Assembly: GCF_003330765.1 (NCBI RefSeq)
Contig: NZ_CP024902.1
Coordinates: forward strand, 2,232,001-2,296,000
DNA length: 64,000 bases
Direction of reading: 5' to 3'
Source: Burkholderia pyrrocinia
Lineage (GTDB): Bacteria; Pseudomonadota; Gammaproteobacteria; Burkholderiales; Burkholderiaceae
Position 1 is the first letter of the stretch, and each line of letters starts with the position of its first letter. Positions 1 to 64,000 of this stretch are shown piece by piece. The notes beneath the pieces were generated by a model that saw nothing but the letters and a program-made list of their open reading frames with translations, was not told the origin of the DNA and did no database searches. A program made the position numbers and the translations under genes.

Positions 1-693
1 AAGGAAACCAGCGACCCGACCGTTGGACACACGAAGCTCGCGTGGTGGCACAAGGAACTCGCGGCGCTGGCCGCCGGGCAGCCGTCGCACCCGGTCACGA
101 AGGCGCTCGCGCAGCATCATCCGGCGATCGCCGCCGAGGCCGACGCGTTGCGCACGCTCGTCAACGGTTACGGGATGGATCTCGAACAGGCGCGCTACCT
201 CGATTTCGCGAACCTGCAGCGCTACATCGCGCAGGTCGGCAGCACCTTCGCGTCGCTGGTCGCGCGCGCAAGCGCCGCGAACCCGGCCGACCCGCAGCCG
301 TGGGCCGTGGACGCCGGCCGCGCACTGACGCTCGCGCAATTCGTGCAGGAACTCGGCAACGACGCGCGCCATGGCCGCATCTACCTGCCGATCGACGAAC
401 TGCAGCGCTACAACGTGACGGCGGCCGATCTGCTGAACCGCCGTTACAGCCCGGCCTTCACCGAATTGCTGCAATTTCAGACGGCGCGCGCGCGCGAAGC
501 GCTCGCGGCCGCCGAAGCGGCGATCCCCGCATCCGAACGCCGCGCGCAGCGCACGCTGCGCGCGCAGATCGCGCTGGCAGGCTCGCTGCTCGACGAAATC
601 GAGCGCGACGGCTACCAGGTGCTGCACCAGCGCATCGCACTGACGCCGATCCGCAAGCTGTGGATCGCGTGGCGCGCCGCGCGCCGGCGCTGA
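1..693 (+). CDS. squalene/phytoene synthase family protein, HpnD-like (5' end outside window)
   Basis: The reading frame is open from the first base to a TGA at 693, so only the last 230 residues are present. The C-terminal half carries the family pattern of an acidic motif followed by RIYLP (ELGNDARHGRIYLPIDEL), as in HpnD/HpnC enzymes that condense farnesyl diphosphate for hopanoid synthesis. The first Asp-rich motif lies upstream of the window. In the second motif the usual D-x-x-x-D appears as E-x-x-x-D. Whether it is HpnD, HpnC or a paralogue without hopanoid function cannot be settled here. The next gene converges on it ten bases downstream. Confidence 0.75.
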   Translation, partial: KETSDPTVGHTKLAWWHKELAALAAGQPSHPVTKALAQHHPAIAAEADALRTLVNGYGMDLEQARYLDFANLQRYIAQVGSTFASLVARASAANPADPQPWAVDAGRALTLAQFVQELGNDARHGRIYLPIDELQRYNVTAADLLNRRYSPAFTELLQFQTARAREALAAAEAAIPASERRAQRTLRAQIALAGSLLDEIERDGYQVLHQRIALTPIRKLWIAWRAARRR

Positions 694-703
694 CACCAAC
701 GCA

Positions 704-1918
704 TCACGCCTTCAACAACGGCAGCGTGTCGAAGCGCTGCTGCAGCACGCGCGCCGCATCGAGCCCCCACCACGGCCCGAGCACGGTCGCGTAGAGCTGG
801 CGGAAATCGACCGTGACCGGCAGGTTGCCGTTGCCGTCGAGCCGCCCGAGCGCCGGCGGCGCGCCGTACAGCCCGCCGGCCACGCGCCCGCCCATCACGA
901 AATGCGGCGCGGCCGTGCCGTGATCGGTGCCGTTGCTCTGGTTCTCGCGCACACGCCGCCCGAATTCCGCATACGTCATCACGAGCGCCTGGTTCCAGCG
1001 CCCGAGTTCGATCAACGCGCCGCGCATCGCGCTCATCCCTTCCGCGAACTGCTTGAGCAGCGCGGCCTGCTGCCCCGGCTGGTTCTGGTGCGTGTCGAAA
1101 CCGTTGAGTGTCAGGCGCAGCACCGCGACGCCATCCTGCGCGCCGGGCCCGGACGCTTCGCACGCGGCCAGCACCTGCATCGCGGTCTTGACCGACGTGC
1201 CGAACGCGCCGGCCGGAAATGCCGTCCTGAATTCACGCATCCCGCCGCGCGGGCGCAGCCGGTCGGCCGCCTTCACGATGTCGTTCTCGACGTCGATGAT
1301 ATGCGCGAGCGCCGGGTTCTGCTCGCGCAGCGACGACGGTTCGGCGAGCCGGGCCGCACGGATGAACTGCGCGGGATTGACGAGTGCGATCGCGCGCGCG
1401 CCGTTCGCGAGCGACCCCATCTCGGCGCTGCCGAGCACGACGCCGTCCGCCGCGAAACCAGGCGGCACGGGTGCCTGCGCGAACGCGCGCGTGAGCCAGC
1501 CTTCGTGCAGGTACTGGTCCGAGCGCGACGCGGTATCCCAGATCTCGATCGAGCGGAAATGCGACAGGTTCGGCTGCGGATAGCCGACGCCCTGCACGAC
1601 CGCGACCTGCCCGTCGCGCCACAACGGCATCAGCGGCGCGAGCGACGGGTGCAGCCCCGTGTGCGCGTCGAGCTGCAGCACCTGCTCGCGCTTGATGCCG
1701 ATGCTGTGCCGGAACTGGTAGTACAGCGGGTCCGCGTACGGCACCACCGTGTTGAGGCCGTCGTTGCCGCCCTTCAGCTCGACGAGGATCAGCACGTTCG
1801 CATACCCGGCCGCCGGTTGCCGTCCCGTCGATGCCGCCGCCATCGCGGGCGACTGCCACAGCGACACGCCGGCCGCGGCCGCGGCGCCCGTCAGCGTCAG
1901 AAAATCACGTCGGTTCAT
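704..1918 (-). CDS. DUF1501 family secreted protein
   Basis: A 404-residue protein starting with NRRDFL and an alanine-rich hydrophobic stretch ending near AMAA, which is a twin-arginine export signal. The body shows DUF1501 features: VELKGGNDGLNT near residue 47, the NLSHFRS segment, and GTDHGTAAPHFVMGG near residue 330, which resembles alkaline-phosphatase-superfamily metal-site segments. The family has no firm biochemical role. It lies 40 bases downstream of a DUF1800 gene on the same strand, a pairing seen in many bacteria that suggests the two exported proteins act together. An operon with the DUF1800 gene is likely. Confidence 0.9.
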   Translation of the reverse strand: MNRRDFLTLTGAAAAAGVSLWQSPAMAAASTGRQPAAGYANVLILVELKGGNDGLNTVVPYADPLYYQFRHSIGIKREQVLQLDAHTGLHPSLAPLMPLWRDGQVAVVQGVGYPQPNLSHFRSIEIWDTASRSDQYLHEGWLTRAFAQAPVPPGFAADGVVLGSAEMGSLANGARAIALVNPAQFIRAARLAEPSSLREQNPALAHIIDVENDIVKAADRLRPRGGMREFRTAFPAGAFGTSVKTAMQVLAACEASGPGAQDGVAVLRLTLNGFDTHQNQPGQQAALLKQFAEGMSAMRGALIELGRWNQALVMTYAEFGRRVRENQSNGTDHGTAAPHFVMGGRVAGGLYGAPPALGRLDGNGNLPVTVDFRQLYATVLGPWWGLDAARVLQQRFDTLPLLKA

Positions 1919-1958
1919 CGCGCATCCTTTGGTTCGCCGCTCGGCACATCCGTTTGAA

Positions 1959-3467
1959 TCATTTCAGTTGATAGGCCGGATCCATCAGCAGCGCCTCGAG
2001 ATACGCGCTGCCGGTCGAATCCGTGTCGATCGCCGCGACCGGCGACACCGGCAGCACCGCGTGCTGCAGCTGAAGCTCGGTCGACAATCCCGCGATCGCC
2101 TGCGGCCGCGCACGATATTGCGCAAGCCAGCGCTCGAGGTCGAAACGCAGGCCGCCGCGCGCGGGCTTGGCGGGCGTACCGCGCATGCCGGCGGCGGACG
2201 CCGTGTCGACCACCGGCATCGCGTGCGCACGGACATTCGGCGGCGGCGCCGTCACATGCGCCGGCGGGCGCATGCCGGCCGTCTCGGTCGCGCGGAACAA
2301 CTGCTCGACGAACTGCTTGCGCGCGAGCAGCGTGGTGCTGTTGATCCACAGCGCGCCGCCCGGCCAGCCCTTCACGTTCGGCGGGTAGAACAGGTTCTGC
2401 CCGAGCGTGCGTACGGTGTTCGCGAGCATCTGCGGATCGCCGTACGCGACGTCGAACAGCCGCACCGACCCGACGACGAACTCGGCCGGCGACTTGACGA
2501 GCACACCGCGGTTGCGTGGATCCCAGAACGCGTCGGTCGACCACAGCGCGGCGAGCGCCGCGCGAATGTCGTAGCCGCTCGCGCGAAACCGCTCGGCCAG
2601 GGCATCGAGCGCGCCCGCGTCGGGCGTATCGGACACGAACTCGCGCCACAGCTTGCCGACGATGAAGCGTGCGGTGCCGGGCCGCTTCAGCAGGATGTCG
2701 ACAAAACCGTCGCCGTCGAACGGCCCCGTTTCGCCGAGAATCGTCTTGTCGCCCGCATCGTGCCATTCCGGCCGCACCTCGAAGCGCAGCGTGTCGGGAT
2801 CGATCGTCCAGCCCGTCATCGCGCGCGCGGCTTCGGTTACGTCGTACTGTGTGTAATGCCCTTCGCCGAGCGTGAACAGCTCCATCACCTCACGCGCGAA
2901 ATTCTCGTTCGGGCGCCCCTTGCGATTGCTCGCGCCGTCGAGATACTGCAGCATCGCCGGATCCTTCGCGACCGCGTGCAGCAGCGTGCCGAAGTTGCCG
3001 AGCGCCTCGCGGCGAAACAGCGCATTCTGCGCGGCCATCGTCTGCGGGTAAGGTACCTTGTCCTGCCCCGACGTGAAGTGCCCGTGCCAGAACAGCGTCA
3101 TGCGCTCGGTCAGCGGCGACGGCGTCACGACCATCTCGTTGACCCAGGCCGCGCGCAACGCATCGTAGCGGCGATTGCGCTCACGCTGCTCGTCACGCCG
3201 CATGTCGGGTGTCAGCGCCTGGCGCTGCGCGCGCGTCGGCGGCAACTCGGCGATCCAGTCGGGCCAGGTCGTGACGGGTTCGCGGCGAACGTTGCCGAGC
3301 GTGTCGGCAACGGCCTGCGCGCGCGTCATGCCGACGACGCGCGCGACATCGGCGGGCGCAGGAGAAAAACCGGTGCGGCTCAGGAAAAACAGCGCGTCGT
3401 CCGCGTCGAGCGGCGACTGCATGGCGGGCGACGGCGCCGGTGCGGCAGCGTTCGCTTTCATCGTCAT
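1959..3467 (-). CDS. DUF1800 family protein
   Basis: A 502-residue protein that keeps DUF1800 landmarks: ALFFLSRTGFSP near residue 25, MTLFWHGHFTSG near residue 123, NENFAREVMELFTLGEGHYTQ around residues 187-207 and NLFYPPNVKGWPGG near residue 360. GGGAG lies about nine bases before the ATG and supports the start. No clear signal peptide is visible, although its DUF1501 partner has one. Function is unknown. The gene is first in the pair and probably supplies the transcript for the DUF1501 gene. Confidence 0.9.
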   Translation of the reverse strand: MTMKANAAAPAPSPAMQSPLDADDALFFLSRTGFSPAPADVARVVGMTRAQAVADTLGNVRREPVTTWPDWIAELPPTRAQRQALTPDMRRDEQRERNRRYDALRAAWVNEMVVTPSPLTERMTLFWHGHFTSGQDKVPYPQTMAAQNALFRREALGNFGTLLHAVAKDPAMLQYLDGASNRKGRPNENFAREVMELFTLGEGHYTQYDVTEAARAMTGWTIDPDTLRFEVRPEWHDAGDKTILGETGPFDGDGFVDILLKRPGTARFIVGKLWREFVSDTPDAGALDALAERFRASGYDIRAALAALWSTDAFWDPRNRGVLVKSPAEFVVGSVRLFDVAYGDPQMLANTVRTLGQNLFYPPNVKGWPGGALWINSTTLLARKQFVEQLFRATETAGMRPPAHVTAPPPNVRAHAMPVVDTASAAGMRGTPAKPARGGLRFDLERWLAQYRARPQAIAGLSTELQLQHAVLPVSPVAAIDTDSTGSAYLEALLMDPAYQLK

Positions 3468-3581
3468 GGACTCCCGGAACGCACCGGCGGTGCGGATGCC
3501 GGTACAACGGCAATCGGCAGGCGAAAGTTGACCGAAAAATTGCTACGAATCTTTTCCGCGCAGTGCGAAAGACGGCGCGTG

Positions 3582-3860
3582 TCAGCGCTTGTACAGCTCG
3601 CGAACGGCGTCTTCGATGTGCTGGCGCAAAAGGTGGCGCTCCTCGGGCGTCATGTGCCCGTCGCGGCGGTGCTGCTCGAGATCGGGGGGCACGGCGGAAC
3701 GGACCGGCATCTCGGTGGCGCGATCGGACTGCGGCGCCTTGCCGCGCGGCAGCTTGCGCGACGATGCGCCCTGCTCGGGGCGCTGCGCATACGCGAAGTT
3801 CGACGCATACGGACCGGCAAGCGCGATCGTCAGCATCAGCGCAATCCGGGTAGATCGCAT
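3582..3860 (-). CDS. small secreted protein of unknown function
   Basis: A 92-residue protein. The ATG at 3860 is chosen because GAGGAC lies about nine bases ahead and translation begins with MRSTRIALMLTIALAG, a clean signal peptide probably cut after FAYA. A longer frame upstream to 3956 lacks this logic. The mature part is short, basic and charged. It ends in a predicted amphipathic helix containing TPEERHLLRQHIEDAV, which resembles small periplasmic proteins with an EER/LRxxI helix. I do not recognise a named family. It points away from ompR-envZ. Confidence 0.65.
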   Translation of the reverse strand: MRSTRIALMLTIALAGPYASNFAYAQRPEQGASSRKLPRGKAPQSDRATEMPVRSAVPPDLEQHRRDGHMTPEERHLLRQHIEDAVRELYKR

Positions 3861-4000
3861 GACCGTCCTCGCTTCTCTGGTCGATTTGTTCCCTTCGTCA
3901 CGCGGCAACCGGTTACCTCTGGTACTTGAAAAACCCTGCGGAATTCGGGTGTACAAAGATGAAAGATGGAGTGCAGCGAGTATCCACCGAATTTCGGTTT

Positions 4001-4035
4001 CGAGTAAAGGAATCTCTATAGCCTGCCTTTACTCG
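4001..4035. repeat. perfect 10-bp inverted repeat upstream of ompR
   Basis: CGAGTAAAGG at 4001-4010 is matched exactly in reverse complement by CCTTTACTCG at 4026-4035, with a 15-base spacer. No T-run follows on either strand, so a terminator is unlikely. It sits in the 266-base gap between the divergent small secreted gene and ompR. It could be an operator for either gene. Confidence 0.6.
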
Positions 4036-4057
4036 GCGCGACACTCGGGGTAAATTT

Positions 4058-4073
4058 TGTAACCGACTGTAAC
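4058..4073 (+). promoter_or_regulatory. tandem TGTAAC boxes, possible OmpR autoregulatory site
   Basis: TGTAAC occurs at 4058-4063 and again at 4068-4073, exactly one helical turn apart, just ahead of a -10-like TAAAAT at 4078-4083. Enterobacterial OmpR boxes contain GTAAC/GAAAC-type cores repeated with a 10-base period. The resemblance and the position before ompR are seen directly. Binding by OmpR is inferred. Confidence 0.4.
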
Positions 4074-4126
4074 GCACTAAAATGCGCGACCGTGCGTGAT
4101 TTCCCATTCGCGATAAGATGCCGATC

Positions 4127-4852
4127 ATGGAAACGAAAAACCCCTCCAAGATTCTCGTCGTCGACGACGACCCGCGCCTGCGCGATCTGCTGCGCCGCTA
4201 TCTCGGCGAGCAAGGTTTCAACGTCTATGTCGCGGAAAACGCGACCGCGATGAACAAGCTCTGGGTACGCGAGCGTTTCGACCTGCTCGTGCTCGACCTG
4301 ATGCTGCCGGGCGAAGACGGCCTGTCGATCTGCCGTCGCCTGCGCGGCAGCAACGACCGCACGCCGATCATCATGCTCACCGCGAAGGGCGAGGACGTCG
4401 ATCGCATCGTCGGCCTCGAGATGGGCGCCGACGATTACCTGCCGAAGCCGTTCAACCCGCGCGAGCTCGTCGCGCGCATTCATGCGGTGCTGCGCCGCCA
4501 GGCGCCGGCCGAACTGCCGGGCGCGCCGTCGGAAACCACCGAGGTGTTCGAGTTCGGCGAATTCTCGCTGAACCTCGCAACGCGCACGCTGACGAAGTCC
4601 GGCCAGGAAATTCCGCTGACGACCGGCGAATTCTCGGTGCTGAAGGTGTTCGCGCGTCATCCGCGCCAGCCGCTGTCGCGTGAAAAGTTGATGGAACTCG
4701 CGCGCGGCCGTGAATACGAAGTGTTCGACCGCAGCCTCGACGTGCAGATCTCGCGCCTGCGCAAGCTGATCGAACCGGATCCGGGCAGCCCGCGCTTCAT
4801 CCAGACCGTCTGGGGCCTCGGCTACGTGTTCATCCCGGACGGCGCCGCCTGA
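4127..4852 (+). CDS. ompR: OmpR-type response regulator
   Basis: A 241-residue response regulator. The receiver domain starts with KILVVDDD (the acidic pocket) and has the phospho-acceptor Asp in LLVLDLMLPGEDG at residue 57 and the conserved Lys in LPKPF. The C-terminal winged helix shows LTTGEFSVLKVFARHP and the closing SRLRKLIEPDPGSPRFIQTVWGLGY in pieces typical of the OmpR/PhoB class. An in-frame ATG at 4118 would add three residues; 4127 matches the usual short OmpR N-terminus. The neighbouring kinase with EnvZ-like spacing supports an OmpR/EnvZ osmotic or envelope sensing pair. Confidence 0.93.
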   Translation: METKNPSKILVVDDDPRLRDLLRRYLGEQGFNVYVAENATAMNKLWVRERFDLLVLDLMLPGEDGLSICRRLRGSNDRTPIIMLTAKGEDVDRIVGLEMGADDYLPKPFNPRELVARIHAVLRRQAPAELPGAPSETTEVFEFGEFSLNLATRTLTKSGQEIPLTTGEFSVLKVFARHPRQPLSREKLMELARGREYEVFDRSLDVQISRLRKLIEPDPGSPRFIQTVWGLGYVFIPDGAA

Positions 4853-4892
4853 TCTTTTTCCTTTCCGGTTTCGCCCGCCCACGGCCCGTCCC

Positions 4893-6254
4893 ATGCGTAT
4901 CGACCGGCGCCTCCTTCAGCTCGCGTTCGGCGGGCTGTTCTGGCGCACCTTCCTGCTGATCGCGCTGCTGATCTCGGTCAGTCTCGCCGCGTGGTTCCAG
5001 AGCTTTCGCGTGATCGAGCGCGAGCCGCGTGCGCAGCGCGTCGCGCTGCAGCTCGTCGCGATCGTGAAGCTCACGCGCACCGCCCTGCTCTACTCCGATC
5101 CCGATCTGCGGCGCGCGCTGCTGCAGGATCTCGAGAGCAATGAGGGCGTGCGCGTCTACCCGCGCGAGAAAACCGACAAGTTCAAGCTGCAGCCCGACGA
5201 ATCGCTGAACCGCCTGATCGAGCACGACATCCGCAGCCGCCTCGGCGACGATACCGTGATCGCGCAGTCGGTCAACGACATTCCCGGCGTGTGGATCAGC
5301 TTCAAGATCGACGACGACGATTACTGGGTCGCGCTCGACCGCGACCAGCTCGACAACGTCACGGGCCTGCAATGGGCCGGCTGGGGGCTGTTCGCGCTCG
5401 CGCTGTCACTATTCGGCTCCGCGTTCATCACGAGCCTGGTCAACCGGCCGTTCTCGCGGCTGGCGCTCGCCGCTCGCCAGGTCGGTTCGGGCCAGGCGCC
5501 CGATCCGCTGCCCGAGCGCGGGATGGGCGTCGCGGCCGATACCAACCGCAGCTTCAACCAGATGGTGCGCGACCTCGAACAGCTCGAGGCCGACCGCGCG
5601 CTGATGCTCGCGGGCATCTCGCACGACCTGCGTACGCCGCTCGCGCGGCTGCGCCTCGAAACCGAGATGAGCCCGTCCGACCAGGCGACCAAGGACGCGA
5701 TGGTCGACGACATCGAGCAGATGGACCGCATCATCGCGGCCTTCATCGACTACGCGCGCCCGTCGCAACGCAAACCCGAGCCCGTCGACCTGTCGTCGAT
5801 CGTGCAGGAAGTCGCCGCGCGCGCGTCGGGCGAGGACGGCGTCGAGATCCGCACGCGGCTCGCGCCGAGCGCGATCATCGAAGCCGACGAGACCGACATG
5901 CGCCGCGTGATCGGCAACCTCGTCGAGAACGCGCGCAAGTACGGCCAGAGCAAGCAGGACGGCATCTCGCGCATCACGCTCGAGACGCGCGTGTCGCACG
6001 CGCGCGTCGAGCTGTCGGTGAGCGACGAAGGCCCCGGCATCCCCGAGGATCAACTGCCGCTCGTGATGCGGCCGTTCTACCGCGTCGACACCGCGCGCAC
6101 CAAGGCGGACGGCACGGGTCTCGGGATGGCGATCGTGCTGCGCCTCGTCGGCCGCTATCGCGGCGCGCTGCGCCTGCGCAACCGCAACCCCGAAGCGGGC
6201 CTCGAAGTCACGGTCGAATTCCCCGGCACCGGCAAGGCGCGTGCGACTGCGTGA
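4893..6254 (+). CDS. envZ: EnvZ-type sensor histidine kinase
   Basis: A 453-residue inner-membrane kinase. One membrane segment lies at about residues 16-35, a periplasmic region follows to about 155, and the second membrane segment runs from about 160 to 182 into a HAMP domain. The phosphorylated His is His244 in GISHDLRTPLARL, almost the E. coli EnvZ position. The ATPase domain shows the N box (NLVENARKYG), the G1 box (DEGPGIP) and the G2 box (GTGLGMAIV). The gene begins 40 bases after ompR, so the two are cotranscribed. Its partner is the ompR product. Confidence 0.93.
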   Translation: MRIDRRLLQLAFGGLFWRTFLLIALLISVSLAAWFQSFRVIEREPRAQRVALQLVAIVKLTRTALLYSDPDLRRALLQDLESNEGVRVYPREKTDKFKLQPDESLNRLIEHDIRSRLGDDTVIAQSVNDIPGVWISFKIDDDDYWVALDRDQLDNVTGLQWAGWGLFALALSLFGSAFITSLVNRPFSRLALAARQVGSGQAPDPLPERGMGVAADTNRSFNQMVRDLEQLEADRALMLAGISHDLRTPLARLRLETEMSPSDQATKDAMVDDIEQMDRIIAAFIDYARPSQRKPEPVDLSSIVQEVAARASGEDGVEIRTRLAPSAIIEADETDMRRVIGNLVENARKYGQSKQDGISRITLETRVSHARVELSVSDEGPGIPEDQLPLVMRPFYRVDTARTKADGTGLGMAIVLRLVGRYRGALRLRNRNPEAGLEVTVEFPGTGKARATA

Positions 6255-6295
6255 CGCGCTCGCGCGCGCTTCCTGCGCTTCACACTATCGATCCG

Positions 6296-6333
6296 GTTGA
6301 AAAAAACTATGAAGATCGTTAGCTAAAATCTAT
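6296..6333 (+). promoter_or_regulatory. candidate OxyR site upstream of ahpC
   Basis: Tetramers resembling the OxyR ATAG-N7-CTAT pattern are visible: GTTG (6296), CTAT (6307-6310), TTAG (6319-6322) and CTAT (6330-6333). The last two are separated by exactly seven bases, and the first pair also by seven. The array ends at the edge of the -35 box, where OxyR is known to activate. OxyR control of ahpC is established in other bacteria; here it is inferred. Confidence 0.5.
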
Positions 6334-6361
6334 TGAAGTACGTTGCTAATAGTGTTATAGT
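6333..6361 (+). promoter_or_regulatory. sigma70-like promoter for ahpC
   Basis: TTGAAG at 6333-6338 and TATAGT at 6356-6361 are separated by 17 bases, giving a near-consensus promoter about 80 bases ahead of the ahpC start. It lies in an AT-rich patch that stands out from the GC-rich surroundings. The candidate OxyR tetramers lie directly upstream. Confidence 0.6.
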
Positions 6362-6443
6362 TTTCCCCATGCTGTCACATCATCGTTGCAGCACCGAGGT
6401 AGCTTGACTCAGTCCTCTTCCCAACTCATACAGGAGTATCCGC

Positions 6444-6992
6444 ATGAAAACCGTGGGCGATAAACTCGAAGCTTTCACCGTCGTAGCCGCGAAGCCGGGC
6501 TTCAACAATCACGAGGAAAACGGCCAGTCGGCGTTCGAGACCGTCACCGAAGCGTCGTTCCCGGGCAAGTGGAAGATCATCTACTTCTATCCGAAGGATT
6601 TCACGTTCGTGTGCCCGACGGAAATCGTCGAGTTCGCGAAGCTCACGAAGCAGTTCGAAGAGCGCGACGCCATCCTGCTCGGCGGCAGCTCGGACAACGA
6701 ATTCGTCAAGCTCGCATGGCGCCGTGAGCACAAGGACCTCGACAAGCTGAACCACTACGCGTTCGGCGACGTCAAGGGCGAGCTGATCGACCAGCTCGGC
6801 GTGCGCGACAAGGAAGCCGGCGTGGCCCTGCGTGCAACGTTCATCATCGATCCGGACAACACGATCCAGCACGTTTCGGTGAACAACCTGAACGTCGGCC
6901 GCAGCCCGGCAGAAGTCCTGCGCATTCTGGACGGCCTGCAAACGGACGAACTGTGCCCGTGCAACCGTGCAGTCGGCGGCGCAACGCTGTAA
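6444..6992 (+). CDS. ahpC: alkyl hydroperoxide reductase AhpC (peroxiredoxin)
   Basis: A 182-residue 2-Cys peroxiredoxin that reduces hydrogen peroxide and organic peroxides in the cytoplasm. The peroxidatic Cys is Cys57 in FTFVCPTE. The C-terminus has a CPC motif at 171-173 (DELCPCNR), the same arrangement as the mycobacterial AhpC that is recycled by AhpD rather than AhpF. AGGAG precedes the ATG with normal spacing. ahpD follows after a hairpin terminator, and no ahpF is present in the window. This supports AhpD as the electron donor. Confidence 0.95.
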   Translation: MKTVGDKLEAFTVVAAKPGFNNHEENGQSAFETVTEASFPGKWKIIYFYPKDFTFVCPTEIVEFAKLTKQFEERDAILLGGSSDNEFVKLAWRREHKDLDKLNHYAFGDVKGELIDQLGVRDKEAGVALRATFIIDPDNTIQHVSVNNLNVGRSPAEVLRILDGLQTDELCPCNRAVGGATL

Positions 6993-7008
6993 GCGCATCG
7001 ATGCACGA

Positions 7009-7043
7009 AGCCCGCGGCGCATGTCCTGCCTGCGGGCTTTTTT
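7009..7043 (+). terminator. rho-independent terminator/attenuator between ahpC and ahpD
   Basis: AGCCCGC at 7009-7015 pairs with GCGGGCT at 7032-7038, followed by a run of T to 7043. It sits inside the ahpC-ahpD gap, so it may reduce rather than abolish transcription of ahpD. Confidence 0.75.
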
Positions 7044-7068
7044 AACGGCCAACCCATAGGAGATATCA

Positions 7069-7596
7069 ATGGAATTCATCGACTCGATTAAGGCACGTAT
7101 TCCCGACTATGCGAAGGACATTCGCCTGAACCTCGACGGCACGATCGCGCGCTCGTCGCTCGAAGGCACCGACGCGGTCGGTGTCGCGCTGGCGGCGGCG
7201 ATCGCGGCGAAGAGCACGGTGCTCGTGAAGACGATCCGCGAAGCCGGCGTGCTGTCGCCCGAAGAGACGAACGCCGTGCTGACGGCGGCCGCGCTGATGG
7301 GGATGAACAACACCTGGTATCCGTATGTCGAGATGGCCGACGACGCCGACCTGAAGACGCAGCGCGCCGAGCTGCGGATGGGCGCGTATGCGACGCACGG
7401 TGGCGTCGACAAGCGCAAGTTCGAGATGTACGCGCTCGCCGCGTCGATCGTCGGCAAGTGCCACTTCTGCGTGAAGTCGCACTATGCGCTGCTGAAGAAC
7501 GAGCAAGGGATGACCGTCACGCAGCTGCGCGACGTCGGCCGCATCGCGTCGGTGATCAACGCCGCCGCGCAGGTGATCGCCGCCGAAGGCGAATAA
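7069..7596 (+). CDS. ahpD: alkyl hydroperoxide reductase AhpD
   Basis: A 175-residue AhpD protein. The active-site CHFC at residues 131-134 is followed by His138, with Glu119 upstream; these match the proton-relay residues Glu118, Cys130, Cys133 and His137 known from Mycobacterium tuberculosis AhpD. It is expected to reduce AhpC, taking electrons from a lipoylated partner. AGGAG before the ATG is well placed. It lies directly downstream of ahpC with an intervening terminator, so expression may depend on read-through. Confidence 0.93.
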   Translation: MEFIDSIKARIPDYAKDIRLNLDGTIARSSLEGTDAVGVALAAAIAAKSTVLVKTIREAGVLSPEETNAVLTAAALMGMNNTWYPYVEMADDADLKTQRAELRMGAYATHGGVDKRKFEMYALAASIVGKCHFCVKSHYALLKNEQGMTVTQLRDVGRIASVINAAAQVIAAEGE

Positions 7597-7650
7597 GCGG
7601 TTGCGCCGCACGGCCGGCAGCCATGCCGGGCCGGCGGCCGCCCGAAACGA

Positions 7651-7680
7651 AAATGCCACTCGGGTGCGTGGCATTTTTCA
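7651..7680. terminator. bidirectional terminator between ahpD and ispF
   Basis: AAATGCCAC at 7651-7659 pairs with GTGGCATTT at 7668-7676, with T-rich sequence on the plus side and a matching A/T flank for the minus strand. It lies between the convergent ahpD and ispF genes. Confidence 0.8.
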
Positions 7681-7723
7681 TTTCCGCAGCGCGGAGCAAA
7701 CCCGGCTCCGCAATGGCCGGGCG

Positions 7724-8209
7724 TCAGCCGCCCTGCCTGACCAGCAGCGCGGCGGCCTGCGCCTCGATCCCCTCGCCGCGGCCGAGATAACCGAGCTTCT
7801 CGTTGGTCTTCGCCTTCACGTTCACGCGGTCGAGCGGCAGCTCGAGATCGGCCGCGATGTTCGCGCGCATCCCGTCGATATGCGGCGCGAGCTTCGGCGC
7901 CTGCGCGATCACGGTGCTGTCGATGTTCTGGATCGTGAAGCCGGCCGCCTTGACGCGTACGACGCACTCGCGCAGCAGCACGCGGCTGTCCGCGCCCTTG
8001 AACGCCGCGTCCGTATCGGAGAAATGGCGACCGATATCGCCGAGCGCCGCCGCACCGAACAGCGCGTCGGTGATCGCGTGCAGCAGCACGTCCGCGTCCG
8101 AGTGGCCGAGCAGGCCGCGCTCGTACGGAATCGTCACGCCGCCGATGATGAGGGGGCGCCCCGGGACGAGCTGGTGCACGTCGTAGCCTTGTCCGATTCT
8201 GAAATCCAT
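7724..8209 (-). CDS. ispF: 2-C-methyl-D-erythritol 2,4-cyclodiphosphate synthase
   Basis: A 161-residue IspF of normal length. It forms MEcPP from CDP-methylerythritol 2-phosphate in the non-mevalonate isoprenoid pathway. The metal ligands are visible as Asp10 and His12 in GQGYDVH and His44 in [13 protein letters not shown]. The conserved GHSDADV and [10 protein letters not shown] segments and the C-terminal [17 protein letters not shown] are intact. It follows ispD by 28 bases on the same strand, forming the common ispDF operon. Confidence 0.96.
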
Positions 8210-8237
8210 GCGTGTTCCGATTGAGATGGGGTGAAAG

Positions 8238-8948
8238 TCAGGAAGCGCCCGCAGGGCGTGCGAGAATCGCTTCCGCGAGCGCGAAATCTTCCGGGTACGT
8301 GACCTTGAAGTTGCGCAGGCTGCCCTGCACGACGCGCGGCGTGTGGCCCGCCCATTCGATCGCGCTCGCTTCGTCGGTCAGGTCGTGCCCTTCGCGCTGC
8401 GCGCGCAGGATCGCCTCGCGCAGCATGCCGATGCGGAACATCTGCGGCGTCTGCGCCTGCCACAGCGCGTCGCGCGACTCGGTGCGCGCGATCGCGTCGC
8501 CGCCGGCCGGCACGCGCTTGAGCGTATCGGCAACCGGCAGCGCGACGATGCCGCCGACCGGGTCGTCCTTCAGCGTCGCGACGAGCGTGCGGATCAGCTC
8601 CGGCGTGATGCCCGGGCGCGCGGCGTCGTGCACGAGCACCCAGTCGTGGTCGGTCGCGCCGAATTCGGTCAGCTCGAGCAGCCCGTTCAGCACCGACGCC
8701 TGCCGCGAGCCGCCGCCGCAGCGGCGCACCGCGAAGCGCAGGCCCGCGAAGCGGCGTGCGTCGAAATGGGAATCGTCGGGCGCGAGGACGACGAGCGTCT
8801 GCGCAAATTCGCTGCATGCGTCGAACGCGGCGAGCGTGTAGTGCAGCAGCGCGCGCCCGGCGAGCGTACGGTATTGCTTCGGCACGGCCGAGCCGGAACG
8901 GCTGCCGGTGCCGGCACAGGGAATCAGGGCAAAAAGTCGGGGAGTCAC
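8238..8948 (-). CDS. ispD: 2-C-methyl-D-erythritol 4-phosphate cytidylyltransferase
   Basis: A 236-residue IspD that joins methylerythritol phosphate to CMP from CTP. The nucleotide-binding loop is [14 protein letters not shown] near residue 8, followed by [25 protein letters not shown] near residue 104 and the late DEASAIEW and [12 protein letters not shown] segments are characteristic. It heads the ispD-ispF unit and diverges from mfd, with a 107-base gap that must hold both promoters. Confidence 0.96.
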
Positions 8949-9055
8949 GAAGGGAAACGCCGGAAAGATGAAATCGAGAAGCAGATTTTATAATAGGTCT
9001 TTCGTCTCGACCGGCGCACCACGATGCGCCCGTGCACGCCACCCCTGTCGTCCCT

Positions 9056-12000
9056 ATGCCAGATAACGCTTCTACCTCGTCCGCCTCGCCCGTTGCCCGC
9101 GTCAAGCCCGGCCAGCGTTTCGCCTTCGACGGCGTGCACGGTTCCGCCGACGCGCTCGCCATCGCCCGTTATCTCGCCGACAACCGCCAGGAGGTGCCGC
9201 TCCTCGCGGTGATCTGCGCGAACGCGGTCGACGCACAGCGGCTCTCGCAGGAAATCCGCTACTTCTCGCCCGATGCGCGCGTGCGCCTGCTGCCGGACTG
9301 GGAAACGCTGCCGTACGACACGTTCTCGCCGCACCAGGACCTCGTGTCCGAGCGTCTCGCGACACTGCACGATCTCGGCGAGGGCCGCTGCGACATCCTG
9401 CTCGTGCCCGCGACCACCGCGCTGTACCGGATGCCGCCCGCGTCGTTCATGGCCGCCTATACGTTCGCGTTCGCGCAGGGCGAGCGGCTCGACGAAGCGA
9501 AACTGAAGGCGCAGCTCACGCTGGCCGGCTACGAGCACGTGAGCCAGGTCGTGCGGCCCGGCGAATACTGCGTGCGCGGCTCGCTGATCGACCTGTACCC
9601 GATGGGCTCGCCGCTGCCGTACCGGATCGACCTGTTCGACGACCAGGTCGACTCGATCCGCGCGTTCGACCCCGACACGCAGCGCAGCCTGTACCCGGTG
9701 CGCGACGTGCGGCTGCTGCCCGGGCGCGAGTTTCCGTTCGACGAAGCCGCGCGCACGGCCTTCCGCAGCCGCTGGCGCGAGACGTTCGAAGGCGACCCGA
9801 GCCGCGCGCCGATCTACAAGGACATCGGCAACGGCGTGCCGTCGGCCGGCATCGAGTATTACCTGCCGCTCTTCTTCGACGAAACGGCCACGCTGTTCCA
9901 CTACCTGCCGCAGGACGCGCACCTCGTGTTCGCCGGCGATCTCGACGCATCGATCCGCCGCTTCACGGCCGATACGAAGCAGCGCCACGCGTTCCTGTCT
10001 CACGATCGCGAGCGGCCGATCCTCGAGCCGCAGCGCCTGTTTCTGTCCGACGAGGATTTCTTCGCGTTCTCGAAGCCGTTCGCGCGCGTCGTGCTGCCCG
10101 CGCAACCGGCCGGCGGCTGGGCGACGGCGCTGCCCGAGCTCACCGTCGACCGCCATTCGGACGATCCGCTCGCTTCGCTGCGCGCGTTCATCGAATCGTC
10201 GGCCAGGCGCGTGCTGCTGACCGTCGAATCGGCCGGCCGCCGCGAGACGATTCTGCAATTGCTCGCCGAACATCACCTGCGCCCCGCGTCGAACGACCAC
10301 TTCGCGGGCTGGCTCGCGAGCGACGAACACTTCGCGCTCGGCGTCGCGCCGCTCGCGAACGGCTTCGCGGTGCCGAGCGAAGGCTACGCGATCGTCACCG
10401 AAACCGAGCTGTACGGCGCGCTCGGCCGCCGCGCGGGCCGCCGCCGGCAGGAGCAGGCCAGCAACGTCGACGCGATGGTGCGCGACCTGTCGGAGTTGAA
10501 GGTCGGCGACCCGGTCGTCCATGCGCAGCACGGCATCGGCCGCTACATGGGCCTCGTGTCGATGGATCTTGGCGAAGGCGAGACCGAATTCCTGCATCTC
10601 GAATACTCGGGCGACAGCAAGCTCTATGTGCCGGTCGCGCAATTGCACGTGATCTCGCGCTACAGCGGCGCCGATCCCGACAGCGCACCGCTGCACGCGC
10701 TCGGTTCCGGCCAGTGGGAGCGCGCAAAGCGCAAGGCCGCGCAGCAGATCCGCGACACGGCCGCCGAGCTGCTGAACCTGTACGCGCGCCGTGCGGCCCG
10801 CGAAGGCCACGCGTTCGCGCTCGACCCGCGCGACTACGTGAAATTCGCGGAAAGCTTCGGCTTCGAGGAAACCCCCGACCAGGCCGCGGCGATCGCGGCC
10901 GTGATCGGCGACATGACGAGCGGCAAGCCGATGGACCGCCTCGTGTGCGGCGACGTCGGCTTCGGCAAGACCGAGGTCGCGCTGCGCGCCGCATTCATCG
11001 CCGTGCTGGGCGGCAAGCAGGTCGCGCTGCTGTCGCCAACGACGCTGCTCGCCGAGCAGCACACGCAGACCTTCGCCGACCGCTTCGCGGACTGGCCGGT
11101 GCGGATCGTCGAGCTGTCGCGCTTCAAGACCACGAAGGAAATCAACGCGGCGATCGCGCAGATCAACGAAGGCACGGTCGACATCGTGATCGGCACGCAC
11201 AAGCTGCTGTCGTCGGACGTGCAGTTCAAGCGCCTCGGCCTCGTGATCATCGACGAGGAACACCGCTTCGGCGTGCGCCAGAAGGAAGCGCTGAAGGCGC
11301 TGCGCGCGGAAGTCGACGTGCTGACGCTCACCGCGACGCCGATCCCGCGCACGCTCGGCATGGCGCTCGAAGGGCTGCGCGATTTCTCGGTGATCGCGAC
11401 CGCGCCGCAGAAGCGGCTCGCGATCAAGACCTTCGTGCGCCGCGAGGAAGAAAGCGTGATTCGCGAGGCGATGCTGCGCGAGCTGAAACGCGGTGGCCAG
11501 GTATATTTCCTGCACAACGAGGTCGAGACGATCGAGAACCGCAAGGCGATGCTCGAGGCGCTCGTGCCCGAAGCGCGCATCGTGATCGCGCACGGCCAGA
11601 TGCACGAACGCGAACTCGAACGCGTGATGCGCGATTTCGTCGCGCAGCGCGCGAACGTGCTGCTGTGCACGACCATCATCGAGACCGGCATCGACGTGCC
11701 GAGCGCGAACACGATCATCATGCATCGCTCGGACAAGTTCGGCCTCGCGCAGCTCCACCAGCTGCGCGGCCGCGTCGGCCGCTCGCATCACCAGGCCTAT
11801 GCGTACCTGCTGGTCCACGATCCGCAGGCGCTGACCAAGCAGGCGCAGCGCCGGCTCGAGGCGATCCAGCAGATGGAGGAACTCGGCTCGGGCTTCTATC
11901 TCGCGATGCACGACCTCGAGATCCGCGGCACGGGCGAAGTACTCGGCGACAAGCAGTCGGGCGAGATCCACGAGATCGGCTTCCAGCTCTATACGGACAT

Positions 12001-12526
12001 GCTGAACGACGCGGTGAAGGCGCTGAAGAACGGCAAGGAGCCCGACCTCACCGCACCGCTCGCCGCGACGACGGAAATCAACCTGCATGCGCCCGCGATC
12101 CTGCCGGCCGACTACTGCGCGGACGTGCAGGAGCGGCTGTCGCTGTACAAGCGGCTCGCGAACTGCGAGCATGGTGACGCGATCGACGGCATCCAGGAGG
12201 AGCTGATCGACCGCTTCGGCAAGCTGCCGCCGCAGGCGCACGCGCTCGTCGAGACGCACCGGCTGCGCATCGCCGCGAAGCCGCTCGGGATCGTGAAGAT
12301 CGACGCGAGCGAGGCCGCGATCGGGCTGCAGTTCGAGCCGAATCCGCCGATCGATCCGATGCGGATCATCGAGATGGTGCAGAAGCACCGGCATATCAAG
12401 CTCGCGGGCCAGGACAAGCTGCGCATCGAAACGCGCTCGCCCGATCTCGCGATCCGCGTGTCGACGATCAAGGAAACGCTGCGCGCGCTCGGCCCGAAGC
12501 AAGGAGCGGCGGCCGCGGCGCGCTGA
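9056..12526 (+). CDS. mfd: transcription-repair coupling factor Mfd
   Basis: A 1156-residue protein if the ATG at 9056 is used; a GTG at 9032 would add eight residues. Mfd removes RNA polymerase stalled at DNA lesions and recruits UvrA. The N-terminal UvrB-like modules are followed by the polymerase-interacting domain (VHAQHGIGRYMGL, about residues 490-500) and a RecG-like translocase. Walker A is GDVGFGKTEVALR near 630, the DEEH box (IIDEEHRFGVRQKE) is near 732, and QLRGRVGRS is the motif VI arginine finger. The C-terminal autoinhibitory domain is complete. The full family length is present. Confidence 0.97.
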   Translation: MPDNASTSSASPVARVKPGQRFAFDGVHGSADALAIARYLADNRQEVPLLAVICANAVDAQRLSQEIRYFSPDARVRLLPDWETLPYDTFSPHQDLVSERLATLHDLGEGRCDILLVPATTALYRMPPASFMAAYTFAFAQGERLDEAKLKAQLTLAGYEHVSQVVRPGEYCVRGSLIDLYPMGSPLPYRIDLFDDQVDSIRAFDPDTQRSLYPVRDVRLLPGREFPFDEAARTAFRSRWRETFEGDPSRAPIYKDIGNGVPSAGIEYYLPLFFDETATLFHYLPQDAHLVFAGDLDASIRRFTADTKQRHAFLSHDRERPILEPQRLFLSDEDFFAFSKPFARVVLPAQPAGGWATALPELTVDRHSDDPLASLRAFIESSARRVLLTVESAGRRETILQLLAEHHLRPASNDHFAGWLASDEHFALGVAPLANGFAVPSEGYAIVTETELYGALGRRAGRRRQEQASNVDAMVRDLSELKVGDPVVHAQHGIGRYMGLVSMDLGEGETEFLHLEYSGDSKLYVPVAQLHVISRYSGADPDSAPLHALGSGQWERAKRKAAQQIRDTAAELLNLYARRAAREGHAFALDPRDYVKFAESFGFEETPDQAAAIAAVIGDMTSGKPMDRLVCGDVGFGKTEVALRAAFIAVLGGKQVALLSPTTLLAEQHTQTFADRFADWPVRIVELSRFKTTKEINAAIAQINEGTVDIVIGTHKLLSSDVQFKRLGLVIIDEEHRFGVRQKEALKALRAEVDVLTLTATPIPRTLGMALEGLRDFSVIATAPQKRLAIKTFVRREEESVIREAMLRELKRGGQVYFLHNEVETIENRKAMLEALVPEARIVIAHGQMHERELERVMRDFVAQRANVLLCTTIIETGIDVPSANTIIMHRSDKFGLAQLHQLRGRVGRSHHQAYAYLLVHDPQALTKQAQRRLEAIQQMEELGSGFYLAMHDLEIRGTGEVLGDKQSGEIHEIGFQLYTDMLNDAVKALKNGKEPDLTAPLAATTEINLHAPAILPADYCADVQERLSLYKRLANCEHGDAIDGIQEELIDRFGKLPPQAHALVETHRLRIAAKPLGIVKIDASEAAIGLQFEPNPPIDPMRIIEMVQKHRHIKLAGQDKLRIETRSPDLAIRVSTIKETLRALGPKQGAAAAAR

Positions 12527-12620
12527 CGGCCGCGGCGATGCTGCACCGCACCGCGCCCGGCGAAGGCGGGCCGACGCGTTTTTGAGTATGATTTTCCCAT
12601 TCATCAGACGGAGTTTTGCC

Positions 12621-13841
12621 ATGTCCACTCTCGACGCGACGGCGCCGTCCGCCGCCGCCCCAGGCGACGCATCGCTCGTCAGCCTGCCCTGGATCAAGCA
12701 ACTGGTGTCGATGGACACGACGAGCCGCGTGCCGAATCTCGGCCTGATCGAAACGGTGCGCGACGCGCTCGCCGCGAAGGGCATCGCATCGACGATCACG
12801 CACGATCCGCGCGAAGGCTGGGCGAACCTGTTCGCGACCGTGCCCGCGCACGACGGCTCGACGAACGGCGGCATCGTGCTGTCGGGGCACACCGACGTCG
12901 TACCGGTCGACGGCCAGCAATGGGACAGCAACCCGTTCGCGCCGGAAATCCGCGATGGCCGCCTGTACGGCCGCGGCACCTGCGACATGAAAGGCTTCAT
13001 CGGCACGGCGCTCGCACTGTTGCCCGAGATGCAGGCGACGAAGCTCGCGAAGCCGATCCATTTCGCACTGTCCTACGACGAGGAAATCGGCTGCGCGGGC
13101 GCGCCGCTGATGATCGCCGATCTCGTCAAGCGCGGCGTGCAACCGTCCGGCTGCATCGTCGGCGAGCCGACCAGCATGCGGCCGATCATCGCGCACAAGG
13201 GCATCAACGCGTACCGCTGCTGCGTGCGCGGCCATGCGGCGCATTCGTCGCTGACGCCGAAGGGGCTGAACGCGATCGAGTATGCGGCGCGCCTCATCTG
13301 CCACATCCGCGACCTCGCAGACCGCTTCCGCGCCGAAGGCCCGTTCGATGCGCTGTACGACGTGCCGTTCACGACCGCGCAAACCAGCACGATCCAGGGC
13401 GGCAACGCGATCAACACGGTGCCGGCCGAATGCCGGTTCGACTTCGAATTCCGCAACCTGCCGACGCTCGATCCCGAGCAGATCTTCACGCGCATCGAAG
13501 CGTATGCGCAGGAAACGCTGCTGCCGCAGATGCGCCGCGAGCATCCGAATGCCGCGATCGAGTTCTCGAAGATCGCCGCGGCGCCGGGGCTCGACGCGAC
13601 CGAACAGGCCGCGATCACGCAGCTCGTGCGCGCGCTGACGGCCGACCAGGACAAGCGCAAGGTCGCGTACGGCACCGAGGCCGGCCTGTTCGAACGCGCG
13701 GGCATCCCGAGCGTCGTATGCGGGCCCGGCAACATCGAGCAGGCGCACAAGCCGAACGAATATGTCGAGCTCGCGCAGCTCGCCGGCTGCGAGCAGTTCC
13801 TGCGCAAGTTCATCCGCAGCATGTCGGTCGACGCGCACTGA
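12621..13841 (+). CDS. argE: acetylornithine deacetylase ArgE
   Basis: A 406-residue M20-family metallopeptidase that removes acetate from N2-acetylornithine in arginine synthesis. Metal-binding segments are visible as SGHTDVVPVDGQ with the catalytic Asp, GRGTCDMKGF, DEEIGCAGA with the catalytic Glu, and the late HKPNEYVE His ligand. The ATG at 12621 follows ACGGAG; an in-frame ATG at 12582 would add 13 unlikely residues. Burkholderia also have argJ-type enzymes, so a role on another N-acyl amino acid is possible. Confidence 0.88.
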   Translation: MSTLDATAPSAAAPGDASLVSLPWIKQLVSMDTTSRVPNLGLIETVRDALAAKGIASTITHDPREGWANLFATVPAHDGSTNGGIVLSGHTDVVPVDGQQWDSNPFAPEIRDGRLYGRGTCDMKGFIGTALALLPEMQATKLAKPIHFALSYDEEIGCAGAPLMIADLVKRGVQPSGCIVGEPTSMRPIIAHKGINAYRCCVRGHAAHSSLTPKGLNAIEYAARLICHIRDLADRFRAEGPFDALYDVPFTTAQTSTIQGGNAINTVPAECRFDFEFRNLPTLDPEQIFTRIEAYAQETLLPQMRREHPNAAIEFSKIAAAPGLDATEQAAITQLVRALTADQDKRKVAYGTEAGLFERAGIPSVVCGPGNIEQAHKPNEYVELAQLAGCEQFLRKFIRSMSVDAH

Positions 13842-13855
13842 CTGCCTCCCGCCAC

Positions 13856-13879
13856 GCCGGCCCGCGTGTGCGGGCCGGC
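13856..13879. other. strong hairpin between argE and the dehydratase gene
   Basis: CCGGCCCGC (13857-13865) pairs with GCGGGCCGG (13870-13878) around a GTGT loop, with one more G-C pair outside. No T-run follows, so it is not a standard terminator. It may protect the argE message or act as a weak stop. Confidence 0.5.
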
Positions 13880-13901
13880 CCACTCCGCCACCCGCCACGT
13901 C

Positions 13902-14921
13902 ATGTCGACTGAACAATACGGCAACGCCCATACGACGATCGACGGCGAGCCGATTCCGACGCTCGACGAAATCGCCGCGCAGCATTTCGCGTTGTCGCCC
14001 TGGGTCGCGCGCACGCCCGTGTTCGAACGCGCCGACCTGCCGTCCCTCGAGGGCACGCACGTCAACTTCAAGTTCGAGCTGCTGCAGGCGAGCGGCAGCT
14101 TCAAGGCGCGCGGCGCATTCACGAACCTGCTCGCACTCGACGAGGCACGCAAGAACGTCGGCGTCACCTGCGTGTCGGCCGGCAATCACGCGGCGGCCGT
14201 CGCGTATGCGGCGATGCGGCTCGGCAGCAGCGCGAAGGTCGTGATGTTCCATACCGCAAGCCCGACGCGCATCGCGCAGTGCAAGCAGTACCGCGCGGAA
14301 GTCGTGCTCGCGGGCAGCGCGTCGCAGGCGTTCGATCTCGTGCGACGGATCGAGGCCGAGGAAGGCCGCTTCTTCATCCATCCGTTCAACGGCTATCACA
14401 CGATACTCGGCACCGCCACGCTCGGCTACGAATGGGCGACGCAGACACCCGACCTCGACGCGGTGATCGTGCCGATCGGCGGTGGCGGGCTCGCGGCCGG
14501 CATGGCGACCGCGCTGCGGCTCGCGAATCCGCGCGTGCACGTGTACGGCGTCGAACCGGAAGGCGCCGACGCGATGAGCCGCAGCTTCGCGGCGAATCAC
14601 ACGATCAAGATGAGCGCGATGCAGACGATCGCCGATTCGCTGATGGCGCCGCATACCGAGGAATACAGCTACCAGCTGTGCCGGCGCCACATCGACCGCA
14701 TCGTCACCGTGTCCGACGACGCGCTGCGCACCGCGATGCTGTTCCTGTTCTCTCACCTGAAACTGTCGGTCGAACCGGCGTGTGCGGCCGCGCTCGCCGC
14801 GCTGCTCGGCCCGCTGCGCGAAACGCTGCAGGGCAAGCGCGTCGGCGTGCTGCTGTCGGGCACGAATACCGACCCCGCCACGCTCGGCATGCATCTCGCG
14901 CACGCGAAATTGCAGCCCTGA
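13902..14921 (+). CDS. threonine/serine dehydratase, PLP-dependent, catabolic type
   Basis: A 339-residue fold-type II PLP enzyme. The PLP lysine lies in ASGSFKARGA near residue 65, the glycine-rich phosphate loop is PIGGGGLAAG near residue 193, and a SAGNHAAAVAYAA segment precedes it. There is no C-terminal ACT domain, so it resembles biodegradative threonine dehydratase or serine/threo-3-hydroxyaspartate dehydratases rather than feedback-inhibited IlvA. The ATG at 13902 is preferred over an upstream in-frame start at 13866, which lies in the hairpin. The substrate cannot be fixed from sequence alone. Confidence 0.8.
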   Translation: MSTEQYGNAHTTIDGEPIPTLDEIAAQHFALSPWVARTPVFERADLPSLEGTHVNFKFELLQASGSFKARGAFTNLLALDEARKNVGVTCVSAGNHAAAVAYAAMRLGSSAKVVMFHTASPTRIAQCKQYRAEVVLAGSASQAFDLVRRIEAEEGRFFIHPFNGYHTILGTATLGYEWATQTPDLDAVIVPIGGGGLAAGMATALRLANPRVHVYGVEPEGADAMSRSFAANHTIKMSAMQTIADSLMAPHTEEYSYQLCRRHIDRIVTVSDDALRTAMLFLFSHLKLSVEPACAAALAALLGPLRETLQGKRVGVLLSGTNTDPATLGMHLAHAKLQP

Positions 14922-14951
14922 CCCCGCCCCGGGCGTCAACGGATCAACCTA

Positions 14952-14992
14952 GGGTTATCCCCAGATTATGTTGACAGCCCTGTTGATAACCC
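14952..14992. repeat. 8-bp inverted repeat with DnaA-box-like halves
   Basis: GGGTTATC at 14952-14959 is the exact reverse complement of GATAACCC at 14985-14992. Each arm lies in a sequence one base away from a DnaA box: TTATCCCCA at 14955 and TGTTGATAA at 14981, facing each other. The rest of the region lacks origin features, so an operator for the following lipoprotein gene is also possible. Confidence 0.35.
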
Positions 14993-15066
14993 GCCGGACA
15001 AGCACGCAAGTGGTTGAGCGCGCAGCGTTTTGCGCGCGCGAAGGCCGATCGACGCGAAATGGGCAG

Positions 15067-15537
15067 ATGCGGCCGCTGCTCGCACCGGCTGCGACGTGGC
15101 GCCGCCGCGCGCTGCCACTGGTCTGCGTCGCGGCGATCACGCTGCTCGCCGGTTGCGCCGCACCGCCCTCGCCCGTCGTCGGCGCGCAACCGGCCTGCAC
15201 GCAGCCGGGCGCGAGCCGCATGCTGCAGGCCGACCTGCTGTTCGGGCGCGACATCGCCGGGCGCGGCCCCGTCACCGATGCGGAACGCGCGGCATTCTTC
15301 GCCGACACGGTCACGCCGCGTTTCCCCGCTGGCCTCACCTACTGGGACACGCACGGCCAGTGGCGCGATCGCGCGACCGGCGGGATCACGCGCGAAAACA
15401 GCTTCGTGATCCGTATCATCGCCGACGATACGCCCGACACGCGCGCGCGGCTCGCGGCGGTCCGACACGCGTACGCGGAGCGGTTCCATCAAGAGTCGGT
15501 CGGCATCACGCTCGTGCCGGCCTGCGCATCGTTCTGA
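15067..15537 (+). CDS. DUF3574 family lipoprotein
   Basis: A 156-residue protein with a lipoprotein signal: after RRRALPLVCVAAITLLAGC the Cys at about residue 31 is in a lipobox (LLAGC). The mature part has the DUF3574 signature DLLFGRDIAGRGPVTDAERAAF and a later TRENSFVIRIIADD strand. The ATG at 15067 is chosen because it gives the signal sequence directly; an upstream start at 14968 would add 33 residues ahead of it. It is probably attached to the outer or inner membrane. The family has no known activity. Confidence 0.72.
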   Translation: MRPLLAPAATWRRRALPLVCVAAITLLAGCAAPPSPVVGAQPACTQPGASRMLQADLLFGRDIAGRGPVTDAERAAFFADTVTPRFPAGLTYWDTHGQWRDRATGGITRENSFVIRIIADDTPDTRARLAAVRHAYAERFHQESVGITLVPACASF

Positions 15538-15566
15538 CTCCGTATCTCCCGCTGTCGTCGACGCGC

Positions 15567-15594
15567 AAAAAAACGGGCGCCTGAAGGCGCCCGT
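15567..15594 (-). terminator. rho-independent terminator of the PBP1A gene
   Basis: On the minus strand a nine-base GC-rich stem (ACGGGCGCC paired with GGCGCCCGT, 15573-15581 and 15586-15594) is followed by seven T residues. It lies 27 bases after the stop of the PBP1A gene and also separates it from the convergent lipoprotein gene. Confidence 0.88.
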
Positions 15595-15620
15595 CGCATG
15601 CCGGGACAGCGGCGTACCGC

Positions 15621-18140
15621 TTACTTGTTCTCGAACATGTCCATGATCTGCTGCTTCTCCTGCGCCGTAACCGGCGGCGGCGCGAGCCCTGCCGCGCCGG
15701 CCGAGCCGAGCGCGTCGTTCGCACTGATCGCATTCTCGGCCGGGTTGATGTCGACGTTCGCGACGAAGCCGTTGCCCGGCGTGCGATCGGCGTAGTACAG
15801 CTCGCCGTCGATCGACGTCAGGCCGTCCGACATCGGCATCTGCTGCTCCGGCACGCCGTTCAGCGCGGTACGCATGTAATTCACCCAGATCGGCAACGCG
15901 AGCTGCGCGCCGAATTCGCGGCTGCCGAGGCTCTTCGGCTGGTCGAAGCCCATCCACGCGACCGCGACGAGCGACTGCTGATAGCCGGCGAACCAGCCGT
16001 CCTTCGCGTCGTTCGTCGTACCCGTCTTGCCCTGGAGGTCGCTGCGGCCCAGCGCGTTGGTGCCTGCGCCCGTGCCGGCCGTCGCGACCGAATGCAGCAG
16101 GCTGTTCATCACGTACGCGTTGCGGCCTTCGATCGTGCGCGGCGCCGTGCTGCCCGCGATCACGGGCTGCGACTTCTGCAGCGGCTGGCCGCGCGCGTCG
16201 TCGACTTCGGCGATCAGGTACGGATCGACCTTGTAGCCGCCGTTCGCGAACACCGCGTAGCCGGTCGCGAGCTGCAACGGCGTCACGAGGCCCGCGCCGA
16301 GCGCCATCGGCAGGTAAGGCGGCGTCTTCGCGGGATCGAAGCCGAAACGCTGCGTCACGTACTGCTGCGCATACTGCGTGCCGATCGATGCGAGGATCCG
16401 GATCGACACGAGGTTCTTCGAACGCTGCAGGCCGGTGCGCATCGTCATCGGGCCATCCGGCTGGTCGTCGTCCTTCGGCTCCCACGCGGTGCCGCCCGGC
16501 ACGCTCGGCGGGAAGTACAGCGGCGCATCGTTGATCATCGTCGCCGGCCCGAGACCCTTGTCGAGCGAGGCCGAGTAGATGAACGGCTTGAACGACGAGC
16601 CCGGCTGCCGCCATGCCTGCGTCACGTGATTGAACTTGCTTTTGTTGAAGTCGAAGCCGCCGACGAGCGAGCGGATCGCACCGTCCTGCGGCGCGATCGC
16701 GACAAGCGCGCCTTCGACCTGCGGCAACTGCACGACCTGCCAGCCCGCCTTGCCGTCCTTCAGCACGCGCACGATCGAGCCCGGCTTGATGCGCAGCGCG
16801 TTGTTCGCGCGGGGCCCAAGCGCGCCCGACACGAAGCGCAGCCCGGCCGGGCCGATCGTCGTCGTCGCGCCGCCGACGAACTGAATCTCGACCGCGTTCG
16901 GCGCGGCCGACAGCACGACCGCCGACTGCAGGTCGCCGTTGTCCGGGTGATCGGCGAGCGCGTCGTCGATCGCCTCGTCGCGGTCGTCGCCGGCCGCGGG
17001 CAGGTTGATCGACGCTTCCGGCCCGCGATAGCCGTGGCGGCGCTCGTAGTCGAGAATGCCGCGACGCACGGCCTGGTACGCGGCTTCCTGGTCGGCCGAA
17101 TTGATCGTCGTGGTGACGGTCAGCCCGCGCGTGTAGGTTTCGTCCTTGTACTGCTGGTACATCATCTGCCGCACCATCTCGGCGACGTATTCGCCATGCA
17201 CCGCGTACTGGTTGCCCGGCGTACGCACGTGGATCTCTTCCTTCACGGCCTCGTCGTACTGCGGCTGCGTGATGTAGCCGACCTCGAGCATGCGCTTCAG
17301 GATGTATTCCTGGCGCACCTTCGCGCGCTTCGGATTGACGACCGGGTTATACGCGGACGGCGCCTTCGGCAGCCCTGCAAGCATCGCCGCTTCCGCGAGC
17401 GTGATGTCCTTCAGGTCCTTGCCGAAGTACACGCGCGCGGCGGCCGCGAAGCCGTACGCGCGCTGGCCGAGATAGATCTGGTTCATGTACAGCTCGAGGA
17501 TCTGGTCCTTCGTCAGGGCCTTCTCGATCTTGTACGCGAGCAGCATCTCGTAGATCTTGCGCGTGTAGGTTTTTTCGCTCGACAGGAAGAAGTTGCGCGC
17601 GACCTGCATCGTGATCGTGCTTGCGCCCTGGCGCGCGCCGCCGTGCATCAGGTCGGCGACGCCCGCCCGCAGGATGCCGACGAAGTCGACGCCGCCGTGC
17701 TCGTAGAAGCGGTAGTCCTCGATCGCGAGCACGGCCTTCTTCATCACGTCGGGAATGTCCTGGAAGCGCACGAGGCTGCGGCGCTCCTCGCCGAACTCGC
17801 CGATCAGCACATGATCTGCCGTGAACACGCGCAGCGGCACCTTCGGCTGGTAGTTGGTCAGCGCATCGAGCGACGGCAGTTGCGGCGCCATCACGACCAG
17901 CGCGTAGCCGACGATCAGCGCACCGACGATCGCCAGCGTCGCGAACAGGCCGGCGAACCACAGCACGACGCGCGAGCCGAACGTGCGACGGCCCCCTCCG
18001 CCGCCGCCGCTGCGCTGTGCGCGGTGGTCGTCGTCGCGATCGTCGTCATCGGGGTAATAGGCTCCGGACGGTGAACGGCGCAGCGTGTAGTGGGGTTCGT
18101 TCCGGTCGGAAGAAGAAGGCGGTCGTTTGATAATTGGCAT
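15621..18140 (-). CDS. mrcA: penicillin-binding protein 1A
   Basis: An 839-residue bifunctional peptidoglycan glycosyltransferase/transpeptidase. A charged cytoplasmic tail with an Asp/Arg-rich stretch precedes one membrane segment at about residues 58-85. The glycosyltransferase motif EDYRFYEHGG lies near 140 and GASTITMQVARN near 170. The transpeptidase shows SSFK with Ser515 as nucleophile, SKN in LQRSKNLVSI and KTG in LQGKTGTTNDA. An OB-like insert lies between the two catalytic domains. The length agrees with betaproteobacterial PBP1A. It diverges from pspA. Confidence 0.95.
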   Translation of the reverse strand: MPIIKRPPSSSDRNEPHYTLRRSPSGAYYPDDDDRDDDHRAQRSGGGGGGRRTFGSRVVLWFAGLFATLAIVGALIVGYALVVMAPQLPSLDALTNYQPKVPLRVFTADHVLIGEFGEERRSLVRFQDIPDVMKKAVLAIEDYRFYEHGGVDFVGILRAGVADLMHGGARQGASTITMQVARNFFLSSEKTYTRKIYEMLLAYKIEKALTKDQILELYMNQIYLGQRAYGFAAAARVYFGKDLKDITLAEAAMLAGLPKAPSAYNPVVNPKRAKVRQEYILKRMLEVGYITQPQYDEAVKEEIHVRTPGNQYAVHGEYVAEMVRQMMYQQYKDETYTRGLTVTTTINSADQEAAYQAVRRGILDYERRHGYRGPEASINLPAAGDDRDEAIDDALADHPDNGDLQSAVVLSAAPNAVEIQFVGGATTTIGPAGLRFVSGALGPRANNALRIKPGSIVRVLKDGKAGWQVVQLPQVEGALVAIAPQDGAIRSLVGGFDFNKSKFNHVTQAWRQPGSSFKPFIYSASLDKGLGPATMINDAPLYFPPSVPGGTAWEPKDDDQPDGPMTMRTGLQRSKNLVSIRILASIGTQYAQQYVTQRFGFDPAKTPPYLPMALGAGLVTPLQLATGYAVFANGGYKVDPYLIAEVDDARGQPLQKSQPVIAGSTAPRTIEGRNAYVMNSLLHSVATAGTGAGTNALGRSDLQGKTGTTNDAKDGWFAGYQQSLVAVAWMGFDQPKSLGSREFGAQLALPIWVNYMRTALNGVPEQQMPMSDGLTSIDGELYYADRTPGNGFVANVDINPAENAISANDALGSAGAAGLAPPPVTAQEKQQIMDMFENK

Positions 18141-18584
18141 GTCGGAATGGCGGGCGTACGTGGCGCCCTCGGACGCATGCGGAAATGCAGGCGAATGAAT
18201 CAGAGTGGGTGCATCGTGATGCGACTGTCACGTCGACAGACCCCGCCGCGCGGCGATCCGTTCCCGCGACGTGACAGCGCATTTTAATGAAATCGACCGG
18301 GTGCCTTCGCGTTTTTTTGTAAAAATTCCCGCATCGTCGTGATTTGCGGAACGTATTGTCGGCATCCTCGGCCTATCATGGACGCGCAACAACGGCACGC
18401 GCAGCCGAATTTCTTTCAATCGCGAAAGGTTCGACATCCTGATGCGCAAGCCGCTTGAACTCCTGCGTTTAAGCCGTATTTAAGTGAACCGGTGGTGTAA
18501 TATCCGCCGGCTCATGCGGGTCGGAACCGGCTCGCAGCGGGCACTGCCGCGGTTACGCGGCGCCTTTCAACCACGGAGGATTCC
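18141..18584. other. 444-base intergenic region between mrcA and pspA
   Basis: No convincing ORF is present. An 11-base perfect inverted repeat, CTGTCACGTCG (18225-18235) and CGACGTGACAG (18267-18277), surrounds a 31-base spacer that itself contains the palindrome CGCCGCGCGGCG. Promoters for the divergent mrcA and pspA genes must lie here. I found no clear sigma54 (GG-N10-GC) promoter for pspA; TAATAT at 18498 is a possible -10. Confidence 0.55.
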
Positions 18585-19265
18585 ATGTCGCTTTTCGACT
18601 CTGTTTCGCGCACGATCAAAGGCCTGCTGAACGATGCGGCCGATTCGGTACAGGATCCGTCGCGCGACGCACGGCAGATCGTGCGGGAGCTCGACGACAG
18701 CATCGGCCGTGCCGAGAATTCGCTGATCGAGATCGAGGCACAGGTCGCGACCCAGCGCAGCAAGCGCGATGCGGCCGACGACAAGGTGAAGAAGTACGAG
18801 GACGGCGCGAAGCGCGCGCTGCAGTCCGGCGACGAAGCACTCGCACGCGAGGCACTGGCCGCGCAGTCGAACGCAGAAGCCGAGCGCGACGCGCTCGCGG
18901 CCGAGCTGACGACGCTCGAGCCGTCGGTCGACAAGCTGAAGGGGCAGATCGCCGACATGCGCCAGCGCCGCAACGACCTGAATGCGCGCTCCAACATCCT
19001 GCAGGCCAAGCAGGAAATCGCGCAGGCGAAGGACGTCGCGGCAAGCGCATTGGGCGGCATCGGCGGCAAGAACCTGTCCGAAGACTTCCAGAAGCTCGAG
19101 GACAAGGTCGCGCTGCAGAACGCGCGCTCGGACGCACGCATCAATTCGGCCGACACGTCGAGCGGCAAGGCGCTCGAGGACAAGCTCGCCGCGCTGAACA
19201 AGGGCCCGTCGGTCGAGGATCGCCTCGCCGCGCTGAAGAAGCAACTCGACACGCCCGCGCAGTAA
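18585..19265 (+). CDS. pspA: PspA/IM30 family phage shock protein
   Basis: A 226-residue PspA, mostly long amphipathic coiled coil. The N-terminus (LFDSVSRTIKGLLNDAADSVQDP) is the membrane-binding amphipathic helix. PspA proteins form oligomers that bind and stabilise the damaged inner membrane, and in enterics inhibit PspF. GGAGG lies before the ATG. No pspBC or pspF is seen here; the downstream partner is a membrane-anchored TPR protein. Regulation may therefore differ from the enteric system. Confidence 0.92.
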   Translation: MSLFDSVSRTIKGLLNDAADSVQDPSRDARQIVRELDDSIGRAENSLIEIEAQVATQRSKRDAADDKVKKYEDGAKRALQSGDEALAREALAAQSNAEAERDALAAELTTLEPSVDKLKGQIADMRQRRNDLNARSNILQAKQEIAQAKDVAASALGGIGGKNLSEDFQKLEDKVALQNARSDARINSADTSSGKALEDKLAALNKGPSVEDRLAALKKQLDTPAQ

Positions 19266-19345
19266 CGGCAACCGCGCCGCGGCCCGGCCCGGGCGCGCGG
19301 CGCGCACCGATCGTCAGGAGACGGGCGCCTGCGCCCGGTTCGACC

Positions 19346-20506
19346 ATGAAGAAATCTCTCGCCGCACTCGGCCTCTCGCTGATGTTGCTGTCGTCCGCCG
19401 CGTTTGCGGTACCGTCGCTGCAGCAGGTCGAGCAATCGATCGCCCAGCGCGACTGGCAACGCGCCGACACGCAGCTGTCGCAAGTCATCGACGCCCATCC
19501 GAACAACGCGCACGCGCGCTACCTGTATGCGCAGGTGCTGGACCGCGAAGGCCGCGCATCCGACGCGCTCGCGCAACTGCAGCGCGCGAAGTCGCTCGAT
19601 CCGCAACTGCGCTTCGCCGACGCGTCGCGCTTCGCGCAGACAGAGTCGCGCATCCGCGCGGATGCCGCGCGCGTGAGCGGCAACGCGCCGTCGGCCACGC
19701 AGGCCGGCACGCTGCAGTCGTCGCTCGCGCCCGCCGTCGCGCCGGCCGAAAAACACGGCCCGTCGACCAGCATGTGGATCGGCCTCGGGCTGATCGTCGC
19801 GGTGATCGCGCTGGTGCTGCGCTGGACGCTGCGGCGTGCGCGTACGGCCGACAACAGCCGCGCCGACGACGAACGCCGCACGCAACTCAAGCGTGCGACC
19901 GACGTGCTGAACGACATCCGTCCGCTGAAACTCGACGCGAAGCTGTCGACGGCGCCCGGCGCCGCGGCGCTCACGGGCGAACTCGAAGCGATCGAAGCCG
20001 ACGCGCGCACGCTCGTCGAAGCGCTGTCGAACGGCAAGAACCCGGTGCCGCCGTATCGCGTCGATGAACTCGAACAGCGCCATGCAAGCGTGAAGGCGCG
20101 CGTCGAAGGCCGCCCCGACCCGGCCGCGCAACCCGCGGCGCCGGCAAACGGCAGCGGCTCCGTCTACGCGCAGGAAGCCGATCGCATGACCGGCGCGCAG
20201 GGCCAGCCGTATCCGCAGCAGCCCTACCCGCAACAGCAGCCGCCCGTCGTGATCCAGCAAGGCGGCGGCGGTTTCGGCGGCGGGATGGGCGGGTTACTGA
20301 CCGGCGTGCTGCTCGGCGAGGCGATGTCGGGCGGCCGCGAGCGCGTCGTCGAACGCGACGTGATCGTCGACGGCGAGCGCCGCCGGCAGGATGCAGACCC
20401 AGGCTTCGACCTCGGCCGCGGCGACAATTCGAACTGGAGCGACGGCGGCAGCGGCAACGTCGATCTCGGCAGCAACGACGACGGCTGGACGGACGACAAC
20501 ACCTGA
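19346..20506 (+). CDS. TPR protein with membrane anchor and Gly-rich tail, PspA neighbour
   Basis: A 386-residue protein of unknown function. It starts with a signal-like sequence (KKSLAALGLSLMLLSSAAFA) followed by TPR-like helices at about residues 25-95. A second hydrophobic helix lies around 148-165 and ends in basic residues. A soluble helical part follows, then a Pro/Gln stretch (YPQQPYPQQQ), a Gly-rich segment (GGGFGGGMGGLL) and an acidic Asp/Ser/Gly tail. The topology suggests an extracytoplasmic TPR and a cytoplasmic remainder. It lies 80 bases after pspA on the same strand, so a joint role in membrane stress is inferred. Confidence 0.75.
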   Translation: MKKSLAALGLSLMLLSSAAFAVPSLQQVEQSIAQRDWQRADTQLSQVIDAHPNNAHARYLYAQVLDREGRASDALAQLQRAKSLDPQLRFADASRFAQTESRIRADAARVSGNAPSATQAGTLQSSLAPAVAPAEKHGPSTSMWIGLGLIVAVIALVLRWTLRRARTADNSRADDERRTQLKRATDVLNDIRPLKLDAKLSTAPGAAALTGELEAIEADARTLVEALSNGKNPVPPYRVDELEQRHASVKARVEGRPDPAAQPAAPANGSGSVYAQEADRMTGAQGQPYPQQPYPQQQPPVVIQQGGGGFGGGMGGLLTGVLLGEAMSGGRERVVERDVIVDGERRRQDADPGFDLGRGDNSNWSDGGSGNVDLGSNDDGWTDDNT

Positions 20507-20512
20507 CCCTCC

Positions 20513-20544
20513 GCAGGGTGCCGACGCGCCTGTCGGCGCCCTGC
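20513..20544 (+). terminator. 13-bp hairpin after the TPR gene
   Basis: GCAGGGTGCCGAC (20513-20525) pairs with GTCGGCGCCCTGC (20532-20544) with one G-U pair. It starts seven bases after the stop codon. No T-run follows, so it may be a weak terminator or a 3'-end stabiliser. Confidence 0.5.
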
Positions 20545-20741
20545 AACGCACGCCCCACGCTCCCCTGCATGACCGGCCGCGCCGACGCGCGGATTTGTCA
20601 ATCATTTCAAGATGGGCTACCGGCAATGGGGAGCGTTCGCTATCATGCGGCCATCGGCGTGCCACCGACCCTCATTCGACGTAACGCAATCCTGCGCGTC
20701 GCGGCACGCCTCCCTTCGCCCCAAACAGGAGAAAGCCGCTC

Positions 20742-21173
20742 ATGAGCATCATCAAGGAATTCAAGGAGTTCGCCGTCAAGGGCAACGTGATGGATCTCGC
20801 CGTCGGCGTGATCATCGGCGGCGCGTTCTCGAAGATCGTCGACTCGATCGTGAAAGACCTCATCATGCCGGTCATCGGCGTGGCGACGGGCGGTCTGGAT
20901 TTCTCGAACAAGTTCGTTCTGCTCGGCACCATCCCCCCGACGTTCAAGGGTAATCCCGATTCGTTCAAGGACCTGCAGGCCGCGGGTGTCGCCGCGTTCG
21001 GCTACGGCTCGTTCATCACGGTCGCGATCAATTTCGTCATCCTCGCGTTCATCATTTTCCTGATGGTGAAATTCATCAACAAGCTGCGCAAGCCGGAAGA
21101 TGCCGCGCCGGCCGCGACGCCGGAAGACACCGTGCTGCTGCGCGAGATCCGCGATTCGCTCAAGCAGCGCTGA
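20742..21173 (+). CDS. mscL: large-conductance mechanosensitive channel MscL
   Basis: A 143-residue MscL that opens in the inner membrane during hypo-osmotic shock. The N-terminal amphipathic helix ([21 protein letters not shown]) leads into TM1 with the glycine/alanine-rich pore constriction. The periplasmic loop spans about residues 50-75, TM2 about 80-105, and the C-terminal bundle helix ends with [19 protein letters not shown] lies about 14 bases before the ATG. The length matches the family. Confidence 0.96.
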
Positions 21174-21195
21174 GCGCCGAACGCCCCGCCTGCCA

Positions 21196-21219
21196 GGCCC
21201 GCCCCGTGCGGGCCTTTTT
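21196..21219 (+). terminator. rho-independent terminator after mscL
   Basis: GGCCCGC (21196-21202) pairs with GCGGGCC (21208-21214) and is followed by five T residues. It is 22 bases past the mscL stop. Confidence 0.88.
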
Positions 21220-21506
21220 ATTGCGCGCGCGGTGCACCGCCGCACACGGCCTATCTCATTTTTTTGTGACGCGCGAATGCACGCGCGGGGAAAGCAGGTC
21301 TATGATGGAGACTAAACGACAGTACGGGCGCCAAGACGCTGGCTGTGTCGATCATGGCGAGCAGGTCGACGGGAGACATTGATCGTCGTACTGCACGAAT
21401 GCAGCATTTTCGTGTGCTATAAAGGATCGACATGCGGCGTACATAGCCGGGAGTGGGTCGCATGAAAGTGCCGCATTTCTTGCAATTGTTTTTGAGGCGA
21501 GTGTTT

Positions 21507-21953
21507 ATGTCCTTCCCGAAAAAACGTCGGCGTGTACAACAGGATGGCCAGGAGTCATTCCTCGCGGTGTTGCGCCACTCGAAACCGTTTGCCCAGCTCG
21601 ACACCAAGATTGCCCGTGCCCGTGCGCAGGACGAACCCGTCCTCTATGCGCATGTGCTGCCCGGCCTCGACGTGCTCCTGTGCAGCGTGCGCGGCGCACA
21701 GCCGCCCTATCCGGCCATCGCCGAACTGCGCAAGCGCTGCATCGAATCGATCGCCAACGCGCTCGAGCAGCCGCTGGACGGCCTCGAAAACGGCGGATAC
21801 TGGTACGAAGCAAACGGCTTCGGCTTCCTGGTATTCGCGAGCCGTGCACGCGCGCGCATCCTGCCCGAGTTTGGTGCAGGCACGAAAGCGAGCCTGCGCG
21901 GCGGGCTCGGTCGCCAGAATGCCGGCGATACGACACCACGCTCCCTCGGCTGA
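21507..21953 (+). CDS. conserved-looking hypothetical protein
   Basis: A 148-residue soluble protein with a very basic start (SFPKKRRRVQQDGQ). I recognise no family. The start is uncertain: 21507 follows GAGGCGAG, but an ATG at 21462 behind GGGAGTGGG would add 15 residues (KVPHFLQLFLRRVF). The core has alternating hydrophobic strands (PVLYAHVLPGLDVLLCSVRG, GYWYEANGFGFLVFASRA) around a helix with LRKRCIESIANAL. GC3 bias is the same as in neighbouring real genes. It ends just before a shared hairpin with the next, convergent gene. Confidence 0.6.
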   Translation: MSFPKKRRRVQQDGQESFLAVLRHSKPFAQLDTKIARARAQDEPVLYAHVLPGLDVLLCSVRGAQPPYPAIAELRKRCIESIANALEQPLDGLENGGYWYEANGFGFLVFASRARARILPEFGAGTKASLRGGLGRQNAGDTTPRSLG

Positions 21954-21967
21954 ACCGGCAGCGATTC

Positions 21968-21993
21968 GATGGGCCGCCTCAGGGCGGCCCATC
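21968..21993. terminator. bidirectional hairpin between convergent genes
   Basis: An 11-base perfect stem (GATGGGCCGCC with GGCGGCCCATC, 21968-21978 and 21983-21993) around TCAG. It lies between the stops at 21953 and 22020. Only a weak T-rich flank follows on the plus strand. Confidence 0.6.
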
Positions 21994-22019
21994 TGTCATT
22001 TAAGCGCCCCGCTTGCTCG

Positions 22020-22913
22020 TCATACCACCTGCTGACGCCCGTTGCCGGGCCGCACGATGTCGATGAACGCGGCGAAATCGGCGCCGGCGAGCCCCTGCGC
22101 GGCGCCGAGCCGCAGCACCTGCTGCACGGTGGCCGACACGGGCATCACCGCGCCCGTATCGCGCGCGGCATCGGCGATCGCATCGACATCCTTCTGGAAC
22201 GTGCTGAGCGCGCCGATCAGCGCGTGACCGCCCGACGTCATGCGCGGCACGAATGTCTGCAGCAGCACCGAATCGGCCCAGCCGCCGGCCAGCGCCTCGG
22301 CCAGGCGCGCGGCGTCGATGCCGCTCGCCTGCGCAAGACCGACGGCCTCGGCGATCGCGGTCACCGTCGCGGTGACGATCGCCTGGTTGCACAGCTTCGC
22401 CGTCTGGCCCGCGCCCGCGTCGCCCATGTGCGTGATGCGCGACGCGTACGTGCCGATCAGCGGCCGCACCGCGTCGAGATCGGCCGCGCGGCCGCCAGCC
22501 ATCACCGCGAGCGTGCCAGCCTGCGCGCCCGGCACGCCGCCCGACACGGGCGCATCGACCCAGCCGACGCCGAGCGCGGCCGCGCGCGCCGCGTAGTCGC
22601 GCGTCGCGGCAGGCGGAATGCTCGAATGATCGACGATGCGTTGCAGGCGGCGCGCAGCGGCGTCGCCGGAGCACAGCCCATGCTCGCCGAACACGACGTC
22701 GCCGACCGCGCGGCCGTCGAGCACGCACACGAATACCGTGTCGACGCGTTCCGCCAGCTCGCGCGGCGTGCCGACCACCTGCGCGCCGTCCTTCACGAGC
22801 GCTTCGGCCTTGTCACGCGAGCGATTCCACACGCTGACCCGATGCCCGGCCGCCAGCAAATGCCGAATCATCGGCGCACCCATCAATCCCGGTCCGCAAA
22901 ATCCGACTTCCAC
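22020..22913 (-). CDS. NAD(P)-dependent beta-hydroxyacid dehydrogenase (3-hydroxyisobutyrate dehydrogenase family)
   Basis: A 297-residue protein with a GTG start at 22913 behind AGGA, which begins the Rossmann fold directly (VEVGFCGPGLMGAPMIRHL). Family motifs include the substrate loop VDAPVSGGVPGAQAGTLAVM near residue 120 and the catalytic Lys in GQTAKLCNQAI near 172. These enzymes oxidise 3-hydroxy acids such as 3-hydroxyisobutyrate or tartronate semialdehyde. The exact substrate is not evident and no pathway partner is adjacent. It diverges from a dodecin gene. Confidence 0.85.
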   Translation of the reverse strand: MEVGFCGPGLMGAPMIRHLLAAGHRVSVWNRSRDKAEALVKDGAQVVGTPRELAERVDTVFVCVLDGRAVGDVVFGEHGLCSGDAAARRLQRIVDHSSIPPAATRDYAARAAALGVGWVDAPVSGGVPGAQAGTLAVMAGGRAADLDAVRPLIGTYASRITHMGDAGAGQTAKLCNQAIVTATVTAIAEAVGLAQASGIDAARLAEALAGGWADSVLLQTFVPRMTSGGHALIGALSTFQKDVDAIADAARDTGAVMPVSATVQQVLRLGAAQGLAGADFAAFIDIVRPGNGRQQVV

Positions 22914-23048
22914 GATGTTCCTCGTCTCCGATATGGGTTGCACTTGCCGCCCATCATACCTATCACTCAAGAAGCCGGGCACGCGCGGCGCCGCTTCGGG
23001 ACCGTCGCTTGCACCGGCAAACCATACGGACATCCCAGGGAGCGCATC

Positions 23049-23258
23049 ATGAGCGACCACGTGTACAAGATGATCGAGCTGACCGGTTCGTCGCAGCAAT
23101 CGAGCGACGACGCCATCCGCAACGCGATCTCGAAAGCCGGCAAGTCCCTGCACAACCTGCACTGGTTCCAGGTGACCGAAACGCGCGGCCACATCGAAGG
23201 CGACCAGGTCGTTCACTGGCAGGTCACCCTGAAGGTCGGCATGCGCATCGACGACTGA
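23049..23258 (+). CDS. dodecin family flavin-binding protein
   Basis: A 69-residue dodecin, usual length, beginning with MSDHVYKMIELTGSS. The SDDAIRNAISKAGKSLHNLHWFQV segment, in two parts, is the helix and flavin-stacking Trp region, followed by the typical strand VVHWQVTLKVGMRIDD. Dodecins form dodecamers that store or buffer FMN/riboflavin or CoA derivatives in the cytoplasm. The GGGAG before the ATG supports the start. Confidence 0.9.
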   Translation: MSDHVYKMIELTGSSQQSSDDAIRNAISKAGKSLHNLHWFQVTETRGHIEGDQVVHWQVTLKVGMRIDD

Positions 23259-23481
23259 CGCGCACGCTGCACCACGCTCGGCGCCCCGGATACGCACAAC
23301 GCGCATCCGTGCGGCGCCGCGCGCCCCGCATTCCGCATTTCGCCCCGTTCAGGCCCGTTGTCGCGGCCCGGCCGGCGGGTGCCTGCGGGTATCCATCTCT
23401 TGACGCTGGCCCGGCTTCATATTAAAAACGATATACCCCACCTACCCCTCGATCAGCCCGGACATATAAAACGGAGATATC

Positions 23482-24411
23482 ATGAGTCAGCAACGCGAGG
23501 CGATCGACACGTACCTCTTGCGCGTCTTGCACACCTTGTTGATGGAGCGCAGCGTCACGCGCGCGGCCGTCAAACTGAACCAGTCGCAACCGGCGATCAG
23601 CGCCGCGCTGCGGCGCCTGCGCGACATCACCGGCGATCCGCTGCTCGTGCGCGGCAAGTCCGGCATGGTGCCGACCGAATACGGGCTGCGCCTGCTCGAG
23701 CCCGTGCAGAACGCACTGCGTGAAATCGAGCGCATCAAGTTCCAGCAGCACAACTTCGACCCGGCCACGTCGATCCGCTGCTACCGGATCGGCTGCCCCG
23801 ACTACCTGAATGTGCTGTTCGTGCCGACCGTCGTCGAGCGCTTCCGCCAGGCCGCGCCGAACGCGACGCTCGAGTTCCACTCGCTCGGCCCTGCGTTCGA
23901 CTACGAGCTCGCGCTGGAGGACGGCAAGCTCGACATCGTCGTCGGCAACTGGCCCGAACCGCCCGAGCAGTTGCACCTGTCGAACCTGTTCGTCGACGAG
24001 ATCGTCTGCCTGATGAGCAACGCGCACCCGTTCGCGAAGCGCGGCGGGCTCACGCTCGACCAGTACCTGAACGCGCCGCATCTCGCGCCGACGCCGTACT
24101 CGGTCGGCCAGCGCGGCGCGATCGACGTGCATCTCGCGCGCGAACGGCTCAAGCGCCACGTGGTCGTCACGCTGCCGTACTTCAACCTTGCACCTTACGT
24201 GCTCGTGAAGTCCGACCTGATCTTCACGACGACGCGCCTGTTCGCCGATCACTACGCGAAGTTCCTGCCGCTGTCGGTCGTGCCGGCACCGCTCGACTTC
24301 CCGCCGATGCAGTACTACCAGCTGTGGCACGAACGCTGCCACTACTCCGACGAAGTGCGCTGGCTGCGCAGCCTCGTCGCCGAAGCCACCCGCACGCTGA
24401 TCGAGGCGTAA
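23482..24411 (+). CDS. LysR-type transcriptional regulator
   Basis: A 309-residue LysR regulator. The N-terminal helix-turn-helix covers residues 10-70 (ERSVTRAAVKLNQSQPAIS) and ends with GDPLLVRG. The effector domain resembles the NodD/NahR/LinR branch, with CPDYLNVLFVPTVVERF and GNWPEPPEQLHLSNLF. GGAG precedes the ATG. Its target is not stated by position: the gene converges on the 8-oxoguanine deaminase gene of the purine island and follows dodecin by 223 bases. Control of the purine genes is possible but unproven. Confidence 0.88.
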   Translation: MSQQREAIDTYLLRVLHTLLMERSVTRAAVKLNQSQPAISAALRRLRDITGDPLLVRGKSGMVPTEYGLRLLEPVQNALREIERIKFQQHNFDPATSIRCYRIGCPDYLNVLFVPTVVERFRQAAPNATLEFHSLGPAFDYELALEDGKLDIVVGNWPEPPEQLHLSNLFVDEIVCLMSNAHPFAKRGGLTLDQYLNAPHLAPTPYSVGQRGAIDVHLARERLKRHVVVTLPYFNLAPYVLVKSDLIFTTTRLFADHYAKFLPLSVVPAPLDFPPMQYYQLWHERCHYSDEVRWLRSLVAEATRTLIEA

Positions 24412-24502
24412 CCGCACACGCCGCCCGCGCCGCCCGCACCGTCACGGCGTGGCGATGGCGGCACGCCCGGCAAGGCGGCCGCCGCACGGTGTCAGCCTGC
24501 CG

Positions 24503-25921
24503 TCAGCGCGATGCGTCGACGAGTGCCTGCGCGAGCGCGTTATGGCGCGCGATGACGGGCGGCAGATCGAGCGTCGCCAGTCGCCCTTCCCGCACCACCA
24601 CCTTCCCGTTCACCACCGTGTACGCCGTCTGAGACGGCGCGCAGAACACGAGCGCCGCAACCGGATCGTGCAGCGCGCCCGCGAACAGCGGCTGGCGCAG
24701 GTCGAACGCGGCGAAGTCCGCGGCCATGCCGGGCTTCAGCGCGCCGATATCGTCGCGGTTCAGCACCTTCGCGCCGCCGAGCGTCGCGATCTCGAGCGCT
24801 TCGCGCGCAGTCATCGCATCGGGCCCGAAGCCGACCCGCTGCAGCAGCAGCGCCTGCCGTACTTCCGCGACCATCTGCGCGCCGTCGTTCGACGCGGAGC
24901 CATCGACGCCAAGGCCGACCGGCACGCCCGCGAGACGCATCTTCTTCACCGGCGCGATGCCCGACGCGAGCCGCATGTTCGAGCACGGACAGTGCGCGAC
25001 GCCCGTGCCGGTGCGCGCAAACAGGCCGATGCCCGCATCGTCGAGCTGCACGCAGTGCGCATGCCACACGTCGTGGCCGACCCAGCCGAGATCTTCCGCA
25101 TATTCGGCGGGCGTCATCCCGAACTTCTCGCGGCTGTACGCGATGTCGTTGACGTTCTCCGCGAGGTGCGTGTGCAGCGACACGCCGTACTCGCGCGCGA
25201 GCACGGCCGCGTCGCGCATCAGCTCTCGACTCACCGAGAACGGCGAGCACGGCGCCACCACCACGCGCAGCATCGCGTAGCGACCTTCGTCGTGATAGGT
25301 CTCGATCAGGCGCTGCGCGTCGCGCAGGATGTTGGGCTCGCGCTCGACGACCGAATCGGGCGGCAGCCCGCCGTCGCGCTGGCCGACGCTCATCGCGCCG
25401 CGGCTCGCGTGAAAACGCATGCCGATCCGCTGCGCGGCGCCGATGCTGTCGTCGAGCCGGCTGCCGTTCGGGTAGATGTACAGGTGGTCGCTCGACGTCG
25501 TGCAGCCCGACTGCAGTAGCTCGGCCATCGCGGTGAGTGTCGACACCTCGATCATCTCGGGCGTCAGGTGCGCCCAGATCCGGTACAGGTTCGTGAGCCA
25601 GCCGAACAGCTCGGCATTTTGCGCCGCCGGCACCGCACGCGTGAGGCTCTGGTACATGTGGTGATGCGTGTTCACGAGCCCCGGGATCACGAGGTGGCCG
25701 CGCAGGTCGAGCACTTCATCGGCCGTGTCGGGCAGTTCGGCGGTCGGACCGACCGCGACGATCCGGTTGTCTTCGATGTAGAGCCCCGCGTCGCGCAGTT
25801 CGCGGCGCGTGTCGTCCATGGTCACGAGCACGTCGGCGTGCTTGACCAGCAGGGTTTTCGGGCGGGAGGAGGAATCGTGCGGCGCGCGTGCGCTCGCGCC
25901 GGCGTTGCGTTCGGTAGTCAT
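24503..25921 (-). CDS. 8-oxoguanine deaminase-like amidohydrolase
   Basis: A 472-residue cytosine-deaminase-class amidohydrolase. The HxH metal motif is in PGLVNTHHHMYQSLTR, with later His ligands in LHTHLAEN and DVWHAHCVQLDD and the metal Asp in GLGVDGSASNDG. SMRLASG-type and NDGAQMVAE segments match the 8-oxoguanine deaminase (EC 3.5.4.32) / hydroxydechloroatrazine-hydrolase branch. It would convert 8-oxoguanine to urate, which fits the next genes for urate breakdown. A GGAG lies about eight bases before the ATG. Guanine deaminase activity is the main alternative. Confidence 0.82.
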   Translation of the reverse strand: MTTERNAGASARAPHDSSSRPKTLLVKHADVLVTMDDTRRELRDAGLYIEDNRIVAVGPTAELPDTADEVLDLRGHLVIPGLVNTHHHMYQSLTRAVPAAQNAELFGWLTNLYRIWAHLTPEMIEVSTLTAMAELLQSGCTTSSDHLYIYPNGSRLDDSIGAAQRIGMRFHASRGAMSVGQRDGGLPPDSVVEREPNILRDAQRLIETYHDEGRYAMLRVVVAPCSPFSVSRELMRDAAVLAREYGVSLHTHLAENVNDIAYSREKFGMTPAEYAEDLGWVGHDVWHAHCVQLDDAGIGLFARTGTGVAHCPCSNMRLASGIAPVKKMRLAGVPVGLGVDGSASNDGAQMVAEVRQALLLQRVGFGPDAMTAREALEIATLGGAKVLNRDDIGALKPGMAADFAAFDLRQPLFAGALHDPVAALVFCAPSQTAYTVVNGKVVVREGRLATLDLPPVIARHNALAQALVDASR

Positions 25922-26443
25922 GCGTTCTCCGCGTCGGTCTGCCCCCGGCCTGGGTGCCGGGGTTTGTCACAAAACCGTTCGAACGCTGATGCGCGGCACG
26001 CCCCGGTGCCTGCGTCCGTTCGAACGCGCTGGCCCGGTTACCCGGCGTGCTCGCCGTCTTCGGGGTACGCGCGGGCCACAGGCCGACGCGCACGGCGGGA
26101 GGATCGCCCAAGCGCGCGCGGCGCACAATGCGCGATCCGAAATACCGCGCTTCACGGTTCCGGTATGGTACGCCGCGCGAAGCCCCGCCGGGCACCCGCT
26201 CCGGCCGCCCGAAACGCAGGCTGGAAGCCGTATCCGGCGTGCCGTCGACAGCCGCTCATGCGCGGCGCATTATCTTTGATATCGCACCCGTATTTGCGCG
26301 GGGAACCTTTTTACAATGCCTGCACGGCGCTCGCTTCATTTCGCCGACGGGTATGTAGCCACGTGACGTGGAGCCTCGATCCGCCGCACAGTCAATGGAT
26401 CGAGTCGCCGCCGAACCTCGCATTCACACAAGGACAATTGCGA
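25922..26443. promoter_or_regulatory. 522-base divergent control region between the deaminase and uraH
   Basis: No convincing gene lies here. Three palindromes cluster next to the deaminase start: TTTGTCACAAA at 25963-25973 and two copies of CGTTCGAACG at 25976-25985 and 26017-26026, whose centres are 41 bases apart, about four helical turns. Near uraH, TACAAT at 26312-26317 is a possible -10. The cluster is well placed to control both arms of the purine island. Confidence 0.5.
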
Positions 26444-26797
26444 ATGGGAAAGCTCACTACCCACGTACTCGATACGGCGCACGGTCGTCCCGGCGCTGCA
26501 CTCAAGGTGGACCTCTACGCGCTGGACGGCGAATCGCGCCGCGCGATCAAGACCGTGCTGACCAATAGCGACGGCCGCTGCGACGAACCCCTGCTCGAAG
26601 GCGCTGCGCTCGCCGCCGGCGAATACGAACTCGTGTTCCATGCCGGCGACTACTTCGCGTCGATCGGCGTGAAGGTGCCCGAACCCCGTTTCGTCGACCG
26701 CGTCGTGCTGCGCTTCGGCATCGCCGACGCCGGCTCGCACTACCACGTGCCGCTGCTCGTATCGCCGTGGTCGTACAGTACCTATCGCGGCAGCTGA
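26444..26797 (+). CDS. uraH: 5-hydroxyisourate hydrolase
   Basis: A 117-residue transthyretin-like protein that opens 5-hydroxyisourate to OHCU. It begins with GKLTTHVLDTAHGRPG holding the active-site His, has the internal Arg region (TNSDGRCDEPL), the HYHVPLLVSPWSYSTYRGS segment, and the diagnostic C-terminal YRGS. AAGGA precedes the ATG. It forms a unit with puuD 53 bases downstream, joining the first two steps of urate breakdown. Confidence 0.95.
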   Translation: MGKLTTHVLDTAHGRPGAALKVDLYALDGESRRAIKTVLTNSDGRCDEPLLEGAALAAGEYELVFHAGDYFASIGVKVPEPRFVDRVVLRFGIADAGSHYHVPLLVSPWSYSTYRGS

Positions 26798-26850
26798 CAT
26801 ACGTATCAGCGCCCACATCAAGACAAACGATCTGAGTCTGGAGGAGTTTC

Positions 26851-28044
26851 ATGGAAGGCTTCATCACCGACTGGCTGAACCTCGCGCTGCGATGGCTGCA
26901 CGTCATCGTCGCCATTGCGTGGATCGGCGAGTCGTTCTATTTCGTCGCGCTCGACAACAGCCTGAAACCGCCGACCGACCCGAACCAGCGCAAGCGCGGT
27001 GTGTTCGGCGAACTGTGGCACGTCCACGGCGGCGGTTTCTACAACATGCAGAAGTACACGGTCGCCCCGCCCGAAATGCCGGATGACCTGCACTGGTCGA
27101 AGTGGCCGTCGTACACGACCTGGCTGTCGGGTTTCTCGCTGTTCTTCGTGCTGTACCTGCTCGCGCCGAACACCTACCTGATCGACAAGAGCGTGCTCGA
27201 CATGGGCCCGGTGGTCGCCGTTGCATCCGCACTCGGCTTCCTGATGGCCGGCTGGATCGTCTACGACTCGCTGTGCCGCGTCCTCGGCACCAACGATCGC
27301 GTGCTCGGCATTTGCGTCGGCATCTACGTCGTCGTCGCAGCGTACCTCGCATGCCACATCTTCGCGGGCCGTGCCGCCTACCTGATCGTCGGTGCGATGC
27401 TCGCGACGATCATGTCGGCGAACGTGTTCTTCGTGATCATCCCCGGCCAGCGCAAGATGGTCGACAAGATGCTCAAGGGCGAAGAACCGAACCCGATCTA
27501 CGGCAAGCGCGGCAAGCAGCGCTCGGTGCACAACACGTACTTCACGCTGCCCGTCGTGTTCGCGATGCTGTCGAACCACTATGCGATGACGTACACGAAC
27601 AAGTTCAACTGGGTCGTGCTCGTGCTGATCATGCTGGCCGGCGCGCTGATCCGCCAGTTCTTCGTGATGCGCCACCGCGGCAAGCAGCTGTGGTACCTGC
27701 CGATCGGCGGCGTCGCGCTGCTGTCGGGCGCGCTGGTGTGGACGATGCCGAAGCCGATCGCGCCGGAAGCCCAGGCCGCGAATGCGCCGAAGGTCGTGAT
27801 CAACGACATCATGCCGATCCTGCAGCAGCGCTGCGTCGAGTGTCACTCGGCCAAGCCGACGCTGATGGGCAGCGCACCCGCGGGCGTGATGTTCGATACG
27901 CCGGACGAAGTGTCGAAAAACGCGCAGCGCATCTATGAACAGGCCGTGCGCCTGAAGGCGATGCCGATCGGCAACGTCACGCACATGACCGACGACGAGC
28001 GGACGAAGCTCGCCGCCTGGTTCGAGGGTGGCGCGGTCAAGTAA
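26851..28044 (+). CDS. puuD: membrane urate hydroxylase PuuD with cytochrome c domain
   Basis: A 397-residue protein that oxidises urate to 5-hydroxyisourate in the inner membrane without using a soluble uricase. It starts with a segment rich in Trp and His (LRWLHVIVAIAWIGESFYF) and has about eight membrane helices up to residue 300. The C-terminal periplasmic part carries a c-type heme site CVECH at 328-332 and an axial Met near the end (PIGNVTHMTDDE). GGAGGAG ahead of the ATG is strong. No soluble uricase is seen in the island, so this is probably the only urate oxidase here. Confidence 0.93.
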   Translation: MEGFITDWLNLALRWLHVIVAIAWIGESFYFVALDNSLKPPTDPNQRKRGVFGELWHVHGGGFYNMQKYTVAPPEMPDDLHWSKWPSYTTWLSGFSLFFVLYLLAPNTYLIDKSVLDMGPVVAVASALGFLMAGWIVYDSLCRVLGTNDRVLGICVGIYVVVAAYLACHIFAGRAAYLIVGAMLATIMSANVFFVIIPGQRKMVDKMLKGEEPNPIYGKRGKQRSVHNTYFTLPVVFAMLSNHYAMTYTNKFNWVVLVLIMLAGALIRQFFVMRHRGKQLWYLPIGGVALLSGALVWTMPKPIAPEAQAANAPKVVINDIMPILQQRCVECHSAKPTLMGSAPAGVMFDTPDEVSKNAQRIYEQAVRLKAMPIGNVTHMTDDERTKLAAWFEGGAVK

Positions 28045-28084
28045 GCCGCCGTGCGCCGGTTGCCGGCGCAATCCTCTCCATTCG

Positions 28085-28112
28085 CGGGCCCGGTGACGGG
28101 CCCGTTTTTTTT
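28085..28112 (+). terminator. rho-independent terminator after puuD
   Basis: CGGGCCCG (28085-28092) pairs with CGGGCCCG (28097-28104) around GTGA, then eight T residues. It ends the uraH-puuD unit. Confidence 0.92.
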
Positions 28113-28135
28113 GCTTGTTCCAGCTGCCCCGCCTG

Positions 28136-28546
28136 CTAGCCGCGCATCGCGTCGCGCTGTAGTGCGACGAGCGCATCGAGCGCGCGCGGGCCGTCGTCGA
28201 ACGGCACGAAGATGTGGTCGTGGTACGCGGCCGCCATCACGTTGCAGCTGATGCCGGCCGCGCCGAGCGCCCGCGCGAACGCCGCCGTGAGGCCGACAGC
28301 CGCAAGGTCGGAATGCACGGTCAGCGTGATCCACGCGGCGCGGAACAGCACGGGCCAGCCGCGACGCGCAGCCGCCTCCTCGCCGACGACGACCGTCAGC
28401 CCTTCCGATTCGCGGAACGTCGCGATCGTTTCGGATAACGATACGTCGGCGCCAGGCGGCAGCGATACGAACGCGAACGCGCCCGGATGCAGTTCGGGTT
28501 GCATCGTGCGCAGCAGGATCGCGAGGTCGTTTTCAGGTTGGCTCAT
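28136..28546 (-). CDS. ACT-domain protein
   Basis: A 136-residue protein made of an ACT-like pair: LSETIATFRESEGLTVVV and ITLTVHSDLAAVGLTAAFARALGAAGISCNVM, where the second part has the usual effector-binding loop. Such small ACT proteins bind amino acids or related ligands; no substrate is known. No good ribosome site lies before the ATG at 28546, and an upstream in-frame extension has no better one, so the start is tentative. It is separated from the purine operon by a terminator on each side, so it may be unrelated to purine use. Confidence 0.75.
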   Translation of the reverse strand: MSQPENDLAILLRTMQPELHPGAFAFVSLPPGADVSLSETIATFRESEGLTVVVGEEAAARRGWPVLFRAAWITLTVHSDLAAVGLTAAFARALGAAGISCNVMAAAYHDHIFVPFDDGPRALDALVALQRDAMRG

Positions 28547-28653
28547 CGGAGGAACACGTCCGGAACCGGACGTCGTGCGGTGGTGATGCGGGCACGATAG
28601 CACGCGCGATGATGGCGTTGCGCGCCGACCTGAATCGCGCGCAACGCCGGCAC

Positions 28654-28684
28654 ATAAAAAAACCCGCGCAGGGTGCGCGGGTTT
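28654..28684 (-). terminator. terminator of the allantoin operon
   Basis: On the minus strand a ten-base stem (28660-28669 with 28675-28684; AAACCCGCGC and GCGCGGGTTT) is followed by a T-run. It lies 30 bases past the stop of allA, the last gene of the puuE-uraD-alc-allA series. Confidence 0.88.
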
Positions 28685-28713
28685 CGACTGGCAGTCGCGA
28701 AAACGCCGGCGAC

Positions 28714-29226
28714 TCAGGCCGTCAGCGCGAGCAGCGCCTCGTCGGTCAGCCACAACGACTCGACGAGATCCTGCTCGTTGAGGTTCAGGCCGTCGCCGCC
28801 ACGATCGACGACGATGAAGTCGCTGACGCCGCCGAGCGCGATCAGCGGGTGATGCCACACGCCCTTCGCATAGTTGATGCCCTGCCATCCGCTCGTCACG
28901 AATGCGCGGATCTTCGCCGGATCGAGATCGCCGGCCGGTGCCACGACGACGAGATACGGCTGGTCGTTCAGCGGCACGAATGCCTGGCTGCCGAGCGGAT
29001 GCCGCTCGAGCATCTTCACTTCGAACGGCAGCGTGCGCGGCTGGCCGCGGAACAGGTTGACGAGCGTGCGGCCGTCTTCATCCGTCACGTCGACTTTCGC
29101 GAGATCGTGAAAGCGGATCGTCGTGCCGAGGTTGATCGGGATCTGCTTCGCCCCGTCCGTTTCGATCACGTCGCCGAACGGCGCGAAGGCTTCCTTGGTC
29201 AGTGGTTCGATTGCAAGCGTCTTCAT
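28714..29226 (-). CDS. allA: ureidoglycolate lyase
   Basis: A 170-residue ureidoglycolate lyase of the AllA fold. It splits ureidoglycolate into glyoxylate and urea, the last step in this pathway. Conserved segments are [13 protein letters not shown] near the start, [25 protein letters not shown] with the metal/substrate His, and WHHPLIALG near 125. Its ATG overlaps the TGA of allantoicase (ATGA), so translation is coupled. Confidence 0.93.
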
Positions 29227-30236
29227 TTGTCGAGCGTCCCCCACAGACGCAGGCGCGACACGCCGCCGTCCGGAATGATGTTCAGTCGCACGTGCGTGAC
29301 GGGGCCGAGCGGCGCGATGCCGTGTTCGAAGTAGTGCTGCTTGTCCATCTGCAGCTTCTGTTCGCCGAGCAGTTCCGGCCAGAACATCGACTGCGTGATC
29401 AGCGAACTGTCGGTGCCGCCCGACACGAAGGCGGCCTGGATCGAGCAGCGGTCCGGGTAGTTGCCCTTGAAGAACGCCGTATCGACTTCGATCTTGCGGA
29501 TCACGCCCGGCTGCGCGAGCGCGATGATCGCCCAGTCGTTGCCCGGTTCGCGGCGGCGGCGGGTTTCCCAGCCGTCGCCCATGTTCACGCCGCGGCCCGG
29601 CAACAGCAGGTTCGACGCGACGCCGAAGTGCTGGTTGTTTGCGGCCACGACATAACCGCCGTTTTCCATCGCCGCGAGATCGAACTGCTCGGTCGCGCTC
29701 GCGCCGGCCCAGTCGAGCTGCGGCTGGCCGTACACGCGCAGGCGCGCGATGCCGCCGTCCGGGTAGATATTCACGCGCAGGTGCGTAAACGCCCGTGCGT
29801 CGCTCGCTTCGACGTAGTGATGGCTGTTGCCCTGCAACGTCGTCGACGGCACGATCTCGACCCACTCGGTCGCATGTGTCGGCGCGCCGTCGGCCACGAA
29901 TGCGGCCTCGATCGAAGCGGCCGGCGGGAAATTGCCGGTGAAGTGGCTCGTGTCGATGTCGAAGCCCTTGATCACGCCCGGGCGCGCGAGCTTGACGATG
30001 CACCAATCGTAGCCCGTCGTGCGCTTGCGGCGCGTCTCCCAGCCGTCCATCCACTTGCCGTGGTCGTCGTACTTGCCGGGGATGAACACGGCCGGCTCGG
30101 GGTTCAGCATCCGCTCCTTCGGCGCGAAGAAATCGTCGCTGGTTTCGAGCGCCTGCGCACCGAGACGCGGGTCGGCAAGATTCACGTAGCGCCGCGTGAA
30201 ATCGGGTGCGTCGGGATCGAGAAGCGGAACAGCCAT
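29223..30236 (-). CDS. alc: allantoicase
   Basis: A 337-residue allantoicase that hydrolyses allantoate to ureidoglycolate and urea. It is built from two similar halves, as the family is: [10 protein letters not shown] with [13 protein letters not shown] in the first and [10 protein letters not shown] with [13 protein letters not shown] in the second, at roughly residues 63-83 and 220-240. Both halves keep NxYPDGGxxRLRVYG-like strands. It is followed by an overlapping allA and preceded by uraD and puuE on the same strand. Confidence 0.95.
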
Positions 30237-30298
30237 GATGTTTCCTTGTTTCAGTGATGCGATCGGGCCGCCGCGACGCAGCAGGCCGTATTGCGGTG

Positions 30299-30820
30299 TC
30301 AGGCGTCGATCAGGTCGTCGAGGCGGAAGCGCGCGATCCGGTAGATCTGGTCGAGGCTCGCGCGCAGTTCCTCCGTGCGCGAATGATTCACGCGCGCCTC
30401 GAAGTTCGCGATGATGCCGTGCCGGTCATGGCCGCGCACCGCGAGGATGAACGGGAAGCCGAACTTCTCGCGATACGTGCGGTTCAGCAGCAGTAGCTTG
30501 TCGAACTCTTCCTGCGTGCACTGGCCGAGGCCCGCGCCGCTCTGCTCGCGCGTCGACTCGGCGGTCAGCTCGCCGCGCACGGCGGCCTTGCCGGCCAGCT
30601 CCGGGTGAGCGTTGATCAGTGCGAGCTGGCGCACTTCGCCTGACGCTTCCACCACGCCCGACATCGTCTTGTGCAGCGCATCGATGCTCGCGAACGGCCG
30701 CTCGCCCGCGGCGACCTCGGCCACCCACGGCGAATGTTCGAAGATCCCCGACAGCGCCGCGACAAATGCGCCAGACGCCATCGTATTCAGTTGATCCAAT
30801 GTGTAGCGCATCGCCTTCAT
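30299..30820 (-). CDS. uraD: OHCU decarboxylase
   Basis: A 173-residue 2-oxo-4-hydroxy-4-carboxy-5-ureidoimidazoline decarboxylase giving S-allantoin. The motifs [23 protein letters not shown] with the catalytic His, [11 protein letters not shown], and [15 protein letters not shown] are those of UraD/PucL-N. Its ATG overlaps the stop of puuE. A gap of 62 bases separates it from alc. The order uraH-puuD on one strand and uraD on the other means the three urate-to-allantoin enzymes are on two transcripts. Confidence 0.95.
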
Positions 30821-31770
30821 GCTTTCCCTTCGTTTTGATGATCGGGCTGATACGGATGATGTTCACGCCAGTGACGCGCGATATCGACACGGCGCGTCAC
30901 CCATACGCGATCGTGTTTCTCGATGTGGTCGAGGAAACGCTGCAGCCCGCGGAACCGGCCCGGCCGGCCAAGCAGGCGGCAGTGCATGCCGATCGACAGC
31001 ATCTTCGGCGCCTCGTCGCCCTCTTCGTACAGCACGTCGAATGCGTCGCGCAGGTAGTCGAAGAAGTGATCGCCGGTGTTGAAGCCCTGCGGCGTCGCGA
31101 AGCGCATGTCGTTCGTGTCGAGCGTGTACGGCAGGATCAGTTGCGGCGACGTGCCGCCGCCCGACACTTCGACATCCATCCAGAACGGCAGGTCGTCGCC
31201 GTAGTTGTCGGAGTCGTACAGGAAGCCGCCGTATTCCGCGACCAGACGGTGCGTATTGGGGCTGTCGCGGCCGGTATACCAGCCGAGCGGGCGCACGCCC
31301 GTCACGCGCTCGATCGCTTCCATCCCGAGGCGCATGTGCTCGGCCTCGAGCTCCGGCGTCATGCTCTGGTAGTGGATCCAGCGCCAGCCGTGGCACGCGA
31401 TCTCATGGCCGAGCTCGACGAATGCGCGCGCGAGCTCCGGGTGTCGCTCGATCGCCATGCCGACGCCGAATACCGTCAGCGGCATCCCGCGCTTCTCGAA
31501 TTCGCGCAGGATGCGCCACACGCCGGCCCGCGAACCGTATTCGTAGATCGACTCCATGCTCATGTGGCGGTCCGGATACGCGGCCGCGCCGACGATTTCG
31601 GACAGGAACTGCTCGGAGCCCGGATCGCCGTGCAGCACGCAGTTCTCGCCGCCCTCCTCGTAGTTCAGCACGAATTGCACGGCGACGCGGGCGCGCCCCG
31701 GCCAGTTCGCCTGCACGGGATGGCGGCCGTAGCCGATCAGGTCGCGAGGATAGTTGGGATCGAGTGACAT
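30817..31770 (-). CDS. puuE: allantoinase PuuE (polysaccharide-deacetylase fold)
   Basis: A 317-residue allantoinase of the metal-independent NodB-like type, which opens allantoin to allantoate. It begins with SLDPNYPRDLIGYGRHPVQ and includes VQFVLNYEEGGENCVLHGD, GHEIACHGWRWIHY and GRDSPNTHRLVAEYGGF. The ATG at 31770 is the natural family start; a longer frame to 31851 is out of keeping. There is no strong Shine-Dalgarno. Its TGA overlaps the ATG of uraD. Confidence 0.93.
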   Translation of the reverse strand: MSLDPNYPRDLIGYGRHPVQANWPGRARVAVQFVLNYEEGGENCVLHGDPGSEQFLSEIVGAAAYPDRHMSMESIYEYGSRAGVWRILREFEKRGMPLTVFGVGMAIERHPELARAFVELGHEIACHGWRWIHYQSMTPELEAEHMRLGMEAIERVTGVRPLGWYTGRDSPNTHRLVAEYGGFLYDSDNYGDDLPFWMDVEVSGGGTSPQLILPYTLDTNDMRFATPQGFNTGDHFFDYLRDAFDVLYEEGDEAPKMLSIGMHCRLLGRPGRFRGLQRFLDHIEKHDRVWVTRRVDIARHWREHHPYQPDHQNEGKA

Positions 31771-31917
31771 GGTTCGAATGCAACGAAAGCTTGCTGAAAT
31801 AATGGGTTCGCATCGACCGCGCGGAGGCCGGAGGCCGGCCGCGCAAGCCAATGCGATGACGGCCCAGTGTAGCGAAAACGTCCATACGCGCCCATACAGC
31901 GGCGCAGATAGTGCGTG

Positions 31918-32709
31918 TCAGACGGTGTGTATGTGCGGTTGCGGCAAATTCGGGACCGATTCCGCCGGATCCCCGTCCGGCGGGCTGAAGCGGGCGAACG
32001 CGCCGTCGTAGCGCTTCGGCAGCGGCCGCGCATAGTCGCCGCGCTTCGCGGTCGCGAGGCGCAGCGAAACGAGCGCCTCGGCCCACTTGACGGCCGCCGT
32101 GACGCCCTCGACCACCGGCGCGCCTATCTGCTGCTCGATCTCGTGCGCGAACTCGGCCATCCCCGCGCAACCGAGCACGATCGCGTCGGCGCCGTCCTCG
32201 TCGAGCGCGCGCCGGCATTCGTCGACGATGATCCGGCGCGCGGCCGACCCCGGCCGGTCGAGTTCGAGCACCGCGACGTCGGTCGCGCGCACGTTGCGGC
32301 AGAACCGCTTCATCCCGTAACGCTCCGCGAGGTGCCACGCCATCCCGCAGGTGCGCGCCAACGTCGTGACGACCGAGAAGCCCGGCGCGAGCACGCTCGC
32401 CGCATGCATCGCCGCCTCGGCGATGCCGATCACCGGCCCGCGCGCGAGCTCGCGCGCCGCGTAGAGGCCCGGATCGCCGAAGCACGCAATCACGTACGCA
32501 TCGAAGCCGTCGCGTTCGCCCTGCACGATCTCGGCAAGCAGCCCGGGCGTCGCGAGCGCCTCGTCGTAATACCCTTCGATCGACGGCGGCCCCATCGGCG
32601 GGCTCACGGCGACGATCTCCGTGCCGGCGGCCGCGACGTCGCTCGCGCAGCGGCCCATCGCGTCGGTCATCCGCTGCGTCGTATTCGGATTGATCAATCG
32701 GATCTTCAT
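31918..32709 (-). CDS. Asp/Glu/hydantoin racemase family protein, probable allantoin racemase
   Basis: A 263-residue HyuE-type racemase. It starts with KIRLINPNTTQRMT, the family hallmark, and has the two catalytic Cys regions, IACFGDPG near residue 75 and LGCAGMAEF near residue 182. Position between the allantoinase gene and an NCS1 permease makes racemisation of (R)-allantoin to (S)-allantoin the best inference, as described for HpxA. Hydantoin racemase is the alternative. The tail after about residue 240 is Pro-rich and probably disordered. Confidence 0.8.
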   Translation of the reverse strand: MKIRLINPNTTQRMTDAMGRCASDVAAAGTEIVAVSPPMGPPSIEGYYDEALATPGLLAEIVQGERDGFDAYVIACFGDPGLYAARELARGPVIGIAEAAMHAASVLAPGFSVVTTLARTCGMAWHLAERYGMKRFCRNVRATDVAVLELDRPGSAARRIIVDECRRALDEDGADAIVLGCAGMAEFAHEIEQQIGAPVVEGVTAAVKWAEALVSLRLATAKRGDYARPLPKRYDGAFARFSPPDGDPAESVPNLPQPHIHTV

Positions 32710-32719
32710 CGCACGCTCC

Positions 32720-34204
32720 TCAGGCCTTCGTGTTCACGAGCAGCCGGTAGAACACGAAGCCGAGCCCCGCGCCGATGAACCACGAGAAGTTCGCGACGCC
32801 CTGCCAGCCCGGCACCATCACGCACACGACCGCGATCACGGCGGCAGGCAGCAGCGCGGCGAGCGCGCGGCGGTTCACGCCGCCCGTGTACCAGTACGTG
32901 CCGCTTTCCGACATCGTGTACAGGTCGTCGCGCACGAGCCGGCCGCGCTTGACGAGGTAGAAGTCGGCGATCAGCACGCCGTACAGCGGGCCGATGAACG
33001 CGCCGAGCACGTCGAGCGTGTAGTGGATCACGGCCGGGTTGTTGAACAGGTTCCACGGCGTGATGAAGATCGACGCGACGGCCGCGAGCATCCCGCCCGC
33101 CCGCCAGCTGATCAGGCGCGGCGCGACGTTCGAGAAGTCGAACGCGGGCGACACGAAGTTCGCGACGATGTTGATGCCGATCGTCGCGATCGTGAACGTC
33201 AGCGCGCCGAGGATCACCGCGGTCGGATGATCGATGCGGCCGACCGTCTCGACGGGATCGGTGATGAGTTCGCCGAACACGGGCAACGTCGCAGCCGTCG
33301 TGATCACCGTGACGAGCGAGAACGCGAGGAAGTTGACGGGCAGTCCCCAGAAATTGCCGCGCTTCACTTCGCCGAACGAGCGGCAGTAGCGCGAGAAATC
33401 GCCGAAGTTCAGCATCGGCCCTGAGAAGTACGACACGACGAGCGACACGGCCGTGATCATCACCGGGATCACTTCCGCGCCGTGATACTTGACGCCGCCG
33501 AGGTTGATGCCGATGTTGCGCCAGCCCGCGCGCCACACCATGTAGCCGGCCAGGATGAACATCACGACATAGACGGCCGGGCCCGCGAAATCGATGAACT
33601 TCTTGATCGTCTCCATCCCGTTCCAGAACACGAACGCCTGCAGCACCCACAGCAGCATGAAACCGGCCCAGCCGACCGCCGACAGCCCGAGGAAGCCGTA
33701 GTGATGGACGTCCGCGTAAGGCAGCCATTGCGGGACGAACTTCAGCACGACGATCACAAGCGCGCTCGACGCGAGATAGGTCTGGATGCCGTACCACGCG
33801 ATCGCGATCAGCCCGCGGATCACGGCCGGCACGTTCGCTCCTAGCACGCCGAACGTCGCGCGGCACGCGACCGGGTACGGCACGCCGATCTGCTGGCTCG
33901 GCCGCGCGATCAGGTTGCACAGCAGGTTCACGAAGCCGATCCCGACGATCAGCGCGATCAGCACCTGCCAGCTCGTCAGCCCGAGCGCGAACAGGCTGCC
34001 GGCGAACACGTAGCCGCCGACGCTGTGCACGTCCGACATCCAGAATGCGAAGATATTGTACGAGCCCCACGTCTGATTTTTAAGGGGTGCCAAATCTTCG
34101 TTGTACAGACGTTCGCTGTAACCATCCGGCAGCGCCGGGTCGCCGCCCTCGCCGCCTTCTTCCGCCGGATACGCGCTGTCGTGCGCCACACTGAACTGAG
34201 CCAT
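32720..34204 (-). CDS. NCS1-family permease, probable allantoin or purine-related importer
   Basis: A 494-residue permease with 12 predicted membrane helices. The NCS1 pattern includes LYNEDLAPLKNQTWGSYNIFAFWM, IGVPYPVACRATFGVLGANVPA and YFSGPMLNFGDFSRY. AAGGAG lies before the ATG at 34204. It is 10 bases ahead of the racemase gene, so the two are cotranscribed. The context suggests that it brings in allantoin or a hydantoin; the substrate is inferred only. Confidence 0.88.
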   Translation of the reverse strand: MAQFSVAHDSAYPAEEGGEGGDPALPDGYSERLYNEDLAPLKNQTWGSYNIFAFWMSDVHSVGGYVFAGSLFALGLTSWQVLIALIVGIGFVNLLCNLIARPSQQIGVPYPVACRATFGVLGANVPAVIRGLIAIAWYGIQTYLASSALVIVVLKFVPQWLPYADVHHYGFLGLSAVGWAGFMLLWVLQAFVFWNGMETIKKFIDFAGPAVYVVMFILAGYMVWRAGWRNIGINLGGVKYHGAEVIPVMITAVSLVVSYFSGPMLNFGDFSRYCRSFGEVKRGNFWGLPVNFLAFSLVTVITTAATLPVFGELITDPVETVGRIDHPTAVILGALTFTIATIGINIVANFVSPAFDFSNVAPRLISWRAGGMLAAVASIFITPWNLFNNPAVIHYTLDVLGAFIGPLYGVLIADFYLVKRGRLVRDDLYTMSESGTYWYTGGVNRRALAALLPAAVIAVVCVMVPGWQGVANFSWFIGAGLGFVFYRLLVNTKA

Positions 34205-34353
34205 GACTTCTCCTTGATGCGACCGGATGGCCGCTCCACCGTCATCGATATCGCTCCGGATCGTCGCCCGGAGTCGGACCAGCGGCCCGCGGCGACAACC
34301 GCAAGCCTGCATTGCTCTCGTTCTGTGGCGCGCGGCCGGGTTCGCGTCGCCGC

Positions 34354-35058
34354 TCAGGCGCCGCCGAACACTTCGCGCAAATCGACCTGCCCTTGCGCGG
34401 GCCGGTCCAGCATCTTCAGTTCGACATGCTGCAGGTGGTGCGCCATCAGCGTCACCGCCCGCTTCGGTTCGCCCGCCTCCAGCGCGGCGAGGATCTCGTC
34501 GTGGTCGTCGCACGAGCACGGGCTGCGCCCGTGCGATTCGTACAGCGCCGACATCAGCGTCGAGCGTGCGACGAGCCCCTCGAGGCACTCGCTGAGCGTC
34601 GCATTGCCCATCAGCGTAGCGAGCGCCGTATGGAATTCGCCCGACAGCCGGATCCATGCCGCGAAGTCGTGCCGCTCGAACGCCTTGCGTTCCTTGTCGA
34701 TCAGCGCGGCGACCCCCTTCAGCCGCTTGGCGCCGGGCCCGGTCGCGAGCCGCTCGACGACGGCAAGCTCGATGATCCGGCGCATCTCGAACACCTCGTG
34801 CACGTCCTGCAGCGTCGGGCTCGCGACGAACGCGCCGCGGTTCGGCTCGAGCTCCACCAGCTTGTCGGTCGCGAGCTGCGCGAGCGCCTGGCGGATCGTC
34901 CCGCGCTTCACGCCGAACACGTCGCAAAGCTGCGCCTCCGTCAGCTTCGCGCCGGGCGCGAGCCGATGCTCGAGGATCGCCGTGCGGATTCGCTCGGCAA
35001 TCGCTTCGGGACTGGCTGCGCCGGACGGGTGGGGATCGGGCTCGTTCATGATCTGCAT
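34354..35058 (-). CDS. FadR-type GntR regulator of the purine/allantoin island
   Basis: A 234-residue GntR regulator. The N-terminal winged helix (TEAQLCDVFGVKRGTIRQALAQL) covers about residues 35-75. The C-terminal all-helical FCD domain has FEMRRIIELAVVERLA and the metal-site His pairs in SGEFHTAL and MAHHLQHVEL. Start is at 35058 or three codons later. It stands upstream of the permease and racemase on the same strand, with a palindromic candidate operator 36 bases ahead of its own start, so autoregulation and control of allantoin uptake are inferred. Confidence 0.88.
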   Translation of the reverse strand: MQIMNEPDPHPSGAASPEAIAERIRTAILEHRLAPGAKLTEAQLCDVFGVKRGTIRQALAQLATDKLVELEPNRGAFVASPTLQDVHEVFEMRRIIELAVVERLATGPGAKRLKGVAALIDKERKAFERHDFAAWIRLSGEFHTALATLMGNATLSECLEGLVARSTLMSALYESHGRSPCSCDDHDEILAALEAGEPKRAVTLMAHHLQHVELKMLDRPAQGQVDLREVFGGA

Positions 35059-35093
35059 CGCGTAATGGTCCTCATCGTAGAACGGACATAAAG

Positions 35094-35105
35094 ATTGTCA
35101 ACAAT
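35094..35105. promoter_or_regulatory. candidate GntR operator 1, ATTGTCAACAAT
   Basis: ATTGT and ACAAT are inverted arms around CA. GntR/FadR-class sites generally have TTGT...ACAA arms. It lies 36-47 bases upstream of the GntR gene start. Confidence 0.55.
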
Positions 35106-35235
35106 TCTTTTCCGGAATTTCGCACAATCGGCGTGCATCGACGCGACCCCGCTCGGTGCAGGATGCGCAAAATCCATGCACATCAAGCCTGACAGGCATG
35201 ACAGAGGTACTTCTCGCCGTATACCCTCCCGGCCA

Positions 35236-35249
35236 TTTTGTTGACAAAA
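35236..35249. promoter_or_regulatory. candidate GntR operator 2, TTTTGTTGACAAAA
   Basis: A perfect 14-base palindrome with a TG centre. Its core TTGTTGACAA is the exact reverse complement of the core of the site at 35095-35104, about 143 bases away. It is in the same 307-base gap between the GntR gene and ldcA; that gap otherwise holds the ldcA terminator and no gene. Confidence 0.55.
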
Positions 35250-35320
35250 CTAGTGCACGACCCGGTGACGATCCTGTTGGCGTCAGCCGGAATTTCAGAC
35301 CGTTAGTTGCACACTTACAT

Positions 35321-35347
35321 AAAGAAAAAAGGCGGAAACCCGCCTTT
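35321..35347 (-). terminator. terminator after ldcA
   Basis: On the minus strand, GGCGG/CCGCC with three flanking A-T pairs (35328-35347) is followed by a T-rich tail. It lies just after the ldcA stop. Confidence 0.75.
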
Positions 35348-35365
35348 CGATCGACTGTGCCGGCA

Positions 35366-36304
35366 TCAGCCGAGATGCGGATAGTCCGACAGCGTGAGCC
35401 GGAAACCGTGCGCATTCGCGACCAACTGCGCCTGTGCGCCGAACGGCAGCGTCAGCAGGTCGGGCACGTGGCCGAACTGGAGTCCCGTGACAACCGGGAT
35501 CCCGACCACCGCGCGCACCTGGTCGATCATCGCCTGCATGTCGTAGCCATTGTCGTACTCGAACGGCCGTGCGCCGGTGAACTGACCGAGCACGAGCGCC
35601 TGCTGGCGCGCGAGCAACCCCGACAGGTGCAGTTGATAGATCATCCGCTCGATCCGGAACGGCTGCTCGTTGACGTCCTCGATGAACAGGATGCCGCCCT
35701 CGATGTCGGGCATGTACGGCGTGCCGATGAGCGACGTGAGGATCGCGAGGTTGCCGCCCCACAGCGTGCCCGTCACGTTCACGGTCTGCACCTGCGGCGC
35801 TTCGGCGATGATCGTCGTGCTCGGCTGCGTCAGCGTCTGCCAGAAATGCTGCATCGTGAAGTCGCTCGGCGTTTCCGCGCCGAAGTCGGCGGACAGCATC
35901 GGGCCGCCGAACGTCTTGATGCGCGCCTTCGCATACAGCGCGAGCTGGATCGCCGTGAAGTCGCTGTGACCGATGAGCGCGACCGGCTGGTCGCGCAGCC
36001 TGCGTTCGAGCCCGCGATAGTCGAGCCCGTGCAGGATGCGCGCGGCGCCATAGCCGCCGCGCACCGCGAGTGCGATGTCCGGCAACGGCCGCTCGGGATC
36101 GGCGAGACGGTTCAGGTCGCCTGCCCGCTCGCCGTCGGTGCCGCCGAAGCGCTGGAAGCGCCGCTGCGTCGCGTCGATGTTCTCGATGCGTTGCTGCGCG
36201 GTGCTGAGGCGCTCGAGCGCGCGATTGATCGCGTCGGGATCGTGCGGATAACCGGACGGCGCCAGCAGGCGGATGGTGTAGGACGCGGCGGGCTGGAAGG
36301 ACAT
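35366..36304 (-). CDS. ldcA: LD-carboxypeptidase (muramoyltetrapeptide carboxypeptidase)
   Basis: A 312-residue S66-family serine peptidase. It trims the terminal D-Ala from cytoplasmic L-Ala-D-Glu-mDap-D-Ala during peptidoglycan recycling. The nucleophile elbow is LIGHSDFTAIQLAL near residue 112; VRGGYGAARIL near 80 and the Glu and His of the triad in the C-terminal half (GILFIEDVNEQPF, GLQFGHVPDLLTLPFG) are present. The start is the ATG at 36304. The length is normal. It probably follows tadA and DUF1992 genes on the same strand. Confidence 0.93.
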   Translation of the reverse strand: MSFQPAASYTIRLLAPSGYPHDPDAINRALERLSTAQQRIENIDATQRRFQRFGGTDGERAGDLNRLADPERPLPDIALAVRGGYGAARILHGLDYRGLERRLRDQPVALIGHSDFTAIQLALYAKARIKTFGGPMLSADFGAETPSDFTMQHFWQTLTQPSTTIIAEAPQVQTVNVTGTLWGGNLAILTSLIGTPYMPDIEGGILFIEDVNEQPFRIERMIYQLHLSGLLARQQALVLGQFTGARPFEYDNGYDMQAMIDQVRAVVGIPVVTGLQFGHVPDLLTLPFGAQAQLVANAHGFRLTLSDYPHLG

Positions 36305-36412
36305 GGCGAAAGGTGTCGGGTCGTCAAACCTGCTTAGAGGGTCCGAACCGTCTCCGGTTCACGGAACAGAGCGCGCCCGGCCCGCTCGGGGCGACGGGCG
36401 TGGCCGGTGCAC

Positions 36413-37407
<995 letters not shown>

Positions 37408-37686
37408 CAGTCAATCGGAACAATGCGGCAGCCGAATTCTAGCAGGGTGACGCGGGTATGACAGGTACTTCGAATATATGCTCAACATTGTGTTTTTTAG
37501 GGGCCGAATCGCGACGCATGCGCGCCGATCGGTGTCACTTGCCGCTCTGCTGCGCCGCAGCGGGCTAAGCGCCGTCCGGACACCGGCAAATGCAAGCGGT
37601 GTCGGGCCCTGTTTTTTATTTGCGACGATGCGGGCCGAACCTCGCCAATCCGGCGAAACGGCGGTCGCCCCGCTTTCGTTGCCGGG

Positions 37687-38898
37687 TCAAGCGGCCACCG
37701 TTTCCGGCCGCGCTTTCGCAAACGGGCGGAACATCATCGCGATCAGGAACGCGCCGAGGCCGATCGCGAACGAACCGATGTACAGCCAGCCATAGCTGCC
37801 GAACGTATCGACGATCAGGCCGCCGGCGACGGGCCCCGCGGCCATCCCGAGGCTGCCGGCCATCGCGCAGCCGCCGATCACGGTGCCCATCATCCGCAGC
37901 GGGAAATTCTCGCGCGCGAGCACCGAATACAGCGGCATCACGCCCGCATAGATGAAGCCGAACAGCGTCGCGACCGCGTAGAACCCGTCGAGCGTGCGCA
38001 CGAAGTAGTAACCGAGCGCGCCGAGCGCCTGTGCGAGCAGCCCGGCCACCAGCATGCGCTTCGCGCCGACGCGGTCGCCGAGGAGCCCGAACGCGATCCG
38101 GCCGCCCATGCCCGCGAGCCCTTCGACGCTGTAGATCGACACCGCGACGATCAGCGGGATCCCGCATGTCACCGCGTAGCTGACCGTATGGAAGATCGGG
38201 CCCGAGTGGGTCGCGCAGCAGAAGAAATTGGTCAGCAGCAGCACCATGAACTGCGGCGAACGCAACGCGTCCGCGACCGACATCGCCGCGGGCGCGCCGG
38301 CCGGCAGAGGTGCCGCGTGCGTGCCGTCGAGCGCGGGCGCCCGGCGCACCAGCAGCGACGCCGGAATCATCACGACGGCCGCCAGCGCGGCGATGAGCAG
38401 CATCGACGTGCGCCAGTCGTATGCCGACACGAGCCACGCGGCCAGCGGCGACATCGTCATCGGCGCCATCCCCATGCCGGCCGACACGAGCGACACCGCC
38501 AGGCTGCGGTGCGTGTCGAACCAGCCCGTCACGCACGCCATCATCGGCACGAATACCGCGGCCGTCGCGCTGCCGACCGCGAGGCCGAAGGTCAGCTGGA
38601 ACGCGAGCAGCGACGGCGCGCGGCTCGCCAGCGCCAGGCTCGCCGACAGCAGGACGGCGCCCGTCACGACGACCGCGCGCGTGCCGATGCGGTCCGACAG
38701 GCTGCCCCACCCCATGCTCGCGAAGGCCATTGCAACGAAGCCGAGCGTCATTGCGCCGGAAATTCCGGTCATCGACCAGCCCGTGTCGCGCGCAATGGAC
38801 CGCAGGAACACGGGCAGCGAAAACATCGCGCCGACCGCGATGCAGCCCATCAGGCCGCCCGCGACGACGATCACCCAGCGGTATCGAGAATCCGGCAT
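37687..38898 (-). CDS. MFS transporter, monocarboxylate/oxalate-formate-like
   Basis: A 403-residue transporter with 12 predicted helices. It begins with RYRWVIVVAGGLMGCIAVGAMFS, contains the loop motif GSLSDRIGTRAVVVTG between helices 2 and 3, and its second copy GLLGDRVGAKRMLVAG between helices 8 and 9. The general form is like the OFA/MCT branch for small organic anions. AAGGAGA precedes the ATG. It diverges from the HutC-type regulator and the AprA-like operon, so it may transport a compound of that pathway. Confidence 0.85.
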   Translation of the reverse strand: MPDSRYRWVIVVAGGLMGCIAVGAMFSLPVFLRSIARDTGWSMTGISGAMTLGFVAMAFASMGWGSLSDRIGTRAVVVTGAVLLSASLALASRAPSLLAFQLTFGLAVGSATAAVFVPMMACVTGWFDTHRSLAVSLVSAGMGMAPMTMSPLAAWLVSAYDWRTSMLLIAALAAVVMIPASLLVRRAPALDGTHAAPLPAGAPAAMSVADALRSPQFMVLLLTNFFCCATHSGPIFHTVSYAVTCGIPLIVAVSIYSVEGLAGMGGRIAFGLLGDRVGAKRMLVAGLLAQALGALGYYFVRTLDGFYAVATLFGFIYAGVMPLYSVLARENFPLRMMGTVIGGCAMAGSLGMAAGPVAGGLIVDTFGSYGWLYIGSFAIGLGAFLIAMMFRPFAKARPETVAA

Positions 38899-39257
38899 TG
38901 GGCGTCTCCTTGCTCGTTTCGGTAATCCTCGGGAACCGGGCGCCTGTTGCCGCGCGCGGCGGCATGTGCAGTTGGCCGCATCGACGCTATCGCGAGCCCG
39001 GTCGACATGGATACGACGGGCGACGCATCGGGAAATCGACAGGCGCGGCGCACACGCCGGCCGATTTTTTATTGTCGGCCAATCCGCGCGGCCGACAAGG
39101 GGCAGATCGGGCCAACACCGGACGCGGGACCGCCCGTTCGGTCCGCAGCTTGCCGCCCGGCTTTTCCGGAATCGGAAAGTCGAAATCAGAAATCGTTGGT
39201 TGGGGCCAGCGATCGCGCTGACTACACTCGAGCGATCTTGTCATAACAAGTTGACCG
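38899..39257. promoter_or_regulatory. 359-base divergent control region with two inverted repeats
   Basis: No gene is seen. TTGTCGGCC (39072-39080) and GGCCGACAA (39090-39098) form a perfect nine-base inverted repeat around a nine-base spacer. CTTGTCATAACAAG (39237-39250) is a CTTGT-N4-ACAAG palindrome eight bases before the GntR start, the same layout as HutC-type operators. Both could serve the regulator encoded downstream. Confidence 0.6.
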
Positions 39258-40028
39258 ATGACCCCACCCAACGTCGTGCCGCTGTCGGCGGCCCCGCTCT
39301 ACGTGCAGATCAAGGACACGCTGCGCGCGCGCATTCTCGACGGCACCCATGCGCCGCACAGCCGGATGCCTTCCGAGCACGAACTCTGCGCAATGTTCGA
39401 CGTCAGCCGCATCACGGTGCGCCAGGCGCTCGGCGACCTGCAGAAGGAAGGCCTGCTGTTCAAGCTGCACGGCAAGGGCACGTTCGTGTCGAAGCCGAAG
39501 GCGTTCCAGAACGTGACGTCGCTGCAGGGCTTTGCCGAGGCGATGTCGTCGATGGGCTATGAGATCGTCAACCAGCTGCGCAGCTTCCGCACCGTCAAGG
39601 CCGATCGTCATCTCGCGACCAAGCTGAACGTGCCGGAAGGCGCGCCGCTCGTCGAGATTCACCGCGTGCGGCTGCTGAACCGCGAGCCGGTGTCGCTCGA
39701 ACAGACCTGGGTGCCCGAAGCGCTCGGCAAGCGCCTCGCGGGCGCCGATCTCGCGACCCGCGACATCTTCCTGGTCCTGGAAAACGACTGCGGCATCCCG
39801 CTCGGTCATGCCGACGTGTCGATCGACGCGATCCTCGCCGACGACGAGATCGTCGACGCGCTGCACGTCGAGGAAAGCAGCCCCGTGCTGCGCATCGAGC
39901 GCCTCACGCACGACGCGTCGGGCGCGCCGATCGACTACGAATACCTCTACTTCCGCGGCGACGCCTTCCAGTACCGGTTGCGCATCGACCGGCAGAAGGC
40001 GCGCAAACCTGCAAGGAACCCTCGATGA
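39258..40028 (+). CDS. HutC-type GntR regulator
   Basis: A 256-residue regulator. The winged helix is at about residues 12-75 (MPSEHELCAMFDVSRITVRQAL) and the UTRA effector domain follows (PLVEIHRVRLLNREPVSLEQTW near 125, VLRIERLTHDASGAPIDYEYLYFR at the end, in parts). UTRA regulators usually sense a small metabolite of the genes they control. Its stop overlaps the ATG of the AprA-like gene (ATGA), so it is the first gene of that operon. It would be expected to repress its own operon from the palindrome at 39237. Confidence 0.9.
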   Translation: MTPPNVVPLSAAPLYVQIKDTLRARILDGTHAPHSRMPSEHELCAMFDVSRITVRQALGDLQKEGLLFKLHGKGTFVSKPKAFQNVTSLQGFAEAMSSMGYEIVNQLRSFRTVKADRHLATKLNVPEGAPLVEIHRVRLLNREPVSLEQTWVPEALGKRLAGADLATRDIFLVLENDCGIPLGHADVSIDAILADDEIVDALHVEESSPVLRIERLTHDASGAPIDYEYLYFRGDAFQYRLRIDRQKARKPARNPR

Positions 40029-41764
40029 ATACCCATGTGCACGAATACGACGTCGTCGTGGTCGGCGGCGGCACGGCCGGCCCGATGGCAGCGATCAAGG
40101 CGAAGGAGCGCGACCCGTCCTTGCGCGTGCTGCTGCTCGAGAAGGCCAACGTAAAGCGCAGCGGCGCGATCTCGATGGGCATGGATGGCCTGAACAACGC
40201 GGTGATCCCCGGACATGCGACGCCCGAGCAGTACACGCGCGAGATCACGGTCGCCAACGACGGCATCGTCGACCAGGAAGCCGTCCATGCGTATGCGCAG
40301 CACAGCTTCGCGACGATCGAGCAGCTCGACCGCTGGGGCGTGAAGTTCGAGAAGGACGGCACCGGCGACTACGCCGTGAAGAAGGTTCATCACATGGGTT
40401 CGTACGTGCTGCCGATGCCGGAAGGACACGACATCAAGAAAGTGCTGTACCGGCAGCTGAAGCGCGCGCGCATCGCGATCACGAACCGGATCGTCGCGAC
40501 GCGCGTGCTGACCGACGCGCAGGGCCGCGCGAGCGGCGTGCTCGGCTTCGACTGCCGCACCGCGGATTTCCACGTGATCCGCGCGAAAGCCGTGATTCTC
40601 TGCTGCGGCGCGGCCGGCCGCCTCGGGCTGCCGGCGTCGGGCTACCTGATGGGCACGTACGAGAACCCGACCAACGCGGGCGACGGCTATGCGATGGCCT
40701 ATCACGCGGGCGCCGCACTCGCGAATCTCGAATGCTTCCAGATCAATCCGCTGATCAAGGACTACAACGGCCCCGCGTGCGCCTACGTGACGGGTCCGCT
40801 CGGCGGCTTCACCGCGAACGGCAAGGGCGAACGCTTCATCGAATGCGATTACTGGAGCGGTCAGATGATGTGGGAGTTCTACCAGGAATTGCAAAGCGGC
40901 AACGGCCCCGTGTTCCTGAAACTCGACCATCTCGCGGAAGAAACGATCCGGACCATCGAGCAGATCCTGCATACGAACGAGCGGCCGAGCCGCGGCCGCT
41001 TCCACGCGGGGCGCGGGACCGACTACCGAAACCGGATGGTCGAGATGCACATCTCCGAGATCGGCTTCTGCAGCGGCCACAGCGCATCCGGCGTGTATGT
41101 GAACGCGCGCGCGGAAACGACCGTGCCGGGGCTCTACGCGGCTGGCGACATGGCGGCCGTCCCGCACAACTACATGCTCGGCGCGTTCACGTACGGCTGG
41201 TTCGCCGGACAGAACGCGGCCGACTACGTAGCCGGCCGCGACCATGCGCCGGTGGACGACGAACAGGTCGACGCCGAGCGCGCTCGCGTGCTTGCCCCGC
41301 TTTTGCGCGAGCGCGGCCTGGCGCCGGCGCAGGTCGAGTACAAGCTGCGCCGCATGGTGAACGACTACCTGCAACCGCCGAAGGTGACGCGCAAGATGGA
41401 GATCGGGCTGCAACGCTTTGACGGCATTACTGAGGATATCGAAGAGATGAAGGCGAACCATCCGCACGAACTGATGCGCGCGGCCGAAGTGCGCGCGATC
41501 CGGGACTGCGCGGAAATGGCCGCGCGCGCGTCGCTGTTCCGCACCGAGAGCCGCTGGGGGCTGTACCACCATCGCGTCGACTTTCCGCACCGCAACGACG
41601 CCGAATGGTTCTGCCATACATGGCTGCGCAAGGACGCCGACGGCGCGATGCGCAGCGAGAAGCGGCCGGTCGAGCCGTACATCGTGCCGCTTGCCGACGA
41701 CGAGCGCGGCGCCTACGCGCATCTGCGCATCCGCGAACCGGCCGCGCTCGCGGCCGCCCTCTGA
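40025..41764 (+). CDS. AprA-like FAD-dependent oxidoreductase (fumarate reductase/APS reductase superfamily)
   Basis: A 579-residue flavoprotein. The FAD-binding dinucleotide loop is VVVGGGTAGPMAAIKAKE near residue 10, followed by SGAISMGMDGLNN; the second FAD contact is GLYAAGDMAAVPHNYMLG near residue 370. Overall form follows adenylylsulfate reductase alpha and fumarate reductase flavoproteins. The short iron-sulfur partner just downstream supports an AprAB-like complex. No APS pathway gene (sat, qmo) is in the window and the electron donor is unknown, so APS reductase activity is not claimed. Substrate: unidentified. Confidence 0.82.
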   Translation: MNTHVHEYDVVVVGGGTAGPMAAIKAKERDPSLRVLLLEKANVKRSGAISMGMDGLNNAVIPGHATPEQYTREITVANDGIVDQEAVHAYAQHSFATIEQLDRWGVKFEKDGTGDYAVKKVHHMGSYVLPMPEGHDIKKVLYRQLKRARIAITNRIVATRVLTDAQGRASGVLGFDCRTADFHVIRAKAVILCCGAAGRLGLPASGYLMGTYENPTNAGDGYAMAYHAGAALANLECFQINPLIKDYNGPACAYVTGPLGGFTANGKGERFIECDYWSGQMMWEFYQELQSGNGPVFLKLDHLAEETIRTIEQILHTNERPSRGRFHAGRGTDYRNRMVEMHISEIGFCSGHSASGVYVNARAETTVPGLYAAGDMAAVPHNYMLGAFTYGWFAGQNAADYVAGRDHAPVDDEQVDAERARVLAPLLRERGLAPAQVEYKLRRMVNDYLQPPKVTRKMEIGLQRFDGITEDIEEMKANHPHELMRAAEVRAIRDCAEMAARASLFRTESRWGLYHHRVDFPHRNDAEWFCHTWLRKDADGAMRSEKRPVEPYIVPLADDERGAYAHLRIREPAALAAAL

Positions 41765-41775
41765 GGAGCCGTACC

Positions 41776-42021
41776 GTGTCCCATACCCCGCACGACATCT
41801 TCCTGCGCAGCAGCGCGCCCGTCACGATCGACGAGGCACTGTGCATCGCCGACAAGGGCTGCACCGTCTGCGTCGACGTGTGCCCGCTCGACCTGCTCGC
41901 GATCGACGTGACCAAGGGCAAGGCCTATATGCAGTTCGACGAATGCTGGTACTGCATGCCATGCGAGCGCGATTGCCCGACCGGCGCCGTCAAGGTCGAC
42001 ATCCCTTACCTGCTGCGCTGA
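41776..42021 (+). CDS. AprB-like ferredoxin with two [4Fe-4S] sites
   Basis: An 81-residue protein with a GTG start at 41776 behind GAGGAG. It has two cluster motifs: CIADKGCTVCVDVCP and CWYCMPCERDCP. The spacing and the KAYMQFDECWYC stretch between them resemble the N-terminal ferredoxin segment of AprB. The long C-terminal arm that wraps AprA in true APS reductase is absent. It probably passes electrons to or from the AprA-like flavoprotein 11 bases upstream. Confidence 0.85.
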   Translation: MSHTPHDIFLRSSAPVTIDEALCIADKGCTVCVDVCPLDLLAIDVTKGKAYMQFDECWYCMPCERDCPTGAVKVDIPYLLR

Positions 42022-42070
42022 CACGGCGCGCCACCCGCGCGCCGCTTCCACACTACCGGACTCACGACAC

Positions 42071-43495
42071 ATGAAAAGAATGCTACGGATGTTCCGCCTG
42101 CTCGCCGCATCGATCGCGGTCGCGGCCACCGGTTTCGCGCATGCGGAGACGATCCGCATCGCGATCGGAACGCAGGATACGACGATCAATTGCGCGACCG
42201 GCGGCCTGCTGATCCGCGAACTGCATCTGCTCGACAAGTACCTGCCGCACACCGGCAAGTATCAGGACGTGAAGTACGACGTGCAGTGGAAGGATTTCAC
42301 GTCCGGCGCGCCGCTGACCAACGAGATGGTCGCCGGCAAGCTCGACTTCGGCGCGATGGCCGATTTCCCCGGCGCGCTGAACGGCGCGGCGTTCCGCAAG
42401 GCCGGCCGCCGCAGCGTGTTCATCACCGTGCTGGACGGCAGCATCGACGGCAGCGGCAACGGGATCGTCGTGCCGTCGAATTCGACGGTGCGCGGGCTGG
42501 CCGACCTGAAGGGCAAGACGATCTCGGTGCCGTTCGCATCGACCGCGCACGGCATGCTGCTGCGCGCAATCAAGGCCCAGGGCTGGAACCCCGACACCGA
42601 CGTGAACATCGTCACGCAGGCGCCCGAAGTGGCCGGCAGCGCGCTGAAGGCGAACAAGATCGACGCGCATGCGGACTTCGTGCCGTTCGCCGACCTGTTC
42701 CCGTACCGCGGCATCGCGCGCAAGATCTACGACGGCGCGCAGACCCACGCGCCGACCTTCCACGGTGCGCTCGTCGACGCGGATTACGCGCGGCGCTATC
42801 CGGAAATCGTGGTGGCCTATCTGCGCGCCGCGATCGAAGCGAACCGCTTGCTCGCGCAGAACCCGGAAAAGTACAGCCTGCTGATCGAGAAGGTCACCGG
42901 CATCGAGGCGCCGGTCGACTACCTGTATCACGGGCCGCTCGGCATCCAGACCCGCGACCTGACGTGGAAGCCCGAATACCGGCAAGCGGTCGCGACGGCC
43001 ATCGATACGCTGAAGCTGCTGAAGAAGACCGACACCGCGCCCGACCCCGCGACGTTCGTCGACGATCGCTATATCCGTGCGGCGTTCAAGGCGTCCGGGC
43101 TCGACTACGACGCGGCGCTGAAACACTACGGCAAGCAGTCGCTCGTCGCGAACGATGCGTCGACCGGCAAGCCGATCCGCGACTTCAACGACGTCGCGCA
43201 GGTCTGGCTCGCCGGCGACGAAGCCGTGCGCCACTATGCCAGCCCCGCAGCCGCCTTTGCGGCGCTCGGCAAGCTCGGCCCGTCCGCGAAGGTGCGCGCG
43301 GTGTTCGTGCACGACCATGCCAGCGGCCTGAAGCTGTTCGCCGACCAGGCGTGGTACGTAAAGGACGCGCACGGCGTGCTCACCGCGTTCCTGCTGAAGT
43401 CGGGCGCCGACGCGTACGCGCAGCAGGTATCGGGCGCGGTGGTTGACTATGCGGTCGCGAAGACCGTCACCGCGCAGGCGCTCGCCGCGCGCTGA
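42071..43495 (+). CDS. ABC substrate-binding protein with C-terminal NosL-like domain
   Basis: A 474-residue exported protein. A signal peptide ends near residue 25 (GFAHAETIRIAIG). Residues 25-345 are a nitrate/sulfonate/taurine-type binding protein (SsuA/TauA/NrtA family). Residues about 365-474 resemble the NosL fold: AQVWLAGDEAVRHYASP, VRAVFVHDHASG, QAWYVKDAHGVLTAFL and a final VVDY helix. The Cys/Met metal motif typical of copper-binding NosL is not seen. Such a fusion is unusual. It precedes the matching permease and ATPase genes. Confidence 0.8.
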   Translation: MKRMLRMFRLLAASIAVAATGFAHAETIRIAIGTQDTTINCATGGLLIRELHLLDKYLPHTGKYQDVKYDVQWKDFTSGAPLTNEMVAGKLDFGAMADFPGALNGAAFRKAGRRSVFITVLDGSIDGSGNGIVVPSNSTVRGLADLKGKTISVPFASTAHGMLLRAIKAQGWNPDTDVNIVTQAPEVAGSALKANKIDAHADFVPFADLFPYRGIARKIYDGAQTHAPTFHGALVDADYARRYPEIVVAYLRAAIEANRLLAQNPEKYSLLIEKVTGIEAPVDYLYHGPLGIQTRDLTWKPEYRQAVATAIDTLKLLKKTDTAPDPATFVDDRYIRAAFKASGLDYDAALKHYGKQSLVANDASTGKPIRDFNDVAQVWLAGDEAVRHYASPAAAFAALGKLGPSAKVRAVFVHDHASGLKLFADQAWYVKDAHGVLTAFLLKSGADAYAQQVSGAVVDYAVAKTVTAQALAAR

Positions 43496-43541
43496 GCGTC
43501 GCGCGCCCGCCTCTTTCCATTCGTCGACACCGGACTTCCGC

Positions 43542-44417
43542 ATGGCCGCCACCCTCGACCTCGTCAAACGCCGCCTCACCGACGCACCGCGCAGCGGTGA
43601 CGCCCGCTCGCCGCATTTCGCCGCGCGCCGCCGCCCGACACCGATGCGCCGCCGCGCATGGCGTTTCGCATCGCTCGCCGCCTGCATCGCGCTGTGGCAA
43701 GCGGCCGTCCACTGGCGGCTGTCGCTCGGCATCGTCACGTTCGCGAACGTGCCCGCGCCGGCCGACGTCGGCCCCGCGCTGGCATCGTTCCTGCAATCGC
43801 CGAAGCTGCCGATGCACCTGTTCGCGAGCATCACGCGCGTGCTGGCCGGCTTCGTCGCGGCGGCAGTCGCCGGCATCGGCCTCGGACTCGCGATCGGCCG
43901 CTATCGCGCGCTCGAGGACACGCTGCTGCCGCCACTCGAGATGCTGCGGCCGATTCCGGCCGTCGCGTGGATTCCGCTCGCGATCCTGATGTTTCCGTCG
44001 TCGGAGCTGAGCATGATGTTCATCACGTTCGTCGGCGCGCTGTTCCCGATCCTGCTCAATACCGTGCATGGCGCCGAAGCCGTCGACCCGCGGCTCGTCG
44101 CGACCGCGCGCAGCCTCGGCACGCGCGGCCTCGCGCTCTATGCGGAAGTGATCCTGCCCGGCGCCGCGCCGTCGATCTTCACGGGCCTGTCGATCGGGAT
44201 GGGCACCGCGTGGTTCTGCCTCGTCACGGCCGAGATGATCGCGGGTCAGTACGGTATCGGCTATTTCACGTGGGAATCCTATACGTTGCAGAACTACCCG
44301 GACATCGTGGTCGGCATGGCGCTGATCGGCCTGCTCGGGATGGGCAGCAGCCTGCTCGTCAAGCGCATCGGCGCGGCGCTCACGCCGTGGTACGCACCGC
44401 GCGGAGGCCGGCCATGA
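43542..44417 (+). CDS. ABC transporter permease, SsuC/TauC type
   Basis: A 291-residue inner-membrane permease with about six helices. The EAA loop that touches the ATPase is visible as DPRLVATARSLGTRGLALYAEVILPGAAPSIFTGL, in two parts, near residues 185-220. The N-terminal 35 residues are charged and precede the first helix. The final ATGA overlaps the ATPase gene start. It belongs with the binding protein and ATPase on either side. Confidence 0.9.
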   Translation: MAATLDLVKRRLTDAPRSGDARSPHFAARRRPTPMRRRAWRFASLAACIALWQAAVHWRLSLGIVTFANVPAPADVGPALASFLQSPKLPMHLFASITRVLAGFVAAAVAGIGLGLAIGRYRALEDTLLPPLEMLRPIPAVAWIPLAILMFPSSELSMMFITFVGALFPILLNTVHGAEAVDPRLVATARSLGTRGLALYAEVILPGAAPSIFTGLSIGMGTAWFCLVTAEMIAGQYGIGYFTWESYTLQNYPDIVVGMALIGLLGMGSSLLVKRIGAALTPWYAPRGGRP

Positions 44418-45202
44418 GCGCCGCGGACAGGACATCGACCGCACCCGGCCGCGTCGGCGTGCGCGCACTGACGATCGAACTCGGCCCGCCGCATGCGCGC
44501 TTCGCGGCGCTCGATGCGCTCGACGTCGACATCGCGCCCGGCGAATTCGTCTGCGTGCTCGGGCCGTCCGGCTGCGGAAAATCGACGCTGCTCGGCGCGC
44601 TCGCCGGCCACGTCGCCGCCACGCACGGCGAGATCGTCGTCGACGGCGAACCGGTCGACCGCCCGCATCCCGATCGCGGGCTCGTGTTCCAGCAGCACAC
44701 GCTGTTTCCGTGGAAGCGCGTGATCGACAATGTCGCGTTCGGCCTGAAGATGAAAGGCGTGCCCGCGCACGAACGCCGCCGCGAAGCGGCCGAACTGCTC
44801 GAACTCGTCGGGCTCGGCGGCTTCGGCGCGCACTACCCCGCGCAGCTTTCCGGCGGCATGCAGCAGCGCGTCGAGATCGCCCGCGTGCTGATCAACCGGC
44901 CGCGCGTGCTGCTGATGGACGAGCCGTTCGGCGCGCTCGACGCGCAGACGCGCCGGATGATGCAGACGCTGCTGCTCGACATCTGGTCGCGCATCGGCAC
45001 GACCGTGCTGTTCGTCACGCACGACATCGAGGAAGCGCTGTTTCTCGGCGACCGCATCCTGATGCTGTCGCCGCGGCCCGCGCGCATCGTCGCCGACATC
45101 CGCGTGCCGCTCGCGCGGCCCCGCACCGACGACAGCACGACCGAGCCCTCGTTCGTCGACATCAAGCGCCGCTGTCTCGCGCTGTTGCGCAACGCCGCGT
45201 GA
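44414..45202 (+). CDS. ABC transporter ATP-binding protein, SsuB/TauB type
   Basis: A 262-residue ATPase. Walker A is GPSGCGKST near residue 50, the Q loop is VFQQHTLFPWKRV, the signature is LSGGMQQRVEIARVL, Walker B is VLLMDEPFGALD, and the switch His is in VTHDIEEALFLGD. The family is that of nitrate, sulfonate and taurine importers. Its ATG overlaps the permease stop. All three importer parts are present in one series. Confidence 0.93.
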   Translation: MSAADRTSTAPGRVGVRALTIELGPPHARFAALDALDVDIAPGEFVCVLGPSGCGKSTLLGALAGHVAATHGEIVVDGEPVDRPHPDRGLVFQQHTLFPWKRVIDNVAFGLKMKGVPAHERRREAAELLELVGLGGFGAHYPAQLSGGMQQRVEIARVLINRPRVLLMDEPFGALDAQTRRMMQTLLLDIWSRIGTTVLFVTHDIEEALFLGDRILMLSPRPARIVADIRVPLARPRTDDSTTEPSFVDIKRRCLALLRNAA

Positions 45203-45241
45203 GCGTGCGTGCCTGCCCATTCACCGCACCGACTTTTTTCC

Positions 45242-46237
45242 ATGACCGCTTCTTCCTCCGCTTTCCCGCTGCCCGGCGTGCCGGCCGCCGATCATGCCGC
45301 GCCCGTCGCGCGCCTCGCCGCAGCCGATGCAACGGTGCGCCGCATCGCGCTGCTCGAACTCGCCGATCTCGAGGCGCCCGAACTCGTGCCGTCGTTCGTC
45401 GCGGCGCTGCGCGACGACCCGTCGGCCGACGTGCGCAGCGAGGCCGCGCGCGTGCTCGACGCATGGGAGCAGCCCGATGTCGTCGACGCGCTGTGCCACG
45501 CGCTGCTCGATCCGGACGACGGCGTGCGCACGACTGCCGCGCAGAGCCTGTCCGAACTGAAGAACGCGGCATCGGGCGCCGTGCTGTGCCGCTGGGCCGA
45601 CCGGCCCGAGCCGTTCGTGCGCGGTGCCGTACTGCGCGGCTTGCGCGAATTGCGCGACCCCGACGCATTCGCGCCCGCGCTGCGCGCGCTCGACGCGAGC
45701 GCCGCTGCCATACGCGCCGAGGCAGTCGTCGTGCTCGGCTGGCTCAAGGACGGCCGCGCGCTGCCGCCGCTCGCCCGCGTCGCGACCACGGACGCCGATG
45801 CCGACGTGCGGCGCGCCGCGGTCGGCGCGATCGGGTTTGCAGCGGCCGGCGATACCACCGTCGTCACCGCGTTGCTCGCGGCGCTGCGTGACGTCGAATG
45901 GCAAGTGCGCGAAGAAGCGGCTGCCACGCTCGGCAAGCTGCGCGCCGCCGTTGCGCGTGACCCGCTCGTCGCCGCGCTCGACGACGATTACTGGCAAGTG
46001 CGCGTGCGCGCCGTCCGCGCGCTCGGGCAATTGCGCGATGCGGCCGCGGCATCGGCCGTCGTCGCGCTGCTCTCGCATGCGATCAGCAATCTGCGCAAGG
46101 AAGCCGCGCTCGCGCTCGGCGAATTGCGCGACCGGGCGACGCTGCCCGCGCTGCACGACGCGCTCGACGATCGCGACCCCGAAGTACGCAAGGCCGTGCG
46201 GATCGCCATCGGACAGATCGACGAGGCGCCGCGATGA
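45242..46237 (+). CDS. HEAT-repeat protein
   Basis: A 331-residue soluble protein made of about ten HEAT/PBS-lyase-like repeats of about 31 residues; the unit DVR-x-A-A-x-x-L-G-x-L recurs (DADVRRAAVGAIG, EWQVREEAAATLGKL, YWQVRVRAVRALGQL, DPEVRKAVRIAIGQI). Such repeats bind proteins or cofactors. It lies 39 bases after the ABC genes and overlaps the DUF971 gene by ATGA, so it is part of the operon. A chaperone or assembly role for the flavin/iron-sulfur enzyme is a guess. Confidence 0.85.
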   Translation: MTASSSAFPLPGVPAADHAAPVARLAAADATVRRIALLELADLEAPELVPSFVAALRDDPSADVRSEAARVLDAWEQPDVVDALCHALLDPDDGVRTTAAQSLSELKNAASGAVLCRWADRPEPFVRGAVLRGLRELRDPDAFAPALRALDASAAAIRAEAVVVLGWLKDGRALPPLARVATTDADADVRRAAVGAIGFAAAGDTTVVTALLAALRDVEWQVREEAAATLGKLRAAVARDPLVAALDDDYWQVRVRAVRALGQLRDAAAASAVVALLSHAISNLRKEAALALGELRDRATLPALHDALDDRDPEVRKAVRIAIGQIDEAPR

Positions 46238-46512
46238 TCGCGCCGACAGAAATCGCACTCGATCACCCGGCACGCGCACTGACGCTGCACTGGCCCGACG
46301 GCGCCACGCAACGCATCGGCTATGCGCGGTTGCGCAGCGATTGCCCGTGCGCGGAATGCCGAAAGGTCCGGTTCGACGGCGGCCACATCGACGCGCGGCC
46401 GGGCCTGACGCTCGACGGCGTGGAAGCGCTCGGCTACGGTGTACGCTTCCTGTTCGGCGACGGCCATGCACGCGGTATTTATCCGTGGCCGTACCTGGCG
46501 GGCCTCGCGTAG
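46234..46512 (+). CDS. DUF971 protein (gamma-butyrobetaine hydroxylase N-terminal-like)
   Basis: A 92-residue protein with the DUF971 pattern: [29 protein letters not shown], with a CxC-x2-C cysteine group near residue 36, and a later [19 protein letters not shown]. The same domain sits at the N-terminus of gamma-butyrobetaine hydroxylase and beside iron-sulfur carrier proteins (ApbC/Mrp). The cysteines suggest zinc or iron binding. It ends the operon that begins at the HutC-type regulator. Confidence 0.85.
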
Positions 46513-46618
46513 CGGCGATAACGCGGCTTCCGCGGTCGCCCGGGCCAGATGGCAGGCGGGCGAAAACGCTGCGATACTGACGCCCACGATCGTCGCCACC
46601 TACAGTGGGAGCAGCGCC

Positions 46619-46846
46619 ATGCAAACCGCAGTCGGATTCATCGGCCTCGGCGTGATGGGCACGCCGATGGCGCTCACTCTCGCACGGGCCGGCACGCCGC
46701 TCTTCGTGTGGAGCATCGGCGCCGCGTCGCCGCTGCTCCACATCTGCCACCCGCTCTACGGCGAAACCGAGCAGGCCGGACATGGCGCGGCCGACATGGT
46801 CGCCGTGATCCGTGCGATCGAACGACGTTCCGGGAACGCCCGGTGA
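46619..46846 (+). pseudogene. internally deleted hydroxyisobutyrate-dehydrogenase-like gene
   Basis: A 75-codon remnant. The first 31 residues are the Rossmann start of the family ([20 protein letters not shown]). They run directly into the family's C-terminal end ([34 protein letters not shown]). About 200 residues, including the substrate loop and catalytic Lys, are missing. The reading frame is preserved across the join, so an internal deletion is likely. It cannot be an active dehydrogenase. Confidence 0.75.
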
Positions 46847-47198
46847 TCCGCGTGGCGGCAAGATCGAGCCGGGCGAGCCGCTCGCGGATGCGGTCGTACG
46901 CGAGATCGCGGAAGAGACGACGGTCGACGTGGAAGCGCTCGACATCTTCACCGCGCTGGACGCGTTCGATTACGATGCACACGGCGCCGTGCGCCAGCAT
47001 TTCATCATGGTCGCGGTGCTGTGCAGATGGCTGCGCGGCACGCCGGCCGCCGGCGACGATGCACTCGACGCACGCTGGTTCGGCATCGACGAACTCGCCC
47101 GCGACGATTTGCCGATGAGCGCGGGCGTGCGCGACGTCGCGCGACGGGCAATCGAGCGGGCGGCGGAGCTGGGCAACGCGCGTCCGCCATCCGCCTAA
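46831..47198 (+). pseudogene. Nudix hydrolase gene with an internal frameshifting deletion
   Basis: In one frame [10 protein letters not shown], a typical Nudix first strand, ends at 46860; the next frame continues with GGKIEPGEPLADAVVREIAEET, the second half of the first strand region and the full Nudix box. The stretch between should contain the catalytic-domain loop LLVRKR...PGG. The sequence GGCGGCA at the join fits both frames, so the missing part was probably lost between two GGCGGCA copies. The C-terminal half is normal. An artefactual ORF from GTG 46812 overlaps the remnant before it. Confidence 0.72.
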
Positions 47199-47289
47199 CA
47201 CTTCCGCGTCGCTTGCGCATCACCGCGATGCGTTCGTTCCGTCACGGAGCCGGCTATCTGTCGAGCGCCGGATCACAACATATCAAACC

Positions 47290-47739
47290 ATGATCAGAAT
47301 TCGACAATCCACCGAGACCGACGGCACACGCGTGCTGGATATCTGGCGCAACGCCGTCGATGCCACGCATCACTTCCTGAGCGACGACGATCGTCGTTCA
47401 ATCGAATCCGAAGTCGTCGCGTTTCTGCCGGGCGCACCGCTCGATCTGGCCGTCGACGAAACCGATCGTCCGATCGGCTTCATGCTGCTCGACGGCAGCC
47501 ACATGGAAGCGCTATTCGTCGATCCCGCACACCATGGCGCGGGGGTCGGCCGGCGGCTGATCGAAGAAGCGCTCAAGCGCCATCCCGACCTGTCGACCGA
47601 CGTCAACGAACAGAACGAAGCGGCGGCCGGATTTTATGAGCGGCTCGGATTCGAGCGCTGCGGGCGATCGGAGCGGGATGGACAAGGACGCCCTTATCCG
47701 CTGATTCACCTTCGTTATCGCGGTGACGATCGGGACTGA
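47290..47739 (+). CDS. GNAT-family N-acetyltransferase, YjaB-like
   Basis: A 149-residue acetyltransferase. It starts with IRIRQSTETDGTRVLDIWRNAVDATHHFL, in parts, has the acetyl-CoA loop in FVDPAHHGAGVGRRLIEEAL near residue 80 (R/Q-x-x-G-x-G/A), and the C-terminal NEQNEAAAGFYERLGFERCGRSE. These features match the YjaB-type peptidyl-lysine acetyltransferases. The target is unknown. It lies in an accessory stretch downstream of guaA and upstream of a divergent thpR. Confidence 0.85.
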   Translation: MIRIRQSTETDGTRVLDIWRNAVDATHHFLSDDDRRSIESEVVAFLPGAPLDLAVDETDRPIGFMLLDGSHMEALFVDPAHHGAGVGRRLIEEALKRHPDLSTDVNEQNEAAAGFYERLGFERCGRSERDGQGRPYPLIHLRYRGDDRD

Positions 47740-47821
47740 ACCGGCGGCCCGGCGAGCAAGGGACACTGCACCGGCCCGGTCCGGATACGCTGAAAACGAC
47801 ACCGCACTTGCGGCGTCACGA

Positions 47822-48445
47822 TCATCCCGACGGGCCGCCGGTCGTCAGCGGCCAGCGCCCCAACACGTCGTAGTGCGACCTGTTGAGCCAGCTGTCGATC
47901 AGGACGAATTCGCATACGGTCCAGGTAATCGGCTCGATTCTGTACTCATCGGGCCTCCGTGCGCCATACAGCAGCGTCACGTGCGGGGTGAAACTCGAGG
48001 GAAAAACGCGCACGCCTACCCGTTTCAGCGCGTCTCGCAACTGCCGTCGAAAATCGATCAAGTCTTCCAGATCGGCCTGTCCCATCAGCACCAGCGGCTG
48101 ATGACCGGGCCGCCCGTTGAAGCTGACGATCTTGTCGAACCTCACGGAGAAAGACCGCACAGCCACGCGGTCCGCCACCGCACGTGCCCGCGCAAGGGTG
48201 GCACCCGGCACATAAGCGAAATCGCCTAGAGAACCCAGCGTGACATGCAGACGCTCGGTGCTCAACGGACTGTCCTGCTCCAGTTGCATGCTTTTGGCTA
48301 TGCCGGCAATGCGCACAGCCGTGGCCGGATCCGGCATCACGGCGAAAAAGAAGCGGTGCACGGGAACCGGCGGCGGCGTATCGAATCCGGGTAGCGTCAG
48401 TTGAGTCACGGCAGCATGTCCGACAGGCCTGGAGCGAGATTTCAT
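47822..48445 (-). CDS. thpR: RNA 2',3'-cyclic phosphodiesterase
   Basis: A 207-residue 2H phosphoesterase. Both HxT motifs are present, HVTLGSL near residue 67 and HVTLLYG near residue 155. These enzymes open cyclic phosphates on RNA ends and can act as 2'-5' RNA ligase in vitro. The ATG at 48445 is chosen because it keeps the short N-terminus; a longer frame to 48550 adds 35 low-complexity residues. It diverges from the exonuclease gene. Confidence 0.88.
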   Translation of the reverse strand: MKSRSRPVGHAAVTQLTLPGFDTPPPVPVHRFFFAVMPDPATAVRIAGIAKSMQLEQDSPLSTERLHVTLGSLGDFAYVPGATLARARAVADRVAVRSFSVRFDKIVSFNGRPGHQPLVLMGQADLEDLIDFRRQLRDALKRVGVRVFPSSFTPHVTLLYGARRPDEYRIEPITWTVCEFVLIDSWLNRSHYDVLGRWPLTTGGPSG

Positions 48446-48541
48446 TATCGTCAATCGGAAGCCGGCCCGCGCGCCGCTCGATGAATCTGCCGTTCGCGAG
48501 CACGAAGATGCTACCCTCTCGGCCAAACTCGACATCCTCTG

Positions 48542-49180
48542 ATGAAGCATCCGAATTCAACCATGCAAACCGTCGCGGTACTGGACTTCGAAACAACCGG
48601 GCTATCGCCGAATCTGGGCGACCGTGCGACCGAAATTGCCGTCATCCTGCTGCGCGACGGGCAAGTCGTCGACCGTTTCCAGAGTTTGATGAATGCAGGC
48701 AGACGCATCCCGTCCGATGTCGTCGCGCTCACCGGCATCACGAACGATATGATCGCATCGGCTCCCCCGGCGTCAAAAGTCATGAAAGAAGCGGCGGCGT
48801 TCGTCGGCAAGCATGCCGTCGTGGCCCACAACGCCGGTTTCGATAAACGGTTCTGGCAGTCAGAGCTCGGGCTTCTTGACATGTCAGCCGAGCACGCCTT
48901 TGCTTGCACCATGCTCGTGGCGAGACGTGTCTACCCGGACGCTCGGAGTCACCGCCTGTCGAGCCTGGCCGAGATGCTGCAGTTGCCGAAATCGGGCCGT
49001 GCTCACCGGGCGATGGTCGACGCCGAGATGGCCAGTCATCTGTGGTGCCGGTTGCAGCACGATATTGCCCGGACTTACGGACTGGATCGTATCGATCACG
49101 CTCTCATGACGCGTGTCCAGACGACGAGCAAGGCGAACGTGCCTATGTACTTGCGTTCGCTCGTACGAACGCACACATGA
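48542..49180 (+). CDS. DnaQ-like 3'-5' exonuclease
   Basis: A 212-residue DEDDh exonuclease. Motif I is VAVLDFETTGLSP (Asp and Glu), motif II is VVAHNAGFDKRFW (Asp), and motif III is AHRAMVDAEM (His and Asp). It resembles the epsilon subunit of DNA polymerase III and stand-alone proofreading or RNase T-type proteins. A later in-frame ATG at 48563 is a second possible start. Its codon use is slightly less GC3-rich than that of surrounding housekeeping genes, which fits recent acquisition. Confidence 0.85.
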   Translation: MKHPNSTMQTVAVLDFETTGLSPNLGDRATEIAVILLRDGQVVDRFQSLMNAGRRIPSDVVALTGITNDMIASAPPASKVMKEAAAFVGKHAVVAHNAGFDKRFWQSELGLLDMSAEHAFACTMLVARRVYPDARSHRLSSLAEMLQLPKSGRAHRAMVDAEMASHLWCRLQHDIARTYGLDRIDHALMTRVQTTSKANVPMYLRSLVRTHT

Positions 49181-49303
49181 GATCGAGTTGTTGAAATCGA
49201 CGACGGGAAGGGATCCGCGTTGGCCAAACGAATTGCCGCGCCCCGAATGCCGATCCGGAGAACGGAGACACGACGTTTCTTGACTCACGCAATGCGTCAA
49301 TGC

Positions 49304-49333
49304 AAAACGGCTTGGCAACTGCCAAGCCGTTTC
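49304..49333. terminator. strong hairpin in the exonuclease-guaA gap
   Basis: An 11-base perfect stem (ACGGCTTGGCA at 49307-49317 with TGCCAAGCCGT at 49320-49330), with A/T pairs outside. It lies in a 274-base gap with no gene between the convergent exonuclease and guaA genes, so it may stop transcription from both. Confidence 0.7.
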
Positions 49334-49454
49334 TTGTCCAACTCTGCGACTGGACAGCAAACGAACTGACCCAGCAATCCGCTTACGAACTATCGCGACA
49401 TCAACACATGCGCAGCGACGAGAGCGGAATCAAGCGCTGATTCTGCAGGAATGA

Positions 49455-51074
<1,620 letters not shown>

Positions 51075-51181
51075 GGCTGCGGACGGGATGAAGAGAATAA
51101 GAAAAGCAGCGCATCATGCGCTGCATCAAGAGCATGGACGGCGGCGTCGGGCGGCAGGCGGCACGCGCGACGCATGGCCGG

Positions 51182-51793
51182 TCAATCCTGCATCGGCGGG
51201 CGCTCGTCGAGTGCGACGGTGCCTGACGATTTGTCGGATGCGGCCGGCGTGGCCGATGACGATGACGACGGCGCGGCAGGCGCCGCCGGACGGCTGACGA
51301 CGGGTTCCACGCGCTGCGACGATGGCGCCGACGCCATCGCCGGCTCGGCCGGACGCTGCGCCGGCGCGCGCGCCTCGAGCGCCTGCGCTTTGTCGCGCCG
51401 GCGCACGGCCGATGCGAGCCGCACGCCGCCGAGACCGAGCACAATCAGCGCGACACCGGCCACGGCCGACAGCACCCTGCCGGCGGCCGCGAGCGCGGGA
51501 CCGCTGCCGGTGCCGATCGACCACACGATCGTCAGCACGCCGGTCAGCCAGTACACGTGGCCGACCGGCCGCGCGACGGGCGCCGTGAGATCACCGTTGA
51601 ACGCTGCATGAAACGCGAGCCACGCAAGCCCGAGCAACGCGATGCCGAACGCCTGGCCGAGCATCGCCGGCTGGATGTTCGCAAGCTGCAATGCGTTGAA
51701 AAGCGCCTGCCAGGGTGTCAGCACAAACAGCACGCCGAACGCCAGCAGCAGCACGGCATCGATGATCAGCACGGCTCGCAGCAGCGGTTTCAT
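51182..51793 (-). CDS. membrane protein of unknown function between guaA and guaB
   Basis: A 203-residue protein with four predicted helices (starting KPLLRAVLIIDAVLLLAFGVLF; another is VYWLTGVLTIVWSIGTG) and a cytoplasmic or periplasmic tail of about 80 residues rich in Ala, Pro and Ser. No family is recognised by me. It lies six bases after guaB and 107 bases before guaA on the same strand, so it is likely cotranscribed with the GMP-synthesis genes. A link to purine metabolism is only by position. Confidence 0.75.
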   Translation of the reverse strand: MKPLLRAVLIIDAVLLLAFGVLFVLTPWQALFNALQLANIQPAMLGQAFGIALLGLAWLAFHAAFNGDLTAPVARPVGHVYWLTGVLTIVWSIGTGSGPALAAAGRVLSAVAGVALIVLGLGGVRLASAVRRRDKAQALEARAPAQRPAEPAMASAPSSQRVEPVVSRPAAPAAPSSSSSATPAASDKSSGTVALDERPPMQD

Positions 51794-51799
51794 TGGCGA

Positions 51800-53260
51800 T
51801 CAGTCCACGTGGTAGTTCGGCGCTTCCTTCGTGATCTGCACGTCGTGCACGTGCGACTCGCGCATGCCCGCCGCGGTGATCTGGACGAATTCGGCCTTGT
51901 CGTGCAGCTCGTCGATCGACCGGCAGCCGCAGTAGCCCATGCTGGCGCGCACGCCGCCGACCAGCTGGAACAGGATCGCGTTGACCGAGCCCTTGTAGGC
52001 GACGCGGCCTTCGATGCCTTCCGGCACGAGCTTGTCGATGTTCGCCGAGTTGTCCTGGAAGTAGCGGTCTGCCGCGCCGTCCTTCATCGCACCGACCGAA
52101 CCCATGCCGCGGTACGACTTGTACTGGCGGCCCTGGTACAGGAACACGTCGCCCGGCGCCTCTTCGGTGCCCGCGAACATGCTGCCCATCATCACCGCAT
52201 TTGCGCCGGCCGCGAGGGCCTTCGACACGTCGCCCGAGAAGCGCACGCCGCCATCGGCGATGCACGGCACGCCCGTGCCCTTCAGTGCTTCCGAGACGTT
52301 CGCGATCGCGCTGATCTGCGGCACGCCGACGCCCGCGACGATCCGCGTCGTGCAGATCGAGCCCGGGCCGATACCGACCTTGACCGCGTCCGCGCCGTAT
52401 TCGACGAGCGCCTTCGCGGCGGCGGCCGTTGCGATGTTGCCGCCGATCACTTCGACGTGCGGGTAGTTCTGCTTGACCCAGCGGACGCGCTCGAGCACGC
52501 CCTTGCTGTGACCGTGCGCGGTATCGACGACGATCACGTCGACGCCGGCCTGCACGAGCAGTTCGACGCGCTCTTCGTTGTCCGCGCCGACGCCGACCGC
52601 CGCGCCAGCGCGCAGCTTGCCGTGTTCGTCCTTGCACGCGTCCGGGTGCTCGGTCTGCTTCGTGATGTCCTTGACGGTCATCAGGCCGCGCAGTTCGAAT
52701 GCGTCGTTGACGACCAGCACGCGCTCGAGGCGGTGGCTGTGCATCAGCGCCTTCGCTTCGGCGAGCGGCGTGCCTTCCTTGACCGTGACGAGACGCTCGC
52801 GCGGCGTCATGATCGACTTGACCGGTTCATCGAGGCGCGTTTCGAAACGCAGGTCGCGGTTCGTGACGATACCGACGAGCTGCGGGCCTTCGACGACCGG
52901 GAAGCCCGAGATGCCATGCTGGCGCGACAGCGCGATCACGTCGCGCACCTTCATTTGCGGCGGCACCGTGATCGGATCGCGGACGACGCCCGATTCGAAA
53001 CGCTTGACCTTTGCGACCTCGCGGGCCTGTTCGGCCGGCGTGAGGTTCTTGTGGACGATACCGACACCACCCTGCTGCGCCATCGCGATCGCAAGGCGAC
53101 CTTCGGTGACCGTGTCCATGGCGGCGGACACGAGCGGCATGTTCAGGGAGATGTTGCGGGTCAGCTTGGTCTTGAGGCTGGTGTCGCGCGGCAGAACGTC
53201 GGAAAAGGCGGGAACGAGGAGCACGTCATCGAAAGTGAGTGCTTTTTGGATCAGACGCAT
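51800..53260 (-). CDS. guaB: inosine-5'-monophosphate dehydrogenase
   Basis: A 486-residue IMPDH that oxidises IMP to XMP, the rate-setting step to GMP. The barrel starts with [18 protein letters not shown]; two CBS domains at about residues 95-205 are inserted ([16 protein letters not shown]). The catalytic Cys is in [11 protein letters not shown] near residue 305, and the mobile flap region [12 protein letters not shown] is near 400. The length is normal. It feeds guaA downstream. Confidence 0.97.
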
Positions 53261-53549
53261 GGCAAATCCTATGGGCGCAAAAGCGAATTATACGCGAAGC
53301 GCCGCGAATTTTCACAACACGAACAACGGCTTAGCCGTTTTCAAGCGCTCGGGGGCCGAATCGTTCGGATCGCCGTTCGGTTCATTTTCGATCGCCTTTC
53401 GTTTCACCGCTGCATCGAGCCATTCGCGCAACGGACTGCGCCACGGGCAGTGCGCCGGTCGCGGCCGGGCCACGCGGCGGTGAAGGCTGCGACCGCACGC
53501 GGCCCGGCAACGCACCGAATCGGCCCGCGCGCGGCGCGCTTCCCCGGAC

Positions 53550-54356
53550 TTATAGCAGCCCGACCGCGCGCACGATCATCGCGATGCCGCCCCCGATCGC
53601 GACGCAGCCGACGATCCGCGCAACGCGCTCGCCAGCCGGCACCAGACGCTCGGCGGCGATCGCGACCGTCACGGCCGCCATCACACGCAGATCCATCACA
53701 CCGACCGCCAGCGCGACCGCCATCAGGTTCCCGCAACAGGCGCCGCAACGCATGGCGGCTCGCACGCCGTGCCGCCATGCCGCGCCGGCATCCGCCCGCG
53801 ACCGGCGCGCGTCCGCCGCCGCGTGCCGGCAGCAAGCCAGCCGCCGCGCCTTCCACGCCGAGAACTGCAGCACGCCTGCGGCGAACACGACCGCGCCGGC
53901 CACGAAAGGCATTGCGCGGGCGAGCGCCGGCAGTCGTACCGCGGCAGCCGTCAGCGCGCCGCCGACCGGAAACGCAAGCGCCCCGAGCGCCATCCATACC
54001 GCGAAATACCCGGCGCCCGCGACAACGACGAGACAGGTCGGGCGCGCCGCGGCCAGCGGACCGACGCTCTGCCGGTATCGCCAGAGCGTCGGCGCCAGCA
54101 CGGGCAGCATCATCGTCACCGTCATCGCGCCCCACATGCCCGCGAACGCCGCGAACGCGCGGCTGGCACCCCATCCGCACGGCCGCAACCATGCCGCCGA
54201 GGTCATCCAGCCGCCGGCCATCGGTTCGTCGCCCATCGCGGCCATCGACGCGTGCTGCGCCAGTGTCGCCAGCGCGGCAACGGCGAACACGGCCACGAGC
54301 GCCACCCCGAATGCCCGCGGATCGGGACCCGTATCGCCGGCTGCCGGCCGTGTCAT
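53550..54356 (-). CDS. DUF2182 integral membrane protein
   Basis: A 268-residue membrane protein with seven or so helices. The DUF2182 landmarks MWGAMTVTMMLPVLAP near residue 78 and RCGACCGNLMAVALAVGVMDLRVM near residue 210 are visible, the second with a CxxCC group that may bind metal. GGGAG precedes the ATG. The family is called predicted metal-binding. It follows DUF899 by 30 bases on the same strand. Confidence 0.85.
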   Translation of the reverse strand: MTRPAAGDTGPDPRAFGVALVAVFAVAALATLAQHASMAAMGDEPMAGGWMTSAAWLRPCGWGASRAFAAFAGMWGAMTVTMMLPVLAPTLWRYRQSVGPLAAARPTCLVVVAGAGYFAVWMALGALAFPVGGALTAAAVRLPALARAMPFVAGAVVFAAGVLQFSAWKARRLACCRHAAADARRSRADAGAAWRHGVRAAMRCGACCGNLMAVALAVGVMDLRVMAAVTVAIAAERLVPAGERVARIVGCVAIGGGIAMIVRAVGLL

Positions 54357-54386
54357 CGCGCGCTCCCGTCCGTCGCCGGCACGCGC

Positions 54387-55151
54387 TCAGCCGTGCGCGT
54401 ACTCGTCATGGCGGCGCCACCAGACGCCCGCCTCGTTGCGCCCGAGCGGCGCGCGATCGAGCCACTGGTACATCCCCCACAGCCCGTCGAGCCCGCGCGC
54501 ATAGGTCGAGTACGTGTGATAGACGACGCCGTCGTCGCGCACGAACGCGCTCATCCCCGGCCGGTCGAGCGAATACGTGGCCGCATCCGTGCCGCACGTC
54601 GCCGCGAACTGCACGACCGGCGCCGGCGGCGGATTCATGTCCATCGCGTGGCCGGCCCGCGCATAGTTGTATTCGATGTCGCCCGTACGCTGCTGCGTTT
54701 CGGTGAACGACACGTTGAAGTCGAAGTTGAAATCGCTGCCGACCGACGAGGCCCACGGGAAGGTCCACCCCATCCGCTGCCGGTAGGCGAGCAGCTTCGC
54801 GAGCGGCGCGCGCGACACGGCCGCGAGCGTCACGTCGTGGTTCGCCAGGTGCACGGCAAAGCCGTCGAAACCGTCGGCGAGCGCCGAGCACGACGGGCAG
54901 CCGGCCTTGTAGTCGGGACCGAACATGAAGTGATAGACGAGCAACTGCGAACGGCCGCGAAACAGCTCGTCGAGCGTCGCCTGCCCGTCTTCGGTGTCGA
55001 ACCGGTAGGTCTTGTCGATGCGCACCCACGGCAGTGCCTGGCGCCGCCGCGCGAGTTCGTCGCTTTGCCGCGTCAGCGCCTTTTCCGCATCGAGCAGCGC
55101 CCTGCGCTCGGCCAGCCATTCGTCGCGCGTTCCGGTGAGATGGGTCGTCAT
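54387..55151 (-). CDS. DUF899 family thioredoxin-fold protein
   Basis: A 254-residue protein of the DUF899 family. It begins with a helical region (EWLAERRALLDAEKALTRQSDEL) and the strand VRIDKTYRFDTEDG, then FMFGPDYKAGCPSCSALADGFDG, where CPSC at about residue 79-82 occupies the thioredoxin CxxC position. The closing VYHTYSTYARGLDGL and WWRRHDEY are typical. A redox role is plausible but the substrate is unknown. GGAGG precedes the start. It diverges from a TPR/winged-helix regulator gene. Confidence 0.9.
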   Translation of the reverse strand: MTTHLTGTRDEWLAERRALLDAEKALTRQSDELARRRQALPWVRIDKTYRFDTEDGQATLDELFRGRSQLLVYHFMFGPDYKAGCPSCSALADGFDGFAVHLANHDVTLAAVSRAPLAKLLAYRQRMGWTFPWASSVGSDFNFDFNVSFTETQQRTGDIEYNYARAGHAMDMNPPPAPVVQFAATCGTDAATYSLDRPGMSAFVRDDGVVYHTYSTYARGLDGLWGMYQWLDRAPLGRNEAGVWWRRHDEYAHG

Positions 55152-55265
55152 TGCGGGTTCCTCCTTCCGATGAGTATCAGGTCACGGCGTACGGGGCCGT
55201 GTGCGTGGTGCTAGATTAGTGCCGGGCATCGGACCGGAGGGAGTGACAAGTGTGTCGGGATTCGG

Positions 55266-56486
55266 ATGGATTCGCTGATCACGGCAGCCGCGCGCGCGCT
55301 CGCGGCCGGTGACGCGCTCGGCGCGCTGAACCGTGTCGCGCTGCGCGACGACGCCCCGGCGCTCGCGCTGCGCGGGATCGCGATGGCGCAGCTCGGCGAT
55401 TTCGAACGCGCGCGCATGCTCGTGCGCGGCGCCGCACGCGCATTCGGCCCAAGGGAAGCCGTGGCGCGTGCGCGCTGCGTCGTCGCCGAGGCCGAGATCG
55501 CGCTCGCGTCGCGCGACCTCCGTTGGCCGACGCGTGCGCTCGATGCCGCCTGCGCGACGCTCGACGCGCACGGCGACCGCGCGAACGCCGCGCATGCGCG
55601 CTATCTCGGCGTGCGCCGGCTGCTGCTGATCGGTCACATCGACGATGCCGAACGGATGCTCGCGAGCCTCGATCCCGCGCCGCTGCCGGCCGCGTCGCGC
55701 GCCGCCCATGAGCTGATCGCGGCCGGCATCGCGATGCGCCGCATCCGCACGCACGCGGCCCGCGCGGCGCTCGCCCGGGCGCGCGTGGCGGCCCGCGATG
55801 CCGGCATCGCCGCGCTGACGGCCGAGGTCGACACCGCAGCGCGCGTGCTCGACGCACCGGCCGCGCGACTCATCGCGCGCGGCACGTCGCGGCTCGTCCA
55901 GCTCGACGAAGTCGAGACGCTGCTCGCGTCGAATGCGCTCGTCGTCGATGCGTGCCGCCACACGGTGCGCGACGCCCGCACGACCGTGTCGCTCGCGCGG
56001 CGCCCCGTGCTGTTCGTGCTCGCCCGCACGCTCGGCGAGGCATGGCCGGCCGACGTGTCGAGAAACGGGCTGGTCGCCGCCGCGTTCCGCGCGAAACATG
56101 CGGACGAATCGCATCGCGCGCGCCTGCGCGTCGAGATCGGCCGGCTGCGCGCGGTGCTGCGACCGCTCGCGAACGTCATCGCGACGCCGCGCGGCTTCGC
56201 GCTCGAACCGCTCGGCGTGCGCGAGACCGTCGTCCTCGCGCGCCCGGTCGACGATCGCCACGCGGCCGTGCTCGCGCTCCTCGCCGACGGTGAAGCGTGG
56301 TCGAGCTCCGCGCTGGCGCTCGCACTCGGCGCGAGCCAGCGCACCGTGCAGCGCGCGCTCGACGCGCTCGCCGAAGCGAACAAGGTGCAGGCGCTCGGCC
56401 GCGGCCGGGCGCGCCGCTGGATGACGCCGCCGCTGCCCGGATTCGCGACGACCTTGTTACTCCCGGCTCCGCTGCCGGGAGATTAG
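55266..56486 (+). CDS. TPR-like protein with two C-terminal winged helices, probable regulator
   Basis: A 406-residue, Ala/Arg-rich protein. Residues about 10-210 are helical repeats of TPR type. Residues about 240-310 resemble an OmpR-type winged helix (RRPVLFVLARTLGEAWPADV, then RLRAVLRPLANVIATPRGFAL), and 320-395 a second helix-turn-helix with ALALGASQRTVQRALDAL. No signal peptide. It is divergent from DUF899/DUF2182, so their control is a natural inference. No ligand is apparent. The start at 55266 has only a weak ribosome site. Confidence 0.75.
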   Translation: MDSLITAAARALAAGDALGALNRVALRDDAPALALRGIAMAQLGDFERARMLVRGAARAFGPREAVARARCVVAEAEIALASRDLRWPTRALDAACATLDAHGDRANAAHARYLGVRRLLLIGHIDDAERMLASLDPAPLPAASRAAHELIAAGIAMRRIRTHAARAALARARVAARDAGIAALTAEVDTAARVLDAPAARLIARGTSRLVQLDEVETLLASNALVVDACRHTVRDARTTVSLARRPVLFVLARTLGEAWPADVSRNGLVAAAFRAKHADESHRARLRVEIGRLRAVLRPLANVIATPRGFALEPLGVRETVVLARPVDDRHAAVLALLADGEAWSSSALALALGASQRTVQRALDALAEANKVQALGRGRARRWMTPPLPGFATTLLLPAPLPGD

Positions 56487-56517
56487 GATGGCCTCACCGA
56501 ACGACGAGGTGACGAAC

Positions 56518-57198
56518 ATGAAACGTTCCAGTGCAGACATCATTCACGAATACGGCCCGTTTCCGGGCGTCGACGGCGTGCACGGCGTCACGTTCGACGG
56601 GCGGCACGTGTGGTACGCGTCCGGCGACAAGCTGAATGCGCTCGATCCGGAGCGCGGCACGACCGTCCGCTCGCTCGACGTCGCCGCGCATGCGGGCACC
56701 GCGTTCGACGGCCGCCACCTGTTCCAGATCGTCGAGGACCGCATCGAGAAGATCGATCCGGAATCGGGCCGCGTGCTCGCGACGATCCCGGCCCCCGGCG
56801 GCGGCGCCGATTCGGGGCTCGCATGGGCCGAAGGCACGCTGTGGGTCGGCCAGTACCGTGAACGCAAGATTCATCAGGTGGATCCGCAATCGGGCGCCGT
56901 GCTGCGCACGATCGAATCGAACCGCTTCGTCACCGGCGTGACGTGGGTCGACGGCGAGCTGTGGCACGGCACCTGGGAAGCCGACCAGAGCGAGCTGCGG
57001 CGCATCGATCCGCGCACGGGTCAGGTGCTGGAGCAGGTCGACATGCCGCCCGGCGTCGGTGTATCGGGGCTCGAATCCGACGGCCGCGACCGGTTCTACT
57101 GCGGCGGCGGCAACAACGGCAAGCTGCGCACCGTGCAGCGCCCGGCGCGGGCGTCGGGCGACAGCGCCGAGGCAGCGCCCGATCCGGCGGACGGCTGA
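56518..57198 (+). CDS. beta-propeller protein (glutamine cyclotransferase/Vgb-like)
   Basis: A 226-residue protein of repeating four-stranded sheets. The unit G-x-LWV-G followed by R-x-I-DP-x-SG-x-V recurs: HVWYASGDKLNALDPERG, HLFQIVEDRIEKIDPESG, TLWVGQYRERKIHQVDPQSG, ELWHGTWEADQSELRRIDPRTG, in separate pieces. That gives about five blades. There is no signal peptide, so it is probably cytoplasmic. The start at ATG 56518 is preferred; 56488 would add ten residues. The last 20 residues are Ala/Asp-rich. Function unknown; it follows the regulator by 31 bases. Confidence 0.75.
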   Translation: MKRSSADIIHEYGPFPGVDGVHGVTFDGRHVWYASGDKLNALDPERGTTVRSLDVAAHAGTAFDGRHLFQIVEDRIEKIDPESGRVLATIPAPGGGADSGLAWAEGTLWVGQYRERKIHQVDPQSGAVLRTIESNRFVTGVTWVDGELWHGTWEADQSELRRIDPRTGQVLEQVDMPPGVGVSGLESDGRDRFYCGGGNNGKLRTVQRPARASGDSAEAAPDPADG

Positions 57199-57334
57199 TC
57201 CGCCGCCTGTCGCGGCCGTTCCGGTGCGCAGCACGCCGAAGCCCGGCCATCCCCCGAGTGCAGGAATGAACAAGACGCCGCCGGGACGGCGTCGCTAAGA
57301 TGCGCGCTCGTCAGTCATTTGTTCGGAGCGGTCG

Positions 57335-58318
57335 ATGCAGCGCGGTGTGGTCTATGGTGTCCTGGCAGGCGCCCTGTGGGGCATGGTGTTTCTGGTTCCG
57401 CGGCTGCTGACCGACTTCTCGCCGCTGCTGCTGAGCGCCGGCCGCTACGCGATGTACGGCCTCGTGTCGCTCGTGGCTGCGCTGCCGGCCGCCCGCTCGC
57501 TGCTCGCGCGGCTGACCCGCGAAGATCTCGTGGCGCTCGTGAAGCTCGCCGTCGTCGGCAACGTCGCGTACTACATGCTGCTGTCCGGCGCCGTGCACCT
57601 GATCGGCATCGCGCCCAGCTCGCTGATCGTCGGCGTGCTGCCCGTCACCGTCACGCTCGCCGGCCTCGGCGACCACGGCGCCGTACCGCTGCGCCGGCTC
57701 GCCGCCCCGCTCGCGCTGGTGATCGCGGGTATCGTCTGCATCAACGTCGATCTGTTCACGTCCGAGGCCGCGCACGCGACGACGCTCGGCCAGAAGCTCG
57801 CGGGCATCGCTTGCGCGGCCGGCGCGCTCGCGAGCTGGACCTGGTACGCGGTCGCGAACGCGCGCTACCTGCAACGCCATCATCATTTCGGCGGCAACGA
57901 GTGGTCGGTGCTGTGGGGCGTCGTGACGGGCCTGATCGGCGGGCTCTGCTGGATCGCGATCCTCGCGCTGCCGGCCGGCACGGTGCAGGCGGCCGTACCG
58001 GCGTCGCGCTGGCAGCTGTTCTGGCTGCTGAACCTCGTGCTTGCGATCGGCGCGTCGTGGCTCGGCAACGGGCTGTGGAATGCCGCGTCGAAGCGATTGC
58101 CGCTCACGCTGTCGGGCCAGTTGATCGTGTTCGAAACCGTGTTCGCGATGCTTTACGCGTTCGTTTACGACCAGCGGATGCCGCACGTGCTCGAGATCGC
58201 CGCGCTCGTGCTGCTGCTCGCTGGTGTATACGGGTCGGTGCGACGGCACAGCGACACGCCCGCCGGCGGCGATACGCCGGGCAGCGCATCCGCAAACGCG
58301 AAAGCCGCGACCCACTGA
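57335..58318 (+). CDS. DMT-superfamily EamA transporter
   Basis: A 327-residue membrane protein with ten predicted helices in two EamA halves; the first begins with VVYGVLAGALWGMVFLVPRLL, and the second half runs from about residue 160 to 300. The family exports amino acids, metabolites or drugs. No substrate is visible. The C-terminal 25 residues are a hydrophilic Thr/Gly/Ala tail. It stands between the beta-propeller gene and rnfH with its own start. Confidence 0.88.
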   Translation: MQRGVVYGVLAGALWGMVFLVPRLLTDFSPLLLSAGRYAMYGLVSLVAALPAARSLLARLTREDLVALVKLAVVGNVAYYMLLSGAVHLIGIAPSSLIVGVLPVTVTLAGLGDHGAVPLRRLAAPLALVIAGIVCINVDLFTSEAAHATTLGQKLAGIACAAGALASWTWYAVANARYLQRHHHFGGNEWSVLWGVVTGLIGGLCWIAILALPAGTVQAAVPASRWQLFWLLNLVLAIGASWLGNGLWNAASKRLPLTLSGQLIVFETVFAMLYAFVYDQRMPHVLEIAALVLLLAGVYGSVRRHSDTPAGGDTPGSASANAKAATH

Positions 58319-58370
58319 GCGCCGCGGCATTTGATCAGACGAATTGGAGCGAAAGGAGCGATACCGCGCG

Positions 58371-58694
58371 TCAGCGCGCGTCCTTGTGCATCCACTTGCG
58401 GCCCTCGACGGAGCCCTCGCGACGGGACTTGTCGACGCGCCGCTGGCGCGCAAGCTTCGGATCGACGATCAACGGACGGTAGATCTCGACACGATCGTGG
58501 TCGGCGAGCGGTGCGTCGAGCGGCGCGAGCTTGCCGTACACGCCCGTCTTCGCGTGCGCGAGATCGATCTCCGGGTGCAGCGCGAGCACGCCGCTCGCGT
58601 CGATCGCCGAGCGAACGGTCGCCCCTTCGGGCAGCGACAGCGGGATCAGCGTCTGGCGATCCGGCAACGCATAGCAGACTTCGATCGACAGCAT
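58371..58694 (-). CDS. RnfH family protein
   Basis: A 107-residue ubiquitin-like-fold protein. It has the RnfH pattern: VCYALPDRQTLIPLSLPEGATV, then GVYGKLAPLDAPLADHDRVEIYRPLIVDPK, in parts. RnfH is linked by gene order to RatA and SmpB; its molecular role is unsettled. It starts four bases after ratA ends, so the two are cotranscribed. The C-terminus is Arg/Lys-rich. Confidence 0.9.
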   Translation of the reverse strand: MLSIEVCYALPDRQTLIPLSLPEGATVRSAIDASGVLALHPEIDLAHAKTGVYGKLAPLDAPLADHDRVEIYRPLIVDPKLARQRRVDKSRREGSVEGRKWMHKDAR

Positions 58695-58698
58695 CGCG

Positions 58699-59136
58699 TC
58701 ACCCCTTTCCGTAGCGCTGGTCCGCGCGCTTCACGAATGAATCGACGAACGTGTTCGCAATGTGGCTGAACACGGGCCCGATGATCTTCTCGAGCAGGAT
58801 GCTCGAAAACTCGTAGTGCAGCGCGAATTCGATCTTGCACGCATCGGCGCGCAGCGCCGTGAAGCGCCACGTGCCCGTGAACTTCTTGAACGGGCCGTCC
58901 GTGAACTCCATGTCGATCCGCGTCGGGCGCTGCTGCGTGTTGCGCGTCGCGAAATGCTGCTTGATGCCCTTGAAGTTGATATCGATGCGCGCTTCCATCC
59001 CGCTCTCGTCCTGACGGCGGATCTCGACACCGCCGCACCAGGGCAGGAAATTGGGGTAGTCGGCCACGTCGGTGACGAGGTCGAACATCTGTTCCGCCGA
59101 ATGACGGATCAATACGGTTTTCTGGACATCTGCCAT
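58699..59136 (-). CDS. ratA: RatA/COQ10-family protein
   Basis: A 145-residue START-like protein. The core ADVQKTVLIRHSAEQMFDLVTDVADYPNFLPWCGGVEI, in parts, and FTDGPFKKFTGTWRF are diagnostic. In E. coli, RatA was reported to inhibit ribosome subunit joining; homologues bind ubiquinone (COQ10). Which applies here is not clear. The ATG at 59136 matches the family start. It is 98 bases from divergent smpB, a conserved arrangement. Confidence 0.9.
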   Translation of the reverse strand: MADVQKTVLIRHSAEQMFDLVTDVADYPNFLPWCGGVEIRRQDESGMEARIDINFKGIKQHFATRNTQQRPTRIDMEFTDGPFKKFTGTWRFTALRADACKIEFALHYEFSSILLEKIIGPVFSHIANTFVDSFVKRADQRYGKG

Positions 59137-59234
59137 AAATCGCGCGGCATCGCTCAAGGTAGGAACGCAAACCGGGCGATTCCCTGCCCGCTTTGCTAAA
59201 ATCGTGATTTTAAACGAGTTGGCCCGATCCTTTC

Positions 59235-59681
59235 ATGAGCATCATCGACAACAGGAAAGCGCACTTCGATTATCACATCGAAGAACGCTACGAGGCGGGG
59301 CTCGTGCTGGAGGGCTGGGAAGTCAAGGCGCTGCGCGCCGGGCGCGGCCAGATCAGGGAAGGTTACGTCGTCATCAAGAACGCCGAAATCTTCCTGATCG
59401 GCACGCATATCAGTCCGCTGCCCGAGGCCTCCACGCACATCACCCCCGACCCGGTTCGCACGCGCAAGCTGCTGCTGCACCGTGACGAGATCAAGAAACT
59501 GATCGGCAAGGTCGAGCAACGCGGCTACACGCTCGTGCCGCTGAACTTCCACTACAAGGGGGGCCGCGTGAAGTGCGACATCGCGCTCGCGAAGGGCAAG
59601 AAGCTGCACGACAAGCGCGAAACCGAGAAGAAGCGCGACTGGGAACGCGAAAAGGCGCGCATCATGCGCGCCGGCACCTGA
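59235..59681 (+). CDS. smpB: SsrA-binding protein SmpB
   Basis: A 148-residue SmpB that carries tmRNA to stalled ribosomes. Landmarks: [29 protein letters not shown], in parts, the [16 protein letters not shown] segment, and the basic C-terminal tail with [21 protein letters not shown], in parts, which fills the empty mRNA channel. The length is normal. I could not identify the ssrA RNA gene in this window. Confidence 0.97.
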
Positions 59682-59710
59682 CCTGACGCGCGCGACGCGC
59701 ATCGCAAACG

Positions 59711-59737
59711 ACACGGCCCGCTCGAAGCGGGCCGTGT
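59711..59737 (+). terminator. hairpin terminator after smpB
   Basis: A 12-base perfect stem (ACACGGCCCGCT at 59711-59722 with AGCGGGCCGTGT at 59726-59737) with a three-base loop and a T-rich flank. It is 29 bases past the smpB stop. Confidence 0.85.
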
Positions 59738-59804
59738 TGCTTTGGGCTAGGTGAATCGCGCATGATGGCCGCCCGGAGGCGGCCGGCGGCGCACGGGAGC
59801 CGGC

Positions 59805-60740
59805 TCAGCCCTTCCCGCCCGCGGCCGACGACGCGCTTTTGACGATCGTCAGCGCCGACGAGATCGCGGTGCCGAGATCCGACAGGTTCGACGGCACGAT
59901 CAGCGTGTTGCCCTGCTTCGCGAGATTCGAGAACGCACCGACATACTGCTCGGCGATCTTCAGGCTCACCGCATCCATCCCGCCCTGCGACTGGATCGCG
60001 TTCGCGATCTTCTGGATCGCCTGCGCGTTCGCCTCGGCCACGGCAAGAATCGCAGCGGCCTCGCCCTGCGCCTGGTTGATCGCGGCCTGCCGCTCGCCTT
60101 CGGATTTCTGGATCGCCGCCTCGCGCGCGCCCGACGCAAGGTTGATCTGCTCCTGCTTGCGGCCTTCGGACGCGGCGATCAGCGCGCGCTTCTCGCGCTC
60201 CGCGGTGATCTGCGCCTGCATCGCGTGCAGGATTTCCTTCGGCGGCGTCAGGTCCTTGATCTCGTAGCGCAGCACTTTCACGCCCCAGTTCGAGGCGGCT
60301 TCGTCGAGCGCCGACACGATGCTGTGGTTGATGAAGTCGCGCTCCTCGAAGGTCTTGTCGAGTTCGAGCTTGCCGATCACCGAACGCAGCATCGTCTGCG
60401 AAAGCTGCGTGATCGCGAGCACGAAGTTGCTCGACCCGTACGATGCCTTCATCGGGTCCATCACCTGGAAATACAGCACGCCGTCGACCTGCAACTGCGT
60501 ATTGTCGCGCGTGATGCAGACCTGGCTCGGCACGTCGAGCGGAATTTCCTTCAGTATGTGCCGGTAGGCGATGCGATCGACGAATGGCAGCACGATATTG
60601 AGACCGGGCGATAGCGTCGCGTGATAGCGCCCGAAGCGCTCGAGCACCCACGCATGCTGCTGCGGCACGATCTTCACCGTCTTCGACACGATCACGATCG
60701 CGATGACGAGCAGGACAACCCAGATGATCAGCGAATCCAT
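59805..60740 (-). CDS. SPFH/stomatin-type membrane protein (QmcA-like)
   Basis: A 311-residue protein with one N-terminal membrane helix (LIIWVVLLVIAIVIVSKTV) and an SPFH domain (VPQQHAWVLERFGRY, LDVPSQVCITRDNTQLQVDG) to about residue 190. A long helix with AEREKRALIAASEGRKQEQI follows, then an Ala-rich segment. Such proteins form large rings in the inner membrane and often pair with NfeD. The nfeD gene lies 33 bases upstream on the same strand. Confidence 0.93.
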   Translation of the reverse strand: MDSLIIWVVLLVIAIVIVSKTVKIVPQQHAWVLERFGRYHATLSPGLNIVLPFVDRIAYRHILKEIPLDVPSQVCITRDNTQLQVDGVLYFQVMDPMKASYGSSNFVLAITQLSQTMLRSVIGKLELDKTFEERDFINHSIVSALDEAASNWGVKVLRYEIKDLTPPKEILHAMQAQITAEREKRALIAASEGRKQEQINLASGAREAAIQKSEGERQAAINQAQGEAAAILAVAEANAQAIQKIANAIQSQGGMDAVSLKIAEQYVGAFSNLAKQGNTLIVPSNLSDLGTAISSALTIVKSASSAAGGKG

Positions 60741-60773
60741 GAAGCGTTCCCTCCTTGTTTTATCAGCGGACGA

Positions 60774-61208
60774 TCAGCCCGCGGGTTTCGCCACGACCAC
60801 GAGACGGTTGCCGCGTACGGCGCTCACCTGATAGACGTGCACATCGTCGCGCTCGCCGTTCGCGAGTTCGACGTCCCAGTCGGCGCCGCGATACTGCACG
60901 CGCGCGCGGCCGTCACGCCACGCGTCGACCGTGACGGTCGCGCCGATATCGAGATTGACGTCGGGATTCGTCGACGTGTCGCGCTTCTGCTTGCGGCCGA
61001 GCCCCGAACGGCGCAGCACGATCATTGCGACGATCGCGACCGCGGCCGCCGCGCCGAACTGCACGTGCGGCGCGAAACCGGCCAGCTGCAACAACCCGCC
61101 CGCGAGAAATCCGAGCGCGATCATCAGCAGATAGAACGTGCCCGTCAGCAACTCGGCCACGACCAGCACGCCCACCGCGACCCACCAGAACAGATGCCCC
61201 GACATCAT
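60774..61208 (-). CDS. NfeD-like membrane protein
   Basis: A 144-residue short NfeD. It has four hydrophobic segments up to about residue 65 (HLFWWVAVGVLVVAELLTG at the start) and a C-terminal OB-like domain with DIGATVTVDAWRDGRARVQYRG and WDVELA. NfeD proteins work with SPFH partners. It comes before the SPFH gene on the same strand. Two ATGs stand in tandem at the start; the first is used. Confidence 0.88.
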   Translation of the reverse strand: MMSGHLFWWVAVGVLVVAELLTGTFYLLMIALGFLAGGLLQLAGFAPHVQFGAAAAVAIVAMIVLRRSGLGRKQKRDTSTNPDVNLDIGATVTVDAWRDGRARVQYRGADWDVELANGERDDVHVYQVSAVRGNRLVVVAKPAG

Positions 61209-61226
61209 TGTGGCCTCCAGAAAAAC

Positions 61227-61294
61227 GCCCCCCACGCTCGCTGTGTTCGCTGCCCCCCCGAGGGGGCGGTCGGCACGCTTGGGGCGGCCCGGCG
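61227..61294. repeat. GC-rich intergenic palindrome block, possible dispersed repeat
   Basis: The stretch contains GCCCCC (61252-61257) paired with GGGGGC (61262-61267) and ends with GCTTGGGGCGGCCCGGCG. I recall similar intergenic blocks in many betaproteobacterial genomes, but cannot verify copy number here because only one copy is in the window. It sits between the ppsA terminator and nfeD. Confidence 0.35.
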
Positions 61295-61309
61295 AGCACC
61301 GACAAACAA

Positions 61310-61337
61310 AAACACCCCGGTGCCTACCGGGGTGTTT
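61310..61337 (-). terminator. rho-independent terminator of ppsA
   Basis: On the minus strand an 11-base stem (61310-61320 with 61327-61337; core ACACCCCGG/CCGGGGTGT) is followed by a T-rich run. It lies 77 bases past the ppsA stop and separates it from nfeD. Confidence 0.88.
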
Positions 61338-61414
61338 ATAGCACGAACCTTGCATTTTGCCTTCAACGAAAGCGCGGTGGACCCGCCCTTTCGCCGAAGG
61401 TGCGTTACCGACCG

Positions 61415-63814
61415 TTACTTCCGGTTGGCCAGCGCCTGCCACGTTTCGATGATCGTGTCGGGGTTCAGCGAGATCGACTCGATGCCTTCGTCGGTCAGCC
61501 ATTGCGCGAAGTCCGGGTGATCGGACGGGCCCTGGCCGCAGATGCCGACGTACTTGCCCATCCTGCGGCAGGTATCGATCGCACGCTTCAGCAGGAACTT
61601 GACGGCCGGGTCGCGCTCGTCGAAGTCGACTGCCAGCAGTTCCATGCCCGAGTCGCGGTCGAGGCCGAGCGTGAGCTGCGTGAGGTCGTTCGAGCCGATC
61701 GAGAAACCGTCGAAGTGCTGCAGGAACTCTTCGGCGAGGATCGCATTGGTCGGGACTTCGCACATCATCACGAGGCGCAGGCCGTTTTCGCCACGCTTCA
61801 GACCGAACTTCTCGAGCAGGCCAACGACACGCTCCGCCTGCTTCACGGTACGCACGAATGGCACCATGATCTCGACGTTGGTCAGGCCCATCTCGTCGCG
61901 CACGCGCTTCAGTGCACGGCACTCCATCTCGAACGCCTGCGCGAAATCTTCGGCGATGTAGCGCGACGCGCCGCGGAAGCCCAGCATCGGGTTTTCCTCG
62001 TCCGGCTCGTAACGCGAACCGCCGATCAGCTTCTTGTACTCGTTCGACTTGAAGTCGGACAGACGCACGATCACGGGCTTCGGATAGAACGCCGCAGCGA
62101 TCGTCGCGACACCTTCCGTCAGCTTGTCGACATAGAACTGACGCGGCGACGCGTGGCCGCGCGCGACGCTCTCGACAGCCTTCTTCAGGTCCTGGTCGAT
62201 GTTCGGGTACTCGAGAATCGCCTTCGGGTGAACACCGATGTTGTTGTTGATGATGAACTCGAGACGCGCGAGACCCACGCCGCCGTTCGGCAGTTGCGAG
62301 AAGTCGAACGCGAGTTGCGGGTTGCCGACGTTCATCATGATCTTGACCGGGATTTCCGGCAGTTCGCCGCGCTGCACTTCCGTGACTTCCGTCTCGAGCA
62401 GGCCGTCGTAGATCTTGCCTTCGTCGCCTTCCGCACACGACACGGTGACGAGCGCGCCGTCCTTCAGGATGTCGGTAGCGTCGCCGCAGCCGACGACCGC
62501 CGGCACGCCGAGCTCACGCGCGATGATCGCCGCGTGGCAGGTCCGGCCGCCACGGTTCGTGACGATCGCGGCCGCACGCTTCATCACCGGCTCCCAGTTC
62601 GGGTCGGTCATGTCGGCCACCAGCACGTCGCCCGGCTGCACGCGTTCCATTTCCGACGGATCCTGGATCACGCGCACGGGGCCCGCGCCGATCTTCTGGC
62701 CGATCGCACGGCCCGTCGCGAGCACCTGCGACTGGCCCTTCAGCTTGAAGCGCTGCTCGGCCTTGCCGGCAGCCTGGCTCTTCACGGTTTCCGGGCGTGC
62801 CTGCAGGATGAAGATCTTGCCGTCGCGGCCGTCCCTGCCCCACTCGATGTCCATCGGACGCTGGTAGTGCTTCTCGATGATGACCGCGTACTTCGCCAGC
62901 TCGATCACGTCCTCGTCGGTGATCGAGTAGCGGTTGCGCTGCTCGTGCGGCACGTCGACCGTCTTCACGCGGCCCGGCTCGCCCGGCTGCGTGAATTCCA
63001 TCTTGATCAGCTTCGAGCCGATCGAGCGGCGGATGATCGGGTACTTGTCCTGTGCAAGCGTCGTCTTGAACACATAGAACTCGTCCGGGTTCACCGCGCC
63101 TTGCACGACGGTTTCGCCCAGGCCATAGCTCGACGTGATGAACACGGCGTCCTTGAAGCCCGATTCGGTGTCGATCGTGAACATCACGCCGGCGGCGCCG
63201 ACGTCCGAGCGGACCATGCGCTGCACGCCGGCCGACAGTGCGACCTCGGCGTGCGTGAAGCCCTTGTGCACGCGGTACGAGATCGCGCGGTCGTTATACA
63301 GCGACGCGAACACGTGCTTCATGCGGTCGAGCACGTCCTCGATACCGACGACGTTCAGGTACGACTCCTGCTGGCCGGCGAACGATGCGTCGGGCAGGTC
63401 TTCCGCGGTCGCGGACGAGCGCACGGCGAACGACAGCTCGCCCGGCGAGCCGTTCTTCAGGACTTCGAACTGCGCGCGGATTTCCTGCTCGAGGCGCGCC
63501 TGCATCGGCGCGTCGACGATCCACTTGCGGATTTCGGCACCTGCTTCGGCGAGCGCCTTCACGTCGTCGATGTCGAGCGACTCGAGACGCTTGGCGATGC
63601 GGTCGGTGAGGTCGTTGTGCGTGAGGAAATCGCGGAACGCGAGCGCGGTCGTGGCGAAACCGGTGGGAACGCGAACGCCTGCTTCGGAAAGCTGGCTGAT
63701 CATCTCGCCGAGCGACGCATTCTTGCCGCCCACGATCTCCACATCGGTCATCCGCAACTGCTCGAACGGAATTACATACGCCTGGTCCTTTGCGACGTTT
63801 GCTGCGTTAGTCAT
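61415..63814 (-). CDS. ppsA: phosphoenolpyruvate synthase
   Basis: A 799-residue enzyme that makes PEP from pyruvate and ATP for gluconeogenesis. The N-terminal ATP-grasp part has [14 protein letters not shown] and [18 protein letters not shown]; the phosphohistidine is His427 in [15 protein letters not shown]; the C-terminal PEP barrel ends with the catalytic Cys in [14 protein letters not shown]. Residue spacing matches E. coli PpsA. The ATG at 63814 gives the normal N-terminus; an upstream frame to 63853 is not needed. The regulator gene (ppsR) would be expected outside the window. Confidence 0.97.
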
Positions 63815-64000
63815 ACAAGCCCCTAAGTGTGAAAAAAATACTCGATCGCGCAAGTGGGCTTGGACGCGGGCGCTTGCAAAAAGGCGCGGCGCGTCTTGCG
63901 CAACCTGTTAGATAAACACTCGCAGCGGCGGAAGTCTTCCGACCCGATTTGCAAAAATCCCGGCAGAAAGGCGATATTTTCAGACAAATCGCCGAACTTG

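Follow-up and report, generated by a model that had tools for sequence, protein, structure and literature searches.

AsfABC (P. putida S-313; C. metallidurans Rmet_4334/5; arylsulfonates) is the described system closest in build to the operon reported here, and Asf is presented in the accessible part of a review as an electron transport system for C-S bond oxygenation (PMC4267179). In AprA of APS reductase, Asn74 and His398 are located at N5 of FAD and contact the sulfonyl group, Arg265 is catalytic, Trp234 is an active-site residue, and Arg317 and Leu278 form the adenine clamp (PMC2211403, accessible part). In sulfonate-binding proteins, Gln and Gly coordinate the sulfonate, and TauA binds the amine through Glu106 and Asp205 (PMC6906117 and PMC3839906, accessible parts); the same partial sources indicate that the Gln/Gly oxyanion site is common to nitrate- and phosphate-binding proteins. 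The preliminary description of the present locus called it a candidate undescribed system, a label that calls for caution. The original Asf papers aside, a literature search returned no paper recognizable from its accessible text as treating this operon, and the accessible parts of PMC8557817, PMC7661421, PMC9007349, and PMC5373536 contained nothing on the flavoprotein family. However, NCBIfam models the family generically (NF006131 and NF010374), and Asf shares the architecture. One actinobacterial member is named "Putative reductase (alkanesulfonate metabolism)" in a database.

Organization and conservation of the operon

ORF and domain checks of the window (the whole 64,000-nucleotide stretch of Burkholderia pyrrocinia DNA that was analyzed) found eight plus-strand genes at positions 39258 to 46512, all where the preliminary description had placed them. 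Several ATGA overlaps had been claimed for these co-directional genes, and three were present, at the regulator/flavoprotein, permease/ATPase, and HEAT/DUF971 junctions. The features are as follows.

39237..39250, no strand: palindrome CTTGTCATAACAAG, directly 5' of the regulator gene (predicted operator)
39258..40028, + strand: GntR-family regulator with a UTRA domain (PF00392, PF07702; 81/106 loci)
40025..41764, + strand: AprA-like flavoprotein, 579 aa (NF006131/PRK08275, 1151.8 bits, cut-off 587)
41776..42021, + strand: AprB-like 2[4Fe-4S] ferredoxin, 81 aa, GTG start (Pfam Fer4; 8 Cys)
42071..43495, + strand: binding protein of the SsuA/TauA type with a C-terminal extension, 474 aa (PF13379/PF09084)
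43542..44417, + strand: ABC permease (PF00528)
44414..45202, + strand: ABC ATPase of the TauB/SsuB type (PF00005; top NCBIfam model TauB, 252.8 bits, below the cut-off of 357)
45242..46237, + strand: HEAT-repeat protein (PF13646; matches the HEAT half of the fused NF010374)
46234..46512, + strand: DUF971 protein with a GBBH-like N-terminal domain, 92 aa (PF06155; 79/106 loci)

The regulator, earlier termed HutC-type, belongs to the GntR/UTRA superfamily but scored 140 bits against the HutC model, below the cut-off of 220. The palindrome is probably its operator, as judged from sequence. CTTGT(N3-5)ACAAG or TTGT(N4-6)ACAA was found near the regulator start at 21 of 78 other loci, compared with 33/3900 random 260-bp windows from the same loci. 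Prediction gave no sigma-70 promoters, and five terminators were predicted against 5.2 expected.

The conservation of the gene set was examined by tblastn at flavoprotein loci from elsewhere whose sequence extended 5 kb or more before the flavoprotein match and 6 kb or more after it, counting partners on the strand of the flavoprotein within 10 kb. In this sample, which was not random (a scan led by a sequence from Acidithiobacillus gave 589 loci, and the best 80 of these were used), the ferredoxin was present at 106/106 loci, the HEAT protein at 99, the ATPase at 83, the regulator at 81, the DUF971 protein at 79, the binding protein at 77, and the permease at 76. An unannotated Nonomuraea locus was excluded from the neighbor counts and appears in the tree only. 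Of 60 control regions, each 20 kb long and searched on either strand, 13 contained the ATPase, one the regulator, and none any other partner. The co-occurrence of the gene set is thus far beyond chance. The set was found in proteobacteria and cyanobacteria, the flavoprotein and HEAT protein being fused in actinobacteria, and the genes flanking the operon in the window were not conserved at other loci. The search for the same gene order in other genomes, which had been proposed earlier, showed it to be conserved across phyla. In the family as a whole, at least 6,493 of 7,999 scored candidates passed an E value of 1e-30, distant kin included.

FdxA, FNR, or Nfn-like proteins, which are NAD(P)H-ferredoxin partners, were encoded within 24/109 loci versus 1/60 controls. 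Organosulfur markers beyond the system's own ABC genes were found at 21/109 loci versus 0/60 controls, with a marker set picked from some of these loci and the source loci excluded from the count; the remaining 88/109 loci lacked further organosulfur markers in their vicinity. The "sulfate ABC ATPase" marker was excluded for lack of specificity; counting it gives 48/109 versus 7/60.

Individual loci showed further arrangements. In Pseudanabaena and Leptolyngbya, TauE/SafE and YeiH-type exporter genes are located directly downstream of the core. A LysR gene adjoins the core in three cyanobacterial plasmids, and the LysR regulator of Pseudanabaena and Leptolyngbya contains a domain 30 to 37% identical to the binding proteins of the operon. 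In two Sinorhizobium plasmids, an AsfA-type gene lies directly upstream of the operon.

Properties of the flavoprotein, its partners, and the importer

Within the FrdA/AprA superfamily, the tree suggested by the preliminary description placed the flavoprotein on the AprA side, in its own clade outside AprA itself. Its best solved relatives are the PAPS reductase alpha subunit 8a8o and AprA (1jnr/2fja). It scored 178.9 bits against the AprA equivalog TIGR02061 (cut-off 641.75) and 166.6 bits against the SdhA/FrdA model TIGR01812 (cut-off 567.3). The genome contained zero matches to the AprA model at an E value of 1e-60 or better and zero to the ATP sulfurylase family PF01747, in agreement with the sat gene absence stated earlier. 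The structure models were of low confidence (mean pLDDT of 57.5 for the flavoprotein and 63.9 for the fusion) and too weak for use.

Conservation of the APS-binding residues, also raised earlier, proved to be divided. In the alignment, AprA Asn74, His398, Lys267, and Asp268 were retained in 30/30 family members, the first two as Asn57 and His352, which align with Asn and His in 12/12 AprA sequences, the histidine being taken as A398. The fumarate reductase and succinate dehydrogenase sequences of the alignment likewise had His398. The catalytic Arg265 was replaced by Leu and the active-site Trp234 by Tyr in 30/30 members, Arg and Trp being found in 12/12 AprA sequences. Likewise, Trp144 was replaced by His and Gly274 by Cys in all 30, and the Leu278 column contained Thr in 19 members, Ala in 10, and Gly in one. 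The TCLRNH segment, whose Arg is found in 12/12 AprA sequences and is presumably the adenine-clamp residue A317, was gapped in 30/30 members. The label AprAB-like therefore holds as a statement of homology but, given the model scores and lost residues, not of enzyme identity.

The ferredoxin is the short AprB-like protein reported earlier, with 81 aa, no AprB tail, and 38 bits against the AprB model TIGR02060 (cut-off 135.65). Its eight Cys residues and Trp58 were invariant at 119/119 loci, and Trp58 aligns with the Trp of the AprB CWEC motif (Trp-B48, the relay Trp). HEAT and DUF971 proteins had been suggested as possible assembly factors, and the two fared differently. In actinobacteria the HEAT and flavoprotein parts are fused, which makes a structural role for the HEAT protein more probable than one as a loose assembly factor. 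In four cyanobacterial plasmids an Mrp/NBP35 Fe-S carrier gene is located 3' of the HEAT gene (domains checked for two), consistent with a role of DUF971 in assembly. The Cys+Met content of the flavoprotein was 4.84% (87th percentile of 254 proteins), whereas the binding protein, at 0.89%, and the HEAT protein, at 0.61%, were among the poorest; sulfur-poor composition was rejected as proof of sulfur starvation, being mixed across the proteins of the operon.

The assignment of an SsuABC-type importer to the operon was upheld, as the nearest solved relatives of the binding protein are TauA and SsuA. Gln35 and Gly79 of the binding protein, invariant in 14/14 sequences, aligned with Gln36 and Gly68 of 3e4r. 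Residues 36, 68, 86, and 141 of that chain are consistent with the ones listed for X. citri SsuA in the accessible part of the source. The second Gly of 3e4r (86) is Ala in the binding protein of the window. At the columns of the TauA amine-binding residues Glu106 and Asp205, the binding protein has Asn130 and His231, invariant in 14/14, indicating that the ligand differs from taurine.

Proposed function and alternatives

From these comparisons we tentatively suggest that the operon may import a sulfonate-like compound and remove its sulfur reductively as sulfite. The SsuA/TauA-type importer would bring in the compound, and electrons would pass from NAD(P)H through a host ferredoxin, the two [4Fe-4S] clusters of the short ferredoxin, and the conserved Trp to FAD. 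Asn57 and His352, both retained, would hold the substrate while reduced FAD attacks its sulfur via N5, as in APS reductase, and the N5-sulfite adduct would then free sulfite. Given the loss of the AMP-binding residues, the organic moiety of the imported compound, rather than AMP, would serve as the leaving group. The HEAT protein may be a stable subunit of the flavoprotein, and DUF971 (or Mrp/NBP35) may aid Fe-S insertion. Besides the homology and residue patterns, this reading is favored by the NAD(P)H-ferredoxin partners and organosulfur markers enriched at the loci, by the exporter genes and the LysR domain in Pseudanabaena and Leptolyngbya, and by the AsfA-type gene next to the operon in Sinorhizobium. 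The broader claim is possible but more doubtful: the family may represent a second APS-reductase branch without AMP, an O2-independent reductive desulfonase of aerobic bacteria and cyanobacteria with a fused or adjoining HEAT subunit and its own DUF971/Mrp maturation factor. Its candidate substrates, taken up by the importer, would be sulfonates, sulfamates, or thiosulfonates. To be cleaved reductively, a plain C-S bond requires a good leaving group, and ordinary alkanesulfonates are thus chemically doubtful as substrates. Several observations count against reductive desulfonation: one sulfonyl/phosphate contact is gone with Arg265, the Cys+Met-rich flavoprotein is unlike a sulfur-starvation protein, His398 is shared with fumarate reductase and succinate dehydrogenase, most loci (88/109) have no other organosulfur marker, and the Gln/Gly site is common to nitrate and phosphate binders.

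An AsfAB-like role, in which the flavoprotein and ferredoxin would pass electrons to a separate monooxygenase cleaving the imported sulfonate with O2, is somewhat unlikely. It would match the same architecture in C. metallidurans and Azospirillum and the view of Asf, in the accessible part of the review, as electron transport for C-S oxygenation (PMC4267179). LLM monooxygenase or TauD genes are located near some loci, and among the matches listed at least 8 plasmid replicons encode flavoproteins of both the AsfA type and the window type, side by side in two. The host genera are mostly aerobes, which also favors this role. However, the conserved core has no oxygenase, and the flavoprotein falls with the AprA side and retains the sulfonyl-contacting residues, whereas AsfA groups with FrdA/NadB. 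Among 398 genomes, the two families occurred in 21 and 10 with none shared, which says little given about 0.5 by chance. Another anion or a non-sulfur substrate (e.g., a nitro compound, phosphonate, or other oxyanion), with a transporter merely Ssu/Tau/Nrt-like, is unlikely, since the enriched neighbors are sulfur genes, the nearest solved binding proteins bind sulfonates, and the AprA-type residues at the flavin are retained; this substrate reading nevertheless gains from the invariant Asn and His at the TauA amine-binding positions, from a flavoprotein that is not sulfur-poor, and from the varied ligands of Ssu/Tau-like transporters and the generic oxyanion site indicated in the accessible parts of the sources.

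The reverse direction, in which sulfite or sulfinate would be oxidized and electrons passed into the ferredoxin, is quite improbable, even though AprAB works both ways (PMC2211403, accessible part) and the neighboring FdxA/FNR could serve either direction. The AMP site is absent, so that the sulfite-oxidizing route of AprAB is closed, and an ATP-driven substrate importer makes a low-yield oxidation unlikely. An ordinary fumarate reductase or succinate dehydrogenase flavoprotein, or a true APS or PAPS reductase, is very improbable despite the NCBI family naming. Fumarate reductase was ruled out by model scores far under the cut-off and missing partners, the eight genes including no SdhB-type or membrane subunit, and true APS or PAPS reductase was ruled out by the model scores and the loss of APS residues.

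If reductive desulfonation is correct, a dissimilatory enzyme family would have been turned to nutrient scavenging, and common soil, plant-associated, and clinical bacteria as well as cyanobacteria would possess an O2-independent, flavin-based release of sulfur. Sulfonate use in such bacteria is usually explained by oxygenases. A large protein family now labeled fumarate reductase would also gain a testable function.

Comparison with known systems

AprAB has alpha and beta subunits homologous to the flavoprotein and ferredoxin but lacks the pairing with an importer, and the genome of the operon has no PF01747 ATP sulfurylase. The Methanothermococcus PAPS reductase alpha subunit (8a8o), the best solved relative (201.7 bits by phmmer and 283 bits by profile), has Trp and Arg where the flavoprotein family lost them and is placed with AprA in the tree, apart from the family. 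SsuABC/TauABC share the transporter type and the sulfonate-coordinating Gln/Gly with the operon, whose binding protein differs by its C-terminal extension (474 aa) and by Asn/His in place of TauA Glu106/Asp205. The actinobacterial fusion PRK13800/NF010374 belongs to the same family and contains flavoprotein and HEAT on one polypeptide (887 to 911 aa among the 120 matches listed), adjoined in Tsukamurella by ferredoxin and ABC genes; no functional study of this fusion was found in the literature.

AsfABC resembles the operon in its FAD_binding_2 flavoprotein, 2[4Fe-4S] ferredoxin, and SsuA-type binding protein with ABC components. C. metallidurans CH34 AsfAB was assigned by position and gene pairing, not by locus tag. 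A weak first match, at 895 kb on the C. metallidurans megaplasmid, was set aside, appearing by eye to be a fumarate-reductase-like cluster with dicarboxylate transporters. A close AsfA was absent from the genome of the window, where the single match (E value of 4.7e-6) was to another flavoprotein. The possibility that the operon is asfRABC itself was rejected, the megaplasmid flavoprotein AsfA of CH34 being 23% identical to that of the operon, and Asf was kept as an analogue. The two systems also differ in the tree, with AsfA on the FrdA/NadB side and the flavoprotein on the AprA side. HEAT and DUF971 were not seen in the two Asf clusters examined, AsfB has Gln at the position of the relay Trp of the operon's ferredoxin, and the regulator AsfR is LysR-type, whereas that of the operon is GntR/UTRA.

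Gene content and conservation of the operon

The window lies in an 8.0-Mb genome of three contigs. The preliminary description had reported a unidirectional eight-gene set with several ATGA overlaps, and this observation is real: eight genes extend from 39258 to 46512, all on the plus strand, with three such overlaps.

Genes of the operon, in order
Regulator, plus strand, GntR and UTRA domains
Flavoprotein, 40025-41764, plus strand, FAD_binding_2 and Succ_DH_flav_C domains
Ferredoxin, plus strand, 2[4Fe-4S]
Binding protein, 42071-43495, plus strand, NMT1-type
Permease, plus strand, ABC permease domain
ATPase, plus strand, ABC ATPase domain
HEAT protein, 45242-46237, plus strand, HEAT repeats
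DUF971 protein, plus strand, DUF971 domain

The flavoprotein matched the NCBIfam model NF006131/PRK08275 with 1151.8 bits (cut-off, 587) and scored far under the cut-offs of both the AprA and the SdhA/FrdA models; among the matches listed in a protein search, its nearest named ones were Burkholderia proteins. The fusion model NF010374 matched the flavoprotein with 864.7 bits and the HEAT protein with 75 bits, each below a cut-off that applies to the whole fused protein. Because one fusion model matches both, the two genes are linked. In Tsukamurella, the two form a single 893-aa protein, and the named relatives of this fusion among the matches listed include Nocardia and Rhodococcus proteins. 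The database name of P0201, the flavoprotein-HEAT fusion of Rhodococcus wratislaviensis, ties it to alkanesulfonate metabolism. In Cys plus Met content, the HEAT protein (0.61%; no Met beyond the start) and the binding protein (0.89%) ranked near the bottom of 254 sampled proteins, whereas the flavoprotein was sulfur-rich. A plus-strand reading frame at 46439-46846 of the window carries the N-terminal NAD-binding motif of a 6-phosphogluconate/hydroxyisobutyrate-type dehydrogenase (PF03446, 29.8 bits across 30 residues); it is far too short for the enzyme and looks like a gene remnant.

At an E value of 1e-60, the flavoprotein family was found in 45 of 65 genomes within the genus and in 21 of 398 from a phylum-wide sample, all matches in the latter showing at least 66% identity. 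In the plasmid collection, 53 records matched, including Acinetobacter, Acidithiobacillus, Cupriavidus, rhizobia, Methylobacterium, Methylocystis, three cyanobacterial genera, Tsukamurella, and Nonomuraea. Identity to the Acidithiobacillus member was 56 to 68% for eleven members drawn from these groups. The neighborhoods of 119 loci (112 plus seven added) were compared, a sample in which Pseudomonas and Burkholderiales are overrepresented, since 80 loci were taken as the best of 589. The gene order proposed for the operon was conserved in other genomes: among the 106 loci with sufficient flank, the ferredoxin was present within 10 kb of the flavoprotein on the same strand in 106, the HEAT protein in 99, the ATPase in 83, the regulator in 81, the DUF971 protein in 79, the binding protein in 77, and the permease in 76. 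Genes outside the operon of the window were not conserved at these loci (MFS, 0; Nudix, 3), and in 60 control regions, each of 20 kb (20 from the window genome and 40 from other genomes), matches were limited to the ATPase (13) and the regulator (1). The unit is either ancient or has been exchanged on a wide scale. Four cyanobacterial plasmids have a gene for an Mrp/NBP35 Fe-S carrier after the HEAT gene, and a domain scan of two of them found no DUF971 domain.

Active site of the flavoprotein and the ferredoxin

The flavoprotein was placed in a tree of 46 rows. The protein, previously described as AprA-like, forms a group with its relatives (30 members) apart from 12 AprA and PAPS reductase, and also from AsfA, a fumarate-reductase-like protein, and the 591-aa flavoprotein of the window genome itself; the branching order is unsure because some branches are very long, including that of the AprA/PAPS group, and the root serves only for display. 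The roles of the AprA active-site residues are described in PMC2211403, and the A. fulgidus numbering was read from a printed alignment.

The active-site residues of AprA are conserved only in part. Asn74, Lys267, and Asp268 were retained in all 30 family members, and so was His352, which aligns with His398; His at this position is also common to fumarate reductases. On the other side, Arg265 is replaced by Leu, Trp234 by Tyr, Trp144 by His, Gly274 by Cys, and Phe277 by Val in all 30 members, which are also gapped at the AprA segment TCLRNH, where Arg was found in 12 of 12 AprA. We take this Arg to be residue 317 and the aligned His to be residue 398 of the A. fulgidus sequence. Because these AprA residues are replaced and the segment is gapped, the family enzyme can hardly bind AMP or APS in the manner of AprA. 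The family does keep the AprA residues that contact the sulfonyl group at N5 of FAD. The ferredoxin showed 36 to 46% identity to AprB across the core and resembles it in having eight Cys and Trp at the relay position, both present in 119 of 119 loci.

Electron supply, importer, and neighboring sulfur genes

FdxA is present in 20 loci; 15 of these have it about 2.25 kb downstream of the flavoprotein center, directly after the HEAT gene. Thirteen loci have a ferredoxin-NADP reductase. In six genomes of one family (f48), it lies immediately upstream and on the same strand; the tested members of this family fall with alphaproteobacteria in the tree. It is downstream in six further loci and on the opposite strand in one. 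An Nfn/GltD-like protein occurs in eight loci, in Acidithiobacillus, Thiobacillus, Hydrogenophilales, some Burkholderiales, and unclassified Proteobacteria.

L039 10574-14035 (also L051, L053, L058, L071, L075, L123, and L127), NAD(P)H:ferredoxin-type protein of about 1150 aa, PRK06567-like, below cut-off

With the loci that provided queries excluded, at least one of these partners was present in 24 of 109 loci compared with 1 of 60 controls, which favors NAD(P)H as the electron source of the reaction; the direction could be either way.

The solved relatives of the binding protein were TauA, E. coli SsuA, another SsuA, and 3e4r, which was deposited as a "nitrate transport protein" and whose residues fit X. 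citri SsuA as described. As in TauA and SsuA, the operon's binding protein has the sulfonate-coordinating Gln and the first Gly, both conserved without exception in the 14 family members compared. It differs from TauA at Glu106 and Asp205, the amine-binding residues according to PMC6906117, where the family has invariant Asn and His. Taurine is therefore improbable as the ligand. A LysR regulator of Pseudanabaena and Leptolyngbya has, at its C terminus, a domain 30 to 37% identical to the operon's binding proteins (160 to 191 bits), compared with at most 27 bits against the sulfonate-binding protein of C. metallidurans CH34.

L042 6676-8676 and L048 6379-8415, LysR fused to a domain related to the binding protein of the adjoining importer

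Read from sequence, this fusion would be a one-protein ligand sensor, and it probably senses the ligand of the importer. A probable operator in the window is the palindrome CTTGTCATAACAAG (39237-39250), whose pattern occurs close to the start of the regulator gene in 21 of 78 loci compared with 33 of 3900 random windows.

Markers of organosulfur or sulfate use (at least 35% identity and 60% coverage; the system's own ABC not counted, source loci excluded) were found near 21 of 109 loci compared with 0 of 60 controls, and 88 loci had no such marker. They include luciferase-like monooxygenases. TauE/SafE and YeiH-type genes lie immediately downstream in Pseudanabaena and Leptolyngbya, and Sinorhizobium loci have sulfate and sulfonate ABC genes nearby. 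An AsfA-type gene lies immediately upstream on S. americanum plasmid C (L156; 59% identity to the CH34 protein) and on S. fredii pSfreNXT3a (L216 12001-13549); the latter may be broken, because its alignment is split into three pieces and no gene is annotated there.

Proposed function and comparison with Asf

A literature search found no biochemical or genetic test of the window-type flavoprotein family. Most likely, the importer would bring in a sulfonate-like compound and sulfite would be released reductively by AprAB-like chemistry in which AMP is not involved. We consider a role of the operon in organosulfur use fairly probable and put forward the reductive mechanism only tentatively.

The asfRABC genes are treated in a review (PMC4267179), in which Asf figures as an electron transport system that serves C-S bond oxygenation, and PMC2864759 assigns C. 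metallidurans AsfA/AsfB to Rmet_4334/5. In the 400 kb examined of the CH34 replicon, the only flavoprotein-ferredoxin pair adjoining an Ssu-type ABC was found at 928 kb, and its distance to a squalene-hopene cyclase gene agrees with the numbering of the locus tags. This pair is likely AsfA/AsfB; the assignment falls short of proof because a second cyclase copy is present and the minus-strand order would number AsfB ahead of AsfA. The CH34 flavoprotein was 23% identical to that of the window and resembled fumarate reductases and NadB more closely. Of the 398 sampled genomes, 10 have the CH34 type and 21 the window family; no genome has both, where about 0.5 would be expected, and at least eight plasmid records contain both types. 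Asf is the closest described system by its build, but the flavoproteins of the two systems belong to different families.
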